This document shows positions 1 through 64,000 of a stretch of 64,000 nucleotides of DNA, one piece after another (position 1 is the stretch's first letter; each line of letters begins with the position of its first letter). The notes under the pieces were generated by a model. That model did not search any database. It was given only the letters and a program-made list of their open reading frames with translations, and was not told where the DNA came from. Location of the stretch: IMG/VR virus record IMGVR_UViG_3300033156_000424, positions 1 to 64,000 of that record. One strand, written 5' to 3'. The stretch comes from a virus. The translations under genes and the position numbers were made by a program.

Positions 1-77
1 TTAAATATACTTCTACGCAGAACACCGTTTTTCGTGTTTTTTTGGTCTTTTTGAAGTCATTTTTTGGTGTGTTTCTC

Positions 78-171
78 CTATATAAGTCTTTCGGTTCTAT
101 ATAAATCTTTCGGTGGTCTGATGGTCACATAAACCCAAAAAAAGAAACCCAAAAAGAAACCCAAAAAGAAA
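78..171. repeat. Two short tandem repeat families in the leader region
   Basis: The first 235 bases hold no gene. Within them, CTATATAARTCTTTCGGT occurs twice (78-95 and 97-114), and a unit close to GAAACCCAAAAA occurs about three times in tandem (about 130-171). Both lie directly upstream of the TATA element of the first operon, so they could be operator or regulator binding sites. The repeats are seen in the sequence; the regulatory role is inference. Confidence 0.6.
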
Positions 172-180
172 GATTTATAA
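168..180 (+). promoter_or_regulatory. Archaeal BRE/TATA promoter of the first operon
   Basis: GAAAGATTTATAA fits the motif seen before many other transcription units in this window. Expected initiation is about 25 nt downstream (about 200-205), giving a leader of about 30 nt before the ATG at 236. A 12-codon open frame starts at 213 and overlaps that ATG; it is probably chance. Confidence 0.65.
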
Positions 181-235
181 AGATGGATGAGAACGGAAAG
201 GAAAGAATAACAATGGATGAAAAAAGTGATGGAAA

Positions 236-1144
236 ATGTCAGATGAAATAACACAAATGCCGATAACCAGAATTGTCAATGGAAAAACAACAATAGATGG
301 GGAGACAGTGAATGGGTTCAAAAAAGCCAAATCATATGGATGTAAAAGACAGTCATACCCAGATAGAGATGAACGATTTAGAGCCCAACTGTCGTGGAGA
401 TTGGAAGAACCGTTTGAGTTCTACACAAAAGACCAGTGTTATGAAGCGGTGGGGAATTATTATGGAAGATATGCACGAGGCACAGCAACAGTATTGGTAC
501 CAAGACCAGATGCAACTCCAATGCAAATAGATATGAATAATATCATAAGAATCAATAGGGATTGTATAGTAATCAAACGGAAAGAGAAGGAGTATAGGGT
601 TCTGGTTGGATATGATTTGTATTCTGATTACGCTATTAAATGGAATGATGAGTACTGGTTTAACGAAAGAAAAGTAGGACAAACATTGAATGAAGAAAAA
701 AAGAGGTTCTGTGGGACAACACCAATAGTGTTTATGTCACAAGCTTATGAGTTTGTGGGGAAAAATGAAGATGGTCGGTGGGTGTTCATCAAAGATATGA
801 AAGAATATAACCAATATAACGATATGATGAGAAATATTCTGATGACTCCACCAGAGGAGATGGAACAAGTGATACAAGAATATAGGAAAGATTTACAGAC
901 ACTCGCAACATTCGATTCCACAATGAGCTCATTTATTCATAACACTCCAAAATATAAATTTCATCACTATGGAAATTTTCAAATATATCATTTTAATAGT
1001 ATAAGAAATGAAGTGGAAAGGAGAAGAAAGGATATAATAGCTATGGTGGAATTTCATGTGTATCAGAAAGATGTATTGAAAAAATATCAATCTGGCGAGA
1101 TAACATTCACCGAAGCTAAACATATATATTATAAAAGAGAATAA
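236..1144 (+). CDS. Unknown protein, paralogue of the 2982-3857 product
   Basis: The product has 302 residues and is not recognised. Near the N-terminus it carries the block NGFKKAKSYGCKRQSY, shared almost exactly with the 291-aa protein at 2982-3857. A second shared block follows an invariant FMS (about residues 175-200) and includes a DGRWVFI/DGKWEFI strand. The C-terminal third is helical and basic with Tyr-rich heptad-like stretches. There are no membrane segments. The ATG at 236 follows a GTGAT ribosome binding site. First gene of the leftmost plus-strand operon, so probably an early gene. The two copies probably arose by duplication within the virus. Confidence 0.85.
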   Translation: MSDEITQMPITRIVNGKTTIDGETVNGFKKAKSYGCKRQSYPDRDERFRAQLSWRLEEPFEFYTKDQCYEAVGNYYGRYARGTATVLVPRPDATPMQIDMNNIIRINRDCIVIKRKEKEYRVLVGYDLYSDYAIKWNDEYWFNERKVGQTLNEEKKRFCGTTPIVFMSQAYEFVGKNEDGRWVFIKDMKEYNQYNDMMRNILMTPPEEMEQVIQEYRKDLQTLATFDSTMSSFIHNTPKYKFHHYGNFQIYHFNSIRNEVERRRKDIIAMVEFHVYQKDVLKKYQSGEITFTEAKHIYYKRE

Positions 1145-1170
1145 AAAACAATAAAAAAGGAGATGAGAAG

Positions 1171-1368
1171 ATGAAGAAGATGGTAATATTTGGATTGATT
1201 GATGGCGAGATGGTAGAATTAACAGATGAAGTCATGCTTACCGTGTTACATGGAATAAAGAAAAAGATACGTGAGACAGAATTAATGGAAGTTGAGAGAA
1301 AGAATCTGTTCAAGAGTGTTGATATAATAACATCATATCTGTTCGACACAGTCGTGAGAGATAACTAA
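1171..1368 (+). CDS. Small unknown helical protein
   Basis: 65 residues, mixed charge, predicted mostly helical, no Cys pairs or membrane segment. Its ATG follows a good AAGGAGATGAGAAG ribosome binding site. Cotranscribed with its neighbours. No family recognised. Confidence 0.65.
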   Translation: MKKMVIFGLIDGEMVELTDEVMLTVLHGIKKKIRETELMEVERKNLFKSVDIITSYLFDTVVRDN

Positions 1369-1397
1369 AATGAAATGATAAAAAAGGAGCTGAGAAG

Positions 1398-1544
1398 ATG
1401 AAGATAAAGATAAGGTGTCCGAGATGCAAGAAACGGTTGCATTTGTTTGTGAGTCCAATACATGATTGTGTTGTTGAACTTGTATATATATGTAAGAAGT
1501 GTGGAAAGATACCATGTGAAGAAGTGGTTGAGTACAATGAGTAA
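1398..1544 (+). CDS. 48-aa zinc-ribbon microprotein
   Basis: A short frame with two Cys pairs, CPRC near residue 7 and CKKCG near residue 31, typical of a minimal zinc ribbon. The ATG follows AAGGAGCTGAGAAG. Its stop overlaps the ATG of the next gene (ATGAGTAA), which supports translational coupling. A nucleic-acid or protein contact role is inferred only from the fold type. Confidence 0.7.
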   Translation: MKIKIRCPRCKKRLHLFVSPIHDCVVELVYICKKCGKIPCEEVVEYNE

Positions 1545-1695
1545 CCAAAAAGAAACAGAGATTTGGTTTTTCTGTCTTGATTGTTTCGGGTTTTTTATGG
1601 AACAAGATGAGAAAGGACAGCTTGAATGCCCTCATTGTAAGAGTAAGCATGTATCTCCAGAAGATGAGGTACAAGTCATTTTTAAAGGAAGGTAG
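1537..1695 (+). CDS. 52-aa zinc-ribbon microprotein
   Basis: The start is placed at the ATG that overlaps the stop of the preceding gene. An upstream in-frame ATG at 1462 would overlap that gene by more than 80 nt. CLDC and CPHC (about residues 13 and 33) form a two-knuckle zinc ribbon, followed by an acidic tail. Second of two adjacent zinc-ribbon genes. Function unknown. Confidence 0.65.
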   Translation: MSNQKETEIWFFCLDCFGFFMEQDEKGQLECPHCKSKHVSPEDEVQVIFKGR

Positions 1696-1705
1696 AGTGA
1701 AAAGA

Positions 1706-2452
1706 ATGAGTGATAGTACATATTATAGTAATGATGAAAATGATGATGAGTTTGTTGGATGGAAAGAAGTCAAAGTAGGCGAAAAGTTTGAAGAAGCTAA
1801 AGTAGGTGTGTTGGATGGGTTACCAGTAATACCATATGGTAGTTTAATATATGGTAGTTTAATATATGACACTACAACAAAAGAGATTATAGGGACATAT
1901 ATAAGAGATTCTATTAATGAATATGTAAGAGAAGTTAGAGAAGTTACTGAAGATGGGAGGTTGAGGTGGGGAGGAGAAAGATTGGTGGAAGACGAAATAA
2001 TAGAAGATGATATAGGAAATAGGGAGTTGGTAACAGATGGGGAGTGGCTCGATGCATCTGAATATATATTTATTGAAACCAATAATAATGAAATAGAAAA
2101 AAATAAATGTATATTTTGTGGAAATACTACATGTGAGATATTGATGTCGTCACCACATGCTGATATTGAAGGAATGATGTGTTGTATGTGTAGAGATAGG
2201 TGGAAATGGGCTGTAATAAGTGGGGCAGAGATAGATTCAGCGTCAATATCAATTCCAATAAGTACCATCAACTATTGTCCATCTTGTAACAGAAGGGTTA
2301 TGAAAAGAATAAGACATCCAGATAGATATACAATAAAATATCATGTAACAAAAAAAGAAACAGATATTTGTAAATGTAATGAAATATACTGGGGAACTAA
2401 AGAACGAGATGGAAAAAAGTATTGTACTCACTGTGGAAAAGAGAGAATATAA
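1706..2452 (+). CDS. Unknown protein with several C-terminal zinc knuckles
   Basis: 248 residues when started at the ATG after GGTAGAGTGAAAAGA; longer in-frame starts would overlap the gene before. The N-terminal part is acidic and beta-rich with a tandem YGSLIYGSLIY caused by a 15-bp direct repeat. The C-terminal half has at least four Cys clusters: CIFCGNTTC, CCMC, CPSC, then CKC and CTHCGK at the end, so it likely binds two or more zinc ions. It resembles an assembly of zinc ribbons; no specific family is assigned. Confidence 0.7.
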   Translation: MSDSTYYSNDENDDEFVGWKEVKVGEKFEEAKVGVLDGLPVIPYGSLIYGSLIYDTTTKEIIGTYIRDSINEYVREVREVTEDGRLRWGGERLVEDEIIEDDIGNRELVTDGEWLDASEYIFIETNNNEIEKNKCIFCGNTTCEILMSSPHADIEGMMCCMCRDRWKWAVISGAEIDSASISIPISTINYCPSCNRRVMKRIRHPDRYTIKYHVTKKETDICKCNEIYWGTKERDGKKYCTHCGKERI

Positions 2453-2509
2453 ATGTACAGAAAGAAAAGGTTTAAAAAGAGAACAGAGAATCGTAGGATA
2501 ATCAAATAA
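2453..2509 (+). CDS. Possible 18-aa ultra-basic peptide
   Basis: The ATG abuts the stop of the preceding gene (TAAATG). It encodes 18 residues of which about 10 are Arg or Lys. It would need reinitiation. Possible nucleic-acid-binding peptide or a chance frame; kept at low confidence. Confidence 0.25.
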   Translation: MYRKKRFKKRTENRRIIK

Positions 2510-2526
2510 AAAGGAATGAAAAGGAA

Positions 2527-2733
2527 ATGATTGTAACAACACCAAAAAAACATATAGAAAAAATTAAAGATTTTGAAGGAGAAGATATAAAAATCATAGC
2601 AACATATTGTGATGGTTTTACATCTATCACTCTGGTGAAATTCAGAGTAAATGGAGTAAATAGGTATAAACTTATACGAATCTGGGGAGAATTAGATGAA
2701 CCATTAGAATTATCTGTTGATGTGAGTATATAA
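2527..2733 (+). CDS. Small unknown beta-rich protein
   Basis: 68 residues, alternating hydrophobic beta pattern with a Lys/Arg-rich centre. Start preceded by GGAATGAAAAGGA. No motif recognised. Lies in the same plus-strand operon. Confidence 0.6.
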   Translation: MIVTTPKKHIEKIKDFEGEDIKIIATYCDGFTSITLVKFRVNGVNRYKLIRIWGELDEPLELSVDVSI

Positions 2734-2767
2734 TTTTTCATAAGGAATAAAAGTAAGAATAAGGAGA

Positions 2768-2989
2768 ATGAAAAAGATGAATGTAGAAAAAAAAGAAGAT
2801 ACTAAAACAATCAACATAGCTCCAAAATGGGAGTATTTGTTACCACTCTATGCAGAGTGGTTTTCAAACGGAACTGAAGAACAACATGATTTGGCTGTGA
2901 AAGAATTTATCAAGGTAGGAAAGATACTTGATAAAATCAACGATGGAACATATATTTTAACTGAAAAAGGAGAAGAAGACAATGTATAA
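2768..2989 (+). CDS. Small unknown acidic protein
   Basis: 73 residues: a Lys/Glu-rich leader, then a helical segment with Trp and Tyr (about 20-45), and a helical C-terminus. Ribosome binding site AAGGAGA. Its stop overlaps the ATG of the next gene (AATGTATAA). No family recognised. Confidence 0.65.
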   Translation: MKKMNVEKKEDTKTINIAPKWEYLLPLYAEWFSNGTEEQHDLAVKEFIKVGKILDKINDGTYILTEKGEEDNV

Positions 2990-3857
2990 CAAACAATTGA
3001 TAGTTGATGGAATAACTGTGTATGGGTTTAAGAAAGCTAAATCATATGGGTGTAAGAGACAATCATATGATTCGGAACTTGATGATGAGTCATTTAACAG
3101 TAAGGATAACTTTTTCGATTTTTATAGCGTGAAGGATTGTAGGTGGGAACAAGCATCATATTATGGAGGATATAGTATAACTACAACTCATATTCCTTTA
3201 CCTAAAGATGATGCAAAACCAATAGAATATGTTGGGAGAATATATTATAATGCTGTTGTTATCAAACATACAGATAAAACATATAGAGTGTTAGTGGCTG
3301 AAGATAAAATGCATTATTATGGTATAAAATGGGGTGCGTTTTGGGATACGAAACCGACACCGAAACAACTACAATGGAGAAAAACGACACCAGTGGCATT
3401 CATGTCAAAGGGATATGCAATGATACGAAAAAACGATGATGGAAAATGGGAATTTATTGATGATATGGAAACATATAAAGCTGAACTTGATAAATGGGAG
3501 GAAAGGTTGAATAGAGACCCAGCTGAAAGAGATGTTGTTATACAAGAATATGAAGAAGATTTAGCATTGGTGGAAAGATATGAGTTAGATTTACAAAGAT
3601 TTATAACAAAGGGAGAAAATTTGGAACTAAAACAGATATATAGTGGGGTAAGTAGTTACAAATTTTTAGAAGCACAGAGACATATTAGAGACATGAAACG
3701 AAGATGTAGAGAAGGAATAGAGTCAGCAAAACATCAAAAGAAGATTATATCTTTATATCAGAATGAAGAAATAACAAAGACAGATGCTATACGAAACTAT
3801 TATAAATGGACAGATAAAACGCTTAAAGAAAGAATTGAAGGTGAGAAAGATGAGTAA
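2982..3857 (+). CDS. Unknown protein, paralogue of the 236-1144 product
   Basis: 291 residues. Shares YGFKKAKSYGCKRQSY at residues about 10-26 and the FMS...DGKWEFI block (about 135-160) with the first gene; the C-terminal helical region aligns in character (VIQEYEEDL against VIQEYRKDL). A run of small genes separates the copies, so this is not a simple tandem duplication. The start overlaps the preceding stop and follows AAAGGAGAAGAAG. Function unknown. Confidence 0.85.
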   Translation: MYNKQLIVDGITVYGFKKAKSYGCKRQSYDSELDDESFNSKDNFFDFYSVKDCRWEQASYYGGYSITTTHIPLPKDDAKPIEYVGRIYYNAVVIKHTDKTYRVLVAEDKMHYYGIKWGAFWDTKPTPKQLQWRKTTPVAFMSKGYAMIRKNDDGKWEFIDDMETYKAELDKWEERLNRDPAERDVVIQEYEEDLALVERYELDLQRFITKGENLELKQIYSGVSSYKFLEAQRHIRDMKRRCREGIESAKHQKKIISLYQNEEITKTDAIRNYYKWTDKTLKERIEGEKDE

Positions 3858-4026
3858 AAAGTATTATTGTCCTCACTGTAAAAAACTTGTTGATGTAGAT
3901 GATTATATGTATTTTGGTTCTACTCATTGTAAAATATGCAGAACACCAAAAGTTATTTATTTAACAAGATTTGAAAGAAAAGTATATAAAACTATGAAAT
4001 GGTTTAAGGAAAGGGATATACAATGA
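3850..4026 (+). CDS. 58-aa zinc-ribbon microprotein
   Basis: Start at the ATG overlapping the previous gene's end (GGTGAGAAAGATGAG). CPHC at residues 7-10 and CKIC near 30 give a zinc ribbon, followed by a basic amphipathic tail. Its stop overlaps the next ATG (ATGA). Confidence 0.7.
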   Translation: MSKKYYCPHCKKLVDVDDYMYFGSTHCKICRTPKVIYLTRFERKVYKTMKWFKERDIQ

Positions 4027-4187
4027 GTACAAATATGGATGAATTTAAAGCTGGACAAGATGTGTGCAAACATGCAATTGAAAAAATGTTAAGAGAAATC
4101 GGATGGAAAAAGGAAAGATTAAAGAATTTCTATAAGATTAAGAAATTACTTATAGAAATAGATGAATTGTTAGATAGCAGAGTATGA
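4023..4187 (+). CDS. 54-aa helical protein
   Basis: Starts in an ATGA overlap with the preceding stop. Helical and basic in the middle with a Leu/Ile-rich C-terminal helix. No recognisable family. Confidence 0.5.
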   Translation: MSTNMDEFKAGQDVCKHAIEKMLREIGWKKERLKNFYKIKKLLIEIDELLDSRV

Positions 4188-4210
4188 ATAAAGCAATAAG
4201 GTGAAAAATA

Positions 4211-4417
4211 ATGACATTAATAGTAATAAATAAGAAAGAAATAATGAAAGAAATAATGAACATTTTTAATACGAGGATAAATGAGATAAATGAGATACTT
4301 ATGTTAGAAGAAATGAACAAAATAAGAACGATGGCACTCATGGGAAAAGTAGATGAACTTAAGCTTATGAAAAAAAGATTTGAAGATATATTTAAAGAGA
4401 AGGAGAGTGCAGAATAA
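4211..4417 (+). CDS. Small coiled-coil-like protein
   Basis: 68 residues, almost entirely helical with Met/Ile/Leu heptads and Lys/Glu between them. Preceded by AAGGTGAAAAATA. Stop overlaps the next ATG (TAATGA). Function unknown. Confidence 0.6.
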   Translation: MTLIVINKKEIMKEIMNIFNTRINEINEILMLEEMNKIRTMALMGKVDELKLMKKRFEDIFKEKESAE

Positions 4418-4863
4418 TGACATTAGTAGATGTAGAATTTGAGATGCCATCACCAGATTATCCAATACGTATATTGCTTGATATATTACAATCTGAAGTT
4501 CCTACAAGAGTAGAAAGGGGATTATACTGTAATGTAGATATTAATCCAGAATTTTTTTTAAGCGATGCGAAAAAATGTATAGCATTTTCAGAGAATATAC
4601 CAAAAGGAATATATAATTATGGGATAGCTGATACAGTAGAACAGATAAAGGCTCATTGTTATGATGTACTTGATAATGATTCTCATAACTGGTTTATAAC
4701 ATATCAAATCATTTATAAGGAAGACCAAGTAAAAGAAGGTGGATGGCGATGGCGTAAATGGGGTGAATATATAGGAGACTATAAGCCACAATGTGAGTAT
4801 TTATATGATGAACCATATATAGATAAGGTTATTCTTTTTCATGTATATGAGGTGATTGAATAA
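4417..4863 (+). CDS. Unknown soluble protein
   Basis: 148 residues, mixed alpha/beta, rich in aromatic residues with a WRWRKWGEYIG stretch near the C-terminus. One-base overlaps with both neighbours indicate an operon. No family assigned. Confidence 0.7.
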   Translation: MTLVDVEFEMPSPDYPIRILLDILQSEVPTRVERGLYCNVDINPEFFLSDAKKCIAFSENIPKGIYNYGIADTVEQIKAHCYDVLDNDSHNWFITYQIIYKEDQVKEGGWRWRKWGEYIGDYKPQCEYLYDEPYIDKVILFHVYEVIE

Positions 4864-5288
4864 TGAGTATTAGTTGGGTTATTTTAGTTGAAAAAAAGAT
4901 AAATGGAAAATGGTATTTTGTTGATAAAACAGACGGAAATTATGGAATGGATTTTTTTGATTATCTTAAAACAGAACTTGGAGAGAAACAAGTTCCAGAT
5001 GACATATCAGATATTATTCAAATATATCATTTTGATGCACATGAAGAATTTATGAATACATGGATTTTGAGAGATAAAAAGAAAAAATATACAGTAAAAG
5101 CTTGGACAATAACTCCTAAATTATGGAATCAAATACTAAAAGATTTTGGAGATAAATTTAGTTCTTTTCCAGAAGAATTAGAATTTTTTATAGGAGATTT
5201 AGATGGATTTCCAGTTTTCTTTGGTGATGGAATAGATTATAATGATGGTGATGATTATACAACAAGAGCAACAATAATGTTGGTATGA
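4863..5288 (+). CDS. Unknown acidic protein
   Basis: 141 residues, acidic, aromatic-rich, with a Gly/Asp-rich C-terminal segment (GDLDGFPVFFGDGIDYNDGDD). The N-terminal WVILVEKKINGKWYFVDKTDG resembles a two-strand hairpin. No family recognised. Confidence 0.7.
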   Translation: MSISWVILVEKKINGKWYFVDKTDGNYGMDFFDYLKTELGEKQVPDDISDIIQIYHFDAHEEFMNTWILRDKKKKYTVKAWTITPKLWNQILKDFGDKFSSFPEELEFFIGDLDGFPVFFGDGIDYNDGDDYTTRATIMLV

Positions 5289-5506
5289 GTGGGATAAAAA
5301 TGGAAGAAGAAATAGATATATTTAAGATTTTAACTTCAAATAAAAGTGATGAGAGATATAAATGTACTCATTGTGGAAAACGTTTTGAACACCCATATAT
5401 TGATATCTCGATATATAGATGTCCTTATTGTTATTGGGTTTTTAGGAAAGATGAAAATGAAAATAATGATGAAGAATACATGAAAAGAATGGGGTGGATA
5501 AAATGA
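5285..5506 (+). CDS. Zinc-ribbon protein
   Basis: 73 residues from the ATGA overlap; an ATG at 5300 after GTGGGATAAAA is an alternative. CTHCGK and CPYC (about residues 28 and 48) form a zinc ribbon, followed by an acidic tail. The stop overlaps the next ATG. Confidence 0.7.
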   Translation: MSGIKMEEEIDIFKILTSNKSDERYKCTHCGKRFEHPYIDISIYRCPYCYWVFRKDENENNDEEYMKRMGWIK

Positions 5507-5775
5507 AATTAACAGAAGAACAGAAGAAGAAATTAAAAAAATTTTTGACTAAAGCAAGAAAGGAAGTAAAAGAAAAAAGTGATTCATATTCTACAATAGA
5601 GTATGTTTTATATATGAATGATTGGTTTAGTGTGGAGTTACCTACACAAAAAAAACTTTTTATGAAGATAGAAGAATATGAAGATGTATATGGTGTATCA
5701 GTAGCCTCATTCAAAGGAATGAGAAATTATGATATGGTTTATGAAAGTAGAGTAGTAATCATAGGAAATTTATGA
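5503..5775 (+). CDS. Small unknown protein
   Basis: 90 residues from ATG 5503; the upstream GTG at 5494 is part of the ribosome binding site GGGGTGGATAAA. The N-terminal 30 residues are very Lys-rich, followed by a mixed alpha/beta domain. Function unknown. Confidence 0.65.
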   Translation: MKLTEEQKKKLKKFLTKARKEVKEKSDSYSTIEYVLYMNDWFSVELPTQKKLFMKIEEYEDVYGVSVASFKGMRNYDMVYESRVVIIGNL

Positions 5776-5810
5776 AATAGATGTTGAGTAAATTTAAGGA
5801 GGTGATAGTA

Positions 5811-6053
5811 ATGAACAAACGAATGATATTAATAGAGATAGAAGACCTCGATGGAGATTGGTATGAGAACCCATTGCAACTTTTTATCAAAACATCCAAA
5901 CCAAGAGGAGAAATACTTGATATTCTCAAAGAGTTGGAAAGACAGTGGTTTGGTGGAGATATTAACTTTGAAACATTGAGAGATACGATAGAATATGACA
6001 TTGGTGATGGGGAAAATGAGGGAGATATCGAGGTATATCAGATAAAAATATAA
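5811..6053 (+). CDS. Small unknown protein with a perfect Shine-Dalgarno
   Basis: 80 residues. The start is fixed by AAGGAGGTGATAGTAATG, whose GGAGGTGAT fully complements the archaeal 16S 3' end, so the upstream in-frame ATG at 5781 is not used. Acidic alpha/beta protein with EIEDLDGDWYENPLQLFIKT at its start. It ends exactly where the convergent 6054-6350 gene ends. Confidence 0.75.
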   Translation: MNKRMILIEIEDLDGDWYENPLQLFIKTSKPRGEILDILKELERQWFGGDINFETLRDTIEYDIGDGENEGDIEVYQIKI

Positions 6054-6350
6054 TCAAGGATTCCTCATAAAGAACGGATTGATAACGAGAGTCCATATTT
6101 GGTTGTTATTAAACTCTTTATCGATATCTCGTTCAAGCCATATTTTTATACCACGTTTATAGAGTAATCCTTTTGTTTTTTCTGAATATATTTTTTTCCC
6201 ACTCATCAGTTTTTCAAAATCATGTTCTAATATGCTTCCGACCCATCGTTCATCATGACCTTCTTTTAAGATGATGAACCAAGTTCCATAATAATCTTGC
6301 CTTATTTCACCTTTTCGTTTTTTTGGTTTTTTTTCTTTTGTATGCTTCAT
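6054..6350 (-). CDS. Basic unknown protein, minus strand, probably leaderless
   Basis: 98 residues with a Lys/Arg-rich N-terminus, then a W..ILKEGHDERWVGSILE region and a beta-rich C-terminus. The TATA element on the minus strand (6371-6386) lies about 26 nt before the ATG, so the mRNA probably begins at the start codon. It is convergent with the preceding plus operon with no gap and divergent from 6450. A small regulator is plausible from position and charge, but no DNA-binding motif is recognised. Confidence 0.7.
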   Translation of the reverse strand: MKHTKEKKPKKRKGEIRQDYYGTWFIILKEGHDERWVGSILEHDFEKLMSGKKIYSEKTKGLLYKRGIKIWLERDIDKEFNNNQIWTLVINPFFMRNP

Positions 6351-6370
6351 GAAATAAGGGTTTTATTTAT

Positions 6371-6386
6371 CATTTATAAAAGTTTC
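6371..6386 (-). promoter_or_regulatory. Promoter of the minus-strand gene
   Basis: On the minus strand this reads GAAACTTTTATAAATG, a strong BRE/TATA match about 26 nt from the ATG at 6350, predicting a leaderless transcript. Confidence 0.7.
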
Positions 6387-6430
6387 TATTTGTGTAATTA
6401 TTTCTTTAATTAATTAGAAAGGAGTAAAAA

Positions 6431-6444
6431 GAAACGTTTTTAAA
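6431..6444 (+). promoter_or_regulatory. Promoter of the 6450 gene
   Basis: GAAACGTTTTTAAA. Expected initiation near 6463-6466, which would lie after the ATG at 6450 and favour the in-frame ATG at 6477. Confidence 0.5.
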
Positions 6445-6449
6445 GCCAA

Positions 6450-6728
6450 ATGAGGAGAACATATAAACAAAAAGAGATGAAGAAAGTGTCAAATGAATAT
6501 TATACAACAATGTTCGCATTTATTCCAATCTTAACAAAAATAGAATATATTCGATGTATATATGATACAGAGAGGATAGTGTTAAAAGATGTATATTTTG
6601 TATTTCCCACTCCTCTCGGAATCATGGTAACAAAAGATGTTGATGAAACATATCCAGAATATCATCATATACTTTGGGAAAACATAGAGGACATTGGAAT
6701 AGATTATGCTAAAAAGGATGAAAAATGA
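6450..6728 (+). CDS. Small unknown protein
   Basis: 92 residues from ATG 6450, or 83 from ATG 6477, which fits the promoter position better. Beta-rich centre (VYFVFPTPLGIMVTKDVDETYPEY is the exposed-looking segment, split around two Pro). Followed by an inverted/direct repeat element. Function unknown. Confidence 0.6.
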   Translation: MRRTYKQKEMKKVSNEYYTTMFAFIPILTKIEYIRCIYDTERIVLKDVYFVFPTPLGIMVTKDVDETYPEYHHILWENIEDIGIDYAKKDEK

Positions 6729-6730
6729 TT

Positions 6731-6830
6731 CCCCGACCTAAATAAATGTTTGAAAGATTAGATAATATATTATTTAATAAAATGAGATGTTAGGTCGGGA
6801 AACAATCAATGGTTCTATTACCGACCTAAA
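6731..6830 (+). promoter_or_regulatory. Alternative-hairpin element (possible attenuator)
   Basis: TTAGGTCGGG at 6790-6799 is complementary to CCCGACCTAA at 6732-6741 and also to CCGACCTAA at 6821-6829. Only one of the two hairpins can form at a time. The element fills the gap between the genes ending at 6728 and starting at 6854. The complementarity is seen in the sequence; a switch or termination role is inference. Confidence 0.6.
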
Positions 6831-6853
6831 CAACAAGTTAATTAAATAGAAAG

Positions 6854-7036
6854 ATGGTTGAAACAATGAAAAAGTATAAGATTGATAAAGAAAATTATAA
6901 TATAAAGATGAGGAGAATGAGTAGAAAGACCATGAAAAAAAAGATTCAACAGATGAGAAATGGGTGGAATAGAAATATTTATATAAGAAAGAGGGATTTG
7001 TTACATAAAAACAAAAAGAAGGAGACAAAAAAATGA
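6854..7036 (+). CDS. Small very basic protein
   Basis: 60 residues, about 40% Lys/Arg, helical, no hydrophobic core obvious. Its stop overlaps the next ATG (ATGATA), which supports it being translated. Possibly nucleic-acid binding; no family recognised. Confidence 0.5.
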   Translation: MVETMKKYKIDKENYNIKMRRMSRKTMKKKIQQMRNGWNRNIYIRKRDLLHKNKKKETKK

Positions 7037-7746
7037 TAATTGCAATCAAAAGAATGGATAAAGCGACAAAAATAATGATTGTTGTGACTATGATATTTTT
7101 AATTGGGTTCTCTATAAGTTTAGGAGGATATATAAAACAATTACCATATAATAGGGTAAAAATATCAGAGAGAAATACAGAATATATTAATCTCACTTGT
7201 AGGTTTTATTTTGAAATTGATTATAAAGATAACATACGAAAAGAGATGAAAGAATCTTTTAAATTTGACATAATAGCTACAGATAATGGAACAACAATAA
7301 CAGCAAACTATAATGTAGTTTTGATGAAAGTTTCTATCCCAAGAGAAAATAATATAGGATTGTATGTAAATGATGTAAAAATAGACGAAATAAAATATGA
7401 TGAAGGGGTTGAGATAAATAAAACATTTGATTTTGTTATAAAGAGTCCAATAAGAAAAATGATTAATGAAAGTATTGTAAATATTTTTGATATAAATACC
7501 TATATATCATTTATAAATACACCAGTAGAACCGAGAGAGACGTTGTGGATTATGATGTTGGTACCTTTTACAGTTGGATTTTTAGTTTCTGTGTTTATAT
7601 CCACAGTTTTTGTTTTGACAGCAGATGATTTGGAGTACAATAAGCGATATGTTATTATTGAAGTGTTTATTGGTTCATCTCGTGATTATAAAGTGAGAAA
7701 GAAAGAAGCTAAAGAAAGAGATGAGAGTAATGGATATTCTATATAA
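7033..7746 (+). CDS. Membrane protein with two transmembrane segments
   Basis: 237 residues. One hydrophobic segment at about 13-32 and a second at about 173-195 flank a beta-rich ectodomain of about 140 residues with several Asn-X-Ser/Thr sites, followed by a charged cytoplasmic tail. The topology suggests both ends inside and the central domain outside. It probably acts at the host envelope. The architecture resembles the protein at 42764-43819, but no sequence identity was established. Confidence 0.75.
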   Translation: MIIAIKRMDKATKIMIVVTMIFLIGFSISLGGYIKQLPYNRVKISERNTEYINLTCRFYFEIDYKDNIRKEMKESFKFDIIATDNGTTITANYNVVLMKVSIPRENNIGLYVNDVKIDEIKYDEGVEINKTFDFVIKSPIRKMINESIVNIFDINTYISFINTPVEPRETLWIMMLVPFTVGFLVSVFISTVFVLTADDLEYNKRYVIIEVFIGSSRDYKVRKKEAKERDESNGYSI

Positions 7747-7945
7747 ATTTAGTGAAGATGATTATGAAGAATTATATTATAGAATACGTCATAAATTAAA
7801 TAATTTATATCTCCTTCTTGAGACAAAGATTGATGTACAAAAAATGGGGAGAAAAATGGTATGGGAGAAGCAGAGAGCAAAGGAAAAAATAAAAATATTA
7901 GAAGATTTGTTAATAGATATGAAAGTTCCAAAATCAAATAAATAA
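7721..7945 (+). CDS. Small helical protein
   Basis: 74 residues, helical, charged, overlapping the end of the preceding gene by 26 nt; an internal ATG at 7730 is an alternative start. No recognised family. Confidence 0.55.
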   Translation: MRVMDILYKFSEDDYEELYYRIRHKLNNLYLLLETKIDVQKMGRKMVWEKQRAKEKIKILEDLLIDMKVPKSNK

Positions 7946-7958
7946 AGGATTGATAAAA

Positions 7959-8438
7959 ATGATTACAGATGATGATGAAATTTTCCCAATAGAATATTAT
8001 GGAAATAGTAGTAGATTTATTGATTTTAAGTTGTTTATAGATAAGAAAGAAGTTGGAGAAGTGGTTAAAATTGTATTTATAAATGATGATGTTATGGAAT
8101 ATACAGCAAATATAGTTATTACTGAAGAAAACAGAGAATATATATATAAAGATGTATTAAATGTTGTTGGATTAAAGAATATCGAAAACGGAAAATATAG
8201 ATTATTTGGACTTCCAATAGGTGATAAAAACTATATAACGGTAACTGGAGTGGTTGGGATGAGTGGGGTTATTATTAAATTTGAACAAAGTAGAATAGAT
8301 ATACATACAGTAACACATAAACCACCTATCTATATGGAGATGGCTGTAACAAACATTGATTCATATAAAAACATTGATTCATGTGATATTGAAAAGAGTA
8401 TAGAATGGAAAGAAAAAGGATGGATAAAAGATGTATAA
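7959..8438 (+). CDS. Unknown beta-rich protein
   Basis: 159 residues starting at the ATG after GGATTGATAAAA. Mostly alternating hydrophobic residues with turns (beta sandwich-like), no Cys pairs. Near the C-terminus a 14-bp direct repeat encodes NIDSYKNIDS. Overlaps the following helix-turn-helix gene. Function unknown. Confidence 0.7.
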   Translation: MITDDDEIFPIEYYGNSSRFIDFKLFIDKKEVGEVVKIVFINDDVMEYTANIVITEENREYIYKDVLNVVGLKNIENGKYRLFGLPIGDKNYITVTGVVGMSGVIIKFEQSRIDIHTVTHKPPIYMEMAVTNIDSYKNIDSCDIEKSIEWKEKGWIKDV

Positions 8439-8595
8439 AGGGTCAGAATATAGAACTATGGAAGAAGTAGCTGAAGCTTGTGGTGTGTCAAGAATGACTA
8501 TCCATAAAAGAATACGTGAATGGAAAGATGTTGATATATTACCAAACATATCATTAAATATTGTGATACATAAAAAACAAAAAGGAGGCAACTAA
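8431..8595 (+). CDS. 54-aa helix-turn-helix protein A
   Basis: The core YRTMEEVAEACGVSRMTIHKRIREW is a textbook helix-turn-helix, with the recognition helix around SRMTIHKRIREW (about residues 20-31). There is no room for an effector domain, so it is a minimal DNA-binding protein, probably dimeric or an accessory regulator. A near-copy lies at 8955-9116, with one gene between them. Confidence 0.7.
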   Translation: MYKGSEYRTMEEVAEACGVSRMTIHKRIREWKDVDILPNISLNIVIHKKQKGGN

Positions 8596-8596
8596 A

Positions 8597-8953
8597 ATGA
8601 TGAGAGAAAGAGATGTATATACTCATATAGTTGAAATATTTGATTTTCGTGGAAGAATATGTATGATACGAAGGGTTATTATGCCATTATTTAATGAAGA
8701 TATTACATATCATAACGGATATGTTGAAAAGGCAAAGAATATGTATGGAAAAGGATATTATGATGCCAATGTTGAAGGTGTAGATGTTGGAGAAGAAATA
8801 ACGTTTGATGGTTCTTGGAGTGAGTTTAAAGGCAGAGAATTTTGGGGATTTGATACGATGCACTCATATGATACAAAAGAAACACAATCACATAAAGCTG
8901 TTAAGGAAAGATTATTAAAATTTGCTGAAGAAATCATAGCGAGTGGATTATAA
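8597..8953 (+). CDS. Unknown protein between two HTH genes
   Basis: 118 residues, ATG after a strong AAAGGAGG site. Mixed alpha/beta with a Gly/Tyr-rich centre and a helical C-terminus. It sits between two paralogous HTH genes, so functional coupling is possible. No family recognised. Confidence 0.65.
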   Translation: MMRERDVYTHIVEIFDFRGRICMIRRVIMPLFNEDITYHNGYVEKAKNMYGKGYYDANVEGVDVGEEITFDGSWSEFKGREFWGFDTMHSYDTKETQSHKAVKERLLKFAEEIIASGL

Positions 8954-8954
8954 G

Positions 8955-9116
8955 ATGATTACAAATAAACCAAATTATAGAACAGTAAAAGAGATAGCTG
9001 ATGTATGTGGTGTATCTGAAGCAACGGTACAAAGAAGACTCAAAGAATGGAAAGAAGCTGGTATTATACCTAATGTGTATTTAAGGAAGATAATAAACAA
9101 TTTATTGATAGAGTGA
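8955..9116 (+). CDS. 53-aa helix-turn-helix protein B
   Basis: The core YRTVKEIADVCGVSEATVQRRLKEW aligns with protein A (8431-8595) across the whole HTH, as does the following IIPNVYL/ILPNISL tail. The changed recognition-helix residues (EATVQRR against RMTIHKR) suggest the two read different DNA sites. Stop overlaps the next gene's ribosome binding site. Confidence 0.7.
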   Translation: MITNKPNYRTVKEIADVCGVSEATVQRRLKEWKEAGIIPNVYLRKIINNLLIE

Positions 9117-9118
9117 AG

Positions 9119-9493
9119 ATGAGAAAGATGAAAGAACATTTAATTGAATATTATGAGAAAATGAGGAGAAAAGAACTTATAAGAGAGATTGAGATATTAC
9201 GTGATTTGGTTTTAGAGGTTATTGGAGACGAGAAATTATTAGAGAAGATAATCAAACTTGAACATGCGAGAACACAATATTATGAGTTACCAGAAAGCTG
9301 GGTAATTGATGATGAAGATGATAAAGACGAAAAAATTGCTGTAAAAGAATTAATAGATTTGTTACATGAACCTCCTCTAACTCATAAAAAGAAAAGATGG
9401 TATCCATTTAAAAAAATAATCAACTTTTTTAGAAGATTAAAAGACGATTTAGGTGTATTATCTACAATTGGAGAGTGGGATAATGAAAAATAA
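9119..9493 (+). CDS. Unknown helical protein
   Basis: 124 residues from ATG 9119 (the GTG at 9113 is in the ribosome binding site). Coiled-coil-like N-terminal 60 residues, an acidic linker (DDEDDKDE), then a basic segment with KKRWYPFKKIINFFRRLK, which looks amphipathic and possibly membrane-associated. Function unknown. Confidence 0.65.
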   Translation: MRKMKEHLIEYYEKMRRKELIREIEILRDLVLEVIGDEKLLEKIIKLEHARTQYYELPESWVIDDEDDKDEKIAVKELIDLLHEPPLTHKKKRWYPFKKIINFFRRLKDDLGVLSTIGEWDNEK

Positions 9494-9602
9494 TATGAGA
9501 AAAAGACTTCTTTTTTTGAGAGTCAAATTATGGAAAAAAATTATAGAGTTTGCAGAAAAACGAAAAGAATATCTTTTTGATAAGTATTTTATGTATAGGT
9601 GA
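9483..9602 (+). CDS. 39-aa basic peptide
   Basis: Starts inside the end of the preceding gene. Very basic and aromatic (MRKRLLFLRVKLWKKII), helical. Its stop adjoins the next gene's ribosome binding site. Could be real or a chance frame. Confidence 0.35.
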   Translation: MKNNMRKRLLFLRVKLWKKIIEFAEKRKEYLFDKYFMYR

Positions 9603-9608
9603 TATAAA

Positions 9609-9839
9609 ATGTTCATAGTATATGCTTCAGATTACGATGCGATGGAAGTGTTTGGTATATTTGATACAAAAGAAAAGGCAGAGTTTTGTTTATCTGAAGT
9701 TGTAAAAGAGGAAGGAGAATTTGGGTTTTTTAAACCAGACCAATTTAAAATAAAAGAAATAGTAGTAAATGCAATTTATTATGATGGGTTTTTTTATATT
9801 GTTTATTTACCACAAAACGAGGAAGATAAAAATGGATGA
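9609..9839 (+). CDS. Small unknown protein
   Basis: 76 residues, ATG after AGGTGATATAAA. Alpha/beta with a SDYDAMEVFGIFDTKEKAE segment. Stop overlaps the next ATG. Function unknown. Confidence 0.65.
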   Translation: MFIVYASDYDAMEVFGIFDTKEKAEFCLSEVVKEEGEFGFFKPDQFKIKEIVVNAIYYDGFFYIVYLPQNEEDKNG

Positions 9840-10212
9840 GGAAAGACTTGAAATGTTTAACACATTGTTGGTGTTATTAGAAACGTTTGATGAGAGAGAG
9901 ATTCATAAACTTATCATTTTTGTGCAAGACCTCTTGACTCGTGAGTGGAATGAGTGTTTAAAATATGATGTAAAAACTGTTGAAGATTTCTTTACTCTTT
10001 TTAATCAGATATATGAGATTGATAGTACAGCATTTTTTAAAACACTTGACGAAAAATATATAGCTTGGGATTTTGTATCATTACCAAATGGAATGATTGC
10101 GTATAAATTATCTAATACTGGGAGAATAGAACAAAAAAGACCAAAAGATTTACATAAGAGGATAAAATTGTTGCGAAACAAAAGGTTTTTAAGAGATGGT
10201 GAGATAGGATGA
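9832..10212 (+). CDS. Unknown helical protein
   Basis: 126 residues from ATG 9832 (after GAGGAAGATAAAA). Mostly helical, mixed charge, no motif. A longer nominal start at 9769 would overlap the preceding gene by 70 nt and is rejected. Function unknown. Confidence 0.65.
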   Translation: MDEERLEMFNTLLVLLETFDEREIHKLIIFVQDLLTREWNECLKYDVKTVEDFFTLFNQIYEIDSTAFFKTLDEKYIAWDFVSLPNGMIAYKLSNTGRIEQKRPKDLHKRIKLLRNKRFLRDGEIG

Positions 10213-10406
10213 GTGAATTTGGAAAACTTGTAGAATTTTATAATAAAATAACAGTTCTTGATGTTTGTCTTCTTGAACATTTAGCTGATGAAACACCAAT
10301 TATACGAATGTGTGCTAATATATTATATAAAGAAATAGGAAAAGCAAGAGCAATAATAGATGAAACAATACAACTTATAGATAGAATAATAAAAGAAAGA
10401 AAGTGA
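10209..10406 (+). CDS. Small helical protein
   Basis: 65 residues, starts in an ATGA overlap after GGTGAGATAGG. Helical with two Cys far apart. No family recognised. Confidence 0.6.
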   Translation: MSEFGKLVEFYNKITVLDVCLLEHLADETPIIRMCANILYKEIGKARAIIDETIQLIDRIIKERK

Positions 10407-10411
10407 TAATA

Positions 10412-10678
10412 ATGACTAAAATAGGAAATTATTTAAAAAATGTTATTTCAAGAATTATGGTTGCAGTTGGTTATATTGTTTGGGTTACTATAATCTGTTT
10501 AGTAGTATTACTTTTATTTTTATTATCTATTATACATATATTTATGTTACCACTTATCTGGGTTTTTGCTGGAGAGAAAAATACACAAAAAACAATAGAT
10601 TGGTGGGAAAATGTGGATAGAAAAATAAATAACATCGATAGAAAAGTATTTAAATCATGTAAAGAAAAAGTAAAGTGA
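10412..10678 (+). CDS. Membrane protein, two hydrophobic segments
   Basis: 88 residues from ATG 10412. A hydrophobic stretch at about 12-55 is long enough for two transmembrane helices, then a charged C-terminal tail. It is followed by another one-helix membrane peptide. A membrane role (envelope modification, lysis or exclusion) is possible but not shown. Confidence 0.65.
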   Translation: MTKIGNYLKNVISRIMVAVGYIVWVTIICLVVLLLFLLSIIHIFMLPLIWVFAGEKNTQKTIDWWENVDRKINNIDRKVFKSCKEKVK

Positions 10679-10683
10679 GAAAA

Positions 10684-10809
10684 ATGAAAACAGTATATAC
10701 ACTTATCATAATATCTTTATCTACTATTTCAGTAGTGTTATTAACACTATTCTTTGGTTGGTTAGTAGATAGAACAAGTGATAAGGGGTATTTTGATACA
10801 ATAAGATAA
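10684..10809 (+). CDS. 41-aa single-pass membrane peptide
   Basis: A transmembrane helix at about residues 5-28 followed by a short charged tail. Its stop codon (10807-10809) directly abuts the first base of the tRNA gene. Confidence 0.55.
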   Translation: MKTVYTLIIISLSTISVVLLTLFFGWLVDRTSDKGYFDTIR

Positions 10810-10883
10810 GCGACCATCGTTCAACGGAAGGACAATGTACTGCCAGTACATTAACGTGGGTTCGAATCCCTCTGGTCGCACCA
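10810..10883 (+). tRNA. tRNA-Gly (anticodon GCC), CCA encoded
   Basis: Acceptor arms GCGACCA (10810-10816) and TGGTCGC (10873-10879) pair perfectly. The D stem is GTTC/GGAC, the anticodon stem ATGTA/TACAT, with loop CTGCCAG and anticodon GCC at 10842-10844. The T loop is TTCGAAT. The T stem GTGGG/CCCTC has one T-T mismatch. Discriminator A is followed by an encoded CCA. It lies directly between a membrane peptide gene and a zinc-finger gene, so it is probably excised from the operon transcript. No integrase is nearby, so an attachment-site role is not supported. Confidence 0.93.
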
Positions 10884-10898
10884 AAAAAAGTGATAAAA

Positions 10899-11093
10899 AT
10901 GAAATATTGTGATATATGTGGTAAAGAAGCAACACAAACTTGTCAGAAATGTGGAGCTGATTATTGTGATGATTGTGCTTTACCATTTGATATTGAATAT
11001 GATGGGAAAGACAGATTTGGAAAAACATCAAAGATAAAACTTACCATTTATACTCAATGTCCAATTTGTCCAAAGATAAAGTGGTTTAAGTAA
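10899..11093 (+). CDS. 64-aa zinc-binding microprotein
   Basis: Starts at the ATG after AAAGTGATAAAA. Cys pairs CDIC, CQKC, CDDC and CPIC are spread over 60 residues, a pattern like B-box or AN1-type cross-brace fingers and probably binding two zinc ions. Follows the tRNA and precedes the RNA ligase. Confidence 0.7.
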   Translation: MKYCDICGKEATQTCQKCGADYCDDCALPFDIEYDGKDRFGKTSKIKLTIYTQCPICPKIKWFK

Positions 11094-11110
11094 AAAACAA
11101 AGTGATTAAA

Positions 11111-12151
11111 ATGAAGAAATATCCAAAAATACCTCATAAAACGAGGAAAGATGTAAATTTTGTTCCTTTTGAGCCAGAACATGATGTTGTGATTCAAGAG
11201 AAGGTAGATGGAGAAAATTTTAGAATACAAATAGAAAAGGAAGAAATTACCGATATGAGTTCTATGTTTAAGTTCTCATATGGAAGCAGACGAGTTGATA
11301 ACATAAATGCAAATGGTGGATTTGGAAAAATAATAGAATATTTCGAATCAGAACCGTTCATGCCAACTCATATTAGTAATTTATTTGATATAGCAACAAG
11401 AGTATATAGAACATATGTACAAAAAATAACAGTTTTTGGAGAGTTTCTTGGAAGTCATAAACACAAGAAAATACCGTATGATAGAGCACCGAAGAACAAT
11501 CTTGCTGTGTTTGATATTATGATATCTAATGATAAGGAATATGCATTTATTCATCCAGCAAGTAATCTATTTACTCTAATTTGTGATACACTTAAAGTTG
11601 ATAAAGTTCCTATACTTTATATGGGGAAAAGTGGATGTGGGATGCAAGATTTCATTAAACTTAATGAGAGTTTTTTTGATAAGATGAGTTATCTTGGAGG
11701 ACATAAAATAGAAGGAACTGTTGCAAAAAACTATGAGAACTTTATAGACGATGAGAAAGGAGTAAAGATGGTAGATATATCTTTTGGTGGAGATGAACTT
11801 GGTCTTCCGATGATTAAGTTTGTTCAAGAACACCTTAAAGAACATGCACATGTTGAAAATATAGTTACCGATACTATTGAAGGTATAGTTAATTTCATAG
11901 CTGATAGATGTATTACTGAAGGAAGGGTATATAAAGCACTAACAAAGATAGAATTTGATGAGCAAAAGAAATGTGATAGAACAGATACACCAAAGATTAT
12001 AAAAGAAGTTATGAATGATGTGCTTATAGAAGAAGATGAACATATACGAAAAATGCTTTATAAAGAATTTAAAGATAAATTTGGAAGAAAAGCGAATAAA
12101 ATAGTAAAGATATATTTTAAATTATTAGAAAAAGGATTAGAAGAAAGGTGA
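11111..12151 (+). CDS. RNA ligase (nucleotidyltransferase superfamily)
   Basis: 346 residues. The KxDG motif I is at K31-V-D-G34 (EKVDGENF), the lysine that takes AMP. Further motifs follow: GSRR, a motif III-like FGEFLG, IEGTVAK (motif IV), and MVDISF/MIKF near the motif V region. The C-terminal helical domain is not the OB fold of DNA ligases. The T4 Rnl2-like RNA ligase group is the best family fit; these seal nicked RNA and can repair tRNAs cut by host anticodon nucleases. Neighbouring a viral tRNA fits that role (inference). ATG 11111 follows GTGATTAAA; the GTG at 11102 is the ribosome binding site. Confidence 0.85.
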   Translation: MKKYPKIPHKTRKDVNFVPFEPEHDVVIQEKVDGENFRIQIEKEEITDMSSMFKFSYGSRRVDNINANGGFGKIIEYFESEPFMPTHISNLFDIATRVYRTYVQKITVFGEFLGSHKHKKIPYDRAPKNNLAVFDIMISNDKEYAFIHPASNLFTLICDTLKVDKVPILYMGKSGCGMQDFIKLNESFFDKMSYLGGHKIEGTVAKNYENFIDDEKGVKMVDISFGGDELGLPMIKFVQEHLKEHAHVENIVTDTIEGIVNFIADRCITEGRVYKALTKIEFDEQKKCDRTDTPKIIKEVMNDVLIEEDEHIRKMLYKEFKDKFGRKANKIVKIYFKLLEKGLEER

Positions 12152-12156
12152 AAAAC

Positions 12157-12351
12157 ATGATAGAAAAAAGGGTTTATATAGATAAAGAAGGAGATTATTG
12201 TTTTAGATATTATAGAAAAAACTCTACAATTGAATTACTTCATGAAAATGAAATTATTCATGTGTTACAATATGATGATATTAGAATTATTCAAGAGTTC
12301 TTTTTAGATGTAATTGAATATATAGATAGATGTGTTGATTTAGATGAGTGA
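12157..12351 (+). CDS. Small unknown protein
   Basis: 64 residues from ATG 12157, after AAAGGTGAAAAAC. Beta-rich N-terminus and an acidic helical C-terminus. Function unknown. Confidence 0.6.
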   Translation: MIEKRVYIDKEGDYCFRYYRKNSTIELLHENEIIHVLQYDDIRIIQEFFLDVIEYIDRCVDLDE

Positions 12352-12357
12352 TAAAAA

Positions 12358-12468
12358 ATGTCTCCAGAATTAATTACAGTGATATTTACTTGTGTCATAA
12401 TGGGAATATTCATCTTATTTAAGATTGGAGAAATAATATATGTTATTGTAGATAACTATTTAAATTAG
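12358..12468 (+). CDS. 36-aa single-pass membrane peptide
   Basis: ATG after GAGTGATAAAAA. One hydrophobic helix covers nearly the whole peptide. Followed at 9 nt by the next gene's start with AGGTGA between. Function unknown. Confidence 0.5.
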   Translation: MSPELITVIFTCVIMGIFILFKIGEIIYVIVDNYLN

Positions 12469-12476
12469 GTGAAAAA

Positions 12477-12737
12477 ATGTATTCAAAAAACTATGATGAT
12501 ATATTAGATGAGAAATTTAAAAAAGAACCAATATGTGCTAATTGTAAATATTTAAGAGTAACATATTATTTTAATCGTAATGATTATGCTTGTGCGTACG
12601 ATAAAAGAAACATACATAGATTTGGTTCTGCTGGAAATAGAAAACAATTAAGTAATATGTTAGAAGAAAGAGGATATGATTGTGATAGAGTTACTAAAGT
12701 ACTTAATTTTATAGTTGAAAGAGGAATAGGAAAATGA
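12477..12737 (+). CDS. Cys-rich protein with CxxCKYL motif
   Basis: 86 residues. CANCKYL at about 20, CAY near 40 and a DC near 71 match the spacing style of the 46-aa protein at 12957-13097 (CKKCKYL...WCM...DC). A four-Cys metal site is likely. Stop overlaps the next ATG. Confidence 0.65.
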   Translation: MYSKNYDDILDEKFKKEPICANCKYLRVTYYFNRNDYACAYDKRNIHRFGSAGNRKQLSNMLEERGYDCDRVTKVLNFIVERGIGK

Positions 12738-12964
12738 GTGACAAAGAAAAAAGTGTTCATAAAATTCAGTTTCATCCGTTATTTAATAAGGTATTTAAAC
12801 AAGTTGTTGATATAGGATATAATCATGATGAATCATGGGAAATAACTAAAGAAATGATTGAGTTAAATAGAAAACTTTATCAATTAGAAGAATGTTTGAA
12901 GTTTTTGAAACCCCTCATAGAATTATGGGATAATGAAAAAGATGAGTTTTGGAATGATGTATAA
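12734..12964 (+). CDS. Small unknown helical protein
   Basis: 76 residues, ATGA overlap with the preceding gene. Helical, His- and Trp-containing, acidic C-terminus. Lies between two related Cys-rich genes. Confidence 0.6.
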   Translation: MSDKEKSVHKIQFHPLFNKVFKQVVDIGYNHDESWEITKEMIELNRKLYQLEECLKFLKPLIELWDNEKDEFWNDV

Positions 12965-13097
12965 TAAATGTAAAAAATGTAAATATTTAGCTCATCCGAG
13001 AATGATTAATAAGGAATCTTGGTGTATGAGAAAAAATGATTTTATATTTACAGAAGACCAGATAGATTGTGATTTATTTAAAGTAAAAGAGAAGTGA
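12957..13097 (+). CDS. 46-aa Cys-rich microprotein with CxxCKYL motif
   Basis: CKKCKYLAHP at residues 5-14, then WCM and DC, the same four-Cys arrangement as the gene at 12477. It overlaps the preceding gene and ends in the ribosome binding site of the methyltransferase gene. Possible zinc or iron-sulfur mini-domain. Confidence 0.6.
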   Translation: MYNKCKKCKYLAHPRMINKESWCMRKNDFIFTEDQIDCDLFKVKEK

Positions 13098-13102
13098 AGA
13101 AG

Positions 13103-13657
13103 ATGGGACAGCAGATATACAATAGAAAAAATAACGAAAGAGAACCAAATGATTTTTATGTAACTCCTCCAGAGACTACACGAGCACTTATGGAAAGAGA
13201 AAAGTTTGATGGACTTATTTGGGAATGTGCTTGTGGTACTGGGGAGATGGCTGAAGTTATAAAAGAATATGATTGTATGGTTTTTTCGAGTGATTTGATA
13301 GATAGAGGATATGGTCGTGGTGGAGTTGATTTTTTACAACATCCAGATGAGGATGAGGTAGAGAATATAATTACAAATCCACCATATAAACATGCATTTG
13401 CATTTGTTAAAAAAGCCAAGAAAATTGCTACAAAAAAGATAGCAATGCTCTTAAAAATAACATTTCTTGAAGGTATATCAAGATATGAGATGTTTCAAGA
13501 TACAGACTTTCCTCTAAAAATAGTATATGTTTTTTGTAGAAGACAAAAAGTAGCTAAAGAAGGTATGGAATTAAAAAATGCTGGTATGATTGCTTATGCA
13601 TGGTTTGTGTGGGATAAAGAATATAAAGGAAAACCAATAATTGAGTGGATACCATAA
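13103..13657 (+). CDS. DNA adenine-type methyltransferase
   Basis: 184 residues. An AdoMet-binding motif I, CACGTGEMAE, is at about 43-51, a motif II-like SSDL at about 62, and the catalytic NPPY at 92-95, typical of N6-adenine DNA methyltransferases. It is short and has no obvious separate target-recognition domain. The first of three DNA methyltransferases in about 4 kb, with no nuclease partner seen. Likely protects viral DNA from host restriction (inference). Start ATG 13103; the GTG at 13094 belongs to the ribosome binding site. Confidence 0.82.
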   Translation: MGQQIYNRKNNEREPNDFYVTPPETTRALMEREKFDGLIWECACGTGEMAEVIKEYDCMVFSSDLIDRGYGRGGVDFLQHPDEDEVENIITNPPYKHAFAFVKKAKKIATKKIAMLLKITFLEGISRYEMFQDTDFPLKIVYVFCRRQKVAKEGMELKNAGMIAYAWFVWDKEYKGKPIIEWIP

Positions 13658-13706
13658 CACTTCAACAGAAATGTTTATATATATGATATTTTAAACGTTT
13701 GAAGTG
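13658..13706 (+). promoter_or_regulatory. TATA element framed by an 8-bp inverted repeat
   Basis: GAAATGTTTATAT at 13668-13680 is the promoter. CACTTCAA (13658-13665) and its exact reverse complement TTGAAGTG (13699-13706) flank it on both sides, with the right arm at the expected transcription start. This arrangement resembles an operator for a dimeric repressor. Confidence 0.6.
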
Positions 13707-13712
13707 ATGTCA

Positions 13713-13904
13713 ATGACTGAATTTAGATATTATAATAAACCGGTATGTCCTAAATGTGGAAAGAAGATGATAGATGTGAGAATGTTCTTCTCTGAATGGA
13801 AGGAAAGAAATCTTTCTGTGAGGTTTTATTGTGATAATTGTGATATTCATCGATGGGTTGTTATAAAAAAAGCAAATTTGACATTTGGTGATATATATGA
13901 ATAG
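13713..13904 (+). CDS. 63-aa zinc-ribbon protein
   Basis: Start at ATG 13713, about 10 nt from the predicted transcription start, with GTGAT as ribosome binding site. CPKCGK at about 12 and CDNC near 43 form a zinc ribbon in a beta-rich context. Own promoter. Confidence 0.7.
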   Translation: MTEFRYYNKPVCPKCGKKMIDVRMFFSEWKERNLSVRFYCDNCDIHRWVVIKKANLTFGDIYE

Positions 13905-14139
13905 AAACACAAAAAAAGAGAATGAAGAAATATTAAACGCAATGACAGAAGAAGAAATAATGATGATGAGAAATAGATTTATCAATTTTTACTATGATGA
14001 AAAATTAAGACTTAAAGAGACCCTTTTTTTTATATCATTATTTAACAAACAGTTAAAAGAGTTTAAAAAGAAGGAAAACAAAATAAACAGATTTAAGAAA
14101 TTGGAAGAATTCATAGACAGAACATACCAAAAAGTTTAA
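13897..14139 (+). CDS. Small helical protein
   Basis: 80 residues, ATG after GGTGATATAT and overlapping the previous stop. Helical and highly charged, with a Lys-rich C-terminus. No family recognised. Confidence 0.6.
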   Translation: MNRNTKKENEEILNAMTEEEIMMMRNRFINFYYDEKLRLKETLFFISLFNKQLKEFKKKENKINRFKKLEEFIDRTYQKV

Positions 14140-14170
14140 AAATGAGTGAGAGATTACTATCGTGATTAAA

Positions 14171-14377
14171 ATGAGTTCAACTGATATTAATAATTATAGA
14201 GCATGTGATGATTGTAAAGGTCTTTTTTCTACTTTGAATCTAATAGAAATAGAGACAAAGAATAAGATAATAAATAAACTTATTTGTGATGAGTGTTTAA
14301 AAATAAGAAACAAAAGAGCATTTTTAAAGAGACAGAGAAAGGAAAGATTTAACACAATCATTGAAAAAGTGTCATAA
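14171..14377 (+). CDS. 68-aa zinc-finger protein
   Basis: ATG after CGTGATTAAA. CDDCKG at about 13 and CDEC near 40 form a treble-clef-like finger, with a basic C-terminal helix (KRAFLKRQRKER). Possible nucleic-acid binding. Confidence 0.65.
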   Translation: MSSTDINNYRACDDCKGLFSTLNLIEIETKNKIINKLICDECLKIRNKRAFLKRQRKERFNTIIEKVS

Positions 14378-14393
14378 AAAATTTACGCGTAGA

Positions 14394-14446
14394 AAAATTG
14401 GATTTTTTATTTTTTCAGAATAGATGAAAGTAAAAAATTCAATTTT
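14394..14446 (+). terminator. Long AT-rich hairpin between operons
   Basis: Arms 14394-14416 and 14426-14446 are nearly complementary over about 21 nt around a 9-nt loop, with T-runs inside the left arm. It sits in the 100-bp gap after the 14171-14377 gene. Could be a terminator or processing signal for the upstream operon. Confidence 0.45.
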
Positions 14447-14479
14447 GAAGTGTTTAGATGAAAAAAAGAGGAGAAAGAA

Positions 14480-14671
14480 ATGAATTTTTTAACAACAAAG
14501 ATACTGCGAAAGATTAAATGTAATTTTTGTACCAAAAAGACTATAAAAAAAGATAAGGGGAAGTTTGTCTGTACGAATTGTGGGATGATGTACGAGGAAT
14601 GGGAGTTATGGGACATGGTTGATGAGGAAAACAAGTACAATGGGATATGGAAATATGAATATAAAAAATAA
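14480..14671 (+). CDS. 63-aa zinc-ribbon protein
   Basis: ATG after AGAGGAGAAAGAA. CNFC at about 15 and CTNCGM near 33 give a TFIIS-like ribbon, followed by an acidic, Trp-rich tail. Role unknown. Confidence 0.7.
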   Translation: MNFLTTKILRKIKCNFCTKKTIKKDKGKFVCTNCGMMYEEWELWDMVDEENKYNGIWKYEYKK

Positions 14672-14816
14672 AATAGAGATAGAGATGAGATTTTCTGAAG
14701 ATGTATATGATTGTTTTGAGTATTTAAAGGATAGATTTCCAGAACTTGCTCGAAGATTTATTTCATCATATAAGAAAAACAACAATACATGGATTTGTGA
14801 GTTTAAGACGGATTGA
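14655..14816 (+). CDS. Small unknown protein
   Basis: 53 residues if started at ATG 14655; an ATG at 14685 gives 43. Overlaps the preceding gene. Short alpha/beta domain with RFPELARRFISSY. Function unknown. Confidence 0.5.
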   Translation: MNIKNKIEIEMRFSEDVYDCFEYLKDRFPELARRFISSYKKNNNTWICEFKTD

Positions 14817-14820
14817 TATC

Positions 14821-15012
14821 ATGACAAGTAGTTGTAGTAGATGTGATAAACCGTTTCAAAGAGAACCAATTAAATGTGCTGTACATAAGGGATATATTTG
14901 TATGGATTGTGTTGGTTATGTTGATAGAGAAGGACATTATTATTGTTGGGATTGTATTGAGATAGGACAAAAATATGATGAATTTAAGGAGAATGAAATA
15001 AATGTATTATAA
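14821..15012 (+). CDS. 63-aa double zinc-finger protein
   Basis: ATG after GGATTGATATC. CSRC, CAVH, CMDC and CWDC in 50 residues give eight ligands in four pairs, a RING or B-box-like cross-brace. Overlaps the start of the following methyltransferase by 11 nt. Confidence 0.7.
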   Translation: MTSSCSRCDKPFQREPIKCAVHKGYICMDCVGYVDREGHYYCWDCIEIGQKYDEFKENEINVL

Positions 15013-15796
15013 AAGCACAAACAATAGAGGTCAAAGCATAGAACTTTTTCATGTTGATTGTATAGAATTAATGAATAGCTGGGTAAGTGAATGTGAAACA
15101 TGTAATGTTGGTATGTATGATGTTATTTTTGTTGACCCACCGTTTGGTATAAATTTTAGAAATAATGTTGGATATTACAATAGAGATAATACAAATGTTA
15201 TAGAATATGAAGATATAAATCCAATAGAATATAATTATTTTACAAGAGAGTGGATTAACCTTGTGTCGTTTTTATTGAAAGATACTGGAGTGTTATGGGT
15301 TGTATCTGGATGGTCTAATATTGATATTATTAGGTCATGGGCAAGATATTATAAACTGTTCCTTATAAATGAAGTTATATGGCATTTTCCTTTTGGTGTT
15401 TTTCATAAAGGGAAAAAATTTATATCAAGTCATTATACTTTATCATTATTTGTTAAGAATAAAAAGAAATATTTTTTTAATTCTGAAGCATTTTTCCCAT
15501 TTAAGAAAGGTAAAGGAAATAATAAAAAAAATTATGAAGATAGACAAGATGTGTGGATAATACCAAGAGAATATGTAAAGGGAAAAAAGAAAACAGCGAC
15601 AGTTTTACCATATAAACTTATTTATAAAATGTTAAAATATACTTCTAAAAGTGGAGACATTTTATTAGACCCAATGATGGGGAGTGGAAGAACATTAGAA
15701 GTAGCATATAAGTTGGGATTGAATGTTGTTGGGATAGAAAAAAATAAAAAAACGTTTGATTTTGCATATGATAACCTTAAACATCTTTTTAATTAA
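15002..15796 (+). CDS. DNA methyltransferase (DPPF, beta-class order)
   Basis: 264 residues. Catalytic DPPFG at 45-49 precedes the AdoMet motif LDPMMGSGRT near 222-231, so the motif order is beta-type, as in N6-adenine/N4-cytosine methyltransferases of the N6_N4_Mtase family. The central region (about 90-200) probably contains the target-recognition part. Lysine-rich insert around 160-180. Likely anti-restriction or epigenetic function for the virus. Confidence 0.85.
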   Translation: MYYKSTNNRGQSIELFHVDCIELMNSWVSECETCNVGMYDVIFVDPPFGINFRNNVGYYNRDNTNVIEYEDINPIEYNYFTREWINLVSFLLKDTGVLWVVSGWSNIDIIRSWARYYKLFLINEVIWHFPFGVFHKGKKFISSHYTLSLFVKNKKKYFFNSEAFFPFKKGKGNNKKNYEDRQDVWIIPREYVKGKKKTATVLPYKLIYKMLKYTSKSGDILLDPMMGSGRTLEVAYKLGLNVVGIEKNKKTFDFAYDNLKHLFN

Positions 15797-15812
15797 TTAA
15801 AAAAACTTAAAA

Positions 15813-15826
15813 GAAAACATTTATAA
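15813..15826 (+). promoter_or_regulatory. Promoter of the 15872 gene
   Basis: GAAAACATTTATAA; predicted transcription start about 22 nt before ATG 15872. Confidence 0.65.
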
Positions 15827-15871
15827 GTAACAAAAATAATAACAATATAAGAATTATGGAAGTATGATAGA

Positions 15872-16231
15872 ATGGAAGATGAATTTGTTGATATAAGCGA
15901 GACTATTGGAATAAAAGAAGACAATGAAACCATAACTATAAGATATAGAGGAAAACAAGCCATAGAAGCTGTTGCTATGTTGAGAAGTATATATTTGACC
16001 AAGTATCATAAAGAACCAGAGTTTATTATTGTTGATGATGTAACATATCTTATGATTAAAGCAAATGTATTTAATCATAATGAAACATTCTTCTCACCAG
16101 ATGATGTGTTAGACGACATTCTTGGAATGAAGATAATAAATAAGAATAATTGTATATCATTTACACAAAATGATATAACATTTATTGATAATAGTGATGG
16201 TGGAGAAGAAGATGCCGAGATTGGTTCATAA
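15872..16231 (+). CDS. Unknown acidic protein upstream of a methyltransferase
   Basis: 119 residues, acidic, alpha/beta; FFSPDDVLDDILGMKI in the C-terminal half. Its end overlaps the following methyltransferase gene by 20 nt, so the two are translationally coupled. No family recognised. Confidence 0.65.
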   Translation: MEDEFVDISETIGIKEDNETITIRYRGKQAIEAVAMLRSIYLTKYHKEPEFIIVDDVTYLMIKANVFNHNETFFSPDDVLDDILGMKIINKNNCISFTQNDITFIDNSDGGEEDAEIGS

Positions 16232-17030
16232 AGAAGGAAATATTATTATATATGGAGAAGATTCAAGAGTAATGTGTGAAGTTAATGATGAGTATGTAGA
16301 TTCAATAATAACGTCACCTCCATATAATGTTAAGAAAAAATATATTGGTAAGAGAGAATATCATGATAATTTAAATGATTTTGAATATTTTCATATGTTA
16401 TATGATATTTTTAAAGAATGTTATCGAGTGTTAAAGAAGGAAGGGGTGTTTTTTTTAAATGTTGGGTTTAACAGAGAAGATTTGAAAAAGGCATGGAAGG
16501 TTCTTGAAGTCGCTGAACAAGCTGGATTTATTTATTTTCAACCAATAATATGGATGAAATCATTTATGGGGAAAGGTCATTATAGCCCAAGTAAGAACCC
16601 AAAGCATTTTTATCTTAATTATGAATATATATTTATTTTAGTAAAAGATGAAAAGTTTAAATTAAATGCTAAAAAAATAGGTATTCCTTATACTGATAAG
16701 TCAAATCTTAAAAGATATAACCATTCTGTTGATTTAAGAGATGCTGGTAATGTATGGTTTATACCATATGAAACAAGAAATAAAGATAGTAGGATTTTAT
16801 ATCCATCTATTTATCCATTTAAACTTGTACAAAACTGTATAGATGTATTAGATAAAGATAATGGGATTATTTTAGACCCATTTTGTGGAGTCGGCACATC
16901 ATTGATAGTAGCAGAGGATAATGGGTTTGATGCGATAGGATATGATGTCACATTTAATATAGAAGGATTCAAACAAAGAAAAAAAGGATATGAGAAGTGG
17001 AAAAATAATGAGAAAAACGATGAGAGATAG
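16212..17030 (+). CDS. DNA methyltransferase (TSPPY, N4-cytosine type)
   Basis: 272 residues from ATG 16212 (a longer start at 16185 lies inside the preceding gene). Catalytic TSPPYNV at 34-40 precedes AdoMet motif LDPFCGVGTS at about 221-230. TSPPY is typical of N4-cytosine methyltransferases. The middle contains a conserved-looking PSKNPKHFYLNYEYI stretch. Third DNA methyltransferase in the region. Confidence 0.85.
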   Translation: MPRLVHKEGNIIIYGEDSRVMCEVNDEYVDSIITSPPYNVKKKYIGKREYHDNLNDFEYFHMLYDIFKECYRVLKKEGVFFLNVGFNREDLKKAWKVLEVAEQAGFIYFQPIIWMKSFMGKGHYSPSKNPKHFYLNYEYIFILVKDEKFKLNAKKIGIPYTDKSNLKRYNHSVDLRDAGNVWFIPYETRNKDSRILYPSIYPFKLVQNCIDVLDKDNGIILDPFCGVGTSLIVAEDNGFDAIGYDVTFNIEGFKQRKKGYEKWKNNEKNDER

Positions 17031-17238
17031 AGTTATAGAAACTATTAATAATCTTCCAGATAGATTCTCATTTAAAGATATTTTAGTTTCTATTAATATA
17101 GATAAGAATGATAACAGAAGGAGAACAATATATAAAATTCTTGGAGAAATGATGATTGTAGGTAAGATACAAAAAGCAAAAGTTATACTTGATGACCAAA
17201 AAAAGAGTTTGTATGAGAAGGTAAAAGAGGGGTGTTAA
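17008..17238 (+). CDS. Possible winged-helix DNA-binding protein
   Basis: 76 residues from ATG 17008. RVIETINNLPDRFSFKDIL followed by RRRTIYKILGEMMIVGKIQKAKVIL has the helix-helix-wing rhythm of small winged-helix proteins. Overlaps the methyltransferase end, so it could regulate that cassette. Assignment by pattern only. Confidence 0.5.
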   Translation: MRKTMRDRVIETINNLPDRFSFKDILVSINIDKNDNRRRTIYKILGEMMIVGKIQKAKVILDDQKKSLYEKVKEGC

Positions 17239-17242
17239 AGAG

Positions 17243-17713
17243 ATGAGAATTTTAAGTGGTAAGAGAGCAGAGAGATATCAATATATACAACACATAGCAG
17301 ATAAAAAACAAATATGTAATGATGGGATAATTTTAACATTTGGTGCGGTATTTGATGTATTAGATATACCAATGGAAAAAAACATAGAAAATATACGATA
17401 TAAACATGTACAACCAATGGTAAAAAATGGAAAAGCTGTATTGATGACAAATGGAACATATCTATTTGGGATAAATGAAAAATTCTCATTAAAGATACAT
17501 GATGGATTTTTAAAAACAGATAAAAAAGTATTTGGATATATTGTTCCTTTAGATAGTTGGATAAAAAGAGGTCATTCAGTTGAAAACAAAATAATTAACT
17601 GGGGGTTCGAAGGATATGATACTGTGTTAGTATCATATAATTATTCTGGGGAATTGTTGTTAAATATTCCTTTTGCAAAAGTTATGTTTATTGAATACGA
17701 AACTTTAGAATAG
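17243..17713 (+). CDS. Unknown protein
   Basis: 156 residues. Mixed alpha/beta with a Lys-rich N-terminus; no motif recognised. Last gene before the replication-module promoter. Confidence 0.65.
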   Translation: MRILSGKRAERYQYIQHIADKKQICNDGIILTFGAVFDVLDIPMEKNIENIRYKHVQPMVKNGKAVLMTNGTYLFGINEKFSLKIHDGFLKTDKKVFGYIVPLDSWIKRGHSVENKIINWGFEGYDTVLVSYNYSGELLLNIPFAKVMFIEYETLE

Positions 17714-17730
17714 AATAAAAAAGAACTTAA

Positions 17731-17745
17731 GGAAACATTTATAAG
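17731..17745 (+). promoter_or_regulatory. Promoter of the replication module
   Basis: GGAAACATTTATAAG, one of the best matches to the window consensus. Transcription is expected near 17768, giving a leader of about 40 nt before ATG 17808. A nine-codon frame in that leader (17775-17804) is probably chance. Confidence 0.65.
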
Positions 17746-17807
17746 GTATAATTGTATCTGTGAATTAATTTAAAATGTACAAAAAACATAAAGAAAGTGA
17801 ATGAAAA

Positions 17808-19199
17808 ATGGTAGATAAATACAAAAAAATTTTAAATAAGATAAGTCTTGAAGAATTTGTCGAGGAAGTACAAAATCAAGTGAATGCTAAATTTGATGCA
17901 GAGTCTCTCTCACAGATTGATAAAGGAAGGATAGAAAAAGTTGCTGAAGAAGTATATACGCATCCAATTTATTCAACAAAGAGGATTGTTACTGGATTAA
18001 GTAAAGCATTGCGTGATGTTGGAAAGACAATTATTAAGGCTGAAAAAATTGTAGAAGGATATTATATTGGGAGTCAAGACCAAATTAATCCGAGAAAAGA
18101 AACTGAACCAAGCAGACAATCAGTGATATTGTTTGATGATGAGAATGAGGAACTTGTAGAAGTTACAGTTTTTGGTCATGGTGCTTTGAGAATTATTGAT
18201 GATTTAAAAACAAGCGAGAAAGGAGAGTTTGTTTTTGGAAAGAAATATAGAATGTATTGTAAAATCTATGAAGCTCATGGTACATATACTGGTGTATATA
18301 TGAAAGAACTTGACAATGTCATGGATGTAGAGAAATTCTATACATTTTTAAAGACAAACGCACTTCAACCAAGCGAGATAACGAGAGATAATCTCTACAA
18401 AACTGTTATTATAACATCTGATATTAGATATGTATCTCCATTAGAAATAAGAGGAGAAGATAAATCTCAACCACAAAAGGATTTAGTAGTTGGGGGAGAA
18501 GTGCAGTATGATACTGTTACCGGTCTTCCTATAAAGGTATATCCTATTGTTGATATTGGATATTATCCTCTTGTGAGTGGGAGACTTGATGAGCACCCAG
18601 AACAACCATCATTTACGGCAAGAGTTAAACTCTGGAGAGAAGACGTCATTGAAGGGGATGATGAGGAAAAGAATTATACAGAACTCATGTTCTATCCACA
18701 GAGATTGGGACAGATACGTGTCTCTATTGATGGATTAAATGACCTTCTTGTAAAAGACAATATACTTGAGTGTCCTCCAACAGAACAAGTTGAGATATTC
18801 AGTGATGAGGTACTACAGAGAGAAATAATTGCAGTAGGAAAGGTCTCACAATTTAACAAAGACAACAAAGGACAGCCTATAAATTGGGTGAAGATTAATA
18901 CAGTGTTACTCATAGATAACAAAAAGATGGAAGACAGTTTAGAAGGTGTAACAGTAGAACCAGTGACAGATAGTGTTGTTGAAGAAATAATATCATCTGG
19001 GGATTATGATAATCTTGGAGATGATAAGCTTAAAGAGTTAAGAGCAATTTTATCAGACAGTTCTGTTGCGATGCTTGGAGAAACAAACTACGATGAACTT
19101 AAACAGACTGGGAGACTCGAAAAAATCGAATGGTTAGACGATTCCTATCGTACAATTATCAATGATTTATTAAAAGAAGAGGGAAGATTCTCTCTTTAA
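17808..19199 (+). CDS. Large unknown protein, possible OB-fold DNA-binding protein
   Basis: 463 residues, acidic, first gene of the replication module. Residues about 100-170 (VILFDDENEELVEVTVFGHG, then KYRMYCKIYEAHGTYTGVYM) have the strand pattern and position of an OB fold. A second similar beta block follows around 230-330. The N-terminus is helical. Location before a P-loop ATPase and the primase fits a single-stranded DNA-binding protein, but no diagnostic motif is present; a structure comparison would settle it. Confidence 0.5.
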   Translation: MVDKYKKILNKISLEEFVEEVQNQVNAKFDAESLSQIDKGRIEKVAEEVYTHPIYSTKRIVTGLSKALRDVGKTIIKAEKIVEGYYIGSQDQINPRKETEPSRQSVILFDDENEELVEVTVFGHGALRIIDDLKTSEKGEFVFGKKYRMYCKIYEAHGTYTGVYMKELDNVMDVEKFYTFLKTNALQPSEITRDNLYKTVIITSDIRYVSPLEIRGEDKSQPQKDLVVGGEVQYDTVTGLPIKVYPIVDIGYYPLVSGRLDEHPEQPSFTARVKLWREDVIEGDDEEKNYTELMFYPQRLGQIRVSIDGLNDLLVKDNILECPPTEQVEIFSDEVLQREIIAVGKVSQFNKDNKGQPINWVKINTVLLIDNKKMEDSLEGVTVEPVTDSVVEEIISSGDYDNLGDDKLKELRAILSDSSVAMLGETNYDELKQTGRLEKIEWLDDSYRTIINDLLKEEGRFSL

Positions 19200-19223
19200 T
19201 TTTTTTTATTTATTTTGGTGATA

Positions 19224-19607
19224 ATGATGAGAGATGTTAATGAAAGGAATAAACTTATTGGTCAGTTGTTATCTGATATTACAAACAAAATCGATGAAGC
19301 TAAAAATAGTTTTGAAAATGAGATGGAAAATATAGAAAAAAATGAAGAATTATCTAAAAGTGAGAAAGAAAAAAAAATATATATTAATGAGATAAAATAT
19401 TTGGCTAAAAATGAAGTTATGAGAGATATTTACTCATCAATAGAAAATGAGTCAAAAAGAGTATTCTTAAGTATAGATGATATTATTGTTATGTTTATAA
19501 AAACAGTAGATAAAGAGTTAGGTGCATTAAGAAAACAATTATCTTTAGATTTTAGTAATGTTGTAAGAGCAATAGAAAAACTTGATAAAAAGTTGGGTAG
19601 AAAATGA
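19224..19607 (+). CDS. Coiled-coil protein
   Basis: 127 residues from ATG 19224 (after TTGGTGATA). Almost wholly helical with Glu/Lys heptads at 20-65. Its stop overlaps the next ATG. Possible structural partner in the replication module. Confidence 0.6.
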   Translation: MMRDVNERNKLIGQLLSDITNKIDEAKNSFENEMENIEKNEELSKSEKEKKIYINEIKYLAKNEVMRDIYSSIENESKRVFLSIDDIIVMFIKTVDKELGALRKQLSLDFSNVVRAIEKLDKKLGRK

Positions 19608-19783
19608 GTGACAAAGAGCATGATAAAAAAAGTCTTAATATATTTGTAGCTAAATTACTAAAAGAAATAAGAATAACATCAGAAGTAAGCTATATGACAA
19701 TGGATATTCAAACATCATTAAGACAAATAGCCAACTGTTTAACTTTTGAAATATTGAGAGATGAGTTGATGAAAGATGAGTGA
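19604..19783 (+). CDS. 59-aa helical protein
   Basis: ATGA overlap with the preceding gene and an 8-nt overlap with the following ATPase gene. Helical with a Ser/Thr-rich centre. No motif. Confidence 0.55.
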   Translation: MSDKEHDKKSLNIFVAKLLKEIRITSEVSYMTMDIQTSLRQIANCLTFEILRDELMKDE

Positions 19784-20630
19784 AGTACAATTTAAGTCAT
19801 CTGAACATATTATAACAAGAGAATTTGCATTGAAGAATTTTTTCTTTAAAGTTCTTGTATATGGAGAGACAGATATTGGAAAGACATATTTAGGTGTATC
19901 TGCATTTCTTATGGACAGAGAAAAAGAAACATATATGTTCATATTTCCAACTGATACAATTGAGAATGTTGAGGAAGTTTTAAAACAACTCTTAACGAAA
20001 GACCAATTAATGAGAGTTAATGCACCAAGAGATAATGAGGGGAGAATGGTATCATTAAAAACATATAAAGATATTATAAAAAGAATGGTTGAACTAACAA
20101 AATGGACAAAAGAAAATGAGGATAAGAGATTAGTTATACTTGTAGATAATGCAGATGGTATAGAAGAAATATATCTCAATTCTCATTTTGATACGCTAAA
20201 GTATGATACTCCGAGACCAACAGATTGGGGTAAAGCAAGAACAAGAATGATTAGAGAGTTTGTTATTCCATTAATGGATATGAAGGCTGATGTAATTTTT
20301 GTGAGTAGTGAAGAAGATATTTATCCAGAGAGTGATGACCCCTATTTGAAACCAACTGGCATTACAGATTGTACTCTTGGTGGTGGGAGTAAGAAAAGTA
20401 AAGATAAGTTTAAAAGAAAATTCAATCTTATATTTAATTTACAAAAGAGATTTGTAACAGACCCAGAAAGATTGTGTGTTGTAAATGTCATTAAAAAGAT
20501 AAAGTTAGCAGATGACCCAAAGAAATGGATGAAAACAATAGAATTGTATGGTAATGATTGTAATGACATGAGAAGGATATATAAGGAAATATTATATAGA
20601 CAAAAGGTAAGTAGAGGAGAGACAAAATAA
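19776..20630 (+). CDS. P-loop ATPase, Sak4/AAA_24-like
   Basis: 284 residues. Walker A GETDIGKT at 30-37 and Walker B RLVILVDNAD at about 118-127 in a RecA-like order. Phage Sak4-type recombinases and the AAA_24 family have this size and motif spacing and help load strands or assist recombination with the single-stranded DNA-binding protein. Its place after the possible DNA-binding protein at 17808 fits. The C-terminal part is basic with GGGSKKSKDKFKRK, possibly DNA-contacting. Three structured RNA units follow immediately. Confidence 0.72.
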   Translation: MSEVQFKSSEHIITREFALKNFFFKVLVYGETDIGKTYLGVSAFLMDREKETYMFIFPTDTIENVEEVLKQLLTKDQLMRVNAPRDNEGRMVSLKTYKDIIKRMVELTKWTKENEDKRLVILVDNADGIEEIYLNSHFDTLKYDTPRPTDWGKARTRMIREFVIPLMDMKADVIFVSSEEDIYPESDDPYLKPTGITDCTLGGGSKKSKDKFKRKFNLIFNLQKRFVTDPERLCVVNVIKKIKLADDPKKWMKTIELYGNDCNDMRRIYKEILYRQKVSRGETK

Positions 20631-20631
20631 T

Positions 20632-20722
20632 AAAGATACGATAAACTCTTAATATAGAAACCCTAGTACTTCTTCGGAAGATGGGAAGTCTAACGCGTTA
20701 GCAAAGAGGTCGCTATATCTTT
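20632..20722 (+). ncRNA. Tandem structured RNA, unit 1
   Basis: AAAGATA (20632-20638) pairs with TATCTTT (20716-20722); CGA pairs with TCG; CUCUU pairs with AAGAG. The asymmetric internal loop UAAA against G and the 3-nt bulge CTA match the other units. The apical region can form CTTC-TTCG-GAAG and CTAAC-GC-GTTAG hairpins. Seen in the sequence; RNA expression is inferred. Confidence 0.6.
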
Positions 20723-20727
20723 ATTAT

Positions 20728-20806
20728 AAGATGCGATAAACCTCATTATAAAAAAATAGGAGCTTGAAATCGCGGCATTTTTTATAATGGGGGTCGCAAC
20801 ATCTTT
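20728..20806 (+). ncRNA. Tandem structured RNA, unit 2
   Basis: AAGATG pairs with CATCTT where units 1 and 3 have AAGATA/TATCTT, a compensatory change. CGA/TCG, the UAAA internal loop and the bulge CAA are conserved. CCTCATTATAAAAAAAT pairs with ATTTTTTATAATGGGG over about 16 bp. The apical loop contains GCTTGAAATCG. Confidence 0.6.
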
Positions 20807-20811
20807 ACTGT

Positions 20812-20899
20812 AAGATACGACAAACCTCATGCGATTGAAAAGATAGTAAGCTTGAAACCGACAGTCGGAGTTCTTTCAGAATGAGGGTCGCTATATCTT
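20812..20899 (+). ncRNA. Tandem structured RNA, unit 3
   Basis: AAGATA/TATCTT, CGA/TCG with CAAA internal loop, and CCTCAT/ATGAGG. TGAAAAGA pairs with TCTTTCA higher up and CCGA-CAG-TCGG forms an apical hairpin. GCTTGAAACCG is shared with unit 2. The unit ends 2 nt before the GGTGAG ribosome binding site of the next gene, so folding could affect its translation. Confidence 0.6.
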
Positions 20900-20910
20900 G
20901 TGGTGAGCAT

Positions 20911-21276
20911 ATGATTAACTTTGAACGGCTTTCTTCAATAGAAAAGAAAAGTGTATTGAAGAAGATTAAAGAAACTGGAAATTATAATAATATAACATAT
21001 AAAGGAAAGAAGATTATATTTGGAGAAACAGTAGTGCTTGGATTTGTTTGTACAAATAATAAATGTAATGCTTTTCATAAATTTAATATTCATCCATCAT
21101 CATTGAGATATGTTGTTGATAGACATCCATGCAGTAGATGTAATTCAGATAGTTATCTTAAATTTATTATGGAAGATAAGTTTGAAAAGAACATTGGAAG
21201 ATATCTTAATAAAGGTGGAACATTATTAGAATATTTTATAGATGAGAAAACAGAAGAAACTATGGATGAATATTGA
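20911..21276 (+). CDS. Cys-rich unknown protein downstream of the RNA units
   Basis: 121 residues from ATG 20911 (after GGTGAGCAT). The longer frame from 20881 would read through hairpin unit 3 and is rejected. CTNNKC near 52 and CSRC near 84 form a probable zinc site, with a GKKIIFGETVVLGFVC beta region before it. It may be controlled by, or bind, the upstream RNAs (inference from position). Confidence 0.65.
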   Translation: MINFERLSSIEKKSVLKKIKETGNYNNITYKGKKIIFGETVVLGFVCTNNKCNAFHKFNIHPSSLRYVVDRHPCSRCNSDSYLKFIMEDKFEKNIGRYLNKGGTLLEYFIDEKTEETMDEY

Positions 21277-21289
21277 ACTATTGAAAAAA

Positions 21290-21305
21290 GGGAAAAACTT
21301 ATAAA
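21290..21305 (+). promoter_or_regulatory. Promoter of the 21334 gene
   Basis: GGGAAAAACTTATAAA; expected transcription start near 21326, giving a very short leader with GTTGATT before the ATG. Confidence 0.6.
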
Positions 21306-21333
21306 TCAAAAATTATATGTTGAGTTGATTAAT

Positions 21334-21726
21334 ATGATTGATTGGAATCAAGCACAGTTTTTTATACAACTATCAGTATATATTGGTATAATGGTAGGTA
21401 CAGCAGTATATGTTTATATGAGAAAGAAAAAAGGAAAAGACAGTCCTCCAGAGTTAATGCAACTATTAACTGGACAACAAGAAGCGATTATAAAGTGGTT
21501 TTGGAGAGTGATGGAAGATGGACTTATAACTATTGATGAAGCCCATGAATTAAAAGAGTTGGTTGGGCAAGGATATAATTCTGTATTAAATATGATTATA
21601 TCTCTTTATGGGATAAAAGATGAGCAATTAGCTGTGTTACAACCATTAAAACCAGACGAGATACCTCAAGTTGATGAGAATCCTCAAGAAGAACCTCAAG
21701 AAGAAGTTGTTGAAGAGCCTACATAA
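21334..21726 (+). CDS. Single-pass membrane protein with acidic tail
   Basis: 130 residues. A short N-terminal polar part, a transmembrane helix at about 8-28, a KKKGK stop-transfer signal, then a soluble helical domain (40-100) and a Pro/Glu-rich repeated tail. The positive-inside rule places the C-terminal domain in the cytoplasm. It is convergent with the membrane-anchored response regulator, so both may act at the same membrane site. Virion, lysis or host-membrane role not decided. Confidence 0.65.
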   Translation: MIDWNQAQFFIQLSVYIGIMVGTAVYVYMRKKKGKDSPPELMQLLTGQQEAIIKWFWRVMEDGLITIDEAHELKELVGQGYNSVLNMIISLYGIKDEQLAVLQPLKPDEIPQVDENPQEEPQEEVVEEPT

Positions 21727-21728
21727 AA

Positions 21729-22574
21729 TTAGAGTAATCTTCTTTTTTTATTACTTATTTTTCTTCTCCTTAATTTAGGATTATTTATATTATTATGAAC
21801 AAAATTGTTTAAATCTCCAGTTAGACCAGAAAATTCGAAAAGATAGTCTTCTTTTGGGAGAGTGTTTTTTGATTTGATTTTCTTGTAATAGAGTGGAACT
21901 AAAACAACTAAAAGTAGAACAATACCAACTAATGTAGCAACTGATAATGGTGCGTTGTTTATAATATAAGAGATAAAAACAGATGGATTTTGAACGAATA
22001 CCTTTATAACATTTAATAATATTGAAATGATGTTATATGTTATAATACCAATAATCCCATATTTCTTTGCACCGTTGAATAAGAGTTTGATTGCATTTTG
22101 TACTGCAATACGTAACTGCTCAACTTGGGCTCGTGTATTAACATGTTCCATACGTATGTCTGCTATCTCTCTTTCAATGAGAAACATTCGTTGAGAGGTG
22201 ACACCATTTGAAATCTGTTTCACATACTTTGATACGGCTTCAATAACATTAATAACTTTAAATGGTTTCTCAACTACTTCCATAGCACCAGCTTGAAGCA
22301 TTTCTTCTCTTCCTTTTGGGCTATAACCAGTAATACCTATAATCTTTGCTAAATTGTCAATCTGTAATATTTGTCGTATTGCTTCAGCACCACTCATATC
22401 TGGCATGACATAGTCCATAACAACAATATCTGGTCTATATTTATCATATAATTTAACAGCCTCCTTCCCAGTTCTTGCTTCCATTACTTCAAAATAATCA
22501 CCAAGTGTGGGAGTGAGAATGTTAAGGACATTGTCATTATCATCTGCTATAAGTATGAGTTGTGTGCATTGCAT
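21729..22574 (-). CDS. Response-regulator receiver domain fused to membrane anchor
   Basis: 281 residues. The receiver domain spans about 5-120 with all core residues: acidic pair D11-D12, phosphoacceptor D54 (VVMDYVMPDMSG), T82 and K103 (VEKPF). A coiled coil (about 125-170) follows, then two hydrophobic segments (about 180-202 and 205-240), and a Lys/Arg-rich tail. Receivers accept phosphate from histidine kinases; a viral one could divert or report host two-component signalling at the membrane (inference). No kinase is in the window. The start is ATG 22574, 27 nt from a strong TATA element, so the mRNA is probably leaderless; an upstream frame extension to 22607 lies inside the promoter. 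Confidence 0.85.
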   Translation of the reverse strand: MQCTQLILIADDNDNVLNILTPTLGDYFEVMEARTGKEAVKLYDKYRPDIVVMDYVMPDMSGAEAIRQILQIDNLAKIIGITGYSPKGREEMLQAGAMEVVEKPFKVINVIEAVSKYVKQISNGVTSQRMFLIEREIADIRMEHVNTRAQVEQLRIAVQNAIKLLFNGAKKYGIIGIITYNIISILLNVIKVFVQNPSVFISYIINNAPLSVATLVGIVLLLVVLVPLYYKKIKSKNTLPKEDYLFEFSGLTGDLNNFVHNNINNPKLRRRKISNKKRRLL

Positions 22575-22594
22575 AAACAAAATATATTTGCAGT

Positions 22595-22610
22595 ATTTTA
22601 TAAACATTTC
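22595..22610 (-). promoter_or_regulatory. Promoter of the receiver-domain gene
   Basis: GAAATGTTTATAAAAT on the minus strand, centred about 27 nt from ATG 22574. Confidence 0.7.
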
Positions 22611-22643
22611 GTAATAAATTATGTGGTTGAAAATACTTCAAAA

Positions 22644-22657
22644 GAAACATTTATTAA
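22644..22657 (+). promoter_or_regulatory. Promoter of the primase-helicase operon
   Basis: GAAACATTTATTAA, predicted start about 22675, about 8 nt before ATG 22683. It is divergent from the promoter at 22595-22610. Confidence 0.65.
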
Positions 22658-22682
22658 TAAGGAAAGAGATGTGAGAGTACAT

Positions 22683-25600
22683 ATGTCCTACTATGATAAA
22701 ATCCAAGAGAAAATTTATGATTTTATGCTTGGAGCTCAAAAATATGCAAATGCAAGAAGGTCACCATCTGGTTCGAGAGTATGGGATTGGATTGACTCTG
22801 AAGATTTTATGTCATTAAGATATTATAGACCGTTCTTTAGGACAGTTGAGGGAATAAATCATACAATGTTTGTTATTGATATAGATACAAAGATACCAGA
22901 AAAAATATCATCTCGTCTTGATGATGAAGAAGAGAGAGAAATAAAATTAAGAGCATTGTTAGGATATATGAATGTGTGGTTTAAAAACAATAAAGACTAC
23001 AAATTTACATCATATATTTCTGGGACTGGTCTTTATCTTGTTCAGAAAATTAATGAGGTAATCGATAAAAGAAATTTAGAGGAAATAGTATGGTCTCCTC
23101 CAATTGATAGTTTTGATAAATATGACAATGAAGAAGAGGATAGAGGTTTATTTAAAGCATGTATTAAAAAGCTGAAGAACGAAAAACATGTATGTACAAG
23201 TAAATGTAATGGATGGCATAAAAGTGGATTACATGAGGTATCAAGATATGTAAATTATATGGGAATAGAAGTTAAATTAATTGTTGATTTACATATGTAT
23301 AATCATAAGGGATACAGATTGTTTCGAGCACCATATTCTCCATATGTAAAATTAAGCAAACCGTATAGATGTATTCCACTTGTTTTTAATGAAGATAATA
23401 TAGATATAAAAAGAGTGTTACGGTTAAGTGAAAGAGGAACAACAGATGTTCAAAATATTGTTGTTTACCCTTTTCAGTTTTATGATAGGGTTGAATTAAA
23501 AACAACATTTGAAACAAAGGTGAGATATGATAGGAAAAAACATAAAAAACTCACTCAAGTTGATTATAATGAATATAAGATGCTTAGAATCCCAGAACCA
23601 GAAGATACATTAACAAAAAATGATAATAAAATACTAACTAAAATGAAGGCTCTTTTTTCTGATGACCCCACAATTTGTCCTCCATGTATTTATAAACATT
23701 ACATTGGGGAGACCGATAAATTTTGGTCGAAGATGGTTATTGTAAGATATCTTGCTAACAAAGGATTTAGTTTGAGAGAAGTTGCGTTGTTTATTAGATT
23801 TGTTCTCAATGATGAGGAGGATAACAATAGTAGAAATAGACATAAACTCTTTACATACCTTCCTCTTGCATTTGGAAAAATAGATAAACCTCATAGACCT
23901 CCCAGCTGTGCAAAAATGACAGAACCAAATGGAATTTTTCAAGCTGTAACACTCGATGAATGTGAAACATGTGGAAGAAGATATCCATTACAAGATATAT
24001 CTTTTGATATGGAAAGAATTGAAAGAAAAAATATTTTTAAGAAAGTAAAAGAAATAAAAAATAAACCAACATTGTTAAATGATAATGTTTTTACAAAAAA
24101 AGATATACATATTATAAATAAGATAGTAGAAGATGAGAAGAAAGGGTTTGAGAGGATAAGAGAAATATTAACAGAAGTTCTCAACAATAAAAAACATTCA
24201 GAGCTTATAAAAACAACACGATGTGGGGTGACTACCACACTTATTCATCTTACGAAAGAACAAAAAAAGAGAATGCTTGTTGTTGCACCAACAAATGCGA
24301 TAGCGTATAAGACGTTTCCAGAGGCATTAGAATTTGGAAAGAGGTTGTATGGGTTAGATATCAATGGGGCTATTATGTCAAGCAATGTTAAGTCATGTTT
24401 AAAACTTTCTATTGATATGAATAAGCTGTTTAAAAAGAAGAAAGACAACCCAGAATGGGGAGAAGCTGGTGTAAGATTTAATGATATGACTTTTCATTTC
24501 AAACCTCCATGTGTTACAGAAAACAAGGGAAAACCAGTATTTTGTAAATTTTATGAAGATTTATTTGATTTTCCTCATAGTGTTGATGATATTCCATATC
24601 CAGTTGGAATGTCTGAAATAACTCAACTTGGGGAAACATATGAAGAATGTGAAGGACTATGTGCTTATAATACTATTATGAACAACCTTATAAATTATGA
24701 TGTTCTTTTTATAACATATGATAAATTAAATGCAATTCTTTCTGAAAGAAGTGATGAAACAAAAGATTTACTTAACTTTATACTTAATGAAATAGATGTC
24801 CTTTTTTTTGATGAAATAAGTTTTCTTGCACAAAAACCAAAACTTGTGATACCTTTGATTAATGAAAATATTGAAGGTGTTACAGAGGAATTTTTGGATA
24901 AGGTGAAAGAAGAAGCTACAACTATGGGGAAGATATATAAATATGAATATATAGAAAAACTACTTGATATTGTTGGGGTGTTTATTGGTCATCTTGAAAC
25001 TGTTGTTTCTGATTTATATTTTAATGATAGTTTTAAGAAATCATTTTCTTATAAGATAAAGAATCCTCTTGATGAAAATGAGAGAGATTTTGTTATAAAT
25101 TATTTTGGTATTTTTCACACATTATTAGAAAAATTTACGAAAGAGGAAAACATTTATCTTGAAAACCTTGAGAAGTTTGTTATCCTTATGCAAGAAAAAA
25201 TATTTTATTTGAGCAATCATCAGACTCTTGATTATAATTTTGTCTGCACTCTTACATGTTCTCCTATTCTTACGTCTATTAGAAACTTTTCAAGACAGTT
25301 CGCAGAACTTTTTAATAAACAAGTATTAGTAACAGATGCTACGATGCCATATATAAAGATGAGTGATTTGCTTGGGCTTGATTTTAAGAGAGTTATTGTT
25401 GGAGACCCAAGAGGAACTAATAATTATCAACTCATTGTAGCTGATACAAAACGGTTACCAGTTGTGACTCTTGTAAATAGTAATAATAAAATGTTTGGTA
25501 ATAAAAATTATATGGAGTTATATGAGTTTATTAATAATGTGTGTGAGACACATAATGAAAAAGATGTTATGGTTGTACTTCCAAATTCTGGAATTATATT

Positions 25601-26300
25601 TCAAAAAATAAAAAGTGCAAAGAAAAAGGGAATGATACCAAAGAAGGTTCAATTAACATATTATAGAAGCGATAAGACAATAGGAGTAGCAACGAAAAGA
25701 AGAGTCATGATAGCTGTATGTACCCCATACCCACCGAAATATTCATATATATGGTTAGCTAACTATTACAAAGATATAGGTTTATATAAAAATCAATCAA
25801 TAGAGGAGTTATCAGAGAAGCTTGAAAACATGAATGCATTCCAGACGTTCTATCAAACTATAGGAAGGGTTAAAGACCCATCAAATAGAGTTAATTCGAT
25901 AGTTTATTTATATGGAATAAGAGAAATAGATGTGAATAAGCTTCTTGAAGCAGATAAAGATATTCCAAAACCAAAAATTGTAACCATGCCAAGAGAAGGA
26001 AATAAGAAAAAAACAATAAATCTTGTCGGTACCATGTGGAAAGGAGATAGAAAAACAGTCTCAGAATCTACATTAAAAATGATTAATTATTTAGATAAGA
26101 GGCGTGGGAAAAAGATATATTTAAGCAAAATATTTAATGATTTAAAATTAAACAAAAAACAAGTATATGATATATTAAACACAGATAGAATGGTGCTTAA
26201 TAGAAGTGGTATCATGTTATCAAAAACAAATAGGGGAACATATATTATAGAGATGGAAAATGAATTGAACATAAGTAAAATAAATAATACATATATGTAA
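22683..26300 (+). CDS. Primase-helicase fusion (PriS + PriL-CTD + SF2 helicase)
   Basis: 1205 residues from ATG 22683. The N-terminal archaeo-eukaryotic primase domain has FVIDID near 66 (motif I), SGTGLYLV near 113 (motif II, Tyr where His is usual) and LIVDLH near 202 (motif III), followed by RLFRAPYSPY. Residues about 330-430 have CPPC, a helical region, PPSCAKM and DECETC, matching the iron-sulfur PriL C-terminal domain. Residues about 500-1100 form an SF2 helicase: motif Ia VVAPTN, DEIS near 709, and QTIGR near 1056. The Walker A equivalent reads TTRCGVTTT and lacks the usual lysine. A winged-helix-like region ends the protein (about 1130-1195). Likely primes and unwinds viral DNA for the adjacent polymerase. 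Confidence 0.85.
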   Translation: MSYYDKIQEKIYDFMLGAQKYANARRSPSGSRVWDWIDSEDFMSLRYYRPFFRTVEGINHTMFVIDIDTKIPEKISSRLDDEEEREIKLRALLGYMNVWFKNNKDYKFTSYISGTGLYLVQKINEVIDKRNLEEIVWSPPIDSFDKYDNEEEDRGLFKACIKKLKNEKHVCTSKCNGWHKSGLHEVSRYVNYMGIEVKLIVDLHMYNHKGYRLFRAPYSPYVKLSKPYRCIPLVFNEDNIDIKRVLRLSERGTTDVQNIVVYPFQFYDRVELKTTFETKVRYDRKKHKKLTQVDYNEYKMLRIPEPEDTLTKNDNKILTKMKALFSDDPTICPPCIYKHYIGETDKFWSKMVIVRYLANKGFSLREVALFIRFVLNDEEDNNSRNRHKLFTYLPLAFGKIDKPHRPPSCAKMTEPNGIFQAVTLDECETCGRRYPLQDISFDMERIERKNIFKKVKEIKNKPTLLNDNVFTKKDIHIINKIVEDEKKGFERIREILTEVLNNKKHSELIKTTRCGVTTTLIHLTKEQKKRMLVVAPTNAIAYKTFPEALEFGKRLYGLDINGAIMSSNVKSCLKLSIDMNKLFKKKKDNPEWGEAGVRFNDMTFHFKPPCVTENKGKPVFCKFYEDLFDFPHSVDDIPYPVGMSEITQLGETYEECEGLCAYNTIMNNLINYDVLFITYDKLNAILSERSDETKDLLNFILNEIDVLFFDEISFLAQKPKLVIPLINENIEGVTEEFLDKVKEEATTMGKIYKYEYIEKLLDIVGVFIGHLETVVSDLYFNDSFKKSFSYKIKNPLDENERDFVINYFGIFHTLLEKFTKEENIYLENLEKFVILMQEKIFYLSNHQTLDYNFVCTLTCSPILTSIRNFSRQFAELFNKQVLVTDATMPYIKMSDLLGLDFKRVIVGDPRGTNNYQLIVADTKRLPVVTLVNSNNKMFGNKNYMELYEFINNVCETHNEKDVMVVLPNSGIIFQKIKSAKKKGMIPKKVQLTYYRSDKTIGVATKRRVMIAVCTPYPPKYSYIWLANYYKDIGLYKNQSIEELSEKLENMNAFQTFYQTIGRVKDPSNRVNSIVYLYGIREIDVNKLLEADKDIPKPKIVTMPREGNKKKTINLVGTMWKGDRKTVSESTLKMINYLDKRRGKKIYLSKIFNDLKLNKKQVYDILNTDRMVLNRSGIMLSKTNRGTYIIEMENELNISKINNTYM

Positions 26301-26315
26301 TGGAGATGAAAAAAT

Positions 26316-28877
26316 ATGTGGTTAATGAGTACAAAATATAACAAAAGTGAAAAATATGGACAGATACTTGTCTTCTTAAAGGATGATGGGGGTATAGAAG
26401 AAATATATTTAAAAAAAGTGCTACCTTATTTTTATACTGAATTGAATGAAGATGAAATAAAGACAGAACATTTCTTAAGAGAAGAATATTGGGATTTTAA
26501 AAATGACTGTTGGGATAAAAAGAAAGTTCATTCATTTAAAGAGATATATAAAATAAATCCAATAACAAGAGAGAGAACGAAATTAACAAAAGTTTCTGTT
26601 ACGTCTCCATTTTATGTGACTAATAGAAAAGGGACTGGAATGTCTCAATATTTGCCTAAGAAGTTTGTTTATAATAATAGAGTTAAATATACTGATGTGT
26701 TTATTCAGAACACAGATTTAACAATGGCTATGCCATATGAATATAGAGATGGAAAAATAGTTCATGTTGTGAATAAAGAAGAAATAGAAAAACATGAGAT
26801 TTTTAACCTAAAACAGCTACAACGATTTGATAAGAGGGTGTTTGATTGGTTTGTCCCATTGTTTGTTACACCATTCCCAACACTTAAGAACCACATAGTT
26901 GCTGTTGATGTGGAGGTAGACCATAATATGAGGAGAATAATTGAACCATTCAAAGCAACATATCCTATAAGTTCAATAGCATTTAAAACGCATGAGGAGG
27001 AGATATGTTTTGTTCTTGATGATGATGTAAGAAATGTTGAGAAAAAAGAAGAAAAAGAATATGGAGTGAAAGATAAAACTATTGTATGTAAGAATGAGAG
27101 ACAGTTATTACAGAAAGCAATATCATATATGTGCTCATGTCCGCAAAAGATAGTGGTAGGATTTAATATAGATAGGTTTGATTTACCATATATTTATAAT
27201 AGAGCAAAATTGTATGGGTTGAATGATAAAAGATTTTGGGCATATATACGAGAAACCGATGGGTCGATAGTTAAGGGAGTTAAAGATAAATTTCTTGTTG
27301 ATTTATATCCATTTTTTAAGAATCCTTCTGTAAAAACATACGCTTTTAAGAACAAATATGATAGAAATAGCTTGGACTCTATAGCACAAGGATTGTTGAA
27401 AAAAGAAAAATATAAATTTGAGGGAAATATTAATACTCTATCAAAATATGAACTTGCATATTACAATTTAAAGGATGTGGAGCTAACATATAATTTATGT
27501 GTATTTGATGATGAGGTCATTATGAAACTTGCTATGATGTTTCAAAGAATGAGTGGATTAACATTTGAATCTGTGTTTAGAAGGAGAGTATCTGCTTTAA
27601 TTATGAATATGTTAAATCAGTATATGACTATGAAAGACATGTTCTTTCCAAATAGGGTCATGCTTGATTCTGTTGGAGAAGCCAAAACAAAATCTATTAT
27701 AGAAGGAAAGGGATATCAAGGTGCAAAAGTCATAGAACCAGTAAAAGGATTACATTTTAATGTCACTGTTCTTGACTTTGCTTCACTCTATCCAAGTATC
27801 ATGGATACAAAAAACATATGTTTTAGTACTGTTAATTGTAATCATGAATCATGTAAAAATAATATCATTGAAGGGGCTGGACATCATATATGTACCTTGA
27901 GGAGAGGAATAATATCTGAACTTGTAGGGGCTGTAAAGGATATACGTGTTCATTACTTTAAAGATAGAAAGAAAGACAATCCATTGTTTAGTGTTGTTGA
28001 ACAAGCATTAAAAGTATTTATAAATGCATCCTACGGTATCACTGGTGATGACCGCCTTCCGTATTTTGCTTCTCCAGTGGCAGAAAGTATAACAACTGAA
28101 GCTAGAAACGCATTAGAAACACTGATAGAGAAAACAGAAGAACTTGGAGTTGAGGTTGTAGCTGGAGATACAGATAGTATATTTATAAAGACCATAGATA
28201 AAAAAATAATTGATAAATTTATTATTTTTTGCAAAGAAAAGTTAAATCTTCAGCTTGGTATTGATTATCAAATGAGATTTATTAATACGTATAAAAAAAA
28301 GAATTATTTTGGTTATACTTTTGATAATAATAAAATAATAAAAGGATTGAGTGGTAAGAAGAAAAACACACCATTATATATTAAAAAATGTTTTGATGAG
28401 ACAATAGATATTCTTAAAGAGATTACTGAAAAGAATAAAAAAGAAGCTATAGAAAAAGTTTTAAATACTGTAAAGAAATATTACATGGGACTAAAAAAAG
28501 GAACAATGATAACAGATATTAATGATTTTACTATAAGTACTGTTATTCACAAGAACATTGATATATATGAAACAGAACCAATTCATGTTAATGTTGCTAA
28601 ACAATTATATAAATATATTATAAATAAAACAAAAAACGAGGGGATAAATATTAGAACAGTTGTACCAGAAGGGTCTGTTATTGTGTATGTAAGAACCATC
28701 CCTATTGGAAAGAGGAAGGCTAAACCAGTTGAGACGGTCACATTTAGTGATATAGATGTAGAGGAATATGAAAAGAGATTAATAAACGTCATGAAACAGA
28801 TATATGAACCGTTGGGTATAACTGATGATGAAATAATAGGGATAAATCAAATGACTTTAATGGAGTTTTTAAAATGA
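26316..28877 (+). CDS. polB: DNA polymerase, family B
   Basis: 853 residues. The proofreading exonuclease has DVEVD near 197 (Exo I), VGFNIDRFDLPY near 280 (Exo II) and YYNLKDVELT near 387 (Exo III). The polymerase has DFASLYPSI near 487 (motif A), KVFINASYG near 566 (motif B, Ala where Ser is usual) and AGDTDSIF near 615 (motif C, Ala instead of Tyr). All catalytic Asp residues are present, so both activities are expected. It lies 15 nt after the primase-helicase with GGAGATGA as ribosome binding site. Replicates the viral genome. Confidence 0.95.
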   Translation: MWLMSTKYNKSEKYGQILVFLKDDGGIEEIYLKKVLPYFYTELNEDEIKTEHFLREEYWDFKNDCWDKKKVHSFKEIYKINPITRERTKLTKVSVTSPFYVTNRKGTGMSQYLPKKFVYNNRVKYTDVFIQNTDLTMAMPYEYRDGKIVHVVNKEEIEKHEIFNLKQLQRFDKRVFDWFVPLFVTPFPTLKNHIVAVDVEVDHNMRRIIEPFKATYPISSIAFKTHEEEICFVLDDDVRNVEKKEEKEYGVKDKTIVCKNERQLLQKAISYMCSCPQKIVVGFNIDRFDLPYIYNRAKLYGLNDKRFWAYIRETDGSIVKGVKDKFLVDLYPFFKNPSVKTYAFKNKYDRNSLDSIAQGLLKKEKYKFEGNINTLSKYELAYYNLKDVELTYNLCVFDDEVIMKLAMMFQRMSGLTFESVFRRRVSALIMNMLNQYMTMKDMFFPNRVMLDSVGEAKTKSIIEGKGYQGAKVIEPVKGLHFNVTVLDFASLYPSIMDTKNICFSTVNCNHESCKNNIIEGAGHHICTLRRGIISELVGAVKDIRVHYFKDRKKDNPLFSVVEQALKVFINASYGITGDDRLPYFASPVAESITTEARNALETLIEKTEELGVEVVAGDTDSIFIKTIDKKIIDKFIIFCKEKLNLQLGIDYQMRFINTYKKKNYFGYTFDNNKIIKGLSGKKKNTPLYIKKCFDETIDILKEITEKNKKEAIEKVLNTVKKYYMGLKKGTMITDINDFTISTVIHKNIDIYETEPIHVNVAKQLYKYIINKTKNEGINIRTVVPEGSVIVYVRTIPIGKRKAKPVETVTFSDIDVEEYEKRLINVMKQIYEPLGITDDEIIGINQMTLMEFLK

Positions 28878-29050
28878 GTGAAAATCTAGCTAACTTAATA
28901 CGTGACATGTATGATGATTTATATTTTTTAATGGATTATGTTCCTAAATACATCATAGAGTTTGGAACAAAAACTATTGGAAAAATGTCAAGAGAAGAGA
29001 TGGAGAGAAACCTTATAACAATTTTACAAGAGATGAAAAAACATGATTAA
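28874..29050 (+). CDS. 58-aa helical protein
   Basis: ATGA overlap with the polymerase stop and an 8-nt overlap with the helicase start. Helical, acidic N-terminus. Possibly a polymerase or helicase accessory peptide; no family recognised. Confidence 0.6.
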   Translation: MSENLANLIRDMYDDLYFLMDYVPKYIIEFGTKTIGKMSREEMERNLITILQEMKKHD

Positions 29051-30542
29051 ATTATTTGTAAGAAATGTATATACATATTATGAGGGAATAAATATACAAA
29101 CACTGTCAGAAATAGAAAAGATAATGCAATATAGAGACCCAGATTGGATACATAAATATAGATATAATGTTCAAAGGATGAAAGAGAAAGTTAGAAACTA
29201 TTATGACTTGAGAAGATTAGAAACATATATGGCAAGTAGTGGATATATTTCTCTTCTCGATAGAAAAACAAAACGATTTCCAACTGGGTTTTTAGAACAA
29301 GTCATCATGAAATTGAAGATACTTAAGCTTCAATATATGATAATAGATGAAAAGAAGAAGCCAGAAGAAAAGATAAATTTAACAGCATATAAACTTAAAT
29401 TATATCCTAATCAAAGAAAAGTATTTGAGAAAATGAAAGGAAAAGATTTTAGGTGTATATTAGATGCATCAACCGCATTTGGAAAAACAATTATTGGATT
29501 AAATATAATAGATTATCTTAAAACTCCAACACTTGTTATTGTCCCTACTGTTGTTATTAGAGACCAATGGGAACAGCATTTTAAAAACATTTTTCTTAAT
29601 TGTTCTGTTAAAAAATATGGTAGCGGAAGGATGATTGTTGATGAAGATGGAAAAGATGCTGTTCTCATATCAACGTCACAGCTTTTAATGAGTGTATTTA
29701 ATAATACAGCTAAAACAGATAGTATAAGAAAAAGAAATAAAATGTTACAAGAGTTCATCTATAGAAAGGTTGGGTTATTAATATATGATGAGGTTCATCT
29801 TGCTGGGAGTGAGACTGGTGTATTTATTCTTAATAATGTTCAGTGTTATTATAGAATTGGATTGACTGGTAGTTTTAATAGTAGAGAAGATAATAGAGAT
29901 TTAGAGTATATTTCTCTCATTGGAGAAAGGGCAACATATGTTTCTCCAAGCGATTTGATAGAAATAGAAAGGGCGGTTAAACTATCTATAAAATTTTATT
30001 CGGTTGACCCAATAGGGTTTGGAAGATATTCTAATTATGATACTGTTATCAATGTAGCTATTATTAATAATCATCTTCGTAATGAATCTATACTTGATTT
30101 AGCATATGAAATGATAGAGGAAGATAGACAAGTTCTTATTCTTGTTGATAGGATAAAACATGCAGAGATTCTTGCAAATATTGGTGATTTTGAATATACA
30201 ACAAGTAAAGACAAGGAAAGAAAAGAAAAGTTTGATAGATTTAGAAGTGGGGAGTTATCTGTATTAATTTGTACAACCAAACTTGCTGGTATAGGATTTG
30301 ATATGCCTCCTTTGAGTGCATTAATACTTGCTGGTGGCGGTAAATCAACAAACAAATTTGTTCAATCATTAGGGAGGGTACTAAGGATAAGTGAAGGAAA
30401 AACTGATGCGAAAGTTATAGACTTCGCAGATAACTGTAAATATTTAAGAGACCATGCAATTAAAAGGCTAAAAATATATAGAAATGAGAGACAGTATAAA
30501 ATAGATGTGAAGGGAACATATTTGGAGAAACATATGAGGTGA
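29043..30542 (+). CDS. SF2 DNA helicase (UvsW/XPB-like)
   Basis: 499 residues. Walker A STAFGKT near 143-149, motif Ia VIVPTVVIRDQW, DEVH near 249 (motif II), GLTGSF near 273 (motif III), and QSLGRVLR near 441 (motif VI). The N-terminal 120 residues are a separate domain. The size and DEVH box resemble phage UvsW and archaeal XPB-type helicases that remodel branched DNA or recombination intermediates. Acts with the polymerase module. Confidence 0.88.
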   Translation: MIKLFVRNVYTYYEGINIQTLSEIEKIMQYRDPDWIHKYRYNVQRMKEKVRNYYDLRRLETYMASSGYISLLDRKTKRFPTGFLEQVIMKLKILKLQYMIIDEKKKPEEKINLTAYKLKLYPNQRKVFEKMKGKDFRCILDASTAFGKTIIGLNIIDYLKTPTLVIVPTVVIRDQWEQHFKNIFLNCSVKKYGSGRMIVDEDGKDAVLISTSQLLMSVFNNTAKTDSIRKRNKMLQEFIYRKVGLLIYDEVHLAGSETGVFILNNVQCYYRIGLTGSFNSREDNRDLEYISLIGERATYVSPSDLIEIERAVKLSIKFYSVDPIGFGRYSNYDTVINVAIINNHLRNESILDLAYEMIEEDRQVLILVDRIKHAEILANIGDFEYTTSKDKERKEKFDRFRSGELSVLICTTKLAGIGFDMPPLSALILAGGGKSTNKFVQSLGRVLRISEGKTDAKVIDFADNCKYLRDHAIKRLKIYRNERQYKIDVKGTYLEKHMR

Positions 30543-30547
30543 TTAAA

Positions 30548-30721
30548 ATGAATGTTGAATTAAAAGTTTTAGTAATAATAGGAATAGTAATATTAACAAT
30601 ACAAATAATTGACCAAATAATTTTTCCTATTATTCGTTATTTATATGATAATATTAGTTATTTATACAAAATTATTTATTATTTGTATAATAAAAAATGG
30701 AGAAATAAAAAATGTACTTGA
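30548..30721 (+). CDS. 57-aa membrane peptide
   Basis: ATG after GGTGATTAAA. A hydrophobic Ile-rich helix at about 7-27, then a Tyr-rich amphipathic and basic tail. Overlaps the next gene. Function unknown. Confidence 0.5.
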   Translation: MNVELKVLVIIGIVILTIQIIDQIIFPIIRYLYDNISYLYKIIYYLYNKKWRNKKCT

Positions 30722-30960
30722 AAAGAGATAGAACTAAAAACGACTGGTGGAATTGGGTTACATATATATATTGTCATAGATGTGGTGATTTTGTAAAAGA
30801 TTGGCATTCATATGAGATAAAAATAGGTGATGATAGATATGTATATAAATATATTTGTAATAAATGTAATAATGTAGCTGAAGAGTTTTTTTATAGTAAG
30901 AAGGAACAAAGGTTACTTACAAATGATGAGATAATAAAAATTAAAATGGGCGAGAAATAA
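30712..30960 (+). CDS. 82-aa zinc-ribbon protein
   Basis: CHRCGD at about 19 and CNKC near 51 frame an aromatic beta region; a basic N-terminus and helical tail flank it. Typical two-knuckle zinc ribbon. Confidence 0.65.
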   Translation: MYLKRDRTKNDWWNWVTYIYCHRCGDFVKDWHSYEIKIGDDRYVYKYICNKCNNVAEEFFYSKKEQRLLTNDEIIKIKMGEK

Positions 30961-30961
30961 A

Positions 30962-31126
30962 ATGAAGTTAAGAAAGATTAGACATATAGATAAAAAATAT
31001 CTTACAGATTTTTCTGTAATGGGTGGAACTAAATCTATTGACCTCTATGTTGATTACATAGCACAAAAAGTAGATGAACTTATAGATGTTGTAAATACAC
31101 TTGTAGATAAAATACAAAGATTGTAG
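30962..31126 (+). CDS. 54-aa unknown protein
   Basis: ATG right after the preceding stop (TAAAATG). Basic N-terminus, then a helix with Val/Leu/Ile heptads. Its last codons are part of a 9-nt tandem repeat. No family recognised. Confidence 0.5.
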   Translation: MKLRKIRHIDKKYLTDFSVMGGTKSIDLYVDYIAQKVDELIDVVNTLVDKIQRL

Positions 31127-31162
31127 AGATTGTATAGATTATAGAGATTACAAAGATTAAAC
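31118..31162 (+). repeat. Five tandem 9-nt repeats
   Basis: Units at 31118, 31127, 31136, 31145 and 31154 all begin AGATT. They run from the last codons of one gene to 6 nt before the next promoter element, so they could be an operator array or a replication-slippage tract. Confidence 0.6.
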
Positions 31163-31167
31163 ACATA

Positions 31168-31181
31168 GAAAGGTTTATATA
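31168..31181 (+). promoter_or_regulatory. Promoter of the 31203 gene
   Basis: GAAAGGTTTATATA, about 26 nt before ATG 31203, predicting a leaderless or nearly leaderless mRNA. Confidence 0.65.
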
Positions 31182-31202
31182 GTTTGAAGAGGTTGATAAG
31201 TT

Positions 31203-31826
31203 ATGTGTTACAATAGAGAAGATTGTGATAATTTCACACCGTCACCGTTAAATAAGACAGTTTGTCTGATTCATTGCTCGAGAAATCCAGAAGTAGCTGA
31301 AGTTGCTTTTGCTCATGATTGGTATAATCCTACAAAAGGTGAGAGAGTTATGAAGGTTATAACATTACGAGAGGAAGGAACTTCTATAAAAGAAGCAAGA
31401 CTTACTGAAGAATTTGACGATGTGGATAAATTTATAAATATGATGAATGAAGAGAATAAAGTGAAAATAGTTAAAAGCAATATGGATTTGAGAGAGAGTG
31501 AAAGAAAAGCTATTGTTGAGGCTGAAGGCGAGTTATTACAGAAGCCAGAGAGACCAAAAGAAGAAGCTATGACGTTAGACCCAAAAGAGGTCATGGTAAA
31601 TATACAACAGAAGATGAAAGAGTATGAGGAAAAAGTTATTTCCGAGTCTGTTATAGAACATGATGAGGAAAAGATACGAGAAAAGATACAAAAGATACAA
31701 AAAGATTTGAACAGAGAAAAAAAAGATGTTGAGGAATGTCCATATTGTGGAAGAAGCTTTAAGAAATTGTATGCTCATTTACGATTTTGTAAAAAGAAAC
31801 CTATTGAAAAAGATGGTGAAGAATGA
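31203..31826 (+). CDS. Coiled-coil protein with C2H2 zinc finger
   Basis: 207 residues. The N-terminal 30 residues have four Cys, one His (CYNREDC...CLIHC). The middle is a long acidic/basic coiled coil (about 95-170). The C-terminus has CPYCGRSFKKLYAHLRFC, a C2H2/C2HC finger. Possibly a DNA-binding adaptor. Own promoter; first gene of an operon that includes the nuclease and phosphoesterase. Confidence 0.7.
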   Translation: MCYNREDCDNFTPSPLNKTVCLIHCSRNPEVAEVAFAHDWYNPTKGERVMKVITLREEGTSIKEARLTEEFDDVDKFINMMNEENKVKIVKSNMDLRESERKAIVEAEGELLQKPERPKEEAMTLDPKEVMVNIQQKMKEYEEKVISESVIEHDEEKIREKIQKIQKDLNREKKDVEECPYCGRSFKKLYAHLRFCKKKPIEKDGEE

Positions 31827-32029
31827 TGTGTTTGTTTAAGAGAAAGAAAAAAAATAAAAAGAAAGAGAAAAAATATATAAGAAATGATTTGAAACAAGAA
31901 TTAGATAGAGACTCAAAGGAAGAATTTCCAGTTTATTGTATGGCTCTCACAAAGAAAGGCACAAGGTGTAAGAATAAAGCTGTAAAGGGTTCTCCTTTTT
32001 GTTATATTCATAATGCTATGTATAAATAA
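31823..32029 (+). CDS. Small CxxxTKxGxxC...CxxH zinc protein
   Basis: 68 residues. A Lys-rich leader, then CMALTKKGTRCKNKAVKG and SPFCYIH, a compact Cys/His finger seen in many small phage proteins and phage nuclease or DNA-binding N-termini. Starts in an ATGA overlap. Confidence 0.65.
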   Translation: MMCLFKRKKKNKKKEKKYIRNDLKQELDRDSKEEFPVYCMALTKKGTRCKNKAVKGSPFCYIHNAMYK

Positions 32030-32047
32030 TAAGGGAAAAACGATATT

Positions 32048-32950
32048 ATGCCGTACAAAGTTTGGTTATCAGATGATGATTACGCCCTCATACCAAGAGT
32101 TAGTGATGTTGTAAGTGCAAGTCAATGTGAAATGAGTGCTTGGTTAAACCCAATCAATAAACAAAAAAGGTATAAGAAAAGAATACCAATAACACATGAA
32201 AATAATTTGTATGCTTTAAGGGGAACATTGGCTCATCATAGGATAGAAAATGAATTAAGAAAAATGTTAGATTTGCCAAAGAAACAATTAGACCTTACTT
32301 ATGGAGAGAAAAAGTTATATGAAGAGATGTCTGCTGATGAGGAGTTAAGTTATGAGACAAACAAACATATTGAAATAAGTATGGATAATTTTTATGATTT
32401 TATTGGAGATAAAAATGTTAGACCATTAGTTCCAGAACAATCTATAGTATATATAAAGTATGATAAGCAAGGTAAAGTTCTTATAGAGGAAAGTCTGAAA
32501 GGGACTATAGATTTGATAGGAGAAATGGAAACTGAAAACGGTTGGGAAACAGTGCTTATAGACTGGAAAACATCGACAACATTTAAAGATTCTTCGTATC
32601 AATTACAGCTTACTGGGTATGCTTTTCTTATGGAGGCGTCTGGTAAATGGAAAGAATTAAAAGAAGACGGAGTCATGAGGTATCCAAAGAGTACATGGGC
32701 ATTTAAAAATGGAAAATATGATGTGGAAAGAGCATTATGTGTTGTGTTAGGAGATGGAGAGAAGGGGTATCAATGTAGATGGTATGATACCTCTAACAAG
32801 GAATTTTTTCGTTTCTGGAAGGTTTTCAACAATCCTAAAAAGACACTCAAATCGCCGATGAATGGGCGATGGGGAGTAAAAATGTATTGTATGTTTTGTC
32901 CATATAAAGGAACTGAATGTCCATTTTATAATAGGTGGGTAGAAAAATGA
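32048..32950 (+). CDS. Cas4/RecB-like PD-(D/E)XK nuclease
   Basis: 300 residues. C27, then RGTLAHHRIENEL (about 58-70), a metal-binding Asp near 157, LIDWKTS near 172 (motif D-x-K) and Q in SYQLQLTGY near 187, the RecB-type nuclease series. The C-terminal CMFC and C in KGTEC (about 282-293), with C27, are placed as the four ligands of a Cas4/AddB-type iron-sulfur cluster. No cas genes or CRISPR array are present, so it likely processes DNA ends in viral replication or recombination. Confidence 0.82.
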   Translation: MPYKVWLSDDDYALIPRVSDVVSASQCEMSAWLNPINKQKRYKKRIPITHENNLYALRGTLAHHRIENELRKMLDLPKKQLDLTYGEKKLYEEMSADEELSYETNKHIEISMDNFYDFIGDKNVRPLVPEQSIVYIKYDKQGKVLIEESLKGTIDLIGEMETENGWETVLIDWKTSTTFKDSSYQLQLTGYAFLMEASGKWKELKEDGVMRYPKSTWAFKNGKYDVERALCVVLGDGEKGYQCRWYDTSNKEFFRFWKVFNNPKKTLKSPMNGRWGVKMYCMFCPYKGTECPFYNRWVEK

Positions 32951-33336
32951 TTCGATATATAAAGATTGTAAGAGAAAGACAACAAGGAAAGACTGAATGG
33001 TGTATAAATAATGCTATAGATGAGGCAAAAAAAGGAAAATCTGTTTTATTTTTAGTTCCAACACAAGAGTTTCAGAGAGAAGTCTTCATACGTATACTTA
33101 AAAGAGATTGTATTGAGGCACATACTAAAGGAGAAGTCCATGTTTATAACAATAGTAAAAAAGTAGGAATAATAATAATAAAAAAACTTACTCCAAGAAG
33201 TGTTAGAGGAATACATGTAGATGTTATTGTTTCTGATGAAGCTAATATTGTATCTCCTCATATATTGCTTGTTGATTTATATCATAATTTCAAAGGAAAT
33301 GATGGGATAATTTATGAAGCCTTACAGAAGTGGTGA
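32947..33336 (+). CDS. Single-lobe P-loop ATPase
   Basis: 129 residues. RQQGKTEW near 9-16 is a Walker A-type loop and VDVIVSDEAN near 94-103 a Walker B, with FLVPTQEFQREV between. Only one RecA-like lobe is present; the second lobe and arginine finger are missing. It resembles the N-terminal part of terminases or SF1/SF2 helicases. Overlaps the Cas4-like nuclease gene by 4 nt, so a nuclease-motor pair is possible. Confidence 0.6.
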   Translation: MIRYIKIVRERQQGKTEWCINNAIDEAKKGKSVLFLVPTQEFQREVFIRILKRDCIEAHTKGEVHVYNNSKKVGIIIIKKLTPRSVRGIHVDVIVSDEANIVSPHILLVDLYHNFKGNDGIIYEALQKW

Positions 33337-33338
33337 AA

Positions 33339-33599
33339 ATGAGTTTCGATATAATTAGAGTTGCAGATATAAGGAAAAAAAATATTCAAAGAAGAGAACC
33401 AATAGCTAAGCCAATTATAACAAATTTGTTAAAAGATAAATTTGGAATGGCGTTATCAAAAGAATATATATGTGAGAATACCGGTTTTTGTTATACAACT
33501 GTTCATAGGGTGATATTAGAACTTATAGAAGAAGGTAAAGTTGTTAGAGAACTGGTAAGAGGACAAAAAAAACATTTTTTTACATGGATTGGAGAATGA
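33339..33599 (+). CDS. Winged-helix DNA-binding protein
   Basis: 86 residues from ATG 33339 (after GTGGTGAAA). SKEYICENTGFCYTTVHRVI forms the helix-turn-helix (about 42-61), then ELIEEGKVVREL and a beta wing. Typical MarR/PadR-style small winged helix. Likely a regulator. Confidence 0.65.
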   Translation: MSFDIIRVADIRKKNIQRREPIAKPIITNLLKDKFGMALSKEYICENTGFCYTTVHRVILELIEEGKVVRELVRGQKKHFFTWIGE

Positions 33600-33604
33600 T
33601 ATAG

Positions 33605-34756
33605 ATGACTAAGCTATTGGAAGATATATTAACTAAAGAATACTTGTTAGATTGTATAAGAAGAGGAATGACACAGCAAGATGTTGCTGATGAGGTTGGA
33701 AGACTATTTAATAAAAGGATTTCAAGACAATCTGTTTTTTATTGGATGAGGAGACATGGATTACAATGGGGAAGAAAGGTGTATGAACCGGTCTCGTTAG
33801 ATGTCGAAGCAATTGTAGAGGCTACAAATCTCGTTGATAAAGTTATATCACAAATAGGTGATTTTAAAAATTTGAATAATATTATAAGACAAGAAAACAA
33901 TGATGTGTTGTTTTTAGCTATAGGTGATGTACATGCTGGTGCTAAATATGATAGAACTGGTAGAATAAATTGGAAAGATGTGTTATCTGAAAGATTTGGA
34001 ATATTTAGAGATGAGGTTGAAAAAAAATTAAGAGATATAAATCTTATACCATCAAAAATTATTATCTGTCTTTTAGGAGATTTAGTGGATGGATTTGAAA
34101 TATATCCAAACCAAGCAGAAATGTCCGATACTATTGTTTCTGACCAGATTGACTTGTTATTAAAAGAGCTCATTGATACAATATTATATTTATCTGCATT
34201 TACAAAAGAGGTAAAGATATATGCTGTACAAGGAAATCATGGAAGAATAAGTAAAAGAAGCGAAATAAATAATTGGGATAGTGTTGTTTATGTTGCATTA
34301 GAAAGAATTATTGATTATATTACTAAATCTCAAAAAGAAGATGAGATAGTAAATATATCTATAACAAGAGTAAATAAATTTCTTTTGCAATTTCAAGAAG
34401 GAAAATGGAAATATCTTATTGGACACGGTCATAGATTATTAACAAAATCTTCTTTAGGTAGTGTAAAATATATAAATAATATGGTTATAACACGAAAATC
34501 TTTAGGGTTTGACCATAATGTTTTTATTATGGGACATGTTCATCAAACACGATATTGGTGTAATGGTGATAATAGTTATTATATTTCAAATGGTACTATG
34601 TATGATAGCGAACATTTTTCAGAAACTCTTGGTCTTCCATCTGATTTGAGGTTTGTTGCATTCACTTCAAATGATAGGACTCCAGTAGATATGTTGTTTT
34701 TTATACCGCTTGTACCAGAATCATATTATAGGAAGAGAAAAAACTATCTTTTTTAA
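33605..34756 (+). CDS. Calcineurin-like metallophosphoesterase with N-terminal HTH
   Basis: 383 residues. An N-terminal helix-turn-helix (RGMTQQDVADEVG...SRQSVFYWMRR, about 15-50) is followed by the phosphoesterase: GDVHAG near 108, GDLVDG near 158, GNHG near 210, GHGH near 273 and GHVH near 310. All metal ligand motifs are intact. Similar HTH-phosphoesterase proteins occur in phages and are related to Mre11/SbcD-type enzymes. A DNA-end processing role is inferred. Confidence 0.82.
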   Translation: MTKLLEDILTKEYLLDCIRRGMTQQDVADEVGRLFNKRISRQSVFYWMRRHGLQWGRKVYEPVSLDVEAIVEATNLVDKVISQIGDFKNLNNIIRQENNDVLFLAIGDVHAGAKYDRTGRINWKDVLSERFGIFRDEVEKKLRDINLIPSKIIICLLGDLVDGFEIYPNQAEMSDTIVSDQIDLLLKELIDTILYLSAFTKEVKIYAVQGNHGRISKRSEINNWDSVVYVALERIIDYITKSQKEDEIVNISITRVNKFLLQFQEGKWKYLIGHGHRLLTKSSLGSVKYINNMVITRKSLGFDHNVFIMGHVHQTRYWCNGDNSYYISNGTMYDSEHFSETLGLPSDLRFVAFTSNDRTPVDMLFFIPLVPESYYRKRKNYLF

Positions 34757-34802
34757 TATCATGTTAAACTGATACTAAAAATAAGGCATCAAAACCTCAC
34801 GC

Positions 34803-34863
34803 TAACAAACGTTTTGTGTTCCATGTATATAAATACACACAAAAAAACAAAAACTTTCGTTAG
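34803..34863. terminator. Convergent terminator-like hairpin
   Basis: CTAACAAACGTTTTGTGT pairs with ACACAAAAAAACAAAAACTTTCGTTAG allowing a few mismatches and an A-tract asymmetry. It lies between the plus-strand phosphoesterase and the minus-strand 34866 gene, so it could end both transcripts. T-runs occur on both sides. The rest of the 109-nt gap shows nothing else. Confidence 0.55.
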
Positions 34864-34865
34864 AA

Positions 34866-35435
34866 TTAGTTTTTCTGATTTCTCTTTTTATGTGTTAAGA
34901 AAAGATTTCTTTGTTCTTGCTCTCTTTTTGTTGTTTTTGCTCGTTTTTCTTTTCGTGTTGCAAGTAATTCTTTTAATGAACGAATGTAAGTATTTTCTGT
35001 ATCTTTTAAAACTTTATAGAACTCGCGTGCTTTATTTTGACCATCTTTTGTATTAAATAAAGAAATGAATTTTTCTGATGTTTCAATAATATACATTCTT
35101 CTCATACGTAAGAAATTTTGTATTAATGGAAAGATAAGCAATCTATCTAATCCTTCAACATCTATGCCCTCATCACGAAGAGTGTTTATAATTGATGTAA
35201 CAAAATCTTTTTCGAATGGGCATACGGCATCATCGTTTCCTCTTTTTGGACAATCTGTAAAGACACAAGCACCGCATTTTTGTAAATATGGTTTAACCAT
35301 TTTATTCATATTTAAAACTTCTAAAACACCGTCTTCTTTTTCAATGAATAAAAAGTTATCTTCAGTTACTTGAATAGCCTCATCTATAACATCTTCTAAT
35401 AGATTTTTATTGTTTTTATTGTCCAAAATAACCAC
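34866..35435 (-). CDS. Cys-rich helical protein divergent from terminase
   Basis: 189 residues. CGACVFTDCPKR (about 54-65) and CPFE (about 71) supply four Cys, a probable zinc or iron-sulfur site. The rest is helical with a very basic C-terminal 35 residues. The GTG at 35435 is about 26 nt from a TTTAAATA box on the minus strand, giving a leaderless mRNA. Position beside terL suggests a terminase small subunit or packaging regulator, but no TerS motif is visible. Confidence 0.6.
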   Translation of the reverse strand: MVILDNKNNKNLLEDVIDEAIQVTEDNFLFIEKEDGVLEVLNMNKMVKPYLQKCGACVFTDCPKRGNDDAVCPFEKDFVTSIINTLRDEGIDVEGLDRLLIFPLIQNFLRMRRMYIIETSEKFISLFNTKDGQNKAREFYKVLKDTENTYIRSLKELLATRKEKRAKTTKREQEQRNLFLTHKKRNQKN

Positions 35436-35439
35436 AATA

Positions 35440-35466
35440 CTTATAAAACAATTTAAGTATTTAAAT
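35440..35466. promoter_or_regulatory. Overlapping divergent promoters at terL
   Basis: Plus strand: CTTATAAAA at 35440-35448 serves terL with a leader of a few nt. Minus strand: TTTAAATA (35459-35466) serves the 34866-35435 gene. The boxes are only about 15 nt apart, so the promoters probably compete. Confidence 0.55.
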
Positions 35467-35477
35467 TTTGTGGAATA

Positions 35478-37073
35478 ATGAGTTCAATAAATATGATTAC
35501 AGAAGAAGATATGGAACATTTTTTTGTGTCTCCATCATATTTTTCTGAGAAACTATTAAACATGAGGTTACATTGGTATCAAAAAGAAATGCTTAGTGCT
35601 ATTGTAGAAAGAAATGATTTAGCTATTTGTTGCTCAAGGCAAATTGGAAAAACAGAAGCTATGGCTATAGGTGTTGTTTGGTTTGCTGTAACGAGACCAG
35701 AAAGCTTGACTGTTGTTGTGTCACAATCAAGAGACCAAGCAAAAGAATTTTATTATCGTGTTCTTAATTTGTTTAGAAAACATCCAATCCTTTTCAGTCT
35801 TATAGAAAAAGAAACCCAATCAGAAATGATTTTGTTAAACGGTGCAAGAATAATGAACAGAGCAGTTGGAAAGGAAGGAGTATCAATACGAGGATTGCCA
35901 ATAGATTTGCTTGTTGTTGATGAGGCAGACTTCATACCAGAACTTGTTTTTAATGCAATAGAAGCAACTCAAGCATCAACAGATGGAAACATTATACTTA
36001 TTTCAACACCAAACAAAAAAAATAGTACATTTTATAGATATTTTCAAGATGGAATGAAAGCTAGAAGAGAATATGAAGAAGGATTAATAGATAAACCAAT
36101 ACATGAACTTTCTGAAGACGATGATAACGAAGGGACTGGTTTCATGGCATTTCATTATGATTATACTGTTGGGCTCGAAGCAAAACTTCCAAATGGAAAA
36201 CCTCAGCTTTCTATGAGAGTTATATTGAGAGCAAAAAGAAACAAACCAAAATATCTTTTTGAACAAGAATATCTTGCTGTGTGGTCTGAAGACATATCTG
36301 CATATTTCAATTCTCAGTACATCAAAGATGCATTTGAGAGCTTTGAGGAGAATGGATTTACTCTTTTAGAGAGAGGAGAGCCAAACAAAAGGTATTATAT
36401 GGGTGTAGATTTTGCGAAACAAAAAGATAAAACAGTTGCACTTGTTGTGGAAAAGGTGTCTGAGGCAGAAGTAAGAGTTGTTCATATTTATGAGGCTGAA
36501 GGAAGAGATTGGGACAGTCAAATAAGAGATTTAAGAGAAATAGCATTAAAATTTAATATTGTAAAGGCATATTTTGATGAGAGTGGGTTAGGAGATGTTA
36601 TTGTAGATTTAGAAAATAAAAATGATTTGTCTCCATTCTTTGGGAAGATAGAAGGAATAGTATTTAGTATTAAAACAAAAACAGCTATGTATGGTAATTT
36701 GACAAGATTGTTCGGAAATAGATTAATTTCTATACCATATCACAAAAGACTCATAGATGAACTTATTGACCTTCAATATGAAAAAACAGAAACATCTGAA
36801 TATGTTAAAATACACGCACCGTCTGGTCAATTTGATGACTACCCAGATGCTCTTGCTCTTGCATGTATGTTTACCATAAAAATGACAATCGATGATATCG
36901 CAAATGCTATAGTTAAAGTATCAAAAATGAAGAGAAGACAAATTGTAGATAGAAGACCAGATTTAATAAAAGATGATGGTAGTATGGATGCACTTAATGC
37001 TCTTGGAAGAAAAAATAAAAAGAGAACAAGAAACTTTATAGGAAGAAAGATGAGAATACGGAGATATGTTTAA
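35478..37073 (+). CDS. terL: Terminase large subunit
   Basis: 531 residues. ATPase: CSRQIGKTEA near 53-62 (Walker A) and LLVVDEAD near 143-150 (Walker B). Nuclease: GVDFAKQKDKT near 309, YFDESGLGD near 366 and DDYPDALAL near 453 carry the three acidic metal ligands. It cuts concatemeric DNA and pumps it into the prohead. It is the only packaging gene on the plus strand; its stop overlaps the end of the convergent tail fibre gene by 4 nt. The portal is not nearby. Confidence 0.93.
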   Translation: MSSINMITEEDMEHFFVSPSYFSEKLLNMRLHWYQKEMLSAIVERNDLAICCSRQIGKTEAMAIGVVWFAVTRPESLTVVVSQSRDQAKEFYYRVLNLFRKHPILFSLIEKETQSEMILLNGARIMNRAVGKEGVSIRGLPIDLLVVDEADFIPELVFNAIEATQASTDGNIILISTPNKKNSTFYRYFQDGMKARREYEEGLIDKPIHELSEDDDNEGTGFMAFHYDYTVGLEAKLPNGKPQLSMRVILRAKRNKPKYLFEQEYLAVWSEDISAYFNSQYIKDAFESFEENGFTLLERGEPNKRYYMGVDFAKQKDKTVALVVEKVSEAEVRVVHIYEAEGRDWDSQIRDLREIALKFNIVKAYFDESGLGDVIVDLENKNDLSPFFGKIEGIVFSIKTKTAMYGNLTRLFGNRLISIPYHKRLIDELIDLQYEKTETSEYVKIHAPSGQFDDYPDALALACMFTIKMTIDDIANAIVKVSKMKRRQIVDRRPDLIKDDGSMDALNALGRKNKKRTRNFIGRKMRIRRYV

Positions 37074-39076
37074 TACCACTCTTTAACTGCTAATCCATAA
37101 AATCTACAATAACTATTAGATAGTGTAGCTGTTCCATCTTTAGTAACTTCGAAAAATATTCTATATCCTTCATTTCCACTTATAGTTTCTGGTGTTAGTG
37201 TTATTGTTAATGTAAAGGTTGTTGGACCGAACGTACATGATGTTTCAGTTGTACAACTATCTGATAAAGAATCATTTCCAATGCCAGTCCATGTACCAGA
37301 TGTCGTTCTTTTTTGTAATGTTATTCTTGCAGTATAACCAGCTGTTCCACCATCAACTTCTCCAGCCATAACTCCTTGTACTTGTATTGTTTTTGTTTTA
37401 GAGCTTAAATCTATATATCCATATCCAGTTGCTGAGGCAAGTGTAATTGTTGTTTCTAAATAATCATCTGTATTTTTGAAATTAAGGTTAGATATATTTC
37501 TATATCTATTTCCATACAAAGATATATTTCTCCAAACACCGTTTGTTATTGTTACATCTGCAAATTGAACAGTATCTGATGTTCTAAGAGATTGGTTTAT
37601 ATCTGTTATTGTCGATGTACTATGATTGTGGCTATCATCTGTTACAGCAATATCATTAAATGCTATATCTGAAGTTCCATCAAAACTTTTAGATGTTGCA
37701 GTAACATCTCCAGATAAAGAAAATGTTCTCGCTGTTGTTAATTTATCTGCTTGTGATGCAGATGATGCGTTTCCACTTACATCTCCAATTAAATCTGCCA
37801 TAACAGTAACAAAAGATGGACTTGAACTTGTAAGTAAATCTTGGTTTATAGTAGCTAAATAGTTATGTGTTATTGGGTCTCCTTGCCACGTTCCAGTAAC
37901 TATTGTTCCTACACTTGTTATTCCAGTATCTCCAGATAAATCTAAGCTTGATAAAGTATGGTTATGTTGGTCATCCACAACTGTAGCTACGAGTGTTGCG
38001 TTTCCACTTCCATCCCAAGATGATGATGTCCCAGTTACATCTCCGGAGAGTGTTAATGTTCTTGCAGTCTCCCATGCAGTAGCTGTATCTGCATTACCAG
38101 TTACATCACCAGTTATGTTCCCAGAGAAACCAGCTGTAGAAGAAATCAATCCAGTTACATCGAGTGTTCCAGCTATAGTAGCATTTCCACTTGTTGCATT
38201 AATAGTCATTTTATTTGTATTAACAGAAAAATCTCCAACAACATTTGTTGTACTAGAACAAGTTAGAGACCCAGATATAATTGTTGAGGGTGTTATAGTT
38301 AAAGTTCCACCACTAAAATCATCTATAGTATTAACATATAATATATCTGAATCAGCTTTTATCGTTGTTATATCTTTGATAAGCATTCCTTCTATTGTAA
38401 CACCAGAATCTGATGTTTCTTCTGTTATTGTATCTACTTTTATAGGCAAATAAAATGTTATTTGATTATAATCCATAAGTGTTGATAATGCTCTTAATTG
38501 AGAATCACCATCTCCAACATAAAAACTTAAACTATGACCATATTTAGGTCTATATTTATTTGATTCCACTTCATATTGATGTGCAAGTTGAACAACATTT
38601 GATAATGTTGTTCCAGTTTTATCTACTGAACATATAACTAAATAGGTATCATCTATTGATGATAGAGAAGTTGATATGTCCCAAGAGAACGACTCTGAAG
38701 ACCCATCTCTTGTTGAACTCTCTGATAAAGTGCTTGTTTTTATTGAAACAAAATTTGTTCCTTCAGAAAAACTGCTTTCACTAAACACTTTTTGTGAAGA
38801 CATAACTGCTACTCTACCAGCAACTACTGCTTCAGCTGGGTCTGTTCCGCTTATATCTATGATTAACTGATTTGTATTAAGTGATGCACTGAATCCTCTA
38901 AAAATAACATTTCTTGTTAATCTTCTTTCATGGTCTTGAAAGTATCTATATATTGATTGTAATATACCATCTGGATTTCCACCAGAATAATTAAAATTTT
39001 CATATGCATTTGCATAATCAGAAGTTGTAAATTCTGTGTCGTATCCGGATTGTGTTATTTTATTTACTAATGACAT
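37070..39076 (-). CDS. Tail fibre protein with DDxHNH repeats
   Basis: 668 residues. The N-terminus (about 1-45) resembles a baseplate attachment. The middle has repeated beta units, SGDVTGTSSSWDG, ATVVDDQHNH and AVTDDSHNH, found in phage tail fibres. The C-terminal 150 residues look like a beta-sandwich receptor-binding domain. Last gene of the minus-strand tail operon; ribosome binding site AGGTGAAAAA. Likely host recognition. Confidence 0.82.
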   Translation of the reverse strand: MSLVNKITQSGYDTEFTTSDYANAYENFNYSGGNPDGILQSIYRYFQDHERRLTRNVIFRGFSASLNTNQLIIDISGTDPAEAVVAGRVAVMSSQKVFSESSFSEGTNFVSIKTSTLSESSTRDGSSESFSWDISTSLSSIDDTYLVICSVDKTGTTLSNVVQLAHQYEVESNKYRPKYGHSLSFYVGDGDSQLRALSTLMDYNQITFYLPIKVDTITEETSDSGVTIEGMLIKDITTIKADSDILYVNTIDDFSGGTLTITPSTIISGSLTCSSTTNVVGDFSVNTNKMTINATSGNATIAGTLDVTGLISSTAGFSGNITGDVTGNADTATAWETARTLTLSGDVTGTSSSWDGSGNATLVATVVDDQHNHTLSSLDLSGDTGITSVGTIVTGTWQGDPITHNYLATINQDLLTSSSPSFVTVMADLIGDVSGNASSASQADKLTTARTFSLSGDVTATSKSFDGTSDIAFNDIAVTDDSHNHSTSTITDINQSLRTSDTVQFADVTITNGVWRNISLYGNRYRNISNLNFKNTDDYLETTITLASATGYGYIDLSSKTKTIQVQGVMAGEVDGGTAGYTARITLQKRTTSGTWTGIGNDSLSDSCTTETSCTFGPTTFTLTITLTPETISGNEGYRIFFEVTKDGTATLSNSYCRFYGLAVKEWY

Positions 39077-39087
39077 TTTTTCACCTA

Positions 39088-39840
39088 TTATGATTTTAAA
39101 ATATTGAGCTCAAAGGCTCTGTCTTGTATTATAAATGGGTCGTTTCGTTCTATTTTCATGGTAAATATAACTCCTATAGGAGATAAACTTTTAATAAACG
39201 TATATAATAATGATAAATTTGTTTCTTTACTCCAGTACTCGTAAGTTTTTCTATCTGTGTCAGACCCAGATGGAAGAGAAATTTTTATTTGAAAAAACTC
39301 ATCACCTATTTGTGTTTCACTTATAAAATTCTTTTTATATTGTTCTTCTGTGTTTATTGTAACAAAATTATATGAGCCCCCAGATACAAAATTATATGTT
39401 GATTCTGTATATGGATTTAATATAGATATTTGAGTATCTTTATTAAATTCATCATTATTTATAAAATAATATATTGCTGTTCGTATCTCATCTTCAGTTG
39501 CACCTATGATTGAAAAATTGTTTAGATAAAATAATCTATTTATGTAACTTGTATCCGGCTCGTATAGAATTCTATTTATTCCTACATTTTTTCCTATGTT
39601 TTCCAAAGATTCTCCTATAGCTATCTCCCACATTTCTCCATATATTTTTCTATAATTTTTTATTATTTCTATTATATCATCTAATCTATATTTTTGTCTA
39701 TCTATAGCTTGAGTGAGTTTATAAAGATTTGAATTTTTATTATGACCAACAAAATATGGAAACCTTCTTATTAATCCATATATTTCAGAATATAAATATT
39801 CTTGTATATTATCAACGTCATTACCAGCAATTTTACTCAT
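39088..39840 (-). CDS. Baseplate/tail protein (gpI/XkdU position)
   Basis: 250 residues, helical N-terminus with RRFPYFVGHNKNSNLYKLTQ and a central region GESLENIGKNVGI typical in layout of gpI or XkdU proteins that link baseplate J to the fibres. Identified mainly by gene order between baseplate J and fibre. Confidence 0.65.
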   Translation of the reverse strand: MSKIAGNDVDNIQEYLYSEIYGLIRRFPYFVGHNKNSNLYKLTQAIDRQKYRLDDIIEIIKNYRKIYGEMWEIAIGESLENIGKNVGINRILYEPDTSYINRLFYLNNFSIIGATEDEIRTAIYYFINNDEFNKDTQISILNPYTESTYNFVSGGSYNFVTINTEEQYKKNFISETQIGDEFFQIKISLPSGSDTDRKTYEYWSKETNLSLLYTFIKSLSPIGVIFTMKIERNDPFIIQDRAFELNILKS

Positions 39841-42242
39841 TAATCAACCACCACAGAATTAGATGTTATAGTTAAATTGTTTAAAACAATAATTTCTGGA
39901 TATCTCGCATATAAGTCAGCCTCAATATCTTTGTCATTATCGAAATATTCTGAATTATCTTGTATATTAAGAGTTGTTCGTATATTCATGAATCTATTAA
40001 CCCAATCTGTACCAGCACCAGCATTAGATATATCTGTCCATCCACTACCTTCATCTATCATAACACTTGGATTTCCAACTGGAGTTATCTCATCACCAGC
40101 CTTAGACATATAGACTTTTACAGATTCAGTTCCGCCGGTGTTTCCAGACCAATTTTGAATAACTAACCAAAATAGTTGAGAGGGGTCATCTGTCCCATTC
40201 CCAGATGCTAATGTCAATGGAGATGAAAATGTAACATCAACTTCTAATAGACCATCAACAGCATCTGCATAAGTTAAAATATATCCAGTATATCCCCCTA
40301 TTTTTGTTGTTGGTTCTGTAGCTCCAGAGTAAATATCAATATCACATGTTAGTCCATCAGATGCACTATTTATTTCTAACCAAAACCTAACACCATTTAT
40401 TTTATCATATTTAACATAATGATAATCATAAATTAAATTATCTCCATCAGAAAGATTCCTTCCCACAATATCACCATTTGTGCTATCTATGGCTTTATAC
40501 TCATAATTAACAAGATTTTCACCATCACTATAATCTATAGTATATCGTGGGTCTCGTATCCAATTACCATAGGAATCTTGTATAGCCAAATAAGTCATAG
40601 GATATTTTTGTTGAACACTTTTTTCAACATATCCAGCATGAGCTGTTTCTGGGTAAGCATAAGCGTCTGCACTATCATATATTTGGTATCGTTTATAGTT
40701 TTTCGTTGTACATTGAAATCCTTGTGCATATTTATAGTCTGTCGTTCCATTGACAACTTGATATCCAGCATTAGAACTATCAAACTCATATGGGGTATAT
40801 GAATATACAGAAAATGTTAAATCATTTATTATAACATTTTCTAGCTCTGGTGATTCTCTAAGAATCTCTTTTAAGAGCTGACTTTGTTTAAAATCTTCAC
40901 CTATTTCTAAACTATTTATATAGTTTGTGACTGTAGTTGATACGGTATTTTCAATCTCAGTTTTGTTTGACCAATAATTTGTTGGTATATATATATTCAA
41001 ATCAACATCAATATATACTGGATATGGTCTTGTTACTGTGAATGATGTGCCAATTGGTTTATAGTTTTCTATAACATTTTTCACATCTTGTAAATCATCT
41101 TTACTTATAAGTTTAGTTCCTTCCCCAACAACAAACACATTAAACGTGCCTATAGATAAAAGTTTATTTTCTTCCCAATCTTGAACCTTAGCAAGTGATA
41201 TTGAAGATAGATTTTCTACAGCATTTTTTATACTATCCTTTCTTGCTGTAACGGTTTTTGTAGTTGTTGCGAGTATTCTTTTTCTTAATTCCTCATCACT
41301 TTCCTCATCAGTACCATCATCAAATAGATTTTGAACACCATCTACATATGGTGGATTTATACATGTATATGTTGATGATATCTCAGAATCAAGAGTATCG
41401 CTTTGATATATTTTTGTTATAGTTCCAACACCAACATTTTGGTTTTTTCCAACATCAGTTGATTCTATAAATATTTTTTTTGTTTCTCCACTTGCTATCT
41501 CATAAAATTCAGAACATCTAAACAAAACGGCATCTGTTGTTCTTTCGGTAACAAACACATTTGATGGACTAATATTTAAGTTACTTGTCCCATTATTTGT
41601 AACAACTACATATCCTTTTGATGTAGTTCCAGAATATCGTGTTAATCCATATAAGTTTGCATGTACATCTATAAAATCTCCAGTTGCAGTACTAATATAT
41701 GACTGCCCATTTATTACATCTAAAGTATTATATATGTTACTCATCATTGTTGATACAGAATCAACAAGAGTTCTTGCTAATGTACCCTCACTAAAATTTG
41801 TTATTTGACTTACTTTTGAACTATCATAATATCTATATGTTACATAAAAAACTTCATTCTCTTTAAAAATATTATCTTTTAAAAATTCTATACCATCATA
41901 AATTGCTGTTCCAGCCCAATGTGAAGTTGAATATGCATTGTCTTCTATATAACTTGGTGTTCCACCATCTACCCATAATTGATAATCTTCTCCATCTACA
42001 AGTGGGTCTATCCCATTTATCGTTTTTTCATTGTCTATATAATTCTCTTCTGGTGTCAATCCGGATATATATAATATGTCTATAACAACTGGAGACCCTT
42101 TTTCAACTGAAGCAGAAAAACTATACGTTGATGTTGAATGAATATATGTTATGGGCTCGTTTTCTACCAATACAATTCCATCTCTTACTTGAGATATCAA
42201 CTCATCTAAAATATCGTTTTTTGTTTTAATATTTATTTTCAT
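39840..42242 (-). CDS. Baseplate J-like protein
   Basis: 800 residues. Residues about 150-370 (GTLARTLVDSVSTMMSNIY, GDFIDVHANLYGLTR, and a TERTTDAVLF segment) match the baseplate J/gp47 family, which forms the wedge around the hub of contractile tails. The C-terminal 330 residues form an added beta-rich region with a repeated NTGGTESVKVYM-like sandwich, larger than in most J proteins and possibly a fibre-docking or sugar-binding extension. One-base overlaps with both neighbours. Confidence 0.85.
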   Translation of the reverse strand: MKINIKTKNDILDELISQVRDGIVLVENEPITYIHSTSTYSFSASVEKGSPVVIDILYISGLTPEENYIDNEKTINGIDPLVDGEDYQLWVDGGTPSYIEDNAYSTSHWAGTAIYDGIEFLKDNIFKENEVFYVTYRYYDSSKVSQITNFSEGTLARTLVDSVSTMMSNIYNTLDVINGQSYISTATGDFIDVHANLYGLTRYSGTTSKGYVVVTNNGTSNLNISPSNVFVTERTTDAVLFRCSEFYEIASGETKKIFIESTDVGKNQNVGVGTITKIYQSDTLDSEISSTYTCINPPYVDGVQNLFDDGTDEESDEELRKRILATTTKTVTARKDSIKNAVENLSSISLAKVQDWEENKLLSIGTFNVFVVGEGTKLISKDDLQDVKNVIENYKPIGTSFTVTRPYPVYIDVDLNIYIPTNYWSNKTEIENTVSTTVTNYINSLEIGEDFKQSQLLKEILRESPELENVIINDLTFSVYSYTPYEFDSSNAGYQVVNGTTDYKYAQGFQCTTKNYKRYQIYDSADAYAYPETAHAGYVEKSVQQKYPMTYLAIQDSYGNWIRDPRYTIDYSDGENLVNYEYKAIDSTNGDIVGRNLSDGDNLIYDYHYVKYDKINGVRFWLEINSASDGLTCDIDIYSGATEPTTKIGGYTGYILTYADAVDGLLEVDVTFSSPLTLASGNGTDDPSQLFWLVIQNWSGNTGGTESVKVYMSKAGDEITPVGNPSVMIDEGSGWTDISNAGAGTDWVNRFMNIRTTLNIQDNSEYFDNDKDIEADLYARYPEIIVLNNLTITSNSVVVD

Positions 42243-42745
42243 TATGTAGCACCAAGATTTATTATTATATTTCTCAAAGATTCCCCAGTTACTGTTTTTA
42301 GTTCTAAATTAAAATAAATTGTATCATCATTTATTTCTGAATCTATTTTTGTAACAGATTCTATTAACTCTAATCGTGTTACCTTTTCAATCATAACAGC
42401 TTTCATAAGTTGAATATATTCTTCTTGCTTTACACTATTATATAATCCAAGCAAATCTTCCAACCGTAAAGAGCCAACACCATATACATCTTCATATTCT
42501 GTCAATAATACTGTTAAACATACTTGTACAACTAAATCTGTTAGTTCTTTTAACTTTCTTCCAACAACTATACCAGTAACATCAATATCACCATTTGGAG
42601 CTATCGCTATATCGTTACCATTTATATCTATTTTAACGTCTTTACCATAGATAATTTTATATAGACTCAAGAACTCTTTAAGCTCTTGTTCTGTCATAGA
42701 ATCAGCTAAACTCATCTTATTCAAAAAAATAATTGCCTTACCCAT
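42242..42745 (-). CDS. gp25-like baseplate wedge protein
   Basis: 167 residues. IVVGRKLKELTDLVVQVCLTVLLTEYEDVYGVGSL split over the centre resembles the gp25/gpW core with its helix and [TE]-E-x-G-Y-G-like turn. Position directly upstream of baseplate J matches contractile tails, where gp25 joins sheath to baseplate. Confidence 0.7.
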   Translation of the reverse strand: MGKAIIFLNKMSLADSMTEQELKEFLSLYKIIYGKDVKIDINGNDIAIAPNGDIDVTGIVVGRKLKELTDLVVQVCLTVLLTEYEDVYGVGSLRLEDLLGLYNSVKQEEYIQLMKAVMIEKVTRLELIESVTKIDSEINDDTIYFNLELKTVTGESLRNIIINLGAT

Positions 42746-42763
42746 TTAAAAAGTTTATGGTGT

Positions 42764-43819
42764 TTATTTCCTCTTTTTATGAAAGTAGAAACAAACATAT
42801 ATAATCATTAATGATAGTAAATTAAATAGATAATATGATGTTTCTGTTGTTTTAATATAGTCGCTATTCTTAATATCATAATAATTTAATATATATATAT
42901 ATTCTAACTCATTTGTAACTGTATCATATAATGTTTTTATTTGATTGTTATTGTTTGTTGTATTTATTAGAGAGTTACTAAATGTTCTTTCTATTAACAG
43001 AGGTAATCCAACATCAAAAGAATAAACCCAATTTTCGTTTCTTTCAAGTGTTATTTGTATATTAAAGAAAGACAAAAAGTTATAAGAATCATTTTTAATA
43101 GAAAAATGATTTTCTTGTTTAATATATAACGTCTCTATTGTAATATTTTTACATTCTTGATTATCATAAACAAAACTATTTGTACTATAAAATCTTTCTT
43201 TTATTTTTATAAGTAATCTTAATTCTAATATTGTATCTTTTGTGACGCTACCATTTATAAAAACATTATAATATTCCATTGTCTCATAAGCATATCCAGT
43301 TGATATTGTTTTTATTATTTCTATATTTGAAAAAGTTCTGTAAAACATTATAGATAAATTATCTATTTTTGTTGAGTTATACTTTAAGTCTACAGTTCCG
43401 GTTACTTTATATTCAAAAGGCAAGTTCCCTCTTGCTGTGTAACCATTTGTTACTATATTAGTTATAATAAAATTACTTAAACTAATATTTGTGTTCGCTG
43501 AAACAAAAAATTCTTTATTAATAATTTCTAATATTAAACCATTTTCTATATCATAATTGTTTTGGGTAATAATATTTATAGGTATTTGTTCAACTGAACC
43601 CAAAAATTTTCTTGATGTTACATTATATATTATAGTTGTGTCATCAGATAACAATAAAGAAACATCGTTTAATTGTTTAACATCATTTTTTATTATATAA
43701 CTCCAATCATCTCCTACTTCTATTTCCACTAAAACTTCTCCATTTACCATTATTTGAGATAATAACATACTAACAATAAAAAGGACAAAGAATTTGTTTT
43801 TTATTTTATTTCTAATCAT
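42764..43819 (-). CDS. Secreted/anchored membrane protein inside the tail cluster
   Basis: 351 residues. A signal-like hydrophobic segment at about 8-26, a large beta-rich ectodomain (30-325) with many Asn-X-Ser/Thr sites, then a C-terminal transmembrane helix (about 326-345) and HKKRK. This is a type I surface protein, unlike its tail neighbours. It has its own promoter. Possibly displayed on the host cell surface (exclusion, egress or adhesion); not a usual virion protein. Confidence 0.75.
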   Translation of the reverse strand: MIRNKIKNKFFVLFIVSMLLSQIMVNGEVLVEIEVGDDWSYIIKNDVKQLNDVSLLLSDDTTIIYNVTSRKFLGSVEQIPINIITQNNYDIENGLILEIINKEFFVSANTNISLSNFIITNIVTNGYTARGNLPFEYKVTGTVDLKYNSTKIDNLSIMFYRTFSNIEIIKTISTGYAYETMEYYNVFINGSVTKDTILELRLLIKIKERFYSTNSFVYDNQECKNITIETLYIKQENHFSIKNDSYNFLSFFNIQITLERNENWVYSFDVGLPLLIERTFSNSLINTTNNNNQIKTLYDTVTNELEYIYILNYYDIKNSDYIKTTETSYYLFNLLSLMIIYVCFYFHKKRK

Positions 43820-43846
43820 TTTTATCTATAAAACAATTGTTTTTCT

Positions 43847-43862
43847 CATTTATAAATATTTC
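43847..43862 (-). promoter_or_regulatory. Promoter of the membrane protein gene
   Basis: GAAATATTTATAAATG on the minus strand, about 35 nt from ATG 43819, giving a leader of about 9 nt. Confidence 0.65.
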
Positions 43863-43877
43863 TATTAGTTATAATTT

Positions 43878-45134
43878 TTATGTTGAATAATAACAGTGAA
43901 GTTGAACGAGACTTAAATCGAAATCTCCAGTTGTTGAAGATAAAACTATATCTATTCTGACAGCAACCATACTATAGGAACTAAAATCTATTGCAGTAAA
44001 GGATTTTTCTATTTCTTGTGGTACAGTTACATCAGTATCATCATACCATTTTTCTGTTGCACTATTCCAATTAACCCCAAATATCGACATTCTTGAAATA
44101 TAGTCATCACTATCAGAATCCATTAATCCTACACGTATACCATCTATATATAGTTTTTCTGTTGCCCCACCAATACCTTTTCTTTGTGTAGGTAACAATA
44201 ACCAAAATGGTAATTGAGGGGTACCAGAAGTACCAGTACTAGTCAATCTTACACCATATCCACGAATAAGTCTATTTACATTGTTTTCTACAACAAATGA
44301 TACTGGTTGCCAAACAGCATTAGTTGAGCCATAATAAGTTCTTCCATCAGTTCCATAATCATGAGAGTGGTCAGAACGAGAAACAGTAGTAGCACTACCA
44401 GAACCAGCAAAGTCTTTATTAAATGCAGTGTTTTTGGTGAATGCTGGTTCTAACCCAGCTTCTGATGCTGTCTGATTAATCCATTGTGATGTTGCACTAT
44501 TATAAGCAAGGATTTCGTTGTCTGCTGGTGATGATATTGTTACGTCTCCTATATCATTTATATAATCAGTTATTGATATACTCCAAGAACTTCCACTATA
44601 AATATAATGTACATTTTCATCTTCTACCCAAGTTATCATTCCCTCACTTGGAGATATAAAAACCCATCCATCTTGATATTCTGTTATGTTATTTTCATAT
44701 CCAGTCCAATCTCCAGTTGCTGTTGCTATTATTAGATAACGGTCTCCATTTGTAGGACTTGATGGTGGTGTTGCTAAACGGTCTAAAACACTATCTTGAA
44801 AGTCTCCTTTTGTATAGAGTGGGTCTGTCCCCCATTCATCATATGGTATAGCAGAACCATTAACAACTGCATATAAACCATTTGTATCAGCATAGATGCC
44901 ATATTTAAATCCAGTTGATGATGGGGTTAATTTTGTATATATATCTGTTGTACCATCTGTTGTCTTTCCCCAACCTATAGCCCCTTTATTGTCACCTACA
45001 TACATAAATCCACTTGCTGATGACCAGTTTTTCCCACTCATGTCACCAGAATATCCAGTTGAATCATAAAACACACAAGTAAAATCATTTGAGCCAGTAC
45101 TACTAAATTCAGATGCTATATAATATGTACTCAT
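43878..45134 (-). CDS. Tail fibre or adhesin
   Basis: 418 residues. The C-terminal half contains GTGxxRTYYG and SRSDHSHDYG, the Asp/His motif common in phage fibre tips. The N-terminal half has beta repeats, with a PPSSPTNGDRYLI segment typical of phage fibre shaft modules. Follows the spike gene. Likely receptor-binding. Confidence 0.75.
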   Translation of the reverse strand: MSTYYIASEFSSTGSNDFTCVFYDSTGYSGDMSGKNWSSASGFMYVGDNKGAIGWGKTTDGTTDIYTKLTPSSTGFKYGIYADTNGLYAVVNGSAIPYDEWGTDPLYTKGDFQDSVLDRLATPPSSPTNGDRYLIIATATGDWTGYENNITEYQDGWVFISPSEGMITWVEDENVHYIYSGSSWSISITDYINDIGDVTISSPADNEILAYNSATSQWINQTASEAGLEPAFTKNTAFNKDFAGSGSATTVSRSDHSHDYGTDGRTYYGSTNAVWQPVSFVVENNVNRLIRGYGVRLTSTGTSGTPQLPFWLLLPTQRKGIGGATEKLYIDGIRVGLMDSDSDDYISRMSIFGVNWNSATEKWYDDTDVTVPQEIEKSFTAIDFSSYSMVAVRIDIVLSSTTGDFDLSLVQLHCYYST

Positions 45135-46291
45135 TATTCCACCTTCTCTTTTCTATTTGGGCTGTCTAATGTTCCACCAGATAGTGTTATTGTACTTCCA
45201 GTTCCATTTGTAAATGTTAATATTGTAGCAACTGGTATAGGACAACCCATATTTCCAGCTGGTATCGTTCCAGCATACGTAGCTGAAAAATTTGATATAC
45301 TTATACTTGTTGCAGAATCTATACTTACAGTATCACCATCAGCTGCTACACTTTTATTACCACCTTGAAACACTACATTTCCAGATGTTGTTATATTTAA
45401 ATTATTGTTCCCACTTATATCTATATCTCCATCTTTGGTTATTGTTAAAGTTGTAGTTCCAGCAGTTATAACTATCTTTCCAGTAGAATCAGCTCCATCT
45501 AAATCAATTTTTAATGATTTATCTTCTATATTAAAGATGATGTGTTTATCAATAGGCATCAATCCAGAAATCTCAGATTCAATTGTTGTTGGTCTATGTG
45601 TTGTCCAGTTATAAGTTCCTTCATATTTCATAGTAGTAGTATCATAGACATTAACTCTAAATCCATTTGCTTCTTGTAACATCTGTTGTTTTTCACTCAT
45701 ATAAAACTTTTGTCCAAGTCTATCCATGATTAGAAACGATGAATGGTCATCTCCTAATGTGTTTTCTGGTACAAGAGGTGTAGAACTGAATGGACTTGAT
45801 GAATCAAATCTTTTACTTATCCACCATTCTGGATGAAACTCATCATCTATAGTTGCTCTATTTACATTGTTTCCTAATAAAATCATCTTTCTGTTATATT
45901 GTTCTCTTACAAAGCCGGTTATTTGAACTGTTGGATAATCATCATCAAATGTTAATAATCCATAAGGGTCGTTATAAATTGTATAGAAAGAATCTGTTGA
46001 ACTTGTCCCGAAATTTATCCCATGAAATTCTACAGATGTTGATGGCTTTGTGAAGAGATACGAATAAGAGAGATTATCTATAAATCCGGCAAAACATGAG
46101 GTATTCATATTTTCGAGACTTAGAGTATAATATTCATTAACAGTTGTGCTATTGTTACTAAACGCTGTTTGAAGCGAATCTTTTGGAGACCTAAGTAATG
46201 AATAGACCCCTTGTTTTAACACATCAGCATATGGGTATGTTTGTGTAGCACCATCAAAGAACTTTCTTTTGGTATTTATAGATGAACTCAT
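45134..46291 (-). CDS. Baseplate spike-like protein
   Basis: 385 residues. The C-terminal region (about 270-350) has a KDGDIDISGNNNLNITTSGN beta-helix-like stretch, as in central spikes of the gpV/gp5 type. Lies between hub and adhesin, the XkdR/gpV position. Probably forms the tail tip that pierces the envelope. Confidence 0.65.
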   Translation of the reverse strand: MSSSINTKRKFFDGATQTYPYADVLKQGVYSLLRSPKDSLQTAFSNNSTTVNEYYTLSLENMNTSCFAGFIDNLSYSYLFTKPSTSVEFHGINFGTSSTDSFYTIYNDPYGLLTFDDDYPTVQITGFVREQYNRKMILLGNNVNRATIDDEFHPEWWISKRFDSSSPFSSTPLVPENTLGDDHSSFLIMDRLGQKFYMSEKQQMLQEANGFRVNVYDTTTMKYEGTYNWTTHRPTTIESEISGLMPIDKHIIFNIEDKSLKIDLDGADSTGKIVITAGTTTLTITKDGDIDISGNNNLNITTSGNVVFQGGNKSVAADGDTVSIDSATSISISNFSATYAGTIPAGNMGCPIPVATILTFTNGTGSTITLSGGTLDSPNRKEKVE

Positions 46292-49200
46292 TTTAACACC
46301 TCATATAATCCTAATTTGTTTTGAATATTTCCGGCAAGTCTTGTTGTTAAATCTTTCTCCTCAAAATTTATAACCCAGTTAAACGGATTATTTGTGAGAT
46401 AACATTTTCTTGTAAATCCAGACGTACCACCAGCATCACCAATATATATTGTTCGTTTCCAACAGAACTGAGCATGTTCATGTCTATGACTGCTTCGTAT
46501 CTCTTCTGGTAAATATGCTACATTTTCATCAGTTATCCCTATAGCTGTTTTTGCATCTCCAACAAATGGTACCTTTATTCTTCCAACTTTATTAATATCT
46601 ATTTTCTTTCTATCATCAACAATAAATACTTTATCTCCTACATTTATATTAATAGATGCTGGAATATAAATAGATGATTTTATCGATTGGGTTGCAAGTA
46701 ACTCATCATAATATCTTGATGCTACTGTGTAAATAGATATAATCATTTTTATTGCATAAATCCATTCAGTAACTTCTGTATTTTTAAGATACGGAACAAA
46801 TTTTAATGTCTCCCCTTCTAAATATCCATAACAATCATCCTTAAACGAATAAAATAATTCTTTGTATGATTGGTGTTTTGTTAATTCGAGACTTGAATAT
46901 TTATCAATAACAAAAAGTCTTGTTGGTAACTTTCTTGACCAAAATGTTGGATTTTGCATGTGCCGTTTATAAAAATAATTTAATATCTTATCAATAAATG
47001 TTTCTAAAGACATATTTTTTTGGTTTTCTCTTATTCCTAATACTGTCTCGTACATAAATTTTGATATTTTGTTCTTATTTTTATCTCGCATAAATTGGAT
47101 GGTCATATTTTTATATTGTGAGTAATTAAATACTCCATATTCTGAATACCCACTTTCAGATGATTGGTCATCGTTTATAAGAGTTTTAAGTTTATTTAAT
47201 TCTTCTAAAATGCTCAATGGATTTATATAATCTATAACTGCTACCATCATATTTAAATTATCATCTTCTCCAATTTTTTTGTCTCCAAAAACATGTGGTA
47301 ATATGATGCTTTCTGTTCCATTTTCATCTAAATAGGAAACACCAGTGTCACCACTATTATCATAAACTATAAGTTTTGGTCTATTTCCTATTTTTCCCCA
47401 AAACACATCATTTACATATCTCTGGTCTTGATGACACAGTGTTAAGATATTACTTGGTGTGCCATCAAAATCATATAATACAGTGGATTCTTCTGTTGTC
47501 AATCCTTCTATATATATTGATGGTGTAAATGATGTGTTTGTCATAGTGTAAGAATTAAAAAATATTGGAAGTTTATTTGAAACAACACCATTCATATTAA
47601 TAGCAAGAACAGAAGATGGATGAAAATTAATATAGTTATTTCCATCTTCTGTTTCATATTCTTTATCTGTTATTATTATGTATCCTTCATTTGTTTTCAT
47701 GCTTACTACTGATAACGGATACCTAATCACCGATGACTGATATTCTAATATATCTTCTTCTTTTATTTCTATTTCATTAGTAAATGTTGTTTTATGAGAT
47801 ATAAAATTATTTCGTAATATAGATTTTACAATTAGTCTATTATTAAGTCTTTTAAATTCGAAATCTATTTTTATCCACATAGTGTTTCGTATGCTATTAA
47901 GTATCTTTCTTGGAAGTTCTTGTTCCTCGCCATTGATATACATTCTTTCTAATTCTGTCCAAGTATAAATTGGTTCGAATATTCCAGTTGATGCATAAAA
48001 TAAAGTTTTTATAAGAAACAATAATGGTATTCCATCTCTAAGCTTATTTAATGTTGTTGAAACATACTGATTTACTGGTAAAAATTTTTCGCTTCTTAAT
48101 GAAAAGGTATTTTTGTTTATAAGTGTATTTAAATCTATTGTTTCCATAAATGTTCTAAATATATTATTTCTTGCAAAATTTATGAGTTCAAGTTGTTTTA
48201 CAGCTTCCATATCATTAACAATATCTGTTGTTGTAAAACCAAAAATATTTTGGGAATATATTTTAGTATCATCATCAAATTTTAACATCCCTTCGCTTGT
48301 AAATAATGCTTGGTTTTTTGATATATATTCATGATGGTCTGATATATAAATAACAGAATTTCCGCTTATGTGAAATGTAAATAAAACATCTGTTTCTGTT
48401 AAAAGTTTTGTAAGTGCAGCTTTTCTTCTATTTTGTGCAATTATTCTATTAAACTCTTCAGCTATAGAGAAATCATCTATTATAGGAACATATATAGCTC
48501 CTACACTAATCATATTTTTTTTATGTATTTCATTAATATTTATATATTCAATTATGTCATCAATATCAAAATCTGGAAAAAGAAAAACATCAAGCCCTAT
48601 AAGAGTAAAGAAATATTTATATATACATTTAAGTAATATTAGTGGATGAATTGTAAATATTGTTACAGCTCCCTTTAAAAAGGTAAGATATACTTTATTT
48701 TCTATTTTATTTATATTTATGTCTTTTACAGCTCGTATCAAAAAATACTCATCTTTTAATTTTTTAGTAAATCTTCGCTGTCCTATATCTAATGATATAA
48801 ATTTATTTTTTAGTGCTTCTATTATAGCATTAAAAAAGAATTTATTTAACGTTGAGAAAGCATCACCAACCCCTACAAGTTTATCATCTTCATCTTGATA
48901 GTAACTTTCTTTTAATTGTATTTTTTCTATATGTTCTTCAGCCAGTCCTTTTGGAACAGAATAATGTTGAAAATATTTTGTCAAATCTAACCCTTCTATG
49001 TTTGTTCTATTTTTATTCTGTATATGTTTATGTACAGCTGTTACAAATCCAGAGAAGTCTGGCTTTACTCCTTCTCCAGATGTTGGAAATATAGCCTTAT
49101 CTATAAGCACAGAAAATTCTTTTAAACTGATGAGAGATGTAAATTTTCGTTGAGTTGAACTAAACCGTTTTATTAAATCATCTAAATCAAATACCCATAC

Positions 49201-49659
49201 AAAAATCAAATCATTTGACCTAACTGTATTTGATACCTCATTTGTAAAATCAGCCACACTTAGCTGAATAAAAGAGCCATACACAGATGCTTCTTCTATC
49301 TGTATCCCTATTATTCCTTCTTGGAGTTTTTTTCTATTTTCTATAACATTATCTAATCTTGCTACTCTTGTATTAGATGCATATAACCTATGAGTTGAGT
49401 TTAATCCTCCACCATTCTCAATAACTTCAGATTCAGCACCGTAAATAACATCATATGACACTGATGATGTGTTCAACCAATCCATTTCATTAAATATCTT
49501 TACTCTTTTCTTAAGAAAGAAATCATCTGGTGTTGTATTTACAACTGGTCTTAATATTCTTACAACAACAACTGGTGTTGTTATTTTTGTTTTACTCCAA
49601 TCATTGATGGTTTTTTTTATTTTTCCAAGCAATGTGTCCCCGATTCTTGTTTCTGACAT
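46288..49659 (-). CDS. Very large baseplate hub candidate
   Basis: 1123 residues. Mixed alpha/beta; the last 150 residues contain the most ordered segment (INVGDKVFIVDD...). Gene order places it where gpD/XkdQ hub proteins (300-400 aa) lie, so it would be a hub with large insertions. No enzymatic motif, transmembrane segment or lysozyme domain was recognised. The assignment is by position. Confidence 0.55.
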   Translation of the reverse strand: MSETRIGDTLLGKIKKTINDWSKTKITTPVVVVRILRPVVNTTPDDFFLKKRVKIFNEMDWLNTSSVSYDVIYGAESEVIENGGGLNSTHRLYASNTRVARLDNVIENRKKLQEGIIGIQIEEASVYGSFIQLSVADFTNEVSNTVRSNDLIFVWVFDLDDLIKRFSSTQRKFTSLISLKEFSVLIDKAIFPTSGEGVKPDFSGFVTAVHKHIQNKNRTNIEGLDLTKYFQHYSVPKGLAEEHIEKIQLKESYYQDEDDKLVGVGDAFSTLNKFFFNAIIEALKNKFISLDIGQRRFTKKLKDEYFLIRAVKDININKIENKVYLTFLKGAVTIFTIHPLILLKCIYKYFFTLIGLDVFLFPDFDIDDIIEYININEIHKKNMISVGAIYVPIIDDFSIAEEFNRIIAQNRRKAALTKLLTETDVLFTFHISGNSVIYISDHHEYISKNQALFTSEGMLKFDDDTKIYSQNIFGFTTTDIVNDMEAVKQLELINFARNNIFRTFMETIDLNTLINKNTFSLRSEKFLPVNQYVSTTLNKLRDGIPLLFLIKTLFYASTGIFEPIYTWTELERMYINGEEQELPRKILNSIRNTMWIKIDFEFKRLNNRLIVKSILRNNFISHKTTFTNEIEIKEEDILEYQSSVIRYPLSVVSMKTNEGYIIITDKEYETEDGNNYINFHPSSVLAINMNGVVSNKLPIFFNSYTMTNTSFTPSIYIEGLTTEESTVLYDFDGTPSNILTLCHQDQRYVNDVFWGKIGNRPKLIVYDNSGDTGVSYLDENGTESIILPHVFGDKKIGEDDNLNMMVAVIDYINPLSILEELNKLKTLINDDQSSESGYSEYGVFNYSQYKNMTIQFMRDKNKNKISKFMYETVLGIRENQKNMSLETFIDKILNYFYKRHMQNPTFWSRKLPTRLFVIDKYSSLELTKHQSYKELFYSFKDDCYGYLEGETLKFVPYLKNTEVTEWIYAIKMIISIYTVASRYYDELLATQSIKSSIYIPASININVGDKVFIVDDRKKIDINKVGRIKVPFVGDAKTAIGITDENVAYLPEEIRSSHRHEHAQFCWKRTIYIGDAGGTSGFTRKCYLTNNPFNWVINFEEKDLTTRLAGNIQNKLGLYEVLK

Positions 49660-50232
49660 TTAAATAACCACCGTATCTAATCCATAGTCTATAGCATTTT
49701 TTGTTTTTGACGCTACACCACCAATTAGTCTTCCAAATAATTTTCTTTTCATTCTCGATTCTGGAGATATTTCGCTTATTTCTAATAATGTTAGATTATA
49801 ACTCAAAACATTTGGTTTAGACCCTTCTTCTATGAATTGTTCTTCTTCTATTATGACTATTGTTGTATCTATATCAGATATTAATAATAAAGGAATTCTA
49901 TTTAAATAACAATATTCTATTAAATATTGTACATACATACTATCTGTTACGCTTTCTATAAACGTTTCTCCATCAGATAATGCATATGTATATAATTCTC
50001 CTTGTAGAGTGTAACTATATGTTGTCCTCCCAAAATCTTGGTTTTCAGTTCCACCTCTTCCTATAGCTCCCATTTTGTTTATTCTTCGAGAGCCTTGTCT
50101 TTCTATACGTTTTACTTTCATTGCAATAAAACCATATACACCAAACATGGTTCTTATTTCCCATCTTAATGGAAAAAGAGATATTTTTCTTCCATATCTT
50201 TGCTCATTAAAATATCCTTCTATGGTACTCAT
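49660..50232 (-). CDS. Tail tip/hub-associated protein (XkdP position)
   Basis: 190 residues, beta-rich with RFGRKISLFPLRWEI-like N-terminus and a LPNVLSYNLTLLEISE-like region before the C-terminus. The pattern of a tail protein that contacts the tube end (gp53/XkdP type) with no LysM seen. Between tape measure and hub. Confidence 0.6.
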   Translation of the reverse strand: MSTIEGYFNEQRYGRKISLFPLRWEIRTMFGVYGFIAMKVKRIERQGSRRINKMGAIGRGGTENQDFGRTTYSYTLQGELYTYALSDGETFIESVTDSMYVQYLIEYCYLNRIPLLLISDIDTTIVIIEEEQFIEEGSKPNVLSYNLTLLEISEISPESRMKRKLFGRLIGGVASKTKNAIDYGLDTVVI

Positions 50233-50234
50233 TT

Positions 50235-52196
50235 TTATCCTCCTCCAGATGCTATTCTATTATCAAGCTTCTGTGCAACAGATTCTGCCAACTTATCAAC
50301 CCACTCATCATTTCCTAATTTTCTCACAAGAGAATTTAGATTTGTTTTAAGTCTCGTCAATTCGGCTTTTACTACACCAAATTTTACAGAAACTGTATCA
50401 AAAGTCTTTGTTGTTTTTGATATGTTTTCATCTGCTTCTTTAATTGCTTTTTGTAATGTTTCTATTCTGTCTTCATCTGGAATAACATTTTTAAATTTTT
50501 CTGCTGCCTCGTTTATTACTCCCTTTAATTCTTGTTTTATAGCATTAATTCTACTTTCGGTCTCAGTAACAGTAGTAAATAATTCTTGTTCTCTTGTTTC
50601 AAGAATTTCTTTTTTTATAAGTATTTTTTTTATGTGTTTTGATAACATGTTTAATGTTTCAAACATTGTTTCTTTTTTTTCATCTAATTCATTAATAAGA
50701 TTGGTTACATAAGATGATGTTCCTTTTCTTGGATTTATAGCAGATAATCCTTTAAACATATCTGTTAATCCTTTTATATTTACACCACCAAACATTTCTT
50801 CTCCAGATATTTTTTTAACAAATTTAGATGCTTTTTCAAGAGTTTTTACTTTTTCATCACTTATTAATCCAAGAGTATCCATTATATCTTCAAGATGTGG
50901 TTTATATTCTTCTTTAAATTTTTTTGTTGCTTCATCTATTCCAGTACCTTCTACAAGCTTTTCAACTATTTGTTTATTTACCTCACTTGTAGTTTCTATA
51001 ACAATAGTTTCACCCATCTTTTTAAATAATGTTTTCATAGTATCTTCCATATACTTTTGGGATGTCTTTTTACGTAACACACTTTTCATTTTATCTGAGA
51101 CGAGTTCCATGAAGCTTTTACTAACTGTTAAGGAAACAAGTTTATTTATTGTATCAGTGCTTATTATTTCTTTTGTTATCTCCTTAGCCATATCTACAAA
51201 ATCTTTTGGGAGGTCTTTATTTTCTAATATAAAACCATACAATTTCTTTGTGATTTCTATAGCTTTTTCCTCATCAGATACATTAGAAACAAGAGAAGAA
51301 AACATTTTTAATATAGTTTCTGTTTGTGTTGCTATATCTTTTACCTCTTCTTTCCTACCACCACTTAATGTCTTTTTCTTTTCAATCTCTTTTCTTGCTA
51401 TATTTATTTCTTCAATCCTTTTTGCTATGAAGTTTTTAAATTCTTCAACACTAATTTTATTAGAATAAAAAGCCTCTATTGTATTTTTCAAATCTTTTGT
51501 TATTGTTTTTCTAAATGTCTCAACAGTTTTTATTGTTTTTGTCTCATAGAAAGGATTTATAGTTATGTTTCTTTGTTTTCGCTGTTCTCTCTCAAGAAGG
51601 GAAATCATTGTTGTCTCTGTTAGCACGTCATCTTTTCTTCCCCTTTTATATAACCCCATTATCTTTTCCATATGTTTTATTGTTTCTTCTCCACCCTTTC
51701 CAATTAGTTCTTTTGCAAGAGCTCTCGCCTCATCGACATTTCCTTTTTTTAGTCTTCTATACAATTTTCTTATGATGTCTTTATTTATTTTTGCTTCAGT
51801 AAAGTCTGTTTTTCTCTCATCAAATTTAGATTTTATAAGTCTATCTATACTTTTTATAGCATAATCTGTTAAAAGCTCACTCCCTTTTGGACTTACATCT
51901 GTAAAGTTTCGCAAATTTTCAACAATTGGACTTACCTTTTTCTCTCCTTTAGATACAGTCTCTTTTATTTCTACAATTTGTTTTTCTTTTGGTAGTGTTT
52001 CTATTTTATTTTGTATGTCAATTAATAATTTTTTCAGTTCATCAAAATTATAATCTTCTGGAAACTCTATTTTAAAAACTGTATCGCTAATCTTGTTCTT
52101 TATTTTTTTACTCATTTCTTTAAGGATATCTTCTATACCTTGAAAATTTATAAGAACGTCAAGAGTTAGCTCTTCACTTACTTTTTTAATTGACAT
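50235..52196 (-). CDS. Tape measure protein
   Basis: 653 residues, nearly all helical coiled coil with Lys/Glu repeats and no long hydrophobic segment. Located directly after the chaperone pair, as in all long-tailed phages. By the usual rule of about 0.15 nm per residue, this would give a tail of about 100 nm. Confidence 0.85.
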   Translation of the reverse strand: MSIKKVSEELTLDVLINFQGIEDILKEMSKKIKNKISDTVFKIEFPEDYNFDELKKLLIDIQNKIETLPKEKQIVEIKETVSKGEKKVSPIVENLRNFTDVSPKGSELLTDYAIKSIDRLIKSKFDERKTDFTEAKINKDIIRKLYRRLKKGNVDEARALAKELIGKGGEETIKHMEKIMGLYKRGRKDDVLTETTMISLLEREQRKQRNITINPFYETKTIKTVETFRKTITKDLKNTIEAFYSNKISVEEFKNFIAKRIEEINIARKEIEKKKTLSGGRKEEVKDIATQTETILKMFSSLVSNVSDEEKAIEITKKLYGFILENKDLPKDFVDMAKEITKEIISTDTINKLVSLTVSKSFMELVSDKMKSVLRKKTSQKYMEDTMKTLFKKMGETIVIETTSEVNKQIVEKLVEGTGIDEATKKFKEEYKPHLEDIMDTLGLISDEKVKTLEKASKFVKKISGEEMFGGVNIKGLTDMFKGLSAINPRKGTSSYVTNLINELDEKKETMFETLNMLSKHIKKILIKKEILETREQELFTTVTETESRINAIKQELKGVINEAAEKFKNVIPDEDRIETLQKAIKEADENISKTTKTFDTVSVKFGVVKAELTRLKTNLNSLVRKLGNDEWVDKLAESVAQKLDNRIASGGG

Positions 52197-52197
52197 A

Positions 52198-52425
52198 TCA
52201 TATCATCTCTTTCATCATTTCATCTTTTAGACTCTTCAATTCCTCATCTGTCATTTCTGATATATTAATCTTTTCTTTCTTTTTTGTTTTTCCAGCTGTT
52301 TTTTCATATAATATTCCTTCAAGTATTATATTATAATCAAACTCTGATAGCTTTAGTGCTTCGCTGGGAGGAATTCCAAGAGTTTTACTTACTATGTAAA
52401 GGAAATATCCCCTACCATTTCTCAC
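52198..52425 (-). CDS. Tail assembly chaperone, frameshift extension (T part)
   Basis: 75 residues if read from the GTG at 52425, but the same frame is open upstream into the chaperone gene and lies in the -1 frame. It contains GIPPSEALKLSEFDYN and an acidic C-terminal helix, as in GT-type extensions. Expected to be made as a -1 frameshift fusion of about 181 residues with the preceding gene, joining at the TTTTTTA site (52458-52464). Its stop overlaps the tape measure start. Confidence 0.8.
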   Translation of the reverse strand: MRNGRGYFLYIVSKTLGIPPSEALKLSEFDYNIILEGILYEKTAGKTKKKEKINISEMTDEELKSLKDEMMKEMI

Positions 52426-52433
52426 AAAATCTT

Positions 52434-52742
52434 TTATTCTGTTCCCAGCTTGTACTGTAAAAAACTTTTATCAATAATTTGATTATATGCAGAGATAACA
52501 AACCCAACTGGGAGTTTCTTGTTTTTTATCGTCTCTGGCTGGACAATAACCATATTTAATACATCTCTCATTTTATCAAATTCATTTTTATCTGAAGATG
52601 ATATTTCTCCAAACTCCACAGCTGAAAGTGGTCGGCATTTTATAACTACTGTCTTATTGGCAATAGTTATATTTACATCATACACTTCATTTATTATTTC
52701 GAGAATATCTCTATCAGTTATACCTACATTTACTTTAGACAT
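52434..52742 (-). CDS. Tail assembly chaperone (G part)
   Basis: 102 residues from ATG 52742 (the GTG at 52751 is in the ribosome binding site). Helical, acidic, in the position of lambda G/XkdN proteins, which keep the tape measure soluble during tail assembly. The slippery heptamer lies at codons 94-95, seven codons before the stop. Confidence 0.8.
   Translation of the reverse strand: MSKVNVGITDRDILEIINEVYDVNITIANKTVVIKCRPLSAVEFGEISSSDKNEFDKMRDVLNMVIVQPETIKNKKLPVGFVISAYNQIIDKSFLQYKLGTE
52458..52464 (-). other. Predicted -1 frameshift slippery site T TTT TTA
   Basis: In the zero frame the codons are AGT TTT TTA; slipping back one base gives TTT TTT ACA and enters the downstream frame. The zero frame ends seven codons later, and the -1 frame runs 86 codons to 52198. 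Confidence 0.75.
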
Positions 52743-52780
52743 TTTTACCACTCATTAATTAATTAAAAAATTGTTCCTTC

Positions 52781-52793
52781 TAATAAATCTTTC
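52781..52793 (-). promoter_or_regulatory. Possible promoter of the chaperone gene
   Basis: GAAAGATTTATTA on the minus strand in the 62-nt gap before the chaperone; leader about 19 nt. Confidence 0.5.
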
Positions 52794-52804
52794 TTTAAGT
52801 TATT

Positions 52805-53368
52805 TTATGCAGTAAATAAATCAATTATATTATTTGTTGCGTTACTTTCTATATTATTGTTTAATACCTTTTTTTCTTCATGTCCAAACCTCATAGCTTG
52901 TGCCATGAATGAGCCGCTGCTTAAAACAAACATACCAGCTCTTATTTCAAAGTTTAACGAATTAAATGATACCTCTCTAAGAATTATTTTATTTATATTA
53001 ACTGTGGTATTTGTTTTTGAGAATTCTTCAATACCAATAAGCTCAAGTTTTACTTTATCTTGATGAAAATATAAATAATCTTTTAAATCGATATCTGTAT
53101 ATGATGCTTTTTTTAATGCTGTTTGAAAAAACATGTTACCAAGCAACGAAAAATCTAATATTCCTTGTCTAAATGTTCCCTTTACTGATGGTTTTCCAAT
53201 TCTTAGCTCTCTCCCACCAACATAATCATAGTAATAATTATCGAACTCAAATGATATAACTAAATCTTGAAGCCCACCAACAAGAATATCTTTGTCATGC
53301 TTTTTAACATCATCATACATATAAACTTTACATGTATTAGCATGTAATAATCCAGATTCCCTTATCAT
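52805..53368 (-). CDS. Second tail tube-like protein
   Basis: 187 residues, beta-rich. REVSFNSLNFEIRAGMFVLSSG near the C-terminus aligns with NVYLSSFDVGFRAGDFWIA in the 53422 protein, and both share the two-sheet layout. Likely a paralogue: a tube variant, tube terminator or initiator. Confidence 0.65.
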   Translation of the reverse strand: MIRESGLLHANTCKVYMYDDVKKHDKDILVGGLQDLVISFEFDNYYYDYVGGRELRIGKPSVKGTFRQGILDFSLLGNMFFQTALKKASYTDIDLKDYLYFHQDKVKLELIGIEEFSKTNTTVNINKIILREVSFNSLNFEIRAGMFVLSSGSFMAQAMRFGHEEKKVLNNNIESNATNNIIDLFTA

Positions 53369-53388
53369 AATTTATGTTCTCCTCTATA

Positions 53389-53419
53389 TTAAAAAAATAA
53401 AAAAAGAGGTTAAGCTCTT
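53389..53419 (-). terminator. Intrinsic terminator-like hairpin after the tube gene
   Basis: On the minus strand AAGAG-CTTAAC-CTCTT is followed by a run of Ts, just after the tube gene's stop. May reduce readthrough so that tube is made in excess. Confidence 0.5.
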
Positions 53420-53421
53420 AT

Positions 53422-53988
53422 TTATGTTGCTGTAACTTTACTAAATGTATATTTCATTAAGTCCCCAGTTCCTTCTGCATTTGCTATCCAGAAATCACCG
53501 GCTCTGAATCCTACGTCAAATGAACTTAAATAAACGTTTGGAATTGTTATTTTCACTCTTTCGCTTGTGTTTGATGGGGTATCAGAATCTATTCCTTCTC
53601 CACTAAATCCATATGCAATAATATCAAATGTATCTATATGTAATATATATTCAGTTAGTGGGCTGTTTCTATCAACACCATCAGCATCACTTGTTGAAAG
53701 TGATGTTAAGTTCCCATCATAATCTATTTGATATGGAATTCCAATCATTTTTTGTAAAAGTTTTCCATCTAAAAATCCAACTCTTATAGTTACATCTGTA
53801 CGAAGATTTGCTGGTTTCTTTCCTACAATATGAGGTGACCCTATTTGAGGAAGGGTAGACATATCACCACTAACTCTCATAGTTATTTCTTGTGCAGCTC
53901 CAATTACCTTTCCATCTATAACTATTTTTCCATAGTTTGCATGAACAACATTAGTAAAATTTTCAAAGTTTGTGTCTGTAGTACTCAT
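53422..53988 (-). CDS. Major tail tube protein
   Basis: 188 residues, beta-rich, directly after the sheath gene. The pattern GKIVIDGKVIGAAQEITMRV near the N-terminus and the C-terminal SSFDVGFRAGDFWIANAEG resemble XkdM-type tube proteins. Ribosome binding site AGGTGAAAAAA. Forms the inner tube through which DNA passes. Confidence 0.8.
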   Translation of the reverse strand: MSTTDTNFENFTNVVHANYGKIVIDGKVIGAAQEITMRVSGDMSTLPQIGSPHIVGKKPANLRTDVTIRVGFLDGKLLQKMIGIPYQIDYDGNLTSLSTSDADGVDRNSPLTEYILHIDTFDIIAYGFSGEGIDSDTPSNTSERVKITIPNVYLSSFDVGFRAGDFWIANAEGTGDLMKYTFSKVTAT

Positions 53989-53998
53989 TTTTTTTCAC

Positions 53999-55507
53999 CT
54001 ATACTGGAGATATTGTTAAATCTATAAACGCTATATATGTAGCTGGGGATATTCTTAAATCACAGAAAATCTTTCCGTCTATAGCATCTGTCTGAGTTGT
54101 ATATACTTTTACAGTATATCCATCAGATATTTTTCCGCTTCTAACTTTTCTTTGAAGAACGGTGTTTATCTTCGTTTCAGCTGTATCCATAACAAAGTTA
54201 TTTATAGCTTTTCCTAAATAACTTTGAAGATTTAATCTTACATCCTTCACAATTTCATCAATTATTCTTCTTGTAGTTATCTTTAAATATGGAGAGCTCT
54301 CTGAAGAATATGTTCTCCCAATCTCATAAAACTTTACTCCATTTTGCTCTCTTATGTAATTTACAAAATAATTTGCTAAGAATTGTCTATCAGTTTGACT
54401 CATAATAAAACCGGAATTTCCATTCCAATCACAAATTGTTGAGAATTGATATCCTTGTCTTAATATTGGAACATTAGAAGGTAATGAAGATAAAAATCCG
54501 GTGAAATAGTGTGCTAACCAATTTCCACCTATAGTTCTTTCTGTTGAATCTCCAACATTATTAAATGTATATTTAGAATTACAAGCAAACACAATAGTTC
54601 TCCCATCATCATTTACTGTAGCCATATCAGATATAGTTGTCGGAAAAGAAATAGACCCATCTGTTTGATAGACATTTGCAAAATCTAAACCAGCTACATA
54701 TACTCTTTCACTCATATATGTATCACCAGATGCTACAGAAACATGTGTTTGAACAGTTGATAATGGTATCTTACCAGCGACATTAACAAAAGATATCCCA
54801 TCATATTTAAGAAACTCATTTAGTGCCAATGTTATTCCAACGTCTGGTTTTGTTTCAGCATCACTGTCATCATCAGCATCAAGAATGGCAGCTCTTACAA
54901 CTGCGTTCCCATTTGCTAAGAATATTAACTCTAATGCTCGTATTATACTATTTGAATAGTCATATGATGCCGCACTGTTATTAACATCAGTAGATGCTGT
55001 AGCGTCTGCCCAAGTAACTGTAGATGTATCAACATATGTATTTACAAATGTACCAAAGTTATTAGAGGTAAGCGTTAAAATCTTTCCTTTTCTGGATGAT
55101 GTCCAATAATAAGTATGTTTAGGGTCTGAAGCAGCTGCCCAACTGGTTGTATATTCATATACAGATTTAGTAGATATAACCCAAGCTGTATCACCACTTG
55201 TTGGAGTAGTATAACTAAATGAACCAGAACCAGCATCAAAATCCCAAACCCATTCAGCTACATCGTCTGCAGTGGGTGTTCCAGTCCATGTACCAGAACC
55301 TACAATATATTGTTTCCCATCATCTAATGGACCTAATCCAGTAGGTTCATCACTTGTTACCGGTTCAATAACACTATATGTTTGTGTTGGGTCGTATTTA
55401 AGTACAGCATGACCAATTAAAGCTATTTCTCCACCACCAGCTGTGGCAGTGGGATTGTAACCACTTGTATCTACGAAAGTAAATACTCCAGATTCTTGCT
55501 GTGTCAT
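53999..55507 (-). CDS. Tail sheath protein
   Basis: 502 residues. The C-terminal 130 residues (VNYIREQNGVKFYEIGRTY, RRIIDEIVKDVRLNLQSYLGK, RSGKISDGYTVKVYTTQ, then RISPATYIAFIDLTI) match the conserved sheath core that links neighbouring subunits through strand exchange. It proves a contractile tail. The N-terminal and middle domains are variable surface parts. Has its own promoter. Confidence 0.92.
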   Translation of the reverse strand: MTQQESGVFTFVDTSGYNPTATAGGGEIALIGHAVLKYDPTQTYSVIEPVTSDEPTGLGPLDDGKQYIVGSGTWTGTPTADDVAEWVWDFDAGSGSFSYTTPTSGDTAWVISTKSVYEYTTSWAAASDPKHTYYWTSSRKGKILTLTSNNFGTFVNTYVDTSTVTWADATASTDVNNSAASYDYSNSIIRALELIFLANGNAVVRAAILDADDDSDAETKPDVGITLALNEFLKYDGISFVNVAGKIPLSTVQTHVSVASGDTYMSERVYVAGLDFANVYQTDGSISFPTTISDMATVNDDGRTIVFACNSKYTFNNVGDSTERTIGGNWLAHYFTGFLSSLPSNVPILRQGYQFSTICDWNGNSGFIMSQTDRQFLANYFVNYIREQNGVKFYEIGRTYSSESSPYLKITTRRIIDEIVKDVRLNLQSYLGKAINNFVMDTAETKINTVLQRKVRSGKISDGYTVKVYTTQTDAIDGKIFCDLRISPATYIAFIDLTISPV

Positions 55508-55535
55508 TTTTAATCAAAAGAATGTTATTGATTTA

Positions 55536-55550
55536 CCTTTATAAACTTTG
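55536..55550 (-). promoter_or_regulatory. Promoter of the sheath gene
   Basis: CAAAGTTTATAAAGG on the minus strand, about 35 nt from ATG 55507. Allows strong separate expression of sheath. Confidence 0.6.
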
Positions 55551-55559
55551 CCCTCATTT

Positions 55560-56288
55560 TTAAACGTAGGTAAATTCAATTGGAAGCCATTTCTTCTTGA
55601 CATAGATGGTAACTTCTATTGGACTTCCACCAATTGGTGCTGAACTATAATCTATAGATGAAATAAAATGTTCTTCAACAATAGTGGCTGGGTCTGTAAC
55701 AATCCAATCAAAAACAAATTTAAATGTAACAAGTTCTCTAAAGATGAGGTCTTGACTTAAAATATGAGAATGAAACTGTAACACTCTATCAGCTTGGTCG
55801 AATCCTCTGTTTATACTTTTTTGAAAAGACATATGTCGTACTCCCATTTTACTGAAGTCATTATTAAATATTCCTCTATATAACACATTAGCTAATGACC
55901 CGCTTATCGAATATTTTTCTCTTTCGTTTCTTGCCATGACATCAAATGTTACATCAACTTCTCCTCTTAATGTATATTTTTCTTTTCCGGCTTCTTGAAA
56001 TCCAATTCCACCAACCCAGTTTATATCAAGTTTAATATTAGTTGGTTCTAATACGACAGCCGGAAGGTCGAGATTTTGGAATGGGAAATATGCATAAAAA
56101 TTCACATCACTTCCAGCAGCTGCATCTGAAAACTGTATTGTTTTAAACGCATTTTGTAGATAATAGGTGATATTTGTAACAAGAGTATCAATTACCCCAC
56201 CATCTCCTTTTGTATAATCTTTTATATATTTTCTTGTTAAATATCCACCCTTTGTATTAATATCAACAGAAACTTCTTTATCAACCAT
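55560..56288 (-). CDS. Tail terminator-like protein
   Basis: 242 residues. LPAVVLEPTNIKLDINWV, then RGEVDVTFDVMARNEREKYS and a repeated helix, the layout of gpU/gp17-like terminators that cap the tube. Lies immediately before the sheath. Assigned by layout and position. Confidence 0.6.
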   Translation of the reverse strand: MVDKEVSVDINTKGGYLTRKYIKDYTKGDGGVIDTLVTNITYYLQNAFKTIQFSDAAAGSDVNFYAYFPFQNLDLPAVVLEPTNIKLDINWVGGIGFQEAGKEKYTLRGEVDVTFDVMARNEREKYSISGSLANVLYRGIFNNDFSKMGVRHMSFQKSINRGFDQADRVLQFHSHILSQDLIFRELVTFKFVFDWIVTDPATIVEEHFISSIDYSSAPIGGSPIEVTIYVKKKWLPIEFTYV

Positions 56289-56291
56289 ATG

Positions 56292-57107
56292 TTACCATCT
56301 CACTTCTTTCTTATTTATAGTTATTTGTGTAGTAGGAAATTTTATTCTACTTAAATCTTTTTGTAAATCTTCTTTTAATAAAGATGCCCACTTATCGGCG
56401 TGTTTTTCAAAAGCATACCATACAGCAGAAGATAGATAGCCTCTTTTATATGTCTCACCAGCAAATGAATATGATAGTGTTGCATAATGATATAATCTTT
56501 CAGCTTCTTCTTTAACAATTCTTCCTTTTATCAAACCAATTTGTGCTATCCTTTTTATAAAATTTGAGATTGTTTTTGAATCTCCATGCCATGAAACTTG
56601 TCCAGTTTCAATGCTTACTAAAATTTTATTTATGACTTCCACCAAAATTTTAAAGTAAATTGTATTTACATAAATCCCACTTTTTAGTCTTCCTTTTCTC
56701 CATTCTCTATCTTGTTGTCTTTCAGTCCTCTTCTTTACACGCGTTTGTAAAGATATTGATGTTGAGTTATCAGCCCATTTTTCAGCATCATTTTCATGAA
56801 AAGAGCCCTCTTCTCGTGGATTTCTTCCCATCGCCCTCATAAGCAGTTCAGTCATATCTTTTCTTTCAACAGATTCAGAATATTCATATCGTGTAAGAGC
56901 CAAAACATATTCATTAACAATATCTCTTCTTATAGTTTCAATAAGGTCGTTTTTACTTGTCCCACCACTATTTTTATCGCTAAACTTACTTCCATATCTA
57001 TTGAGAGATTCAGTAATCTTTTTCTTTACTTCTTTTATAAGATATGTTCTTAATTCATTAACAAAACTTCTTTTTCCTTTAAAAGAAACCTCAGCAACTA
57101 CTGTCAT
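56292..57107 (-). CDS. Neck/tail completion protein candidate
   Basis: 271 residues, basic, helical. Contains RGSKF-like basic N-terminal segments and a central AEKWADNSTSISLQTR. Lies between the stopper-like and terminator-like genes where tail completion (HK97 gp10-like) proteins usually sit. No definite family. Confidence 0.5.
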   Translation of the reverse strand: MTVVAEVSFKGKRSFVNELRTYLIKEVKKKITESLNRYGSKFSDKNSGGTSKNDLIETIRRDIVNEYVLALTRYEYSESVERKDMTELLMRAMGRNPREEGSFHENDAEKWADNSTSISLQTRVKKRTERQQDREWRKGRLKSGIYVNTIYFKILVEVINKILVSIETGQVSWHGDSKTISNFIKRIAQIGLIKGRIVKEEAERLYHYATLSYSFAGETYKRGYLSSAVWYAFEKHADKWASLLKEDLQKDLSRIKFPTTQITINKKEVRW

Positions 57108-57580
57108 TGTGTTACACTCCTAATTGTTTTAAATAGTTCAAATGATATATAAATAATCCTATTTTTTGAGCCTCTCCTTAACACCTTATTCATGACTCTA
57201 TATTCAACATCTTCATAAATAATAAAATCAGCTATCTCTATTCTATCTTTATATCTATGATGAGTAAATAACATCATATCAGCTCTTTCTGCCTCTCCAC
57301 CAACAGTAACAATACTTCCACCCCCATACATTCCATGAGGTGGTCTGTGTCTTACTATTCCTTGTATCTTGTAATCAGTTGTCGTCTTTCCGAGCCCATG
57401 ACAATTTGGACAGTTTGGGTCATGTTGTCTTGTTATACTATCATAACATACACTACATGTGTCTCCAACTTTTCTATGAATTAGTTTGTTTGTACCTATA
57501 TGTCTAACAGCTCTTTCAAATTGTCTATGACTTATTATAGGTAGAAATGGATTACCTATTGAATATGGCTCGACTGACAT
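57104..57580 (-). CDS. Head-closure protein with zinc knuckles
   Basis: 158 residues. CSVC and CPNC (about 42-64) form a zinc ribbon. The C-terminal half (MLFTHHRYKDRIEIADFIIYEDVEYRV split by several turns) has the look of stopper proteins (gp16/DUF-type small beta barrels). The zinc ribbon insert is unusual for this role. Confidence 0.6.
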   Translation of the reverse strand: MSVEPYSIGNPFLPIISHRQFERAVRHIGTNKLIHRKVGDTCSVCYDSITRQHDPNCPNCHGLGKTTTDYKIQGIVRHRPPHGMYGGGSIVTVGGEAERADMMLFTHHRYKDRIEIADFIIYEDVEYRVMNKVLRRGSKNRIIYISFELFKTIRSVTQ

Positions 57581-57584
57581 CTAA

Positions 57585-58307
57585 TCATCCCTCATGAAAA
57601 TCATCGCTTCTCGCATATAATCGTCTTAATGTTGTATTACTCAATGGATAACCAGAGAGATAACTATATCCTCTCTCATCAGCTATTACAGCTCCAGTGT
57701 TGGCTGATAATACAAAAATAAGCTCATCCAATCTTCTTTTTATCATACCAAAGAGCTCTTGAGCAATCATTCCCTCTCCCCAGAGCTTAGTCTGTATTTC
57801 AAATTCTTCCATACGGTAGTTAAATCCAGACTGGATTGTATTACCCATATTCAAAGTAATAATACAATAATATGCAGCAAGATTATATGCTGTATATCGT
57901 GCAAGTTTGTCTAAATCTGTTGTAGGATTATCCCATTCATAATCAAAATAAACCATTTTATAAGCGAGAAATAGTTTAGCCCCATCGTAATGTGTTTGTA
58001 TATCTATATCTGATAATCCTTGTTTTCTAACGTAGGAAATAAGAACTTCTGTACCAGCTGTAAGAGATGTACCAAGTATTATTTTTCCATCTTTATTATC
58101 AAACGACCCGCCAGTATAATAATTAGTACCGGTGTGGTTTGGGTCTGATGACAACCATACCCCTATTACATCTACCGTGTCTTGATAATCTGTATATATT
58201 GTATCATTACTTGCAACTATTCCTATCTCATCTTCTTCTGTTAAATGTTGTTGTCTTCCTATCTCACCCAAAATTTGCCTTATTGTGGCTATATCTTCAG
58301 CACTCAT
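57585..58307 (-). CDS. Head-tail adaptor candidate
   Basis: 240 residues, helical ends and a beta centre. The C-terminal helices (about 130-200) with LARYTAYNLAAYYCIITLNMG resemble gp6/gp15 adaptors binding the portal. Position right after the head genes supports it. Confidence 0.55.
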   Translation of the reverse strand: MSAEDIATIRQILGEIGRQQHLTEEDEIGIVASNDTIYTDYQDTVDVIGVWLSSDPNHTGTNYYTGGSFDNKDGKIILGTSLTAGTEVLISYVRKQGLSDIDIQTHYDGAKLFLAYKMVYFDYEWDNPTTDLDKLARYTAYNLAAYYCIITLNMGNTIQSGFNYRMEEFEIQTKLWGEGMIAQELFGMIKRRLDELIFVLSANTGAVIADERGYSYLSGYPLSNTTLRRLYARSDDFHEG

Positions 58308-58310
58308 TTT

Positions 58311-60674
58311 TTAAACCCCATCATCTGGATAATCATCCCATAAAACTGTTAATTGTATAGTATATGTAGTTTTATCTACATTTTTATCTGGGAAATTATT
58401 TAATCTTAATTGATATTCATTAAAATTGTTTGGAGATTTCGCAGATATTACACTAAAATCATCATCATAATAATAACCAAAAACATGTCCATTTTTATCT
58501 ATTGTCATAACGATAGGAGACCAATCAACAGCTGGGTCTGCACCATCAAGTTCTGATGCTTTCACACATTTTATTTCAACTATACCGTTATCTAATATAA
58601 ATGTTTCTAACTCTTTATCTAATGTTACAACAACTTCTGTATTTGTAAATAATGATAACCCTATTTTAACATCTTTTGCATCCCAGATATCTGCTAAATT
58701 TAAAAAGTTATTATAAACCCTAAACGTTGCAACAGAACTTGTTTCAGTTGCAGCTATGTTTCCAAAAGATAATTTTGTTAATTCATCATATGGTGATTGG
58801 TAATCTCTTATTGTTATTATTGGCAAGTTTTTCACCTCAGCCTCATTGAGTATATACATTTCAAAATGTCTATCAGTAATTGTCTGTGTTTGAATATTTA
58901 ACTCAAAATCTCTATCAAATATAGATAAAACATCTATACCTAATTCGAAATCTCTATCTATAATGTTCTCTATTTGAATTCCTATATAAAAGTTTCTATC
59001 AAATATTGTTTCAATTTGAATATTAAGTTCGAAATCTCTGTCTGTTATAGATAGAGCATCTATACCTAATTCGAAATCTCTATCTACAACTGATTCTAAT
59101 TGTATATTAAGTTCGAACTCCCTATCAGTTATAAATTCAAGTTGTATTGTTAGTTCAAAATCTCTATCTATGATTGCCTCTATTTGTACATTTAATTCAA
59201 AGTCTCTATCAACTATTGTTTCAGTTGCAGCCAGTGATATATTTAACTCAAAGTCTCTATCTGTAATAGATAATAATTGAACATTTAATTCAAAATCCCT
59301 ATCTATAATAGTTTCAAACTCTATACCTAATTCAAAATCTCTGTCTATAATTTCTTCAAGTTGAATAACCAACTCAAAATCTCTATCAACAATTGTTTCA
59401 ACTTGAATGTTTAATTCAAAATCTCTATCTATTATTGTTTCTGTAGCACTTAATGAAACATTTAATTCAAAATCTCTATCTGTTATTGTTTCTAATTGTA
59501 CGTTTAGTTCAAAATCTCTGTCTGTGATTGACTCAAATTCTATGCCAAGTTCAAAGTCTCTATCTATTATTGTCTCAAGTTGTATGTTAAGTTCAAAATC
59601 TCTATCAACAATTGTTTCAAATTCTATACCTAATTCGAAATCTCTATCTATAATTGTTTCAAGTTGAACAGTTAGTTCAAAATCTCTGTCTGTAATTGTC
59701 TGTATCTGTATATTTAACTCAAAGTCTCTGTCTGTAATAGTTTCAATTTGAATATTAAGTTCGAAATCTCTGTCTGTAATTGTTTGTATTTGAATGTTTA
59801 GTTCGAAGTCTCTATCAACAATAGTTTCAGTTTGTCCAACAACATTTAACTCAAAATCTCTGTCAAAAATAGTTACAGTTTGAACATTTAATTCAAAATC
59901 TCTATCAACAATAGTTAAAGCATCTATTCCTAACTCAAAATCCCTATCAACTATTGTTTCTATTTGTATATTAAGTTCGAAATCCCTATCAATGATTGCC
60001 TCAATCTGTATATTTAATTCAAAATCTCTATCTACAATTGTTTCAAACTCAACGCCGAGTTCAAAATCTCTATCTATTATTGTTTCAAGTTGAATTGTTA
60101 ATTCAAAATCTCTATCTGTAATTGTTTCTATTTGTATATTAAGTTCGAAATCCCTATCAGTTATTGTCTCTGTTTGTCCAGCTGCTGTTGTTATAGTAGC
60201 TGTGTAAGCTCCCAAAGCGACAGAGTTTGTTACATCATAAACTTGTAGTTCATATTCTTGGTTATCTTGAGCCCCAGAGCCAAAACCCAAAGCCCATTGT
60301 ATCTCACAATATAATCCAGCTCCTACTTTATTTGGTAGGCAAGAGTTATCTCCCTCATTTTCTATACTTTCATCATTTGTTTGACATCCACCACTTGAAC
60401 CTACTGGTATAGTTCCATCAACAAGAACCGTTCCAGTTCCCCAGCAGATTTCCGTATCTGCCCCAACATCAGCAAATGTCCCTCCAGCTCTTCTCCATTG
60501 TAATTTGAATGTCGATTGAGAACCAGAATGAGCTGTATTATCTTGAACCCAAGAAGCATAAATAAATTCGGCTGTTTTATTCCATCCAGTAACTGAAGTA
60601 TCACAAACAGCTTGCCAAGTTCTACTTGAATCAGCTATACGACTATTGTTCGTTGATGGTTTAACAAATCCCAT
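58311..60674 (-). CDS. Giant 14-residue-repeat virion protein
   Basis: 787 residues. Residues 1-168 form a Trp/Cys-rich beta domain with WQAVCDTSVTGW and several Cys (possible disulfides). Residues about 169-612 are 31 tandem copies of I-x-D-R-D-F-E-L-N-I-Q-x-E-T, three of them 2-3 residues longer. Residues about 615-787 are a separate beta domain with a DDY-rich end. The repeat length suits a beta solenoid or fibrous stalk. It lies between capsid and neck genes, so a head fibre or collar whisker is likely. No homologue recognised. Confidence 0.85.
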   Translation of the reverse strand: MGFVKPSTNNSRIADSSRTWQAVCDTSVTGWNKTAEFIYASWVQDNTAHSGSQSTFKLQWRRAGGTFADVGADTEICWGTGTVLVDGTIPVGSSGGCQTNDESIENEGDNSCLPNKVGAGLYCEIQWALGFGSGAQDNQEYELQVYDVTNSVALGAYTATITTAAGQTETITDRDFELNIQIETITDRDFELTIQLETIIDRDFELGVEFETIVDRDFELNIQIEAIIDRDFELNIQIETIVDRDFELGIDALTIVDRDFELNVQTVTIFDRDFELNVVGQTETIVDRDFELNIQIQTITDRDFELNIQIETITDRDFELNIQIQTITDRDFELTVQLETIIDRDFELGIEFETIVDRDFELNIQLETIIDRDFELGIEFESITDRDFELNVQLETITDRDFELNVSLSATETIIDRDFELNIQVETIVDRDFELVIQLEEIIDRDFELGIEFETIIDRDFELNVQLLSITDRDFELNISLAATETIVDRDFELNVQIEAIIDRDFELTIQLEFITDREFELNIQLESVVDRDFELGIDALSITDRDFELNIQIETIFDRNFYIGIQIENIIDRDFELGIDVLSIFDRDFELNIQTQTITDRHFEMYILNEAEVKNLPIITIRDYQSPYDELTKLSFGNIAATETSSVATFRVYNNFLNLADIWDAKDVKIGLSLFTNTEVVVTLDKELETFILDNGIVEIKCVKASELDGADPAVDWSPIVMTIDKNGHVFGYYYDDDFSVISAKSPNNFNEYQLRLNNFPDKNVDKTTYTIQLTVLWDDYPDDGV
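58838..60164 (-). repeat. 31 copies of a 42-bp coding repeat
   Basis: Encodes DRDFEL every 14 residues. Nucleotide sequences of copies vary at third positions while the protein is conserved, which suggests selection on the protein; near-identical neighbours show recent local duplication. Confidence 0.9.
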
Positions 60675-61264
60675 TATTCACTCACTCCCTCCCAAGAAAG
60701 AGGAACGTATTTAATGCTTTCATAACCAGTAGGTTTTTGAATTATTTTTTTTATATCATAATTAACTAAACAAGCACTTGGAAACAGTTTTTTCCAATAT
60801 TCTTCTGGTTGTATAAAATACCCATTATCTTCATATGATTTGTCACTCATACAAATAACATGTAATTGTCTCCCTTTAAAGTTGTTCAATACTTCAGCTA
60901 TTTTATTAGATTCATCATCACCACTTACACAATCTAAAACGTTCCAAGAAACAATCCAATCTGCATCTGTAAAAACAGTATATTTTTGTAAATTAATAAT
61001 ATCGTCTTTTATATAGTTCTCATCAAAGATGACTCTTCTTTTATATGCATAATCACTATTATCTATGGTTGTAGATTTGATATTAAAACCAAGTAGATGT
61101 TTTGTAAGAAACCCATAAGAGCCACCTAAAACTATAACATTTTCTGCCTTTAATATATCTCTAATAAATTCTGCTCTTTTTAAAAAATGCGGATAGTCTG
61201 TATAGTTTTTATATCCTATTGTACCATCATTAAAATAAGAATCATCAAATAGTAAATTCAACAT
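60674..61264 (-). CDS. SAM-dependent methyltransferase-like protein
   Basis: 196 residues from ATG 61264 (after GTGATA). AENVIVLGGSYGFLTKHLLG is a class I motif I, followed by TTIDNSDYA (motif II acidic residue) and ADWIVSWNVLD (motif IV region). No NPPY/DPPY, so DNA-base methylation is unlikely; protein, sugar or small-molecule methylation is possible. Its place among virion genes suggests modification of a structural product. Confidence 0.65.
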   Translation of the reverse strand: MLNLLFDDSYFNDGTIGYKNYTDYPHFLKRAEFIRDILKAENVIVLGGSYGFLTKHLLGFNIKSTTIDNSDYAYKRRVIFDENYIKDDIINLQKYTVFTDADWIVSWNVLDCVSGDDESNKIAEVLNNFKGRQLHVICMSDKSYEDNGYFIQPEEYWKKLFPSACLVNYDIKKIIQKPTGYESIKYVPLSWEGVSE

Positions 61265-61709
61265 TATCACGTCTCATAGTATAAATAAATAAATCTGGAT
61301 AATCATCTATTATACTATCTAAATGAATGTTGAAATCCTCAAAACGGAGACCCATAGAAAAAACATTATCAGTAAATGGTTTTATCTTGTTTGTCTCATA
61401 ATTTATCTCCCATCCAGTAACATCGCCTTTATTGTTATATACACAAAAAATTAATGTTATTATATTATCTTTGCTTTTTAGGGGATGACCTTCCGGAAGT
61501 AAATCACTTCCACTTGTTGTTCTATGTACTTTTAATTGACACAGTCTTTGGGTATCATTTGCTCTTGTTATGGTAACAAAATTTCCAGCAAAAAGAATTT
61601 GTATAGATTTAACTAACTTGTGTGGTAGGTGTTGAAACTTTTTTCCTTCTGATAAAAACTTTTTTTCTGTTATAGTTTCCTTATTAATTAGTCTTACTAT
61701 CCAACCCAT
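61245..61709 (-). CDS. Unknown virion-operon protein
   Basis: 154 residues, beta-rich with a basic N-terminus. CQLKVHRTTSGSDLLPEGHPL in the middle. Overlaps the methyltransferase-like gene by 20 nt and has its own promoter. Function unknown. Confidence 0.6.
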   Translation of the reverse strand: MGWIVRLINKETITEKKFLSEGKKFQHLPHKLVKSIQILFAGNFVTITRANDTQRLCQLKVHRTTSGSDLLPEGHPLKSKDNIITLIFCVYNNKGDVTGWEINYETNKIKPFTDNVFSMGLRFEDFNIHLDSIIDDYPDLFIYTMRRDNVEFTI

Positions 61710-61753
61710 ATTGTTTCCCCCTATGATAATTTATGGTTAATTAACATTTCGAG

Positions 61754-61767
61754 AATTTAAACCTTTC
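61754..61767 (-). promoter_or_regulatory. Promoter upstream of 61709
   Basis: GAAAGGTTTAAATT on the minus strand; leader about 23 nt with GGGGGAAACAAT before the ATG. Confidence 0.5.
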
Positions 61768-61768
61768 G

Positions 61769-62428
61769 TTAAGTAGTATAATTGTAGTAACTTATAACAA
61801 ACGGATGAGCCCCACCAGATGGGTTGTGTGGTATAAATGCATGTACAACCATTCTATTACAGTTTCCTATAGAACAAGCACTCGAAAAAGTTATCATGTT
61901 GCTTCCATATACTTGATAAGTTGATGTTGTATCTGTTTGTGTCGAATACCCAGCAGCTAAATCATTATCACTTGTAGCTGACATTGTTACATTACTTGCA
62001 GTTGCAGCTGCTCTTATCCAACATTGTGTGCCTCCGTTCCAATCTGGGTCTTGTAAAGGTTCTCCATCTGTCGAAGCATGAGATGTTGTATTCCAAAATG
62101 TTACCTTTCCAGCCGCACTTTCAGCTGTATCGGTAATTTCTATGAAGATATAATCGTCTTTTGTTAATGTCCAAGACGGTGCTGACCCATATGTTCCAGT
62201 TGCACCTCCACCTTCATATCTTCCACACTGAGCTCCAGATGCACCATCATTTATCCAGAGTTGATTAGCAACCATATAATTACTTGCTGGTGCTTGTATG
62301 TTAGAAGCGACACCACCACTCACACCACCAGTACCGGTAAAAGCAAATTTATCAGATGCTGTACATTCTGTAGTACTAGGAGTATCAGAAGATGATGTGT
62401 TTATATAAAATTTTACTGTTGAAGCCAT
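61769..62428 (-). CDS. Capsid decoration or fibre protein candidate
   Basis: 219 residues, Ser/Thr/Gly-rich and beta, with five Cys and no basic regions. The overall composition suits an exposed virion protein. It follows the major capsid gene (apart from one plus-strand gene). The Cys pairs suggest disulfide stabilisation. Not assigned to a family. Confidence 0.6.
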   Translation of the reverse strand: MASTVKFYINTSSSDTPSTTECTASDKFAFTGTGGVSGGVASNIQAPASNYMVANQLWINDGASGAQCGRYEGGGATGTYGSAPSWTLTKDDYIFIEITDTAESAAGKVTFWNTTSHASTDGEPLQDPDWNGGTQCWIRAAATASNVTMSATSDNDLAAGYSTQTDTTSTYQVYGSNMITFSSACSIGNCNRMVVHAFIPHNPSGGAHPFVISYYNYTT

Positions 62429-62470
62429 TTTTTATCCTCAATCTTTATTTCTATTGAATATGTTTATGTT

Positions 62471-62489
62471 GAATGTATATAAGCTTTTT
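62471..62489. promoter_or_regulatory. Two-way TATA element
   Basis: TGTATATAAGCTTTTT reads as a TATA box toward the plus gene and AGCTTATATACA as one toward the 62428 gene. The minus direction fits better: about 27 nt leader with GGATAAAAA before ATG. Confidence 0.45.
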
Positions 62490-62769
62490 GGTCTTTTTAT
62501 ATGATGAATCTTATAGAAAGTTTTTTATAACCAACCGTCTATTTGAATATATGAATGATTTCGCTAAAGCTTATGATTTGTTTTATATATATGTCTTTGA
62601 AAAAGCAATGGAAATAGAAATGAAATCTGACATAGAATTAACAATTGAACATAAACTAACAAAAATAGATAAAAATAGTTCTGAATTTCATCTTGTACAA
62701 AAAACATTAGATTCTATAAGAAAAAATAGGATAGAATTATTTAATTTATTAAGAATAAAAAAAGAATAA
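62473..62769 (+). CDS. Lone plus-strand helical protein in the virion operon
   Basis: 98 residues from ATG 62473, but that ATG overlaps the TATA element, so ATG 62551 (72 residues, MNDFAKAYDLF) is the more likely start. Helical and acidic/basic alternating. It lies antisense inside the minus-strand virion region, directly after the major capsid gene. Function unknown. Confidence 0.5.
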   Translation: MYISFLVFLYDESYRKFFITNRLFEYMNDFAKAYDLFYIYVFEKAMEIEMKSDIELTIEHKLTKIDKNSSEFHLVQKTLDSIRKNRIELFNLLRIKKE

Positions 62770-62789
62770 AAAAGATAAAAATATTATTC

Positions 62790-63740
62790 TTACTGGAAGT
62801 TTGTTGGATTACTAACTGTCAAGCCATCTAATTTCACAGCTGCAGCTGGTCTAATAACCGCACACCCAACTCTCTCGAACATGGTTATTGTCCTCATATC
62901 TCGTAGATTGTCTGGTATTTCATTGATACCAAGAGGGCGTAACTCGTAAAACGCAGAGTATTCACTCTTTTGTAGAAATATCATTTCATCATTTGGAATA
63001 GAAGCATCAACAACAACATTATATCTTGAAAGTCCATATGGTGCTCTTTCTCCTTCGAGCATTCTCTGCCCAAGAGGAGTAATCACGTTTGACCAATATC
63101 CATTCGAGTCTTGGAACTGTTGTAATTTCTGTACTTGGGTATATTGTGATGGATGCATAATAACTGTATCTGGATTAAATCCTTCATCTTCGAGAACTTG
63201 CAAAGCAACTTGAATTTTCTCGTGGGTTATATTAGCATCATCTGGTGTCCATACAGAAGCTTTACTCGCATCTATAATATGTGAAGCATATTTTTCTCCC
63301 TTTTTATTTGCTGTACCATCTGCAACTCCAGCTGAAAGAACACTGAAAATGTATTGATTTTCCTTTCTTGCAATAGCTTGTGTGGTTCTTGCAACATGTC
63401 GAGCAACTAAATCAAGAGCTGCGTCTTCAATGACCTCGTTTGAAAACTCTAATGCAGCTCCAATCTTGAGCATACGCAATGTTTTCTTACTGTATCTCAA
63501 TCTATTTCTTGGGGGTTCTTCACCCTCAGCTAAAATAGCTGCATCAAGTCCTCTCTCATCCAACCAAGAGATGATTGGACTGTTTGCTTGAAATACATTT
63601 GTCACTGTACGACCTTTGAGTTCTGGCTCAAAGTAGGTCATTATTGCCTCATTCATAATTTCTGGAACAAATAATGAGAAGTCTCCAACATTAATCATCT
63701 GTTCGATGAGTTGTCTTTTTTCGTAATTTGATAACATCAT
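62790..63740 (-). CDS. Major capsid protein, HK97 fold
   Basis: 316 residues from ATG 63740 (after AAGGTGGTT). The order of an N-terminal helical arm, KTLRMLKIGAALEFSNEVIEDA (spine/E-loop area), ARHVARTTQAIARKENQYIF (long helix), then VIMHPSQYTQVQKL and a C-terminal GVAVIRP-like A-domain, match HK97-type capsid proteins. No protease or scaffold domain is fused. Forms the icosahedral head. Confidence 0.88.
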   Translation of the reverse strand: MMLSNYEKRQLIEQMINVGDFSLFVPEIMNEAIMTYFEPELKGRTVTNVFQANSPIISWLDERGLDAAILAEGEEPPRNRLRYSKKTLRMLKIGAALEFSNEVIEDAALDLVARHVARTTQAIARKENQYIFSVLSAGVADGTANKKGEKYASHIIDASKASVWTPDDANITHEKIQVALQVLEDEGFNPDTVIMHPSQYTQVQKLQQFQDSNGYWSNVITPLGQRMLEGERAPYGLSRYNVVVDASIPNDEMIFLQKSEYSAFYELRPLGINEIPDNLRDMRTITMFERVGCAVIRPAAAVKLDGLTVSNPTNFQ

Positions 63741-63747
63741 AACCACC

Positions 63748-64000
63748 TTACCACCTATCTGGGGTCAATATGACCAACACATACTTATCAGTTCCATCAT
63801 CATATGTACCAACTGTAATACCTATAGTAATCTCATTCACTCTATCTGTCCCAAGCTCAACATATCCATCTGTGTTTGTTGAAGGGACTACACCAACACC
63901 TATCGCTGGAAGTGTTCCACCATAGAAATGACACCAAACCATTCCTTCTCTGACATAAGATGCTTTTCTTACGTCTGCACCACCATAGATAGAATCATAT
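63748..64000 (-). CDS. Head gene upstream of MCP (partial)
   Basis: The frame is open from 63748 to the window end, so the gene is cut off at its 5' end. The visible 84 residues are beta and Gly-rich with VREGMVWCHFYGGTLPAIGVG and a VLVILTPDRW end, similar in style to small head decoration proteins (DUF2190-like). It stops 7 nt before the capsid gene start. Confidence 0.65.
   Translation of the reverse strand, partial: YDSIYGGADVRKASYVREGMVWCHFYGGTLPAIGVGVVPSTNTDGYVELGTDRVNEITIGITVGTYDDGTDKYVLVILTPDRW

Follow-up and report, generated by a model that had tools for sequence, protein, structure and literature searches.

Three tandem bulge-helix-bulge units, probable introns of the archaeal type, in a leader of an archaeal tailed virus

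Three hairpin units between two viral genes

The virus record studied here is 71,120 bp long, and the window analysed covers its bases 1-64000. On its + strand, the gene for a Sak4/AAA-like ATPase (19776-20630) is followed by a gene for a 121-residue protein (20911-21276). The leader between them holds three hairpin units, arranged head to tail at 20633-20899 on the same strand as the neighbouring genes. The downstream protein contains two cysteine pairs (CTNNKC and CSRC) that look like a zinc ribbon by eye. It has no family match, and its predicted structure is unusable (pLDDT 49). A possible archaeal TATA box, ATATATAAGG (20577-20586, + strand), lies about 40 nt upstream of the first unit; it is weak, was noticed by inspection only and does not match the stricter pattern that is enriched genome-wide.

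Unit 1 (20633-20721, + strand, 89 nt) combines the outer stem AAGATA/TATCTT, the central helix CGAT/GTCG and the inner stem CTCTT/AAGAG, with bulges AAA at 20643-20645 and CTA at 20713-20715. Its outer stem can be extended to 12 bp (20627-20727), a form that takes in the stop codon of the ATPase gene. Unit 2 (20728-20805, + strand, 78 nt) has AAGATG/CATCTT outside, CGAT/GTCG in the centre, bulges AAA and CAA, and an inner stem of 15 bp. Unit 3 (20812-20899, + strand, 88 nt) has AAGATA/TATCTT, CGAC/GTCG, bulges AAA and CTA, and the inner stem CCTCAT/ATGAGG, so that its core is entirely Watson-Crick. With G-U pairs included, the outer stem of unit 3 can reach 14 bp (20804-20907) and then takes in GGTGAG (20902-20907), the downstream gene's ribosome-binding site. 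Two nucleotides separate this site from the end of the unit, just as the original prediction had it. The units are separated by gaps of 6 nt (TATTAT and TACTGT), not by the 5 nt first reported.

All three units follow one plan, AAGATR - CGAY - AAA - inner stem ... inner stem - GTCG - CWA - YATCTT. What was earlier described as a CGA/TCG stem with a YAAA/G internal loop is better read as a 4-bp helix, CGAY/GUCG, that includes a Y-G pair and is followed by a 3-nt AAA bulge. Pairwise, 27-33 of 38 arm and bulge positions are conserved among the units. Their interiors show no alignment beyond chance, except between units 2 and 3. The stretch GCTTGAAAYCG, noted earlier as the exception to the divergence of the upper stems, is common to units 2 and 3 only.

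Bulge-helix-bulge geometry

The strict archaeal bulge-helix-bulge (BHB) motif, hBHBh', consists of a 3-nt bulge on each strand, a 4-bp helix between the bulges, and flanking stems (PMC3978253, PMC4090602, PMC7714728). Although the original prediction knew of no RNA family with the plan of these units, that plan is the strict BHB. Judged by sequence, all three units are hBHBh' motifs, the substrate plan of the archaeal tRNA-splicing endonuclease EndA. Their 3-nt bulges lie on opposite strands (AAA on the 5' side; CTA, CAA and CTA on the 3' side of units 1, 2 and 3), each 3' of its central strand. The central helix has 4 bp, as CGAT/GTCG twice, with one U-G pair each, and as CGAC/GTCG once. The flanking helices are all longer than 2 bp, at 6-14 bp for the outer and 5-15 bp for the inner.

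The polarity and strand of the units are those of an intron. In units 1 and 2, the U-G pair of the central helix would become A-C if read from the other strand, which identifies the + strand as the RNA strand. A scan for the opposite polarity at the locus returned only a mirror image of unit 3, and a BHB of mirror-image polarity is no EndA substrate. When both strands of the window were scanned for BHB motifs, the three units came out on top, together with an alternative structure in which units 2 and 3 pair with each other. As a control, the scanner was run on the archaeal virus HGTV-1, where it recovered the tRNA-Ala intron given in the annotation and classed it as a strict BHB.

The units are not tRNA introns, because no tRNA body surrounds them: ARAGORN and Rfam report only a tRNA-Gly, at 10810-10883. 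The sequence GGTCGC in the units resembles the acceptor stem of this viral tRNA, a likeness that we judge to be coincidence. The tRNA-Gly has a GCC anticodon and an encoded CCA end, and lies shortly upstream of a gene for an Rnl2-type RNA ligase. At both gathering and permissive thresholds, Rfam gave chance matches only, with no riboswitch or aptamer and no C/D or H/ACA family; the match to an ordinary Rfam family that would have spoken against the original prediction did not turn up.

Several comparisons confirm the array. All of the stems named in the original prediction are present. When the whole genome (71,120 bp) was shuffled 200 times with its dinucleotides preserved, no shuffle had two BHB motifs within 120 nt of each other, so the arrangement lies far beyond chance; the units score 21, 20 and 17 (outer plus inner pairs) against a best shuffled score of 18. 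None of 80 distant terminase-bearing viral loci contains a tandem BHB, which occurs at the window's own locus alone. For the leader as a whole, the folding energy is -75.6 kcal/mol, compared with -58.4 +/- 4.7 in dinucleotide shuffles (z -3.7, 0/200). When each unit is folded alone, the result is significant for units 1 and 2 (z -2.6 and -4.5) but not for unit 3 (z -1.1). In the ensemble of the full leader, unit 2 favours a slipped pairing in which the central helix has 6 bp, leaving its strict outer pairs at a probability of 0.01-0.15, and the BHB of unit 3 forms at about 0.55-0.7.

The compensatory changes noted at the outset also hold up. On the ungapped arms, standard pairs fill 47 of 48 cells (97.9%), and five pairs are changed on both sides; sliding the partner strand by 1-3 columns lowers pairing to 57% or less, in a set of three sequences, all from one locus, for which the shuffle control is coarse.

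Host and predicted processing

The host is very probably archaeal, as judged from the genome sequence. BRE/TATA-like boxes of the archaeal type number 21 against 5.8 +/- 2.5 expected, many of them directly upstream of genes, and a second archaeal-box count gave 5 against 0.5 expected; sigma-70-like sites in the genome show no enrichment. Ribosome-binding sites of the form GGTG are enriched about 12-fold. The terminase is closest to that of HGTV-1 and PolB to that of a Halorubrum virus, both of them haloarchaeal viruses, which together with the promoter boxes bears out the earlier assignment to an archaeal virus, although for the helicase and the baseplate protein bacterial phages are as close or closer. 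Promoter boxes and relatives point to an archaeal host as the likely source of EndA. As guides to the host phylum, tRNA similarity and a search of four archaeal phyla with the MCP profile gave weak matches only, and a search for the RNA ligase in the phylum that includes Methanobrevibacter came back empty. A promoter-like box of the archaeal type, AAACATTTATAAG, occurs in two identical copies, at 15815-15827 and 17733-17745, before genes at 15872 and 17808. Two N6/N4 DNA methyltransferase genes (15002-15796 and 16185-17030) lie close together, and the minus strand encodes a CheY-like response regulator (21729-22607; best NCBIfam match CheY_Halo), which is unusual for a tailed virus.

EndA cuts between the second and third nucleotides of each bulge (PMC12397907). 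By this rule, host EndA would cut each unit at AA^A and at CU^A or CA^A, freeing predicted + strand introns of 70 nt (20645-20714), 59 nt (20740-20798) and 69 nt (20824-20892). Host RtcB would then circularise the introns and ligate the exons, giving a spliced leader that folds into three hairpins, each with a loop of 7 nt. EndA is absent from the virus record (among the controls, it gave a signal only in archaea), and so is RtcB, whereas the test archaea carry both; the host would therefore supply the two enzymes. The viral Rnl2-type RNA ligase (11102-12151, + strand) is a candidate partner for RNA joining, but this is a guess and the ligase is less likely in that role than RtcB.

Because each unit has the exact shape that EndA cuts, we think that the three units are probably small introns: tandem, EndA-processed and of the archaeal type, in the leader between the Sak4-like ATPase and Cys-rich genes of an archaeal tailed virus. 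Among the options first offered for the array, three processed small RNAs looks the right one. The arms and bulges are kept while the interiors, apart from those of units 2 and 3, are not, a pattern that favours selection on processing.

What the processing might be for is less certain. Cleavage may split the upstream message from the downstream one. Since the ribosome-binding site is buried when the outer stem of unit 3 forms at full length, cutting without re-joining might also open the downstream gene to translation, leaving the circles as by-products or extra small RNAs. Core bases of this site are predicted to be unpaired at only 0.01-0.03 in the unspliced leader, compared with about 0.96 in the cut 3' fragment. 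The site is predicted to be covered after full splicing as well and is free only when the RNA is cut and left unjoined, so the idea of gene control requires cleavage without ligation. That control of the leader or gene is the main use is a tentative proposal, to which we give clearly less than an even chance.

The excised introns could instead be the product, as three small circles that act on RNA or protein of the host or the virus. This reading shares the EndA step with the preferred one and differs in which product is useful. It would account for interiors that vary in sequence and length within constant arms and for the stretch shared by units 2 and 3, and archaeal EndA products do get circularised (PMC7714728). 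However, the longest complement between the introns and the viral genome is 11-12 nt, the same as for shuffled introns; circles 1 and 3 fold no better than shuffles; and Rfam offers no match, such as a C/D box. We regard small circles as the main product as possible but doubtful. A combined scheme seems to us unlikely: the virus would have recruited the host's tRNA-splicing endonuclease to process a tandem array of small RNAs, in which repeated BHB ends around variable interiors give three different circles and the cut in the last unit frees the ribosome-binding site.

Other readings fare worse. The array might act as a decoy or sponge, either for EndA, in competition with host pre-tRNA and pre-rRNA, or for an anticodon nuclease, through spliced anticodon-like hairpins. 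Three copies of a strict BHB, 7-nt loops in the spliced exons (CGAUAAA, CGAUAAA and CGACAAA) and a virus-encoded RNA ligase would fit. The idea is speculative, though: the loops lack the U33 of a tRNA, and at three copies per message a decoy would demand very high expression, making it quite improbable. We consider it slightly less probable still that the units are an unprocessed tandem aptamer, or a binding site for the following protein, as the original prediction had suggested. Their location would fit, since they end just short of a ribosome-binding site that the folding models bury. Such a role leaves both the diverged interiors and the exact 3-4-3 geometry and polarity of all three units unexplained, and it has no support of its own: what stays constant is the processing element and not a common loop, and GCTTGAAAYCG is shared by two units only. 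Finally, splicing could give the Cys-rich protein a longer N-terminus, since removal of all three introns leaves the frame of the 20911 gene open for 34 codons upstream. This extension contains no ATG, GTG or TTG and does not share the reading frame of the upstream gene, and a dedicated ribosome-binding site stands directly before the ATG at 20911. Without a start codon in the extension, introns in a coding region, of the kind found in cbf5, are very improbable here.

Precedents and relatives

Documented sites of BHB introns are tRNAs, rRNAs, one family of coding mRNAs and one cellular 5' UTR. In the open-licence literature, we found no report of tandem BHB introns, and none of viral BHB introns outside tRNAs. 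HVO_1309 of Haloferax volcanii comes nearest: in this gene, a 46-nt BHB intron in the 5' UTR is excised and circularised and the gene is lower under endA repression (PMC7714728). Like the units described here, it is a small BHB intron in an untranslated leader, but it is single and cellular, whereas the array consists of three tandem homologous copies and is viral. EndA also cuts the BHB processing stems of archaeal 16S/23S pre-rRNA, a polycistronic RNA outside the tRNAs, with circularisation of the released part (PMC7714728); in our case the released parts would be 59-70 nt and are not rRNA. Archaeal tRNA introns, including that of HGTV-1 tRNA-Ala, share the strict hBHBh', the polarity and the 7-nt loop after splicing, but the units lack a tRNA body and their loops lack the anticodon-loop U33. 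The introns in the cbf5 pre-mRNA of Crenarchaeota (PMC2738675) resemble the units as archaeal introns in an mRNA and differ in lying in a coding region, where the array lies in a leader and is triplicate. If our reading is true, viruses employ the splicing endonuclease of their hosts on messages or small RNAs of their own, and the array makes it seem worthwhile to scan the genomes of archaeal viruses for BHB motifs outside tRNAs.

The searches found no homologous locus. The strict pattern of the array has no match in viral contigs or in GTDB genomes, and a relaxed core pattern gave 15 single matches, none with flanking stems. Searches with the downstream protein, the Sak4-like protein, the terminase and the polymerase found no near relatives in viral contigs. 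An MCP search of the same kind of contigs yielded five relatives, none of which covers the array. The longest of these, G001 (46 kb, MCP identity 87%), is collinear with 44.4-71 kb and 1-11.8 kb of the record and lacks the 11.8-44.4 kb stretch that includes the array; outside this stretch, DNA identity in the group is roughly 65-75%. Because G001 bridges the record ends, the genome appears to be circular or circularly permuted, and at 71 kb it is probably close to complete.

Two further features were noticed. A 787-residue protein (58311-60674) has strong internal repeats (58860-60180), and its relatives in G001 and a second contig, G003, are repetitive too. G001 also has a stretch that the window lacks, which encodes adjacent ThiF (E1-like) and JAB-domain proteins (13583-15976 and 16463-17557), perhaps a ubiquitin-like or defence-related module.
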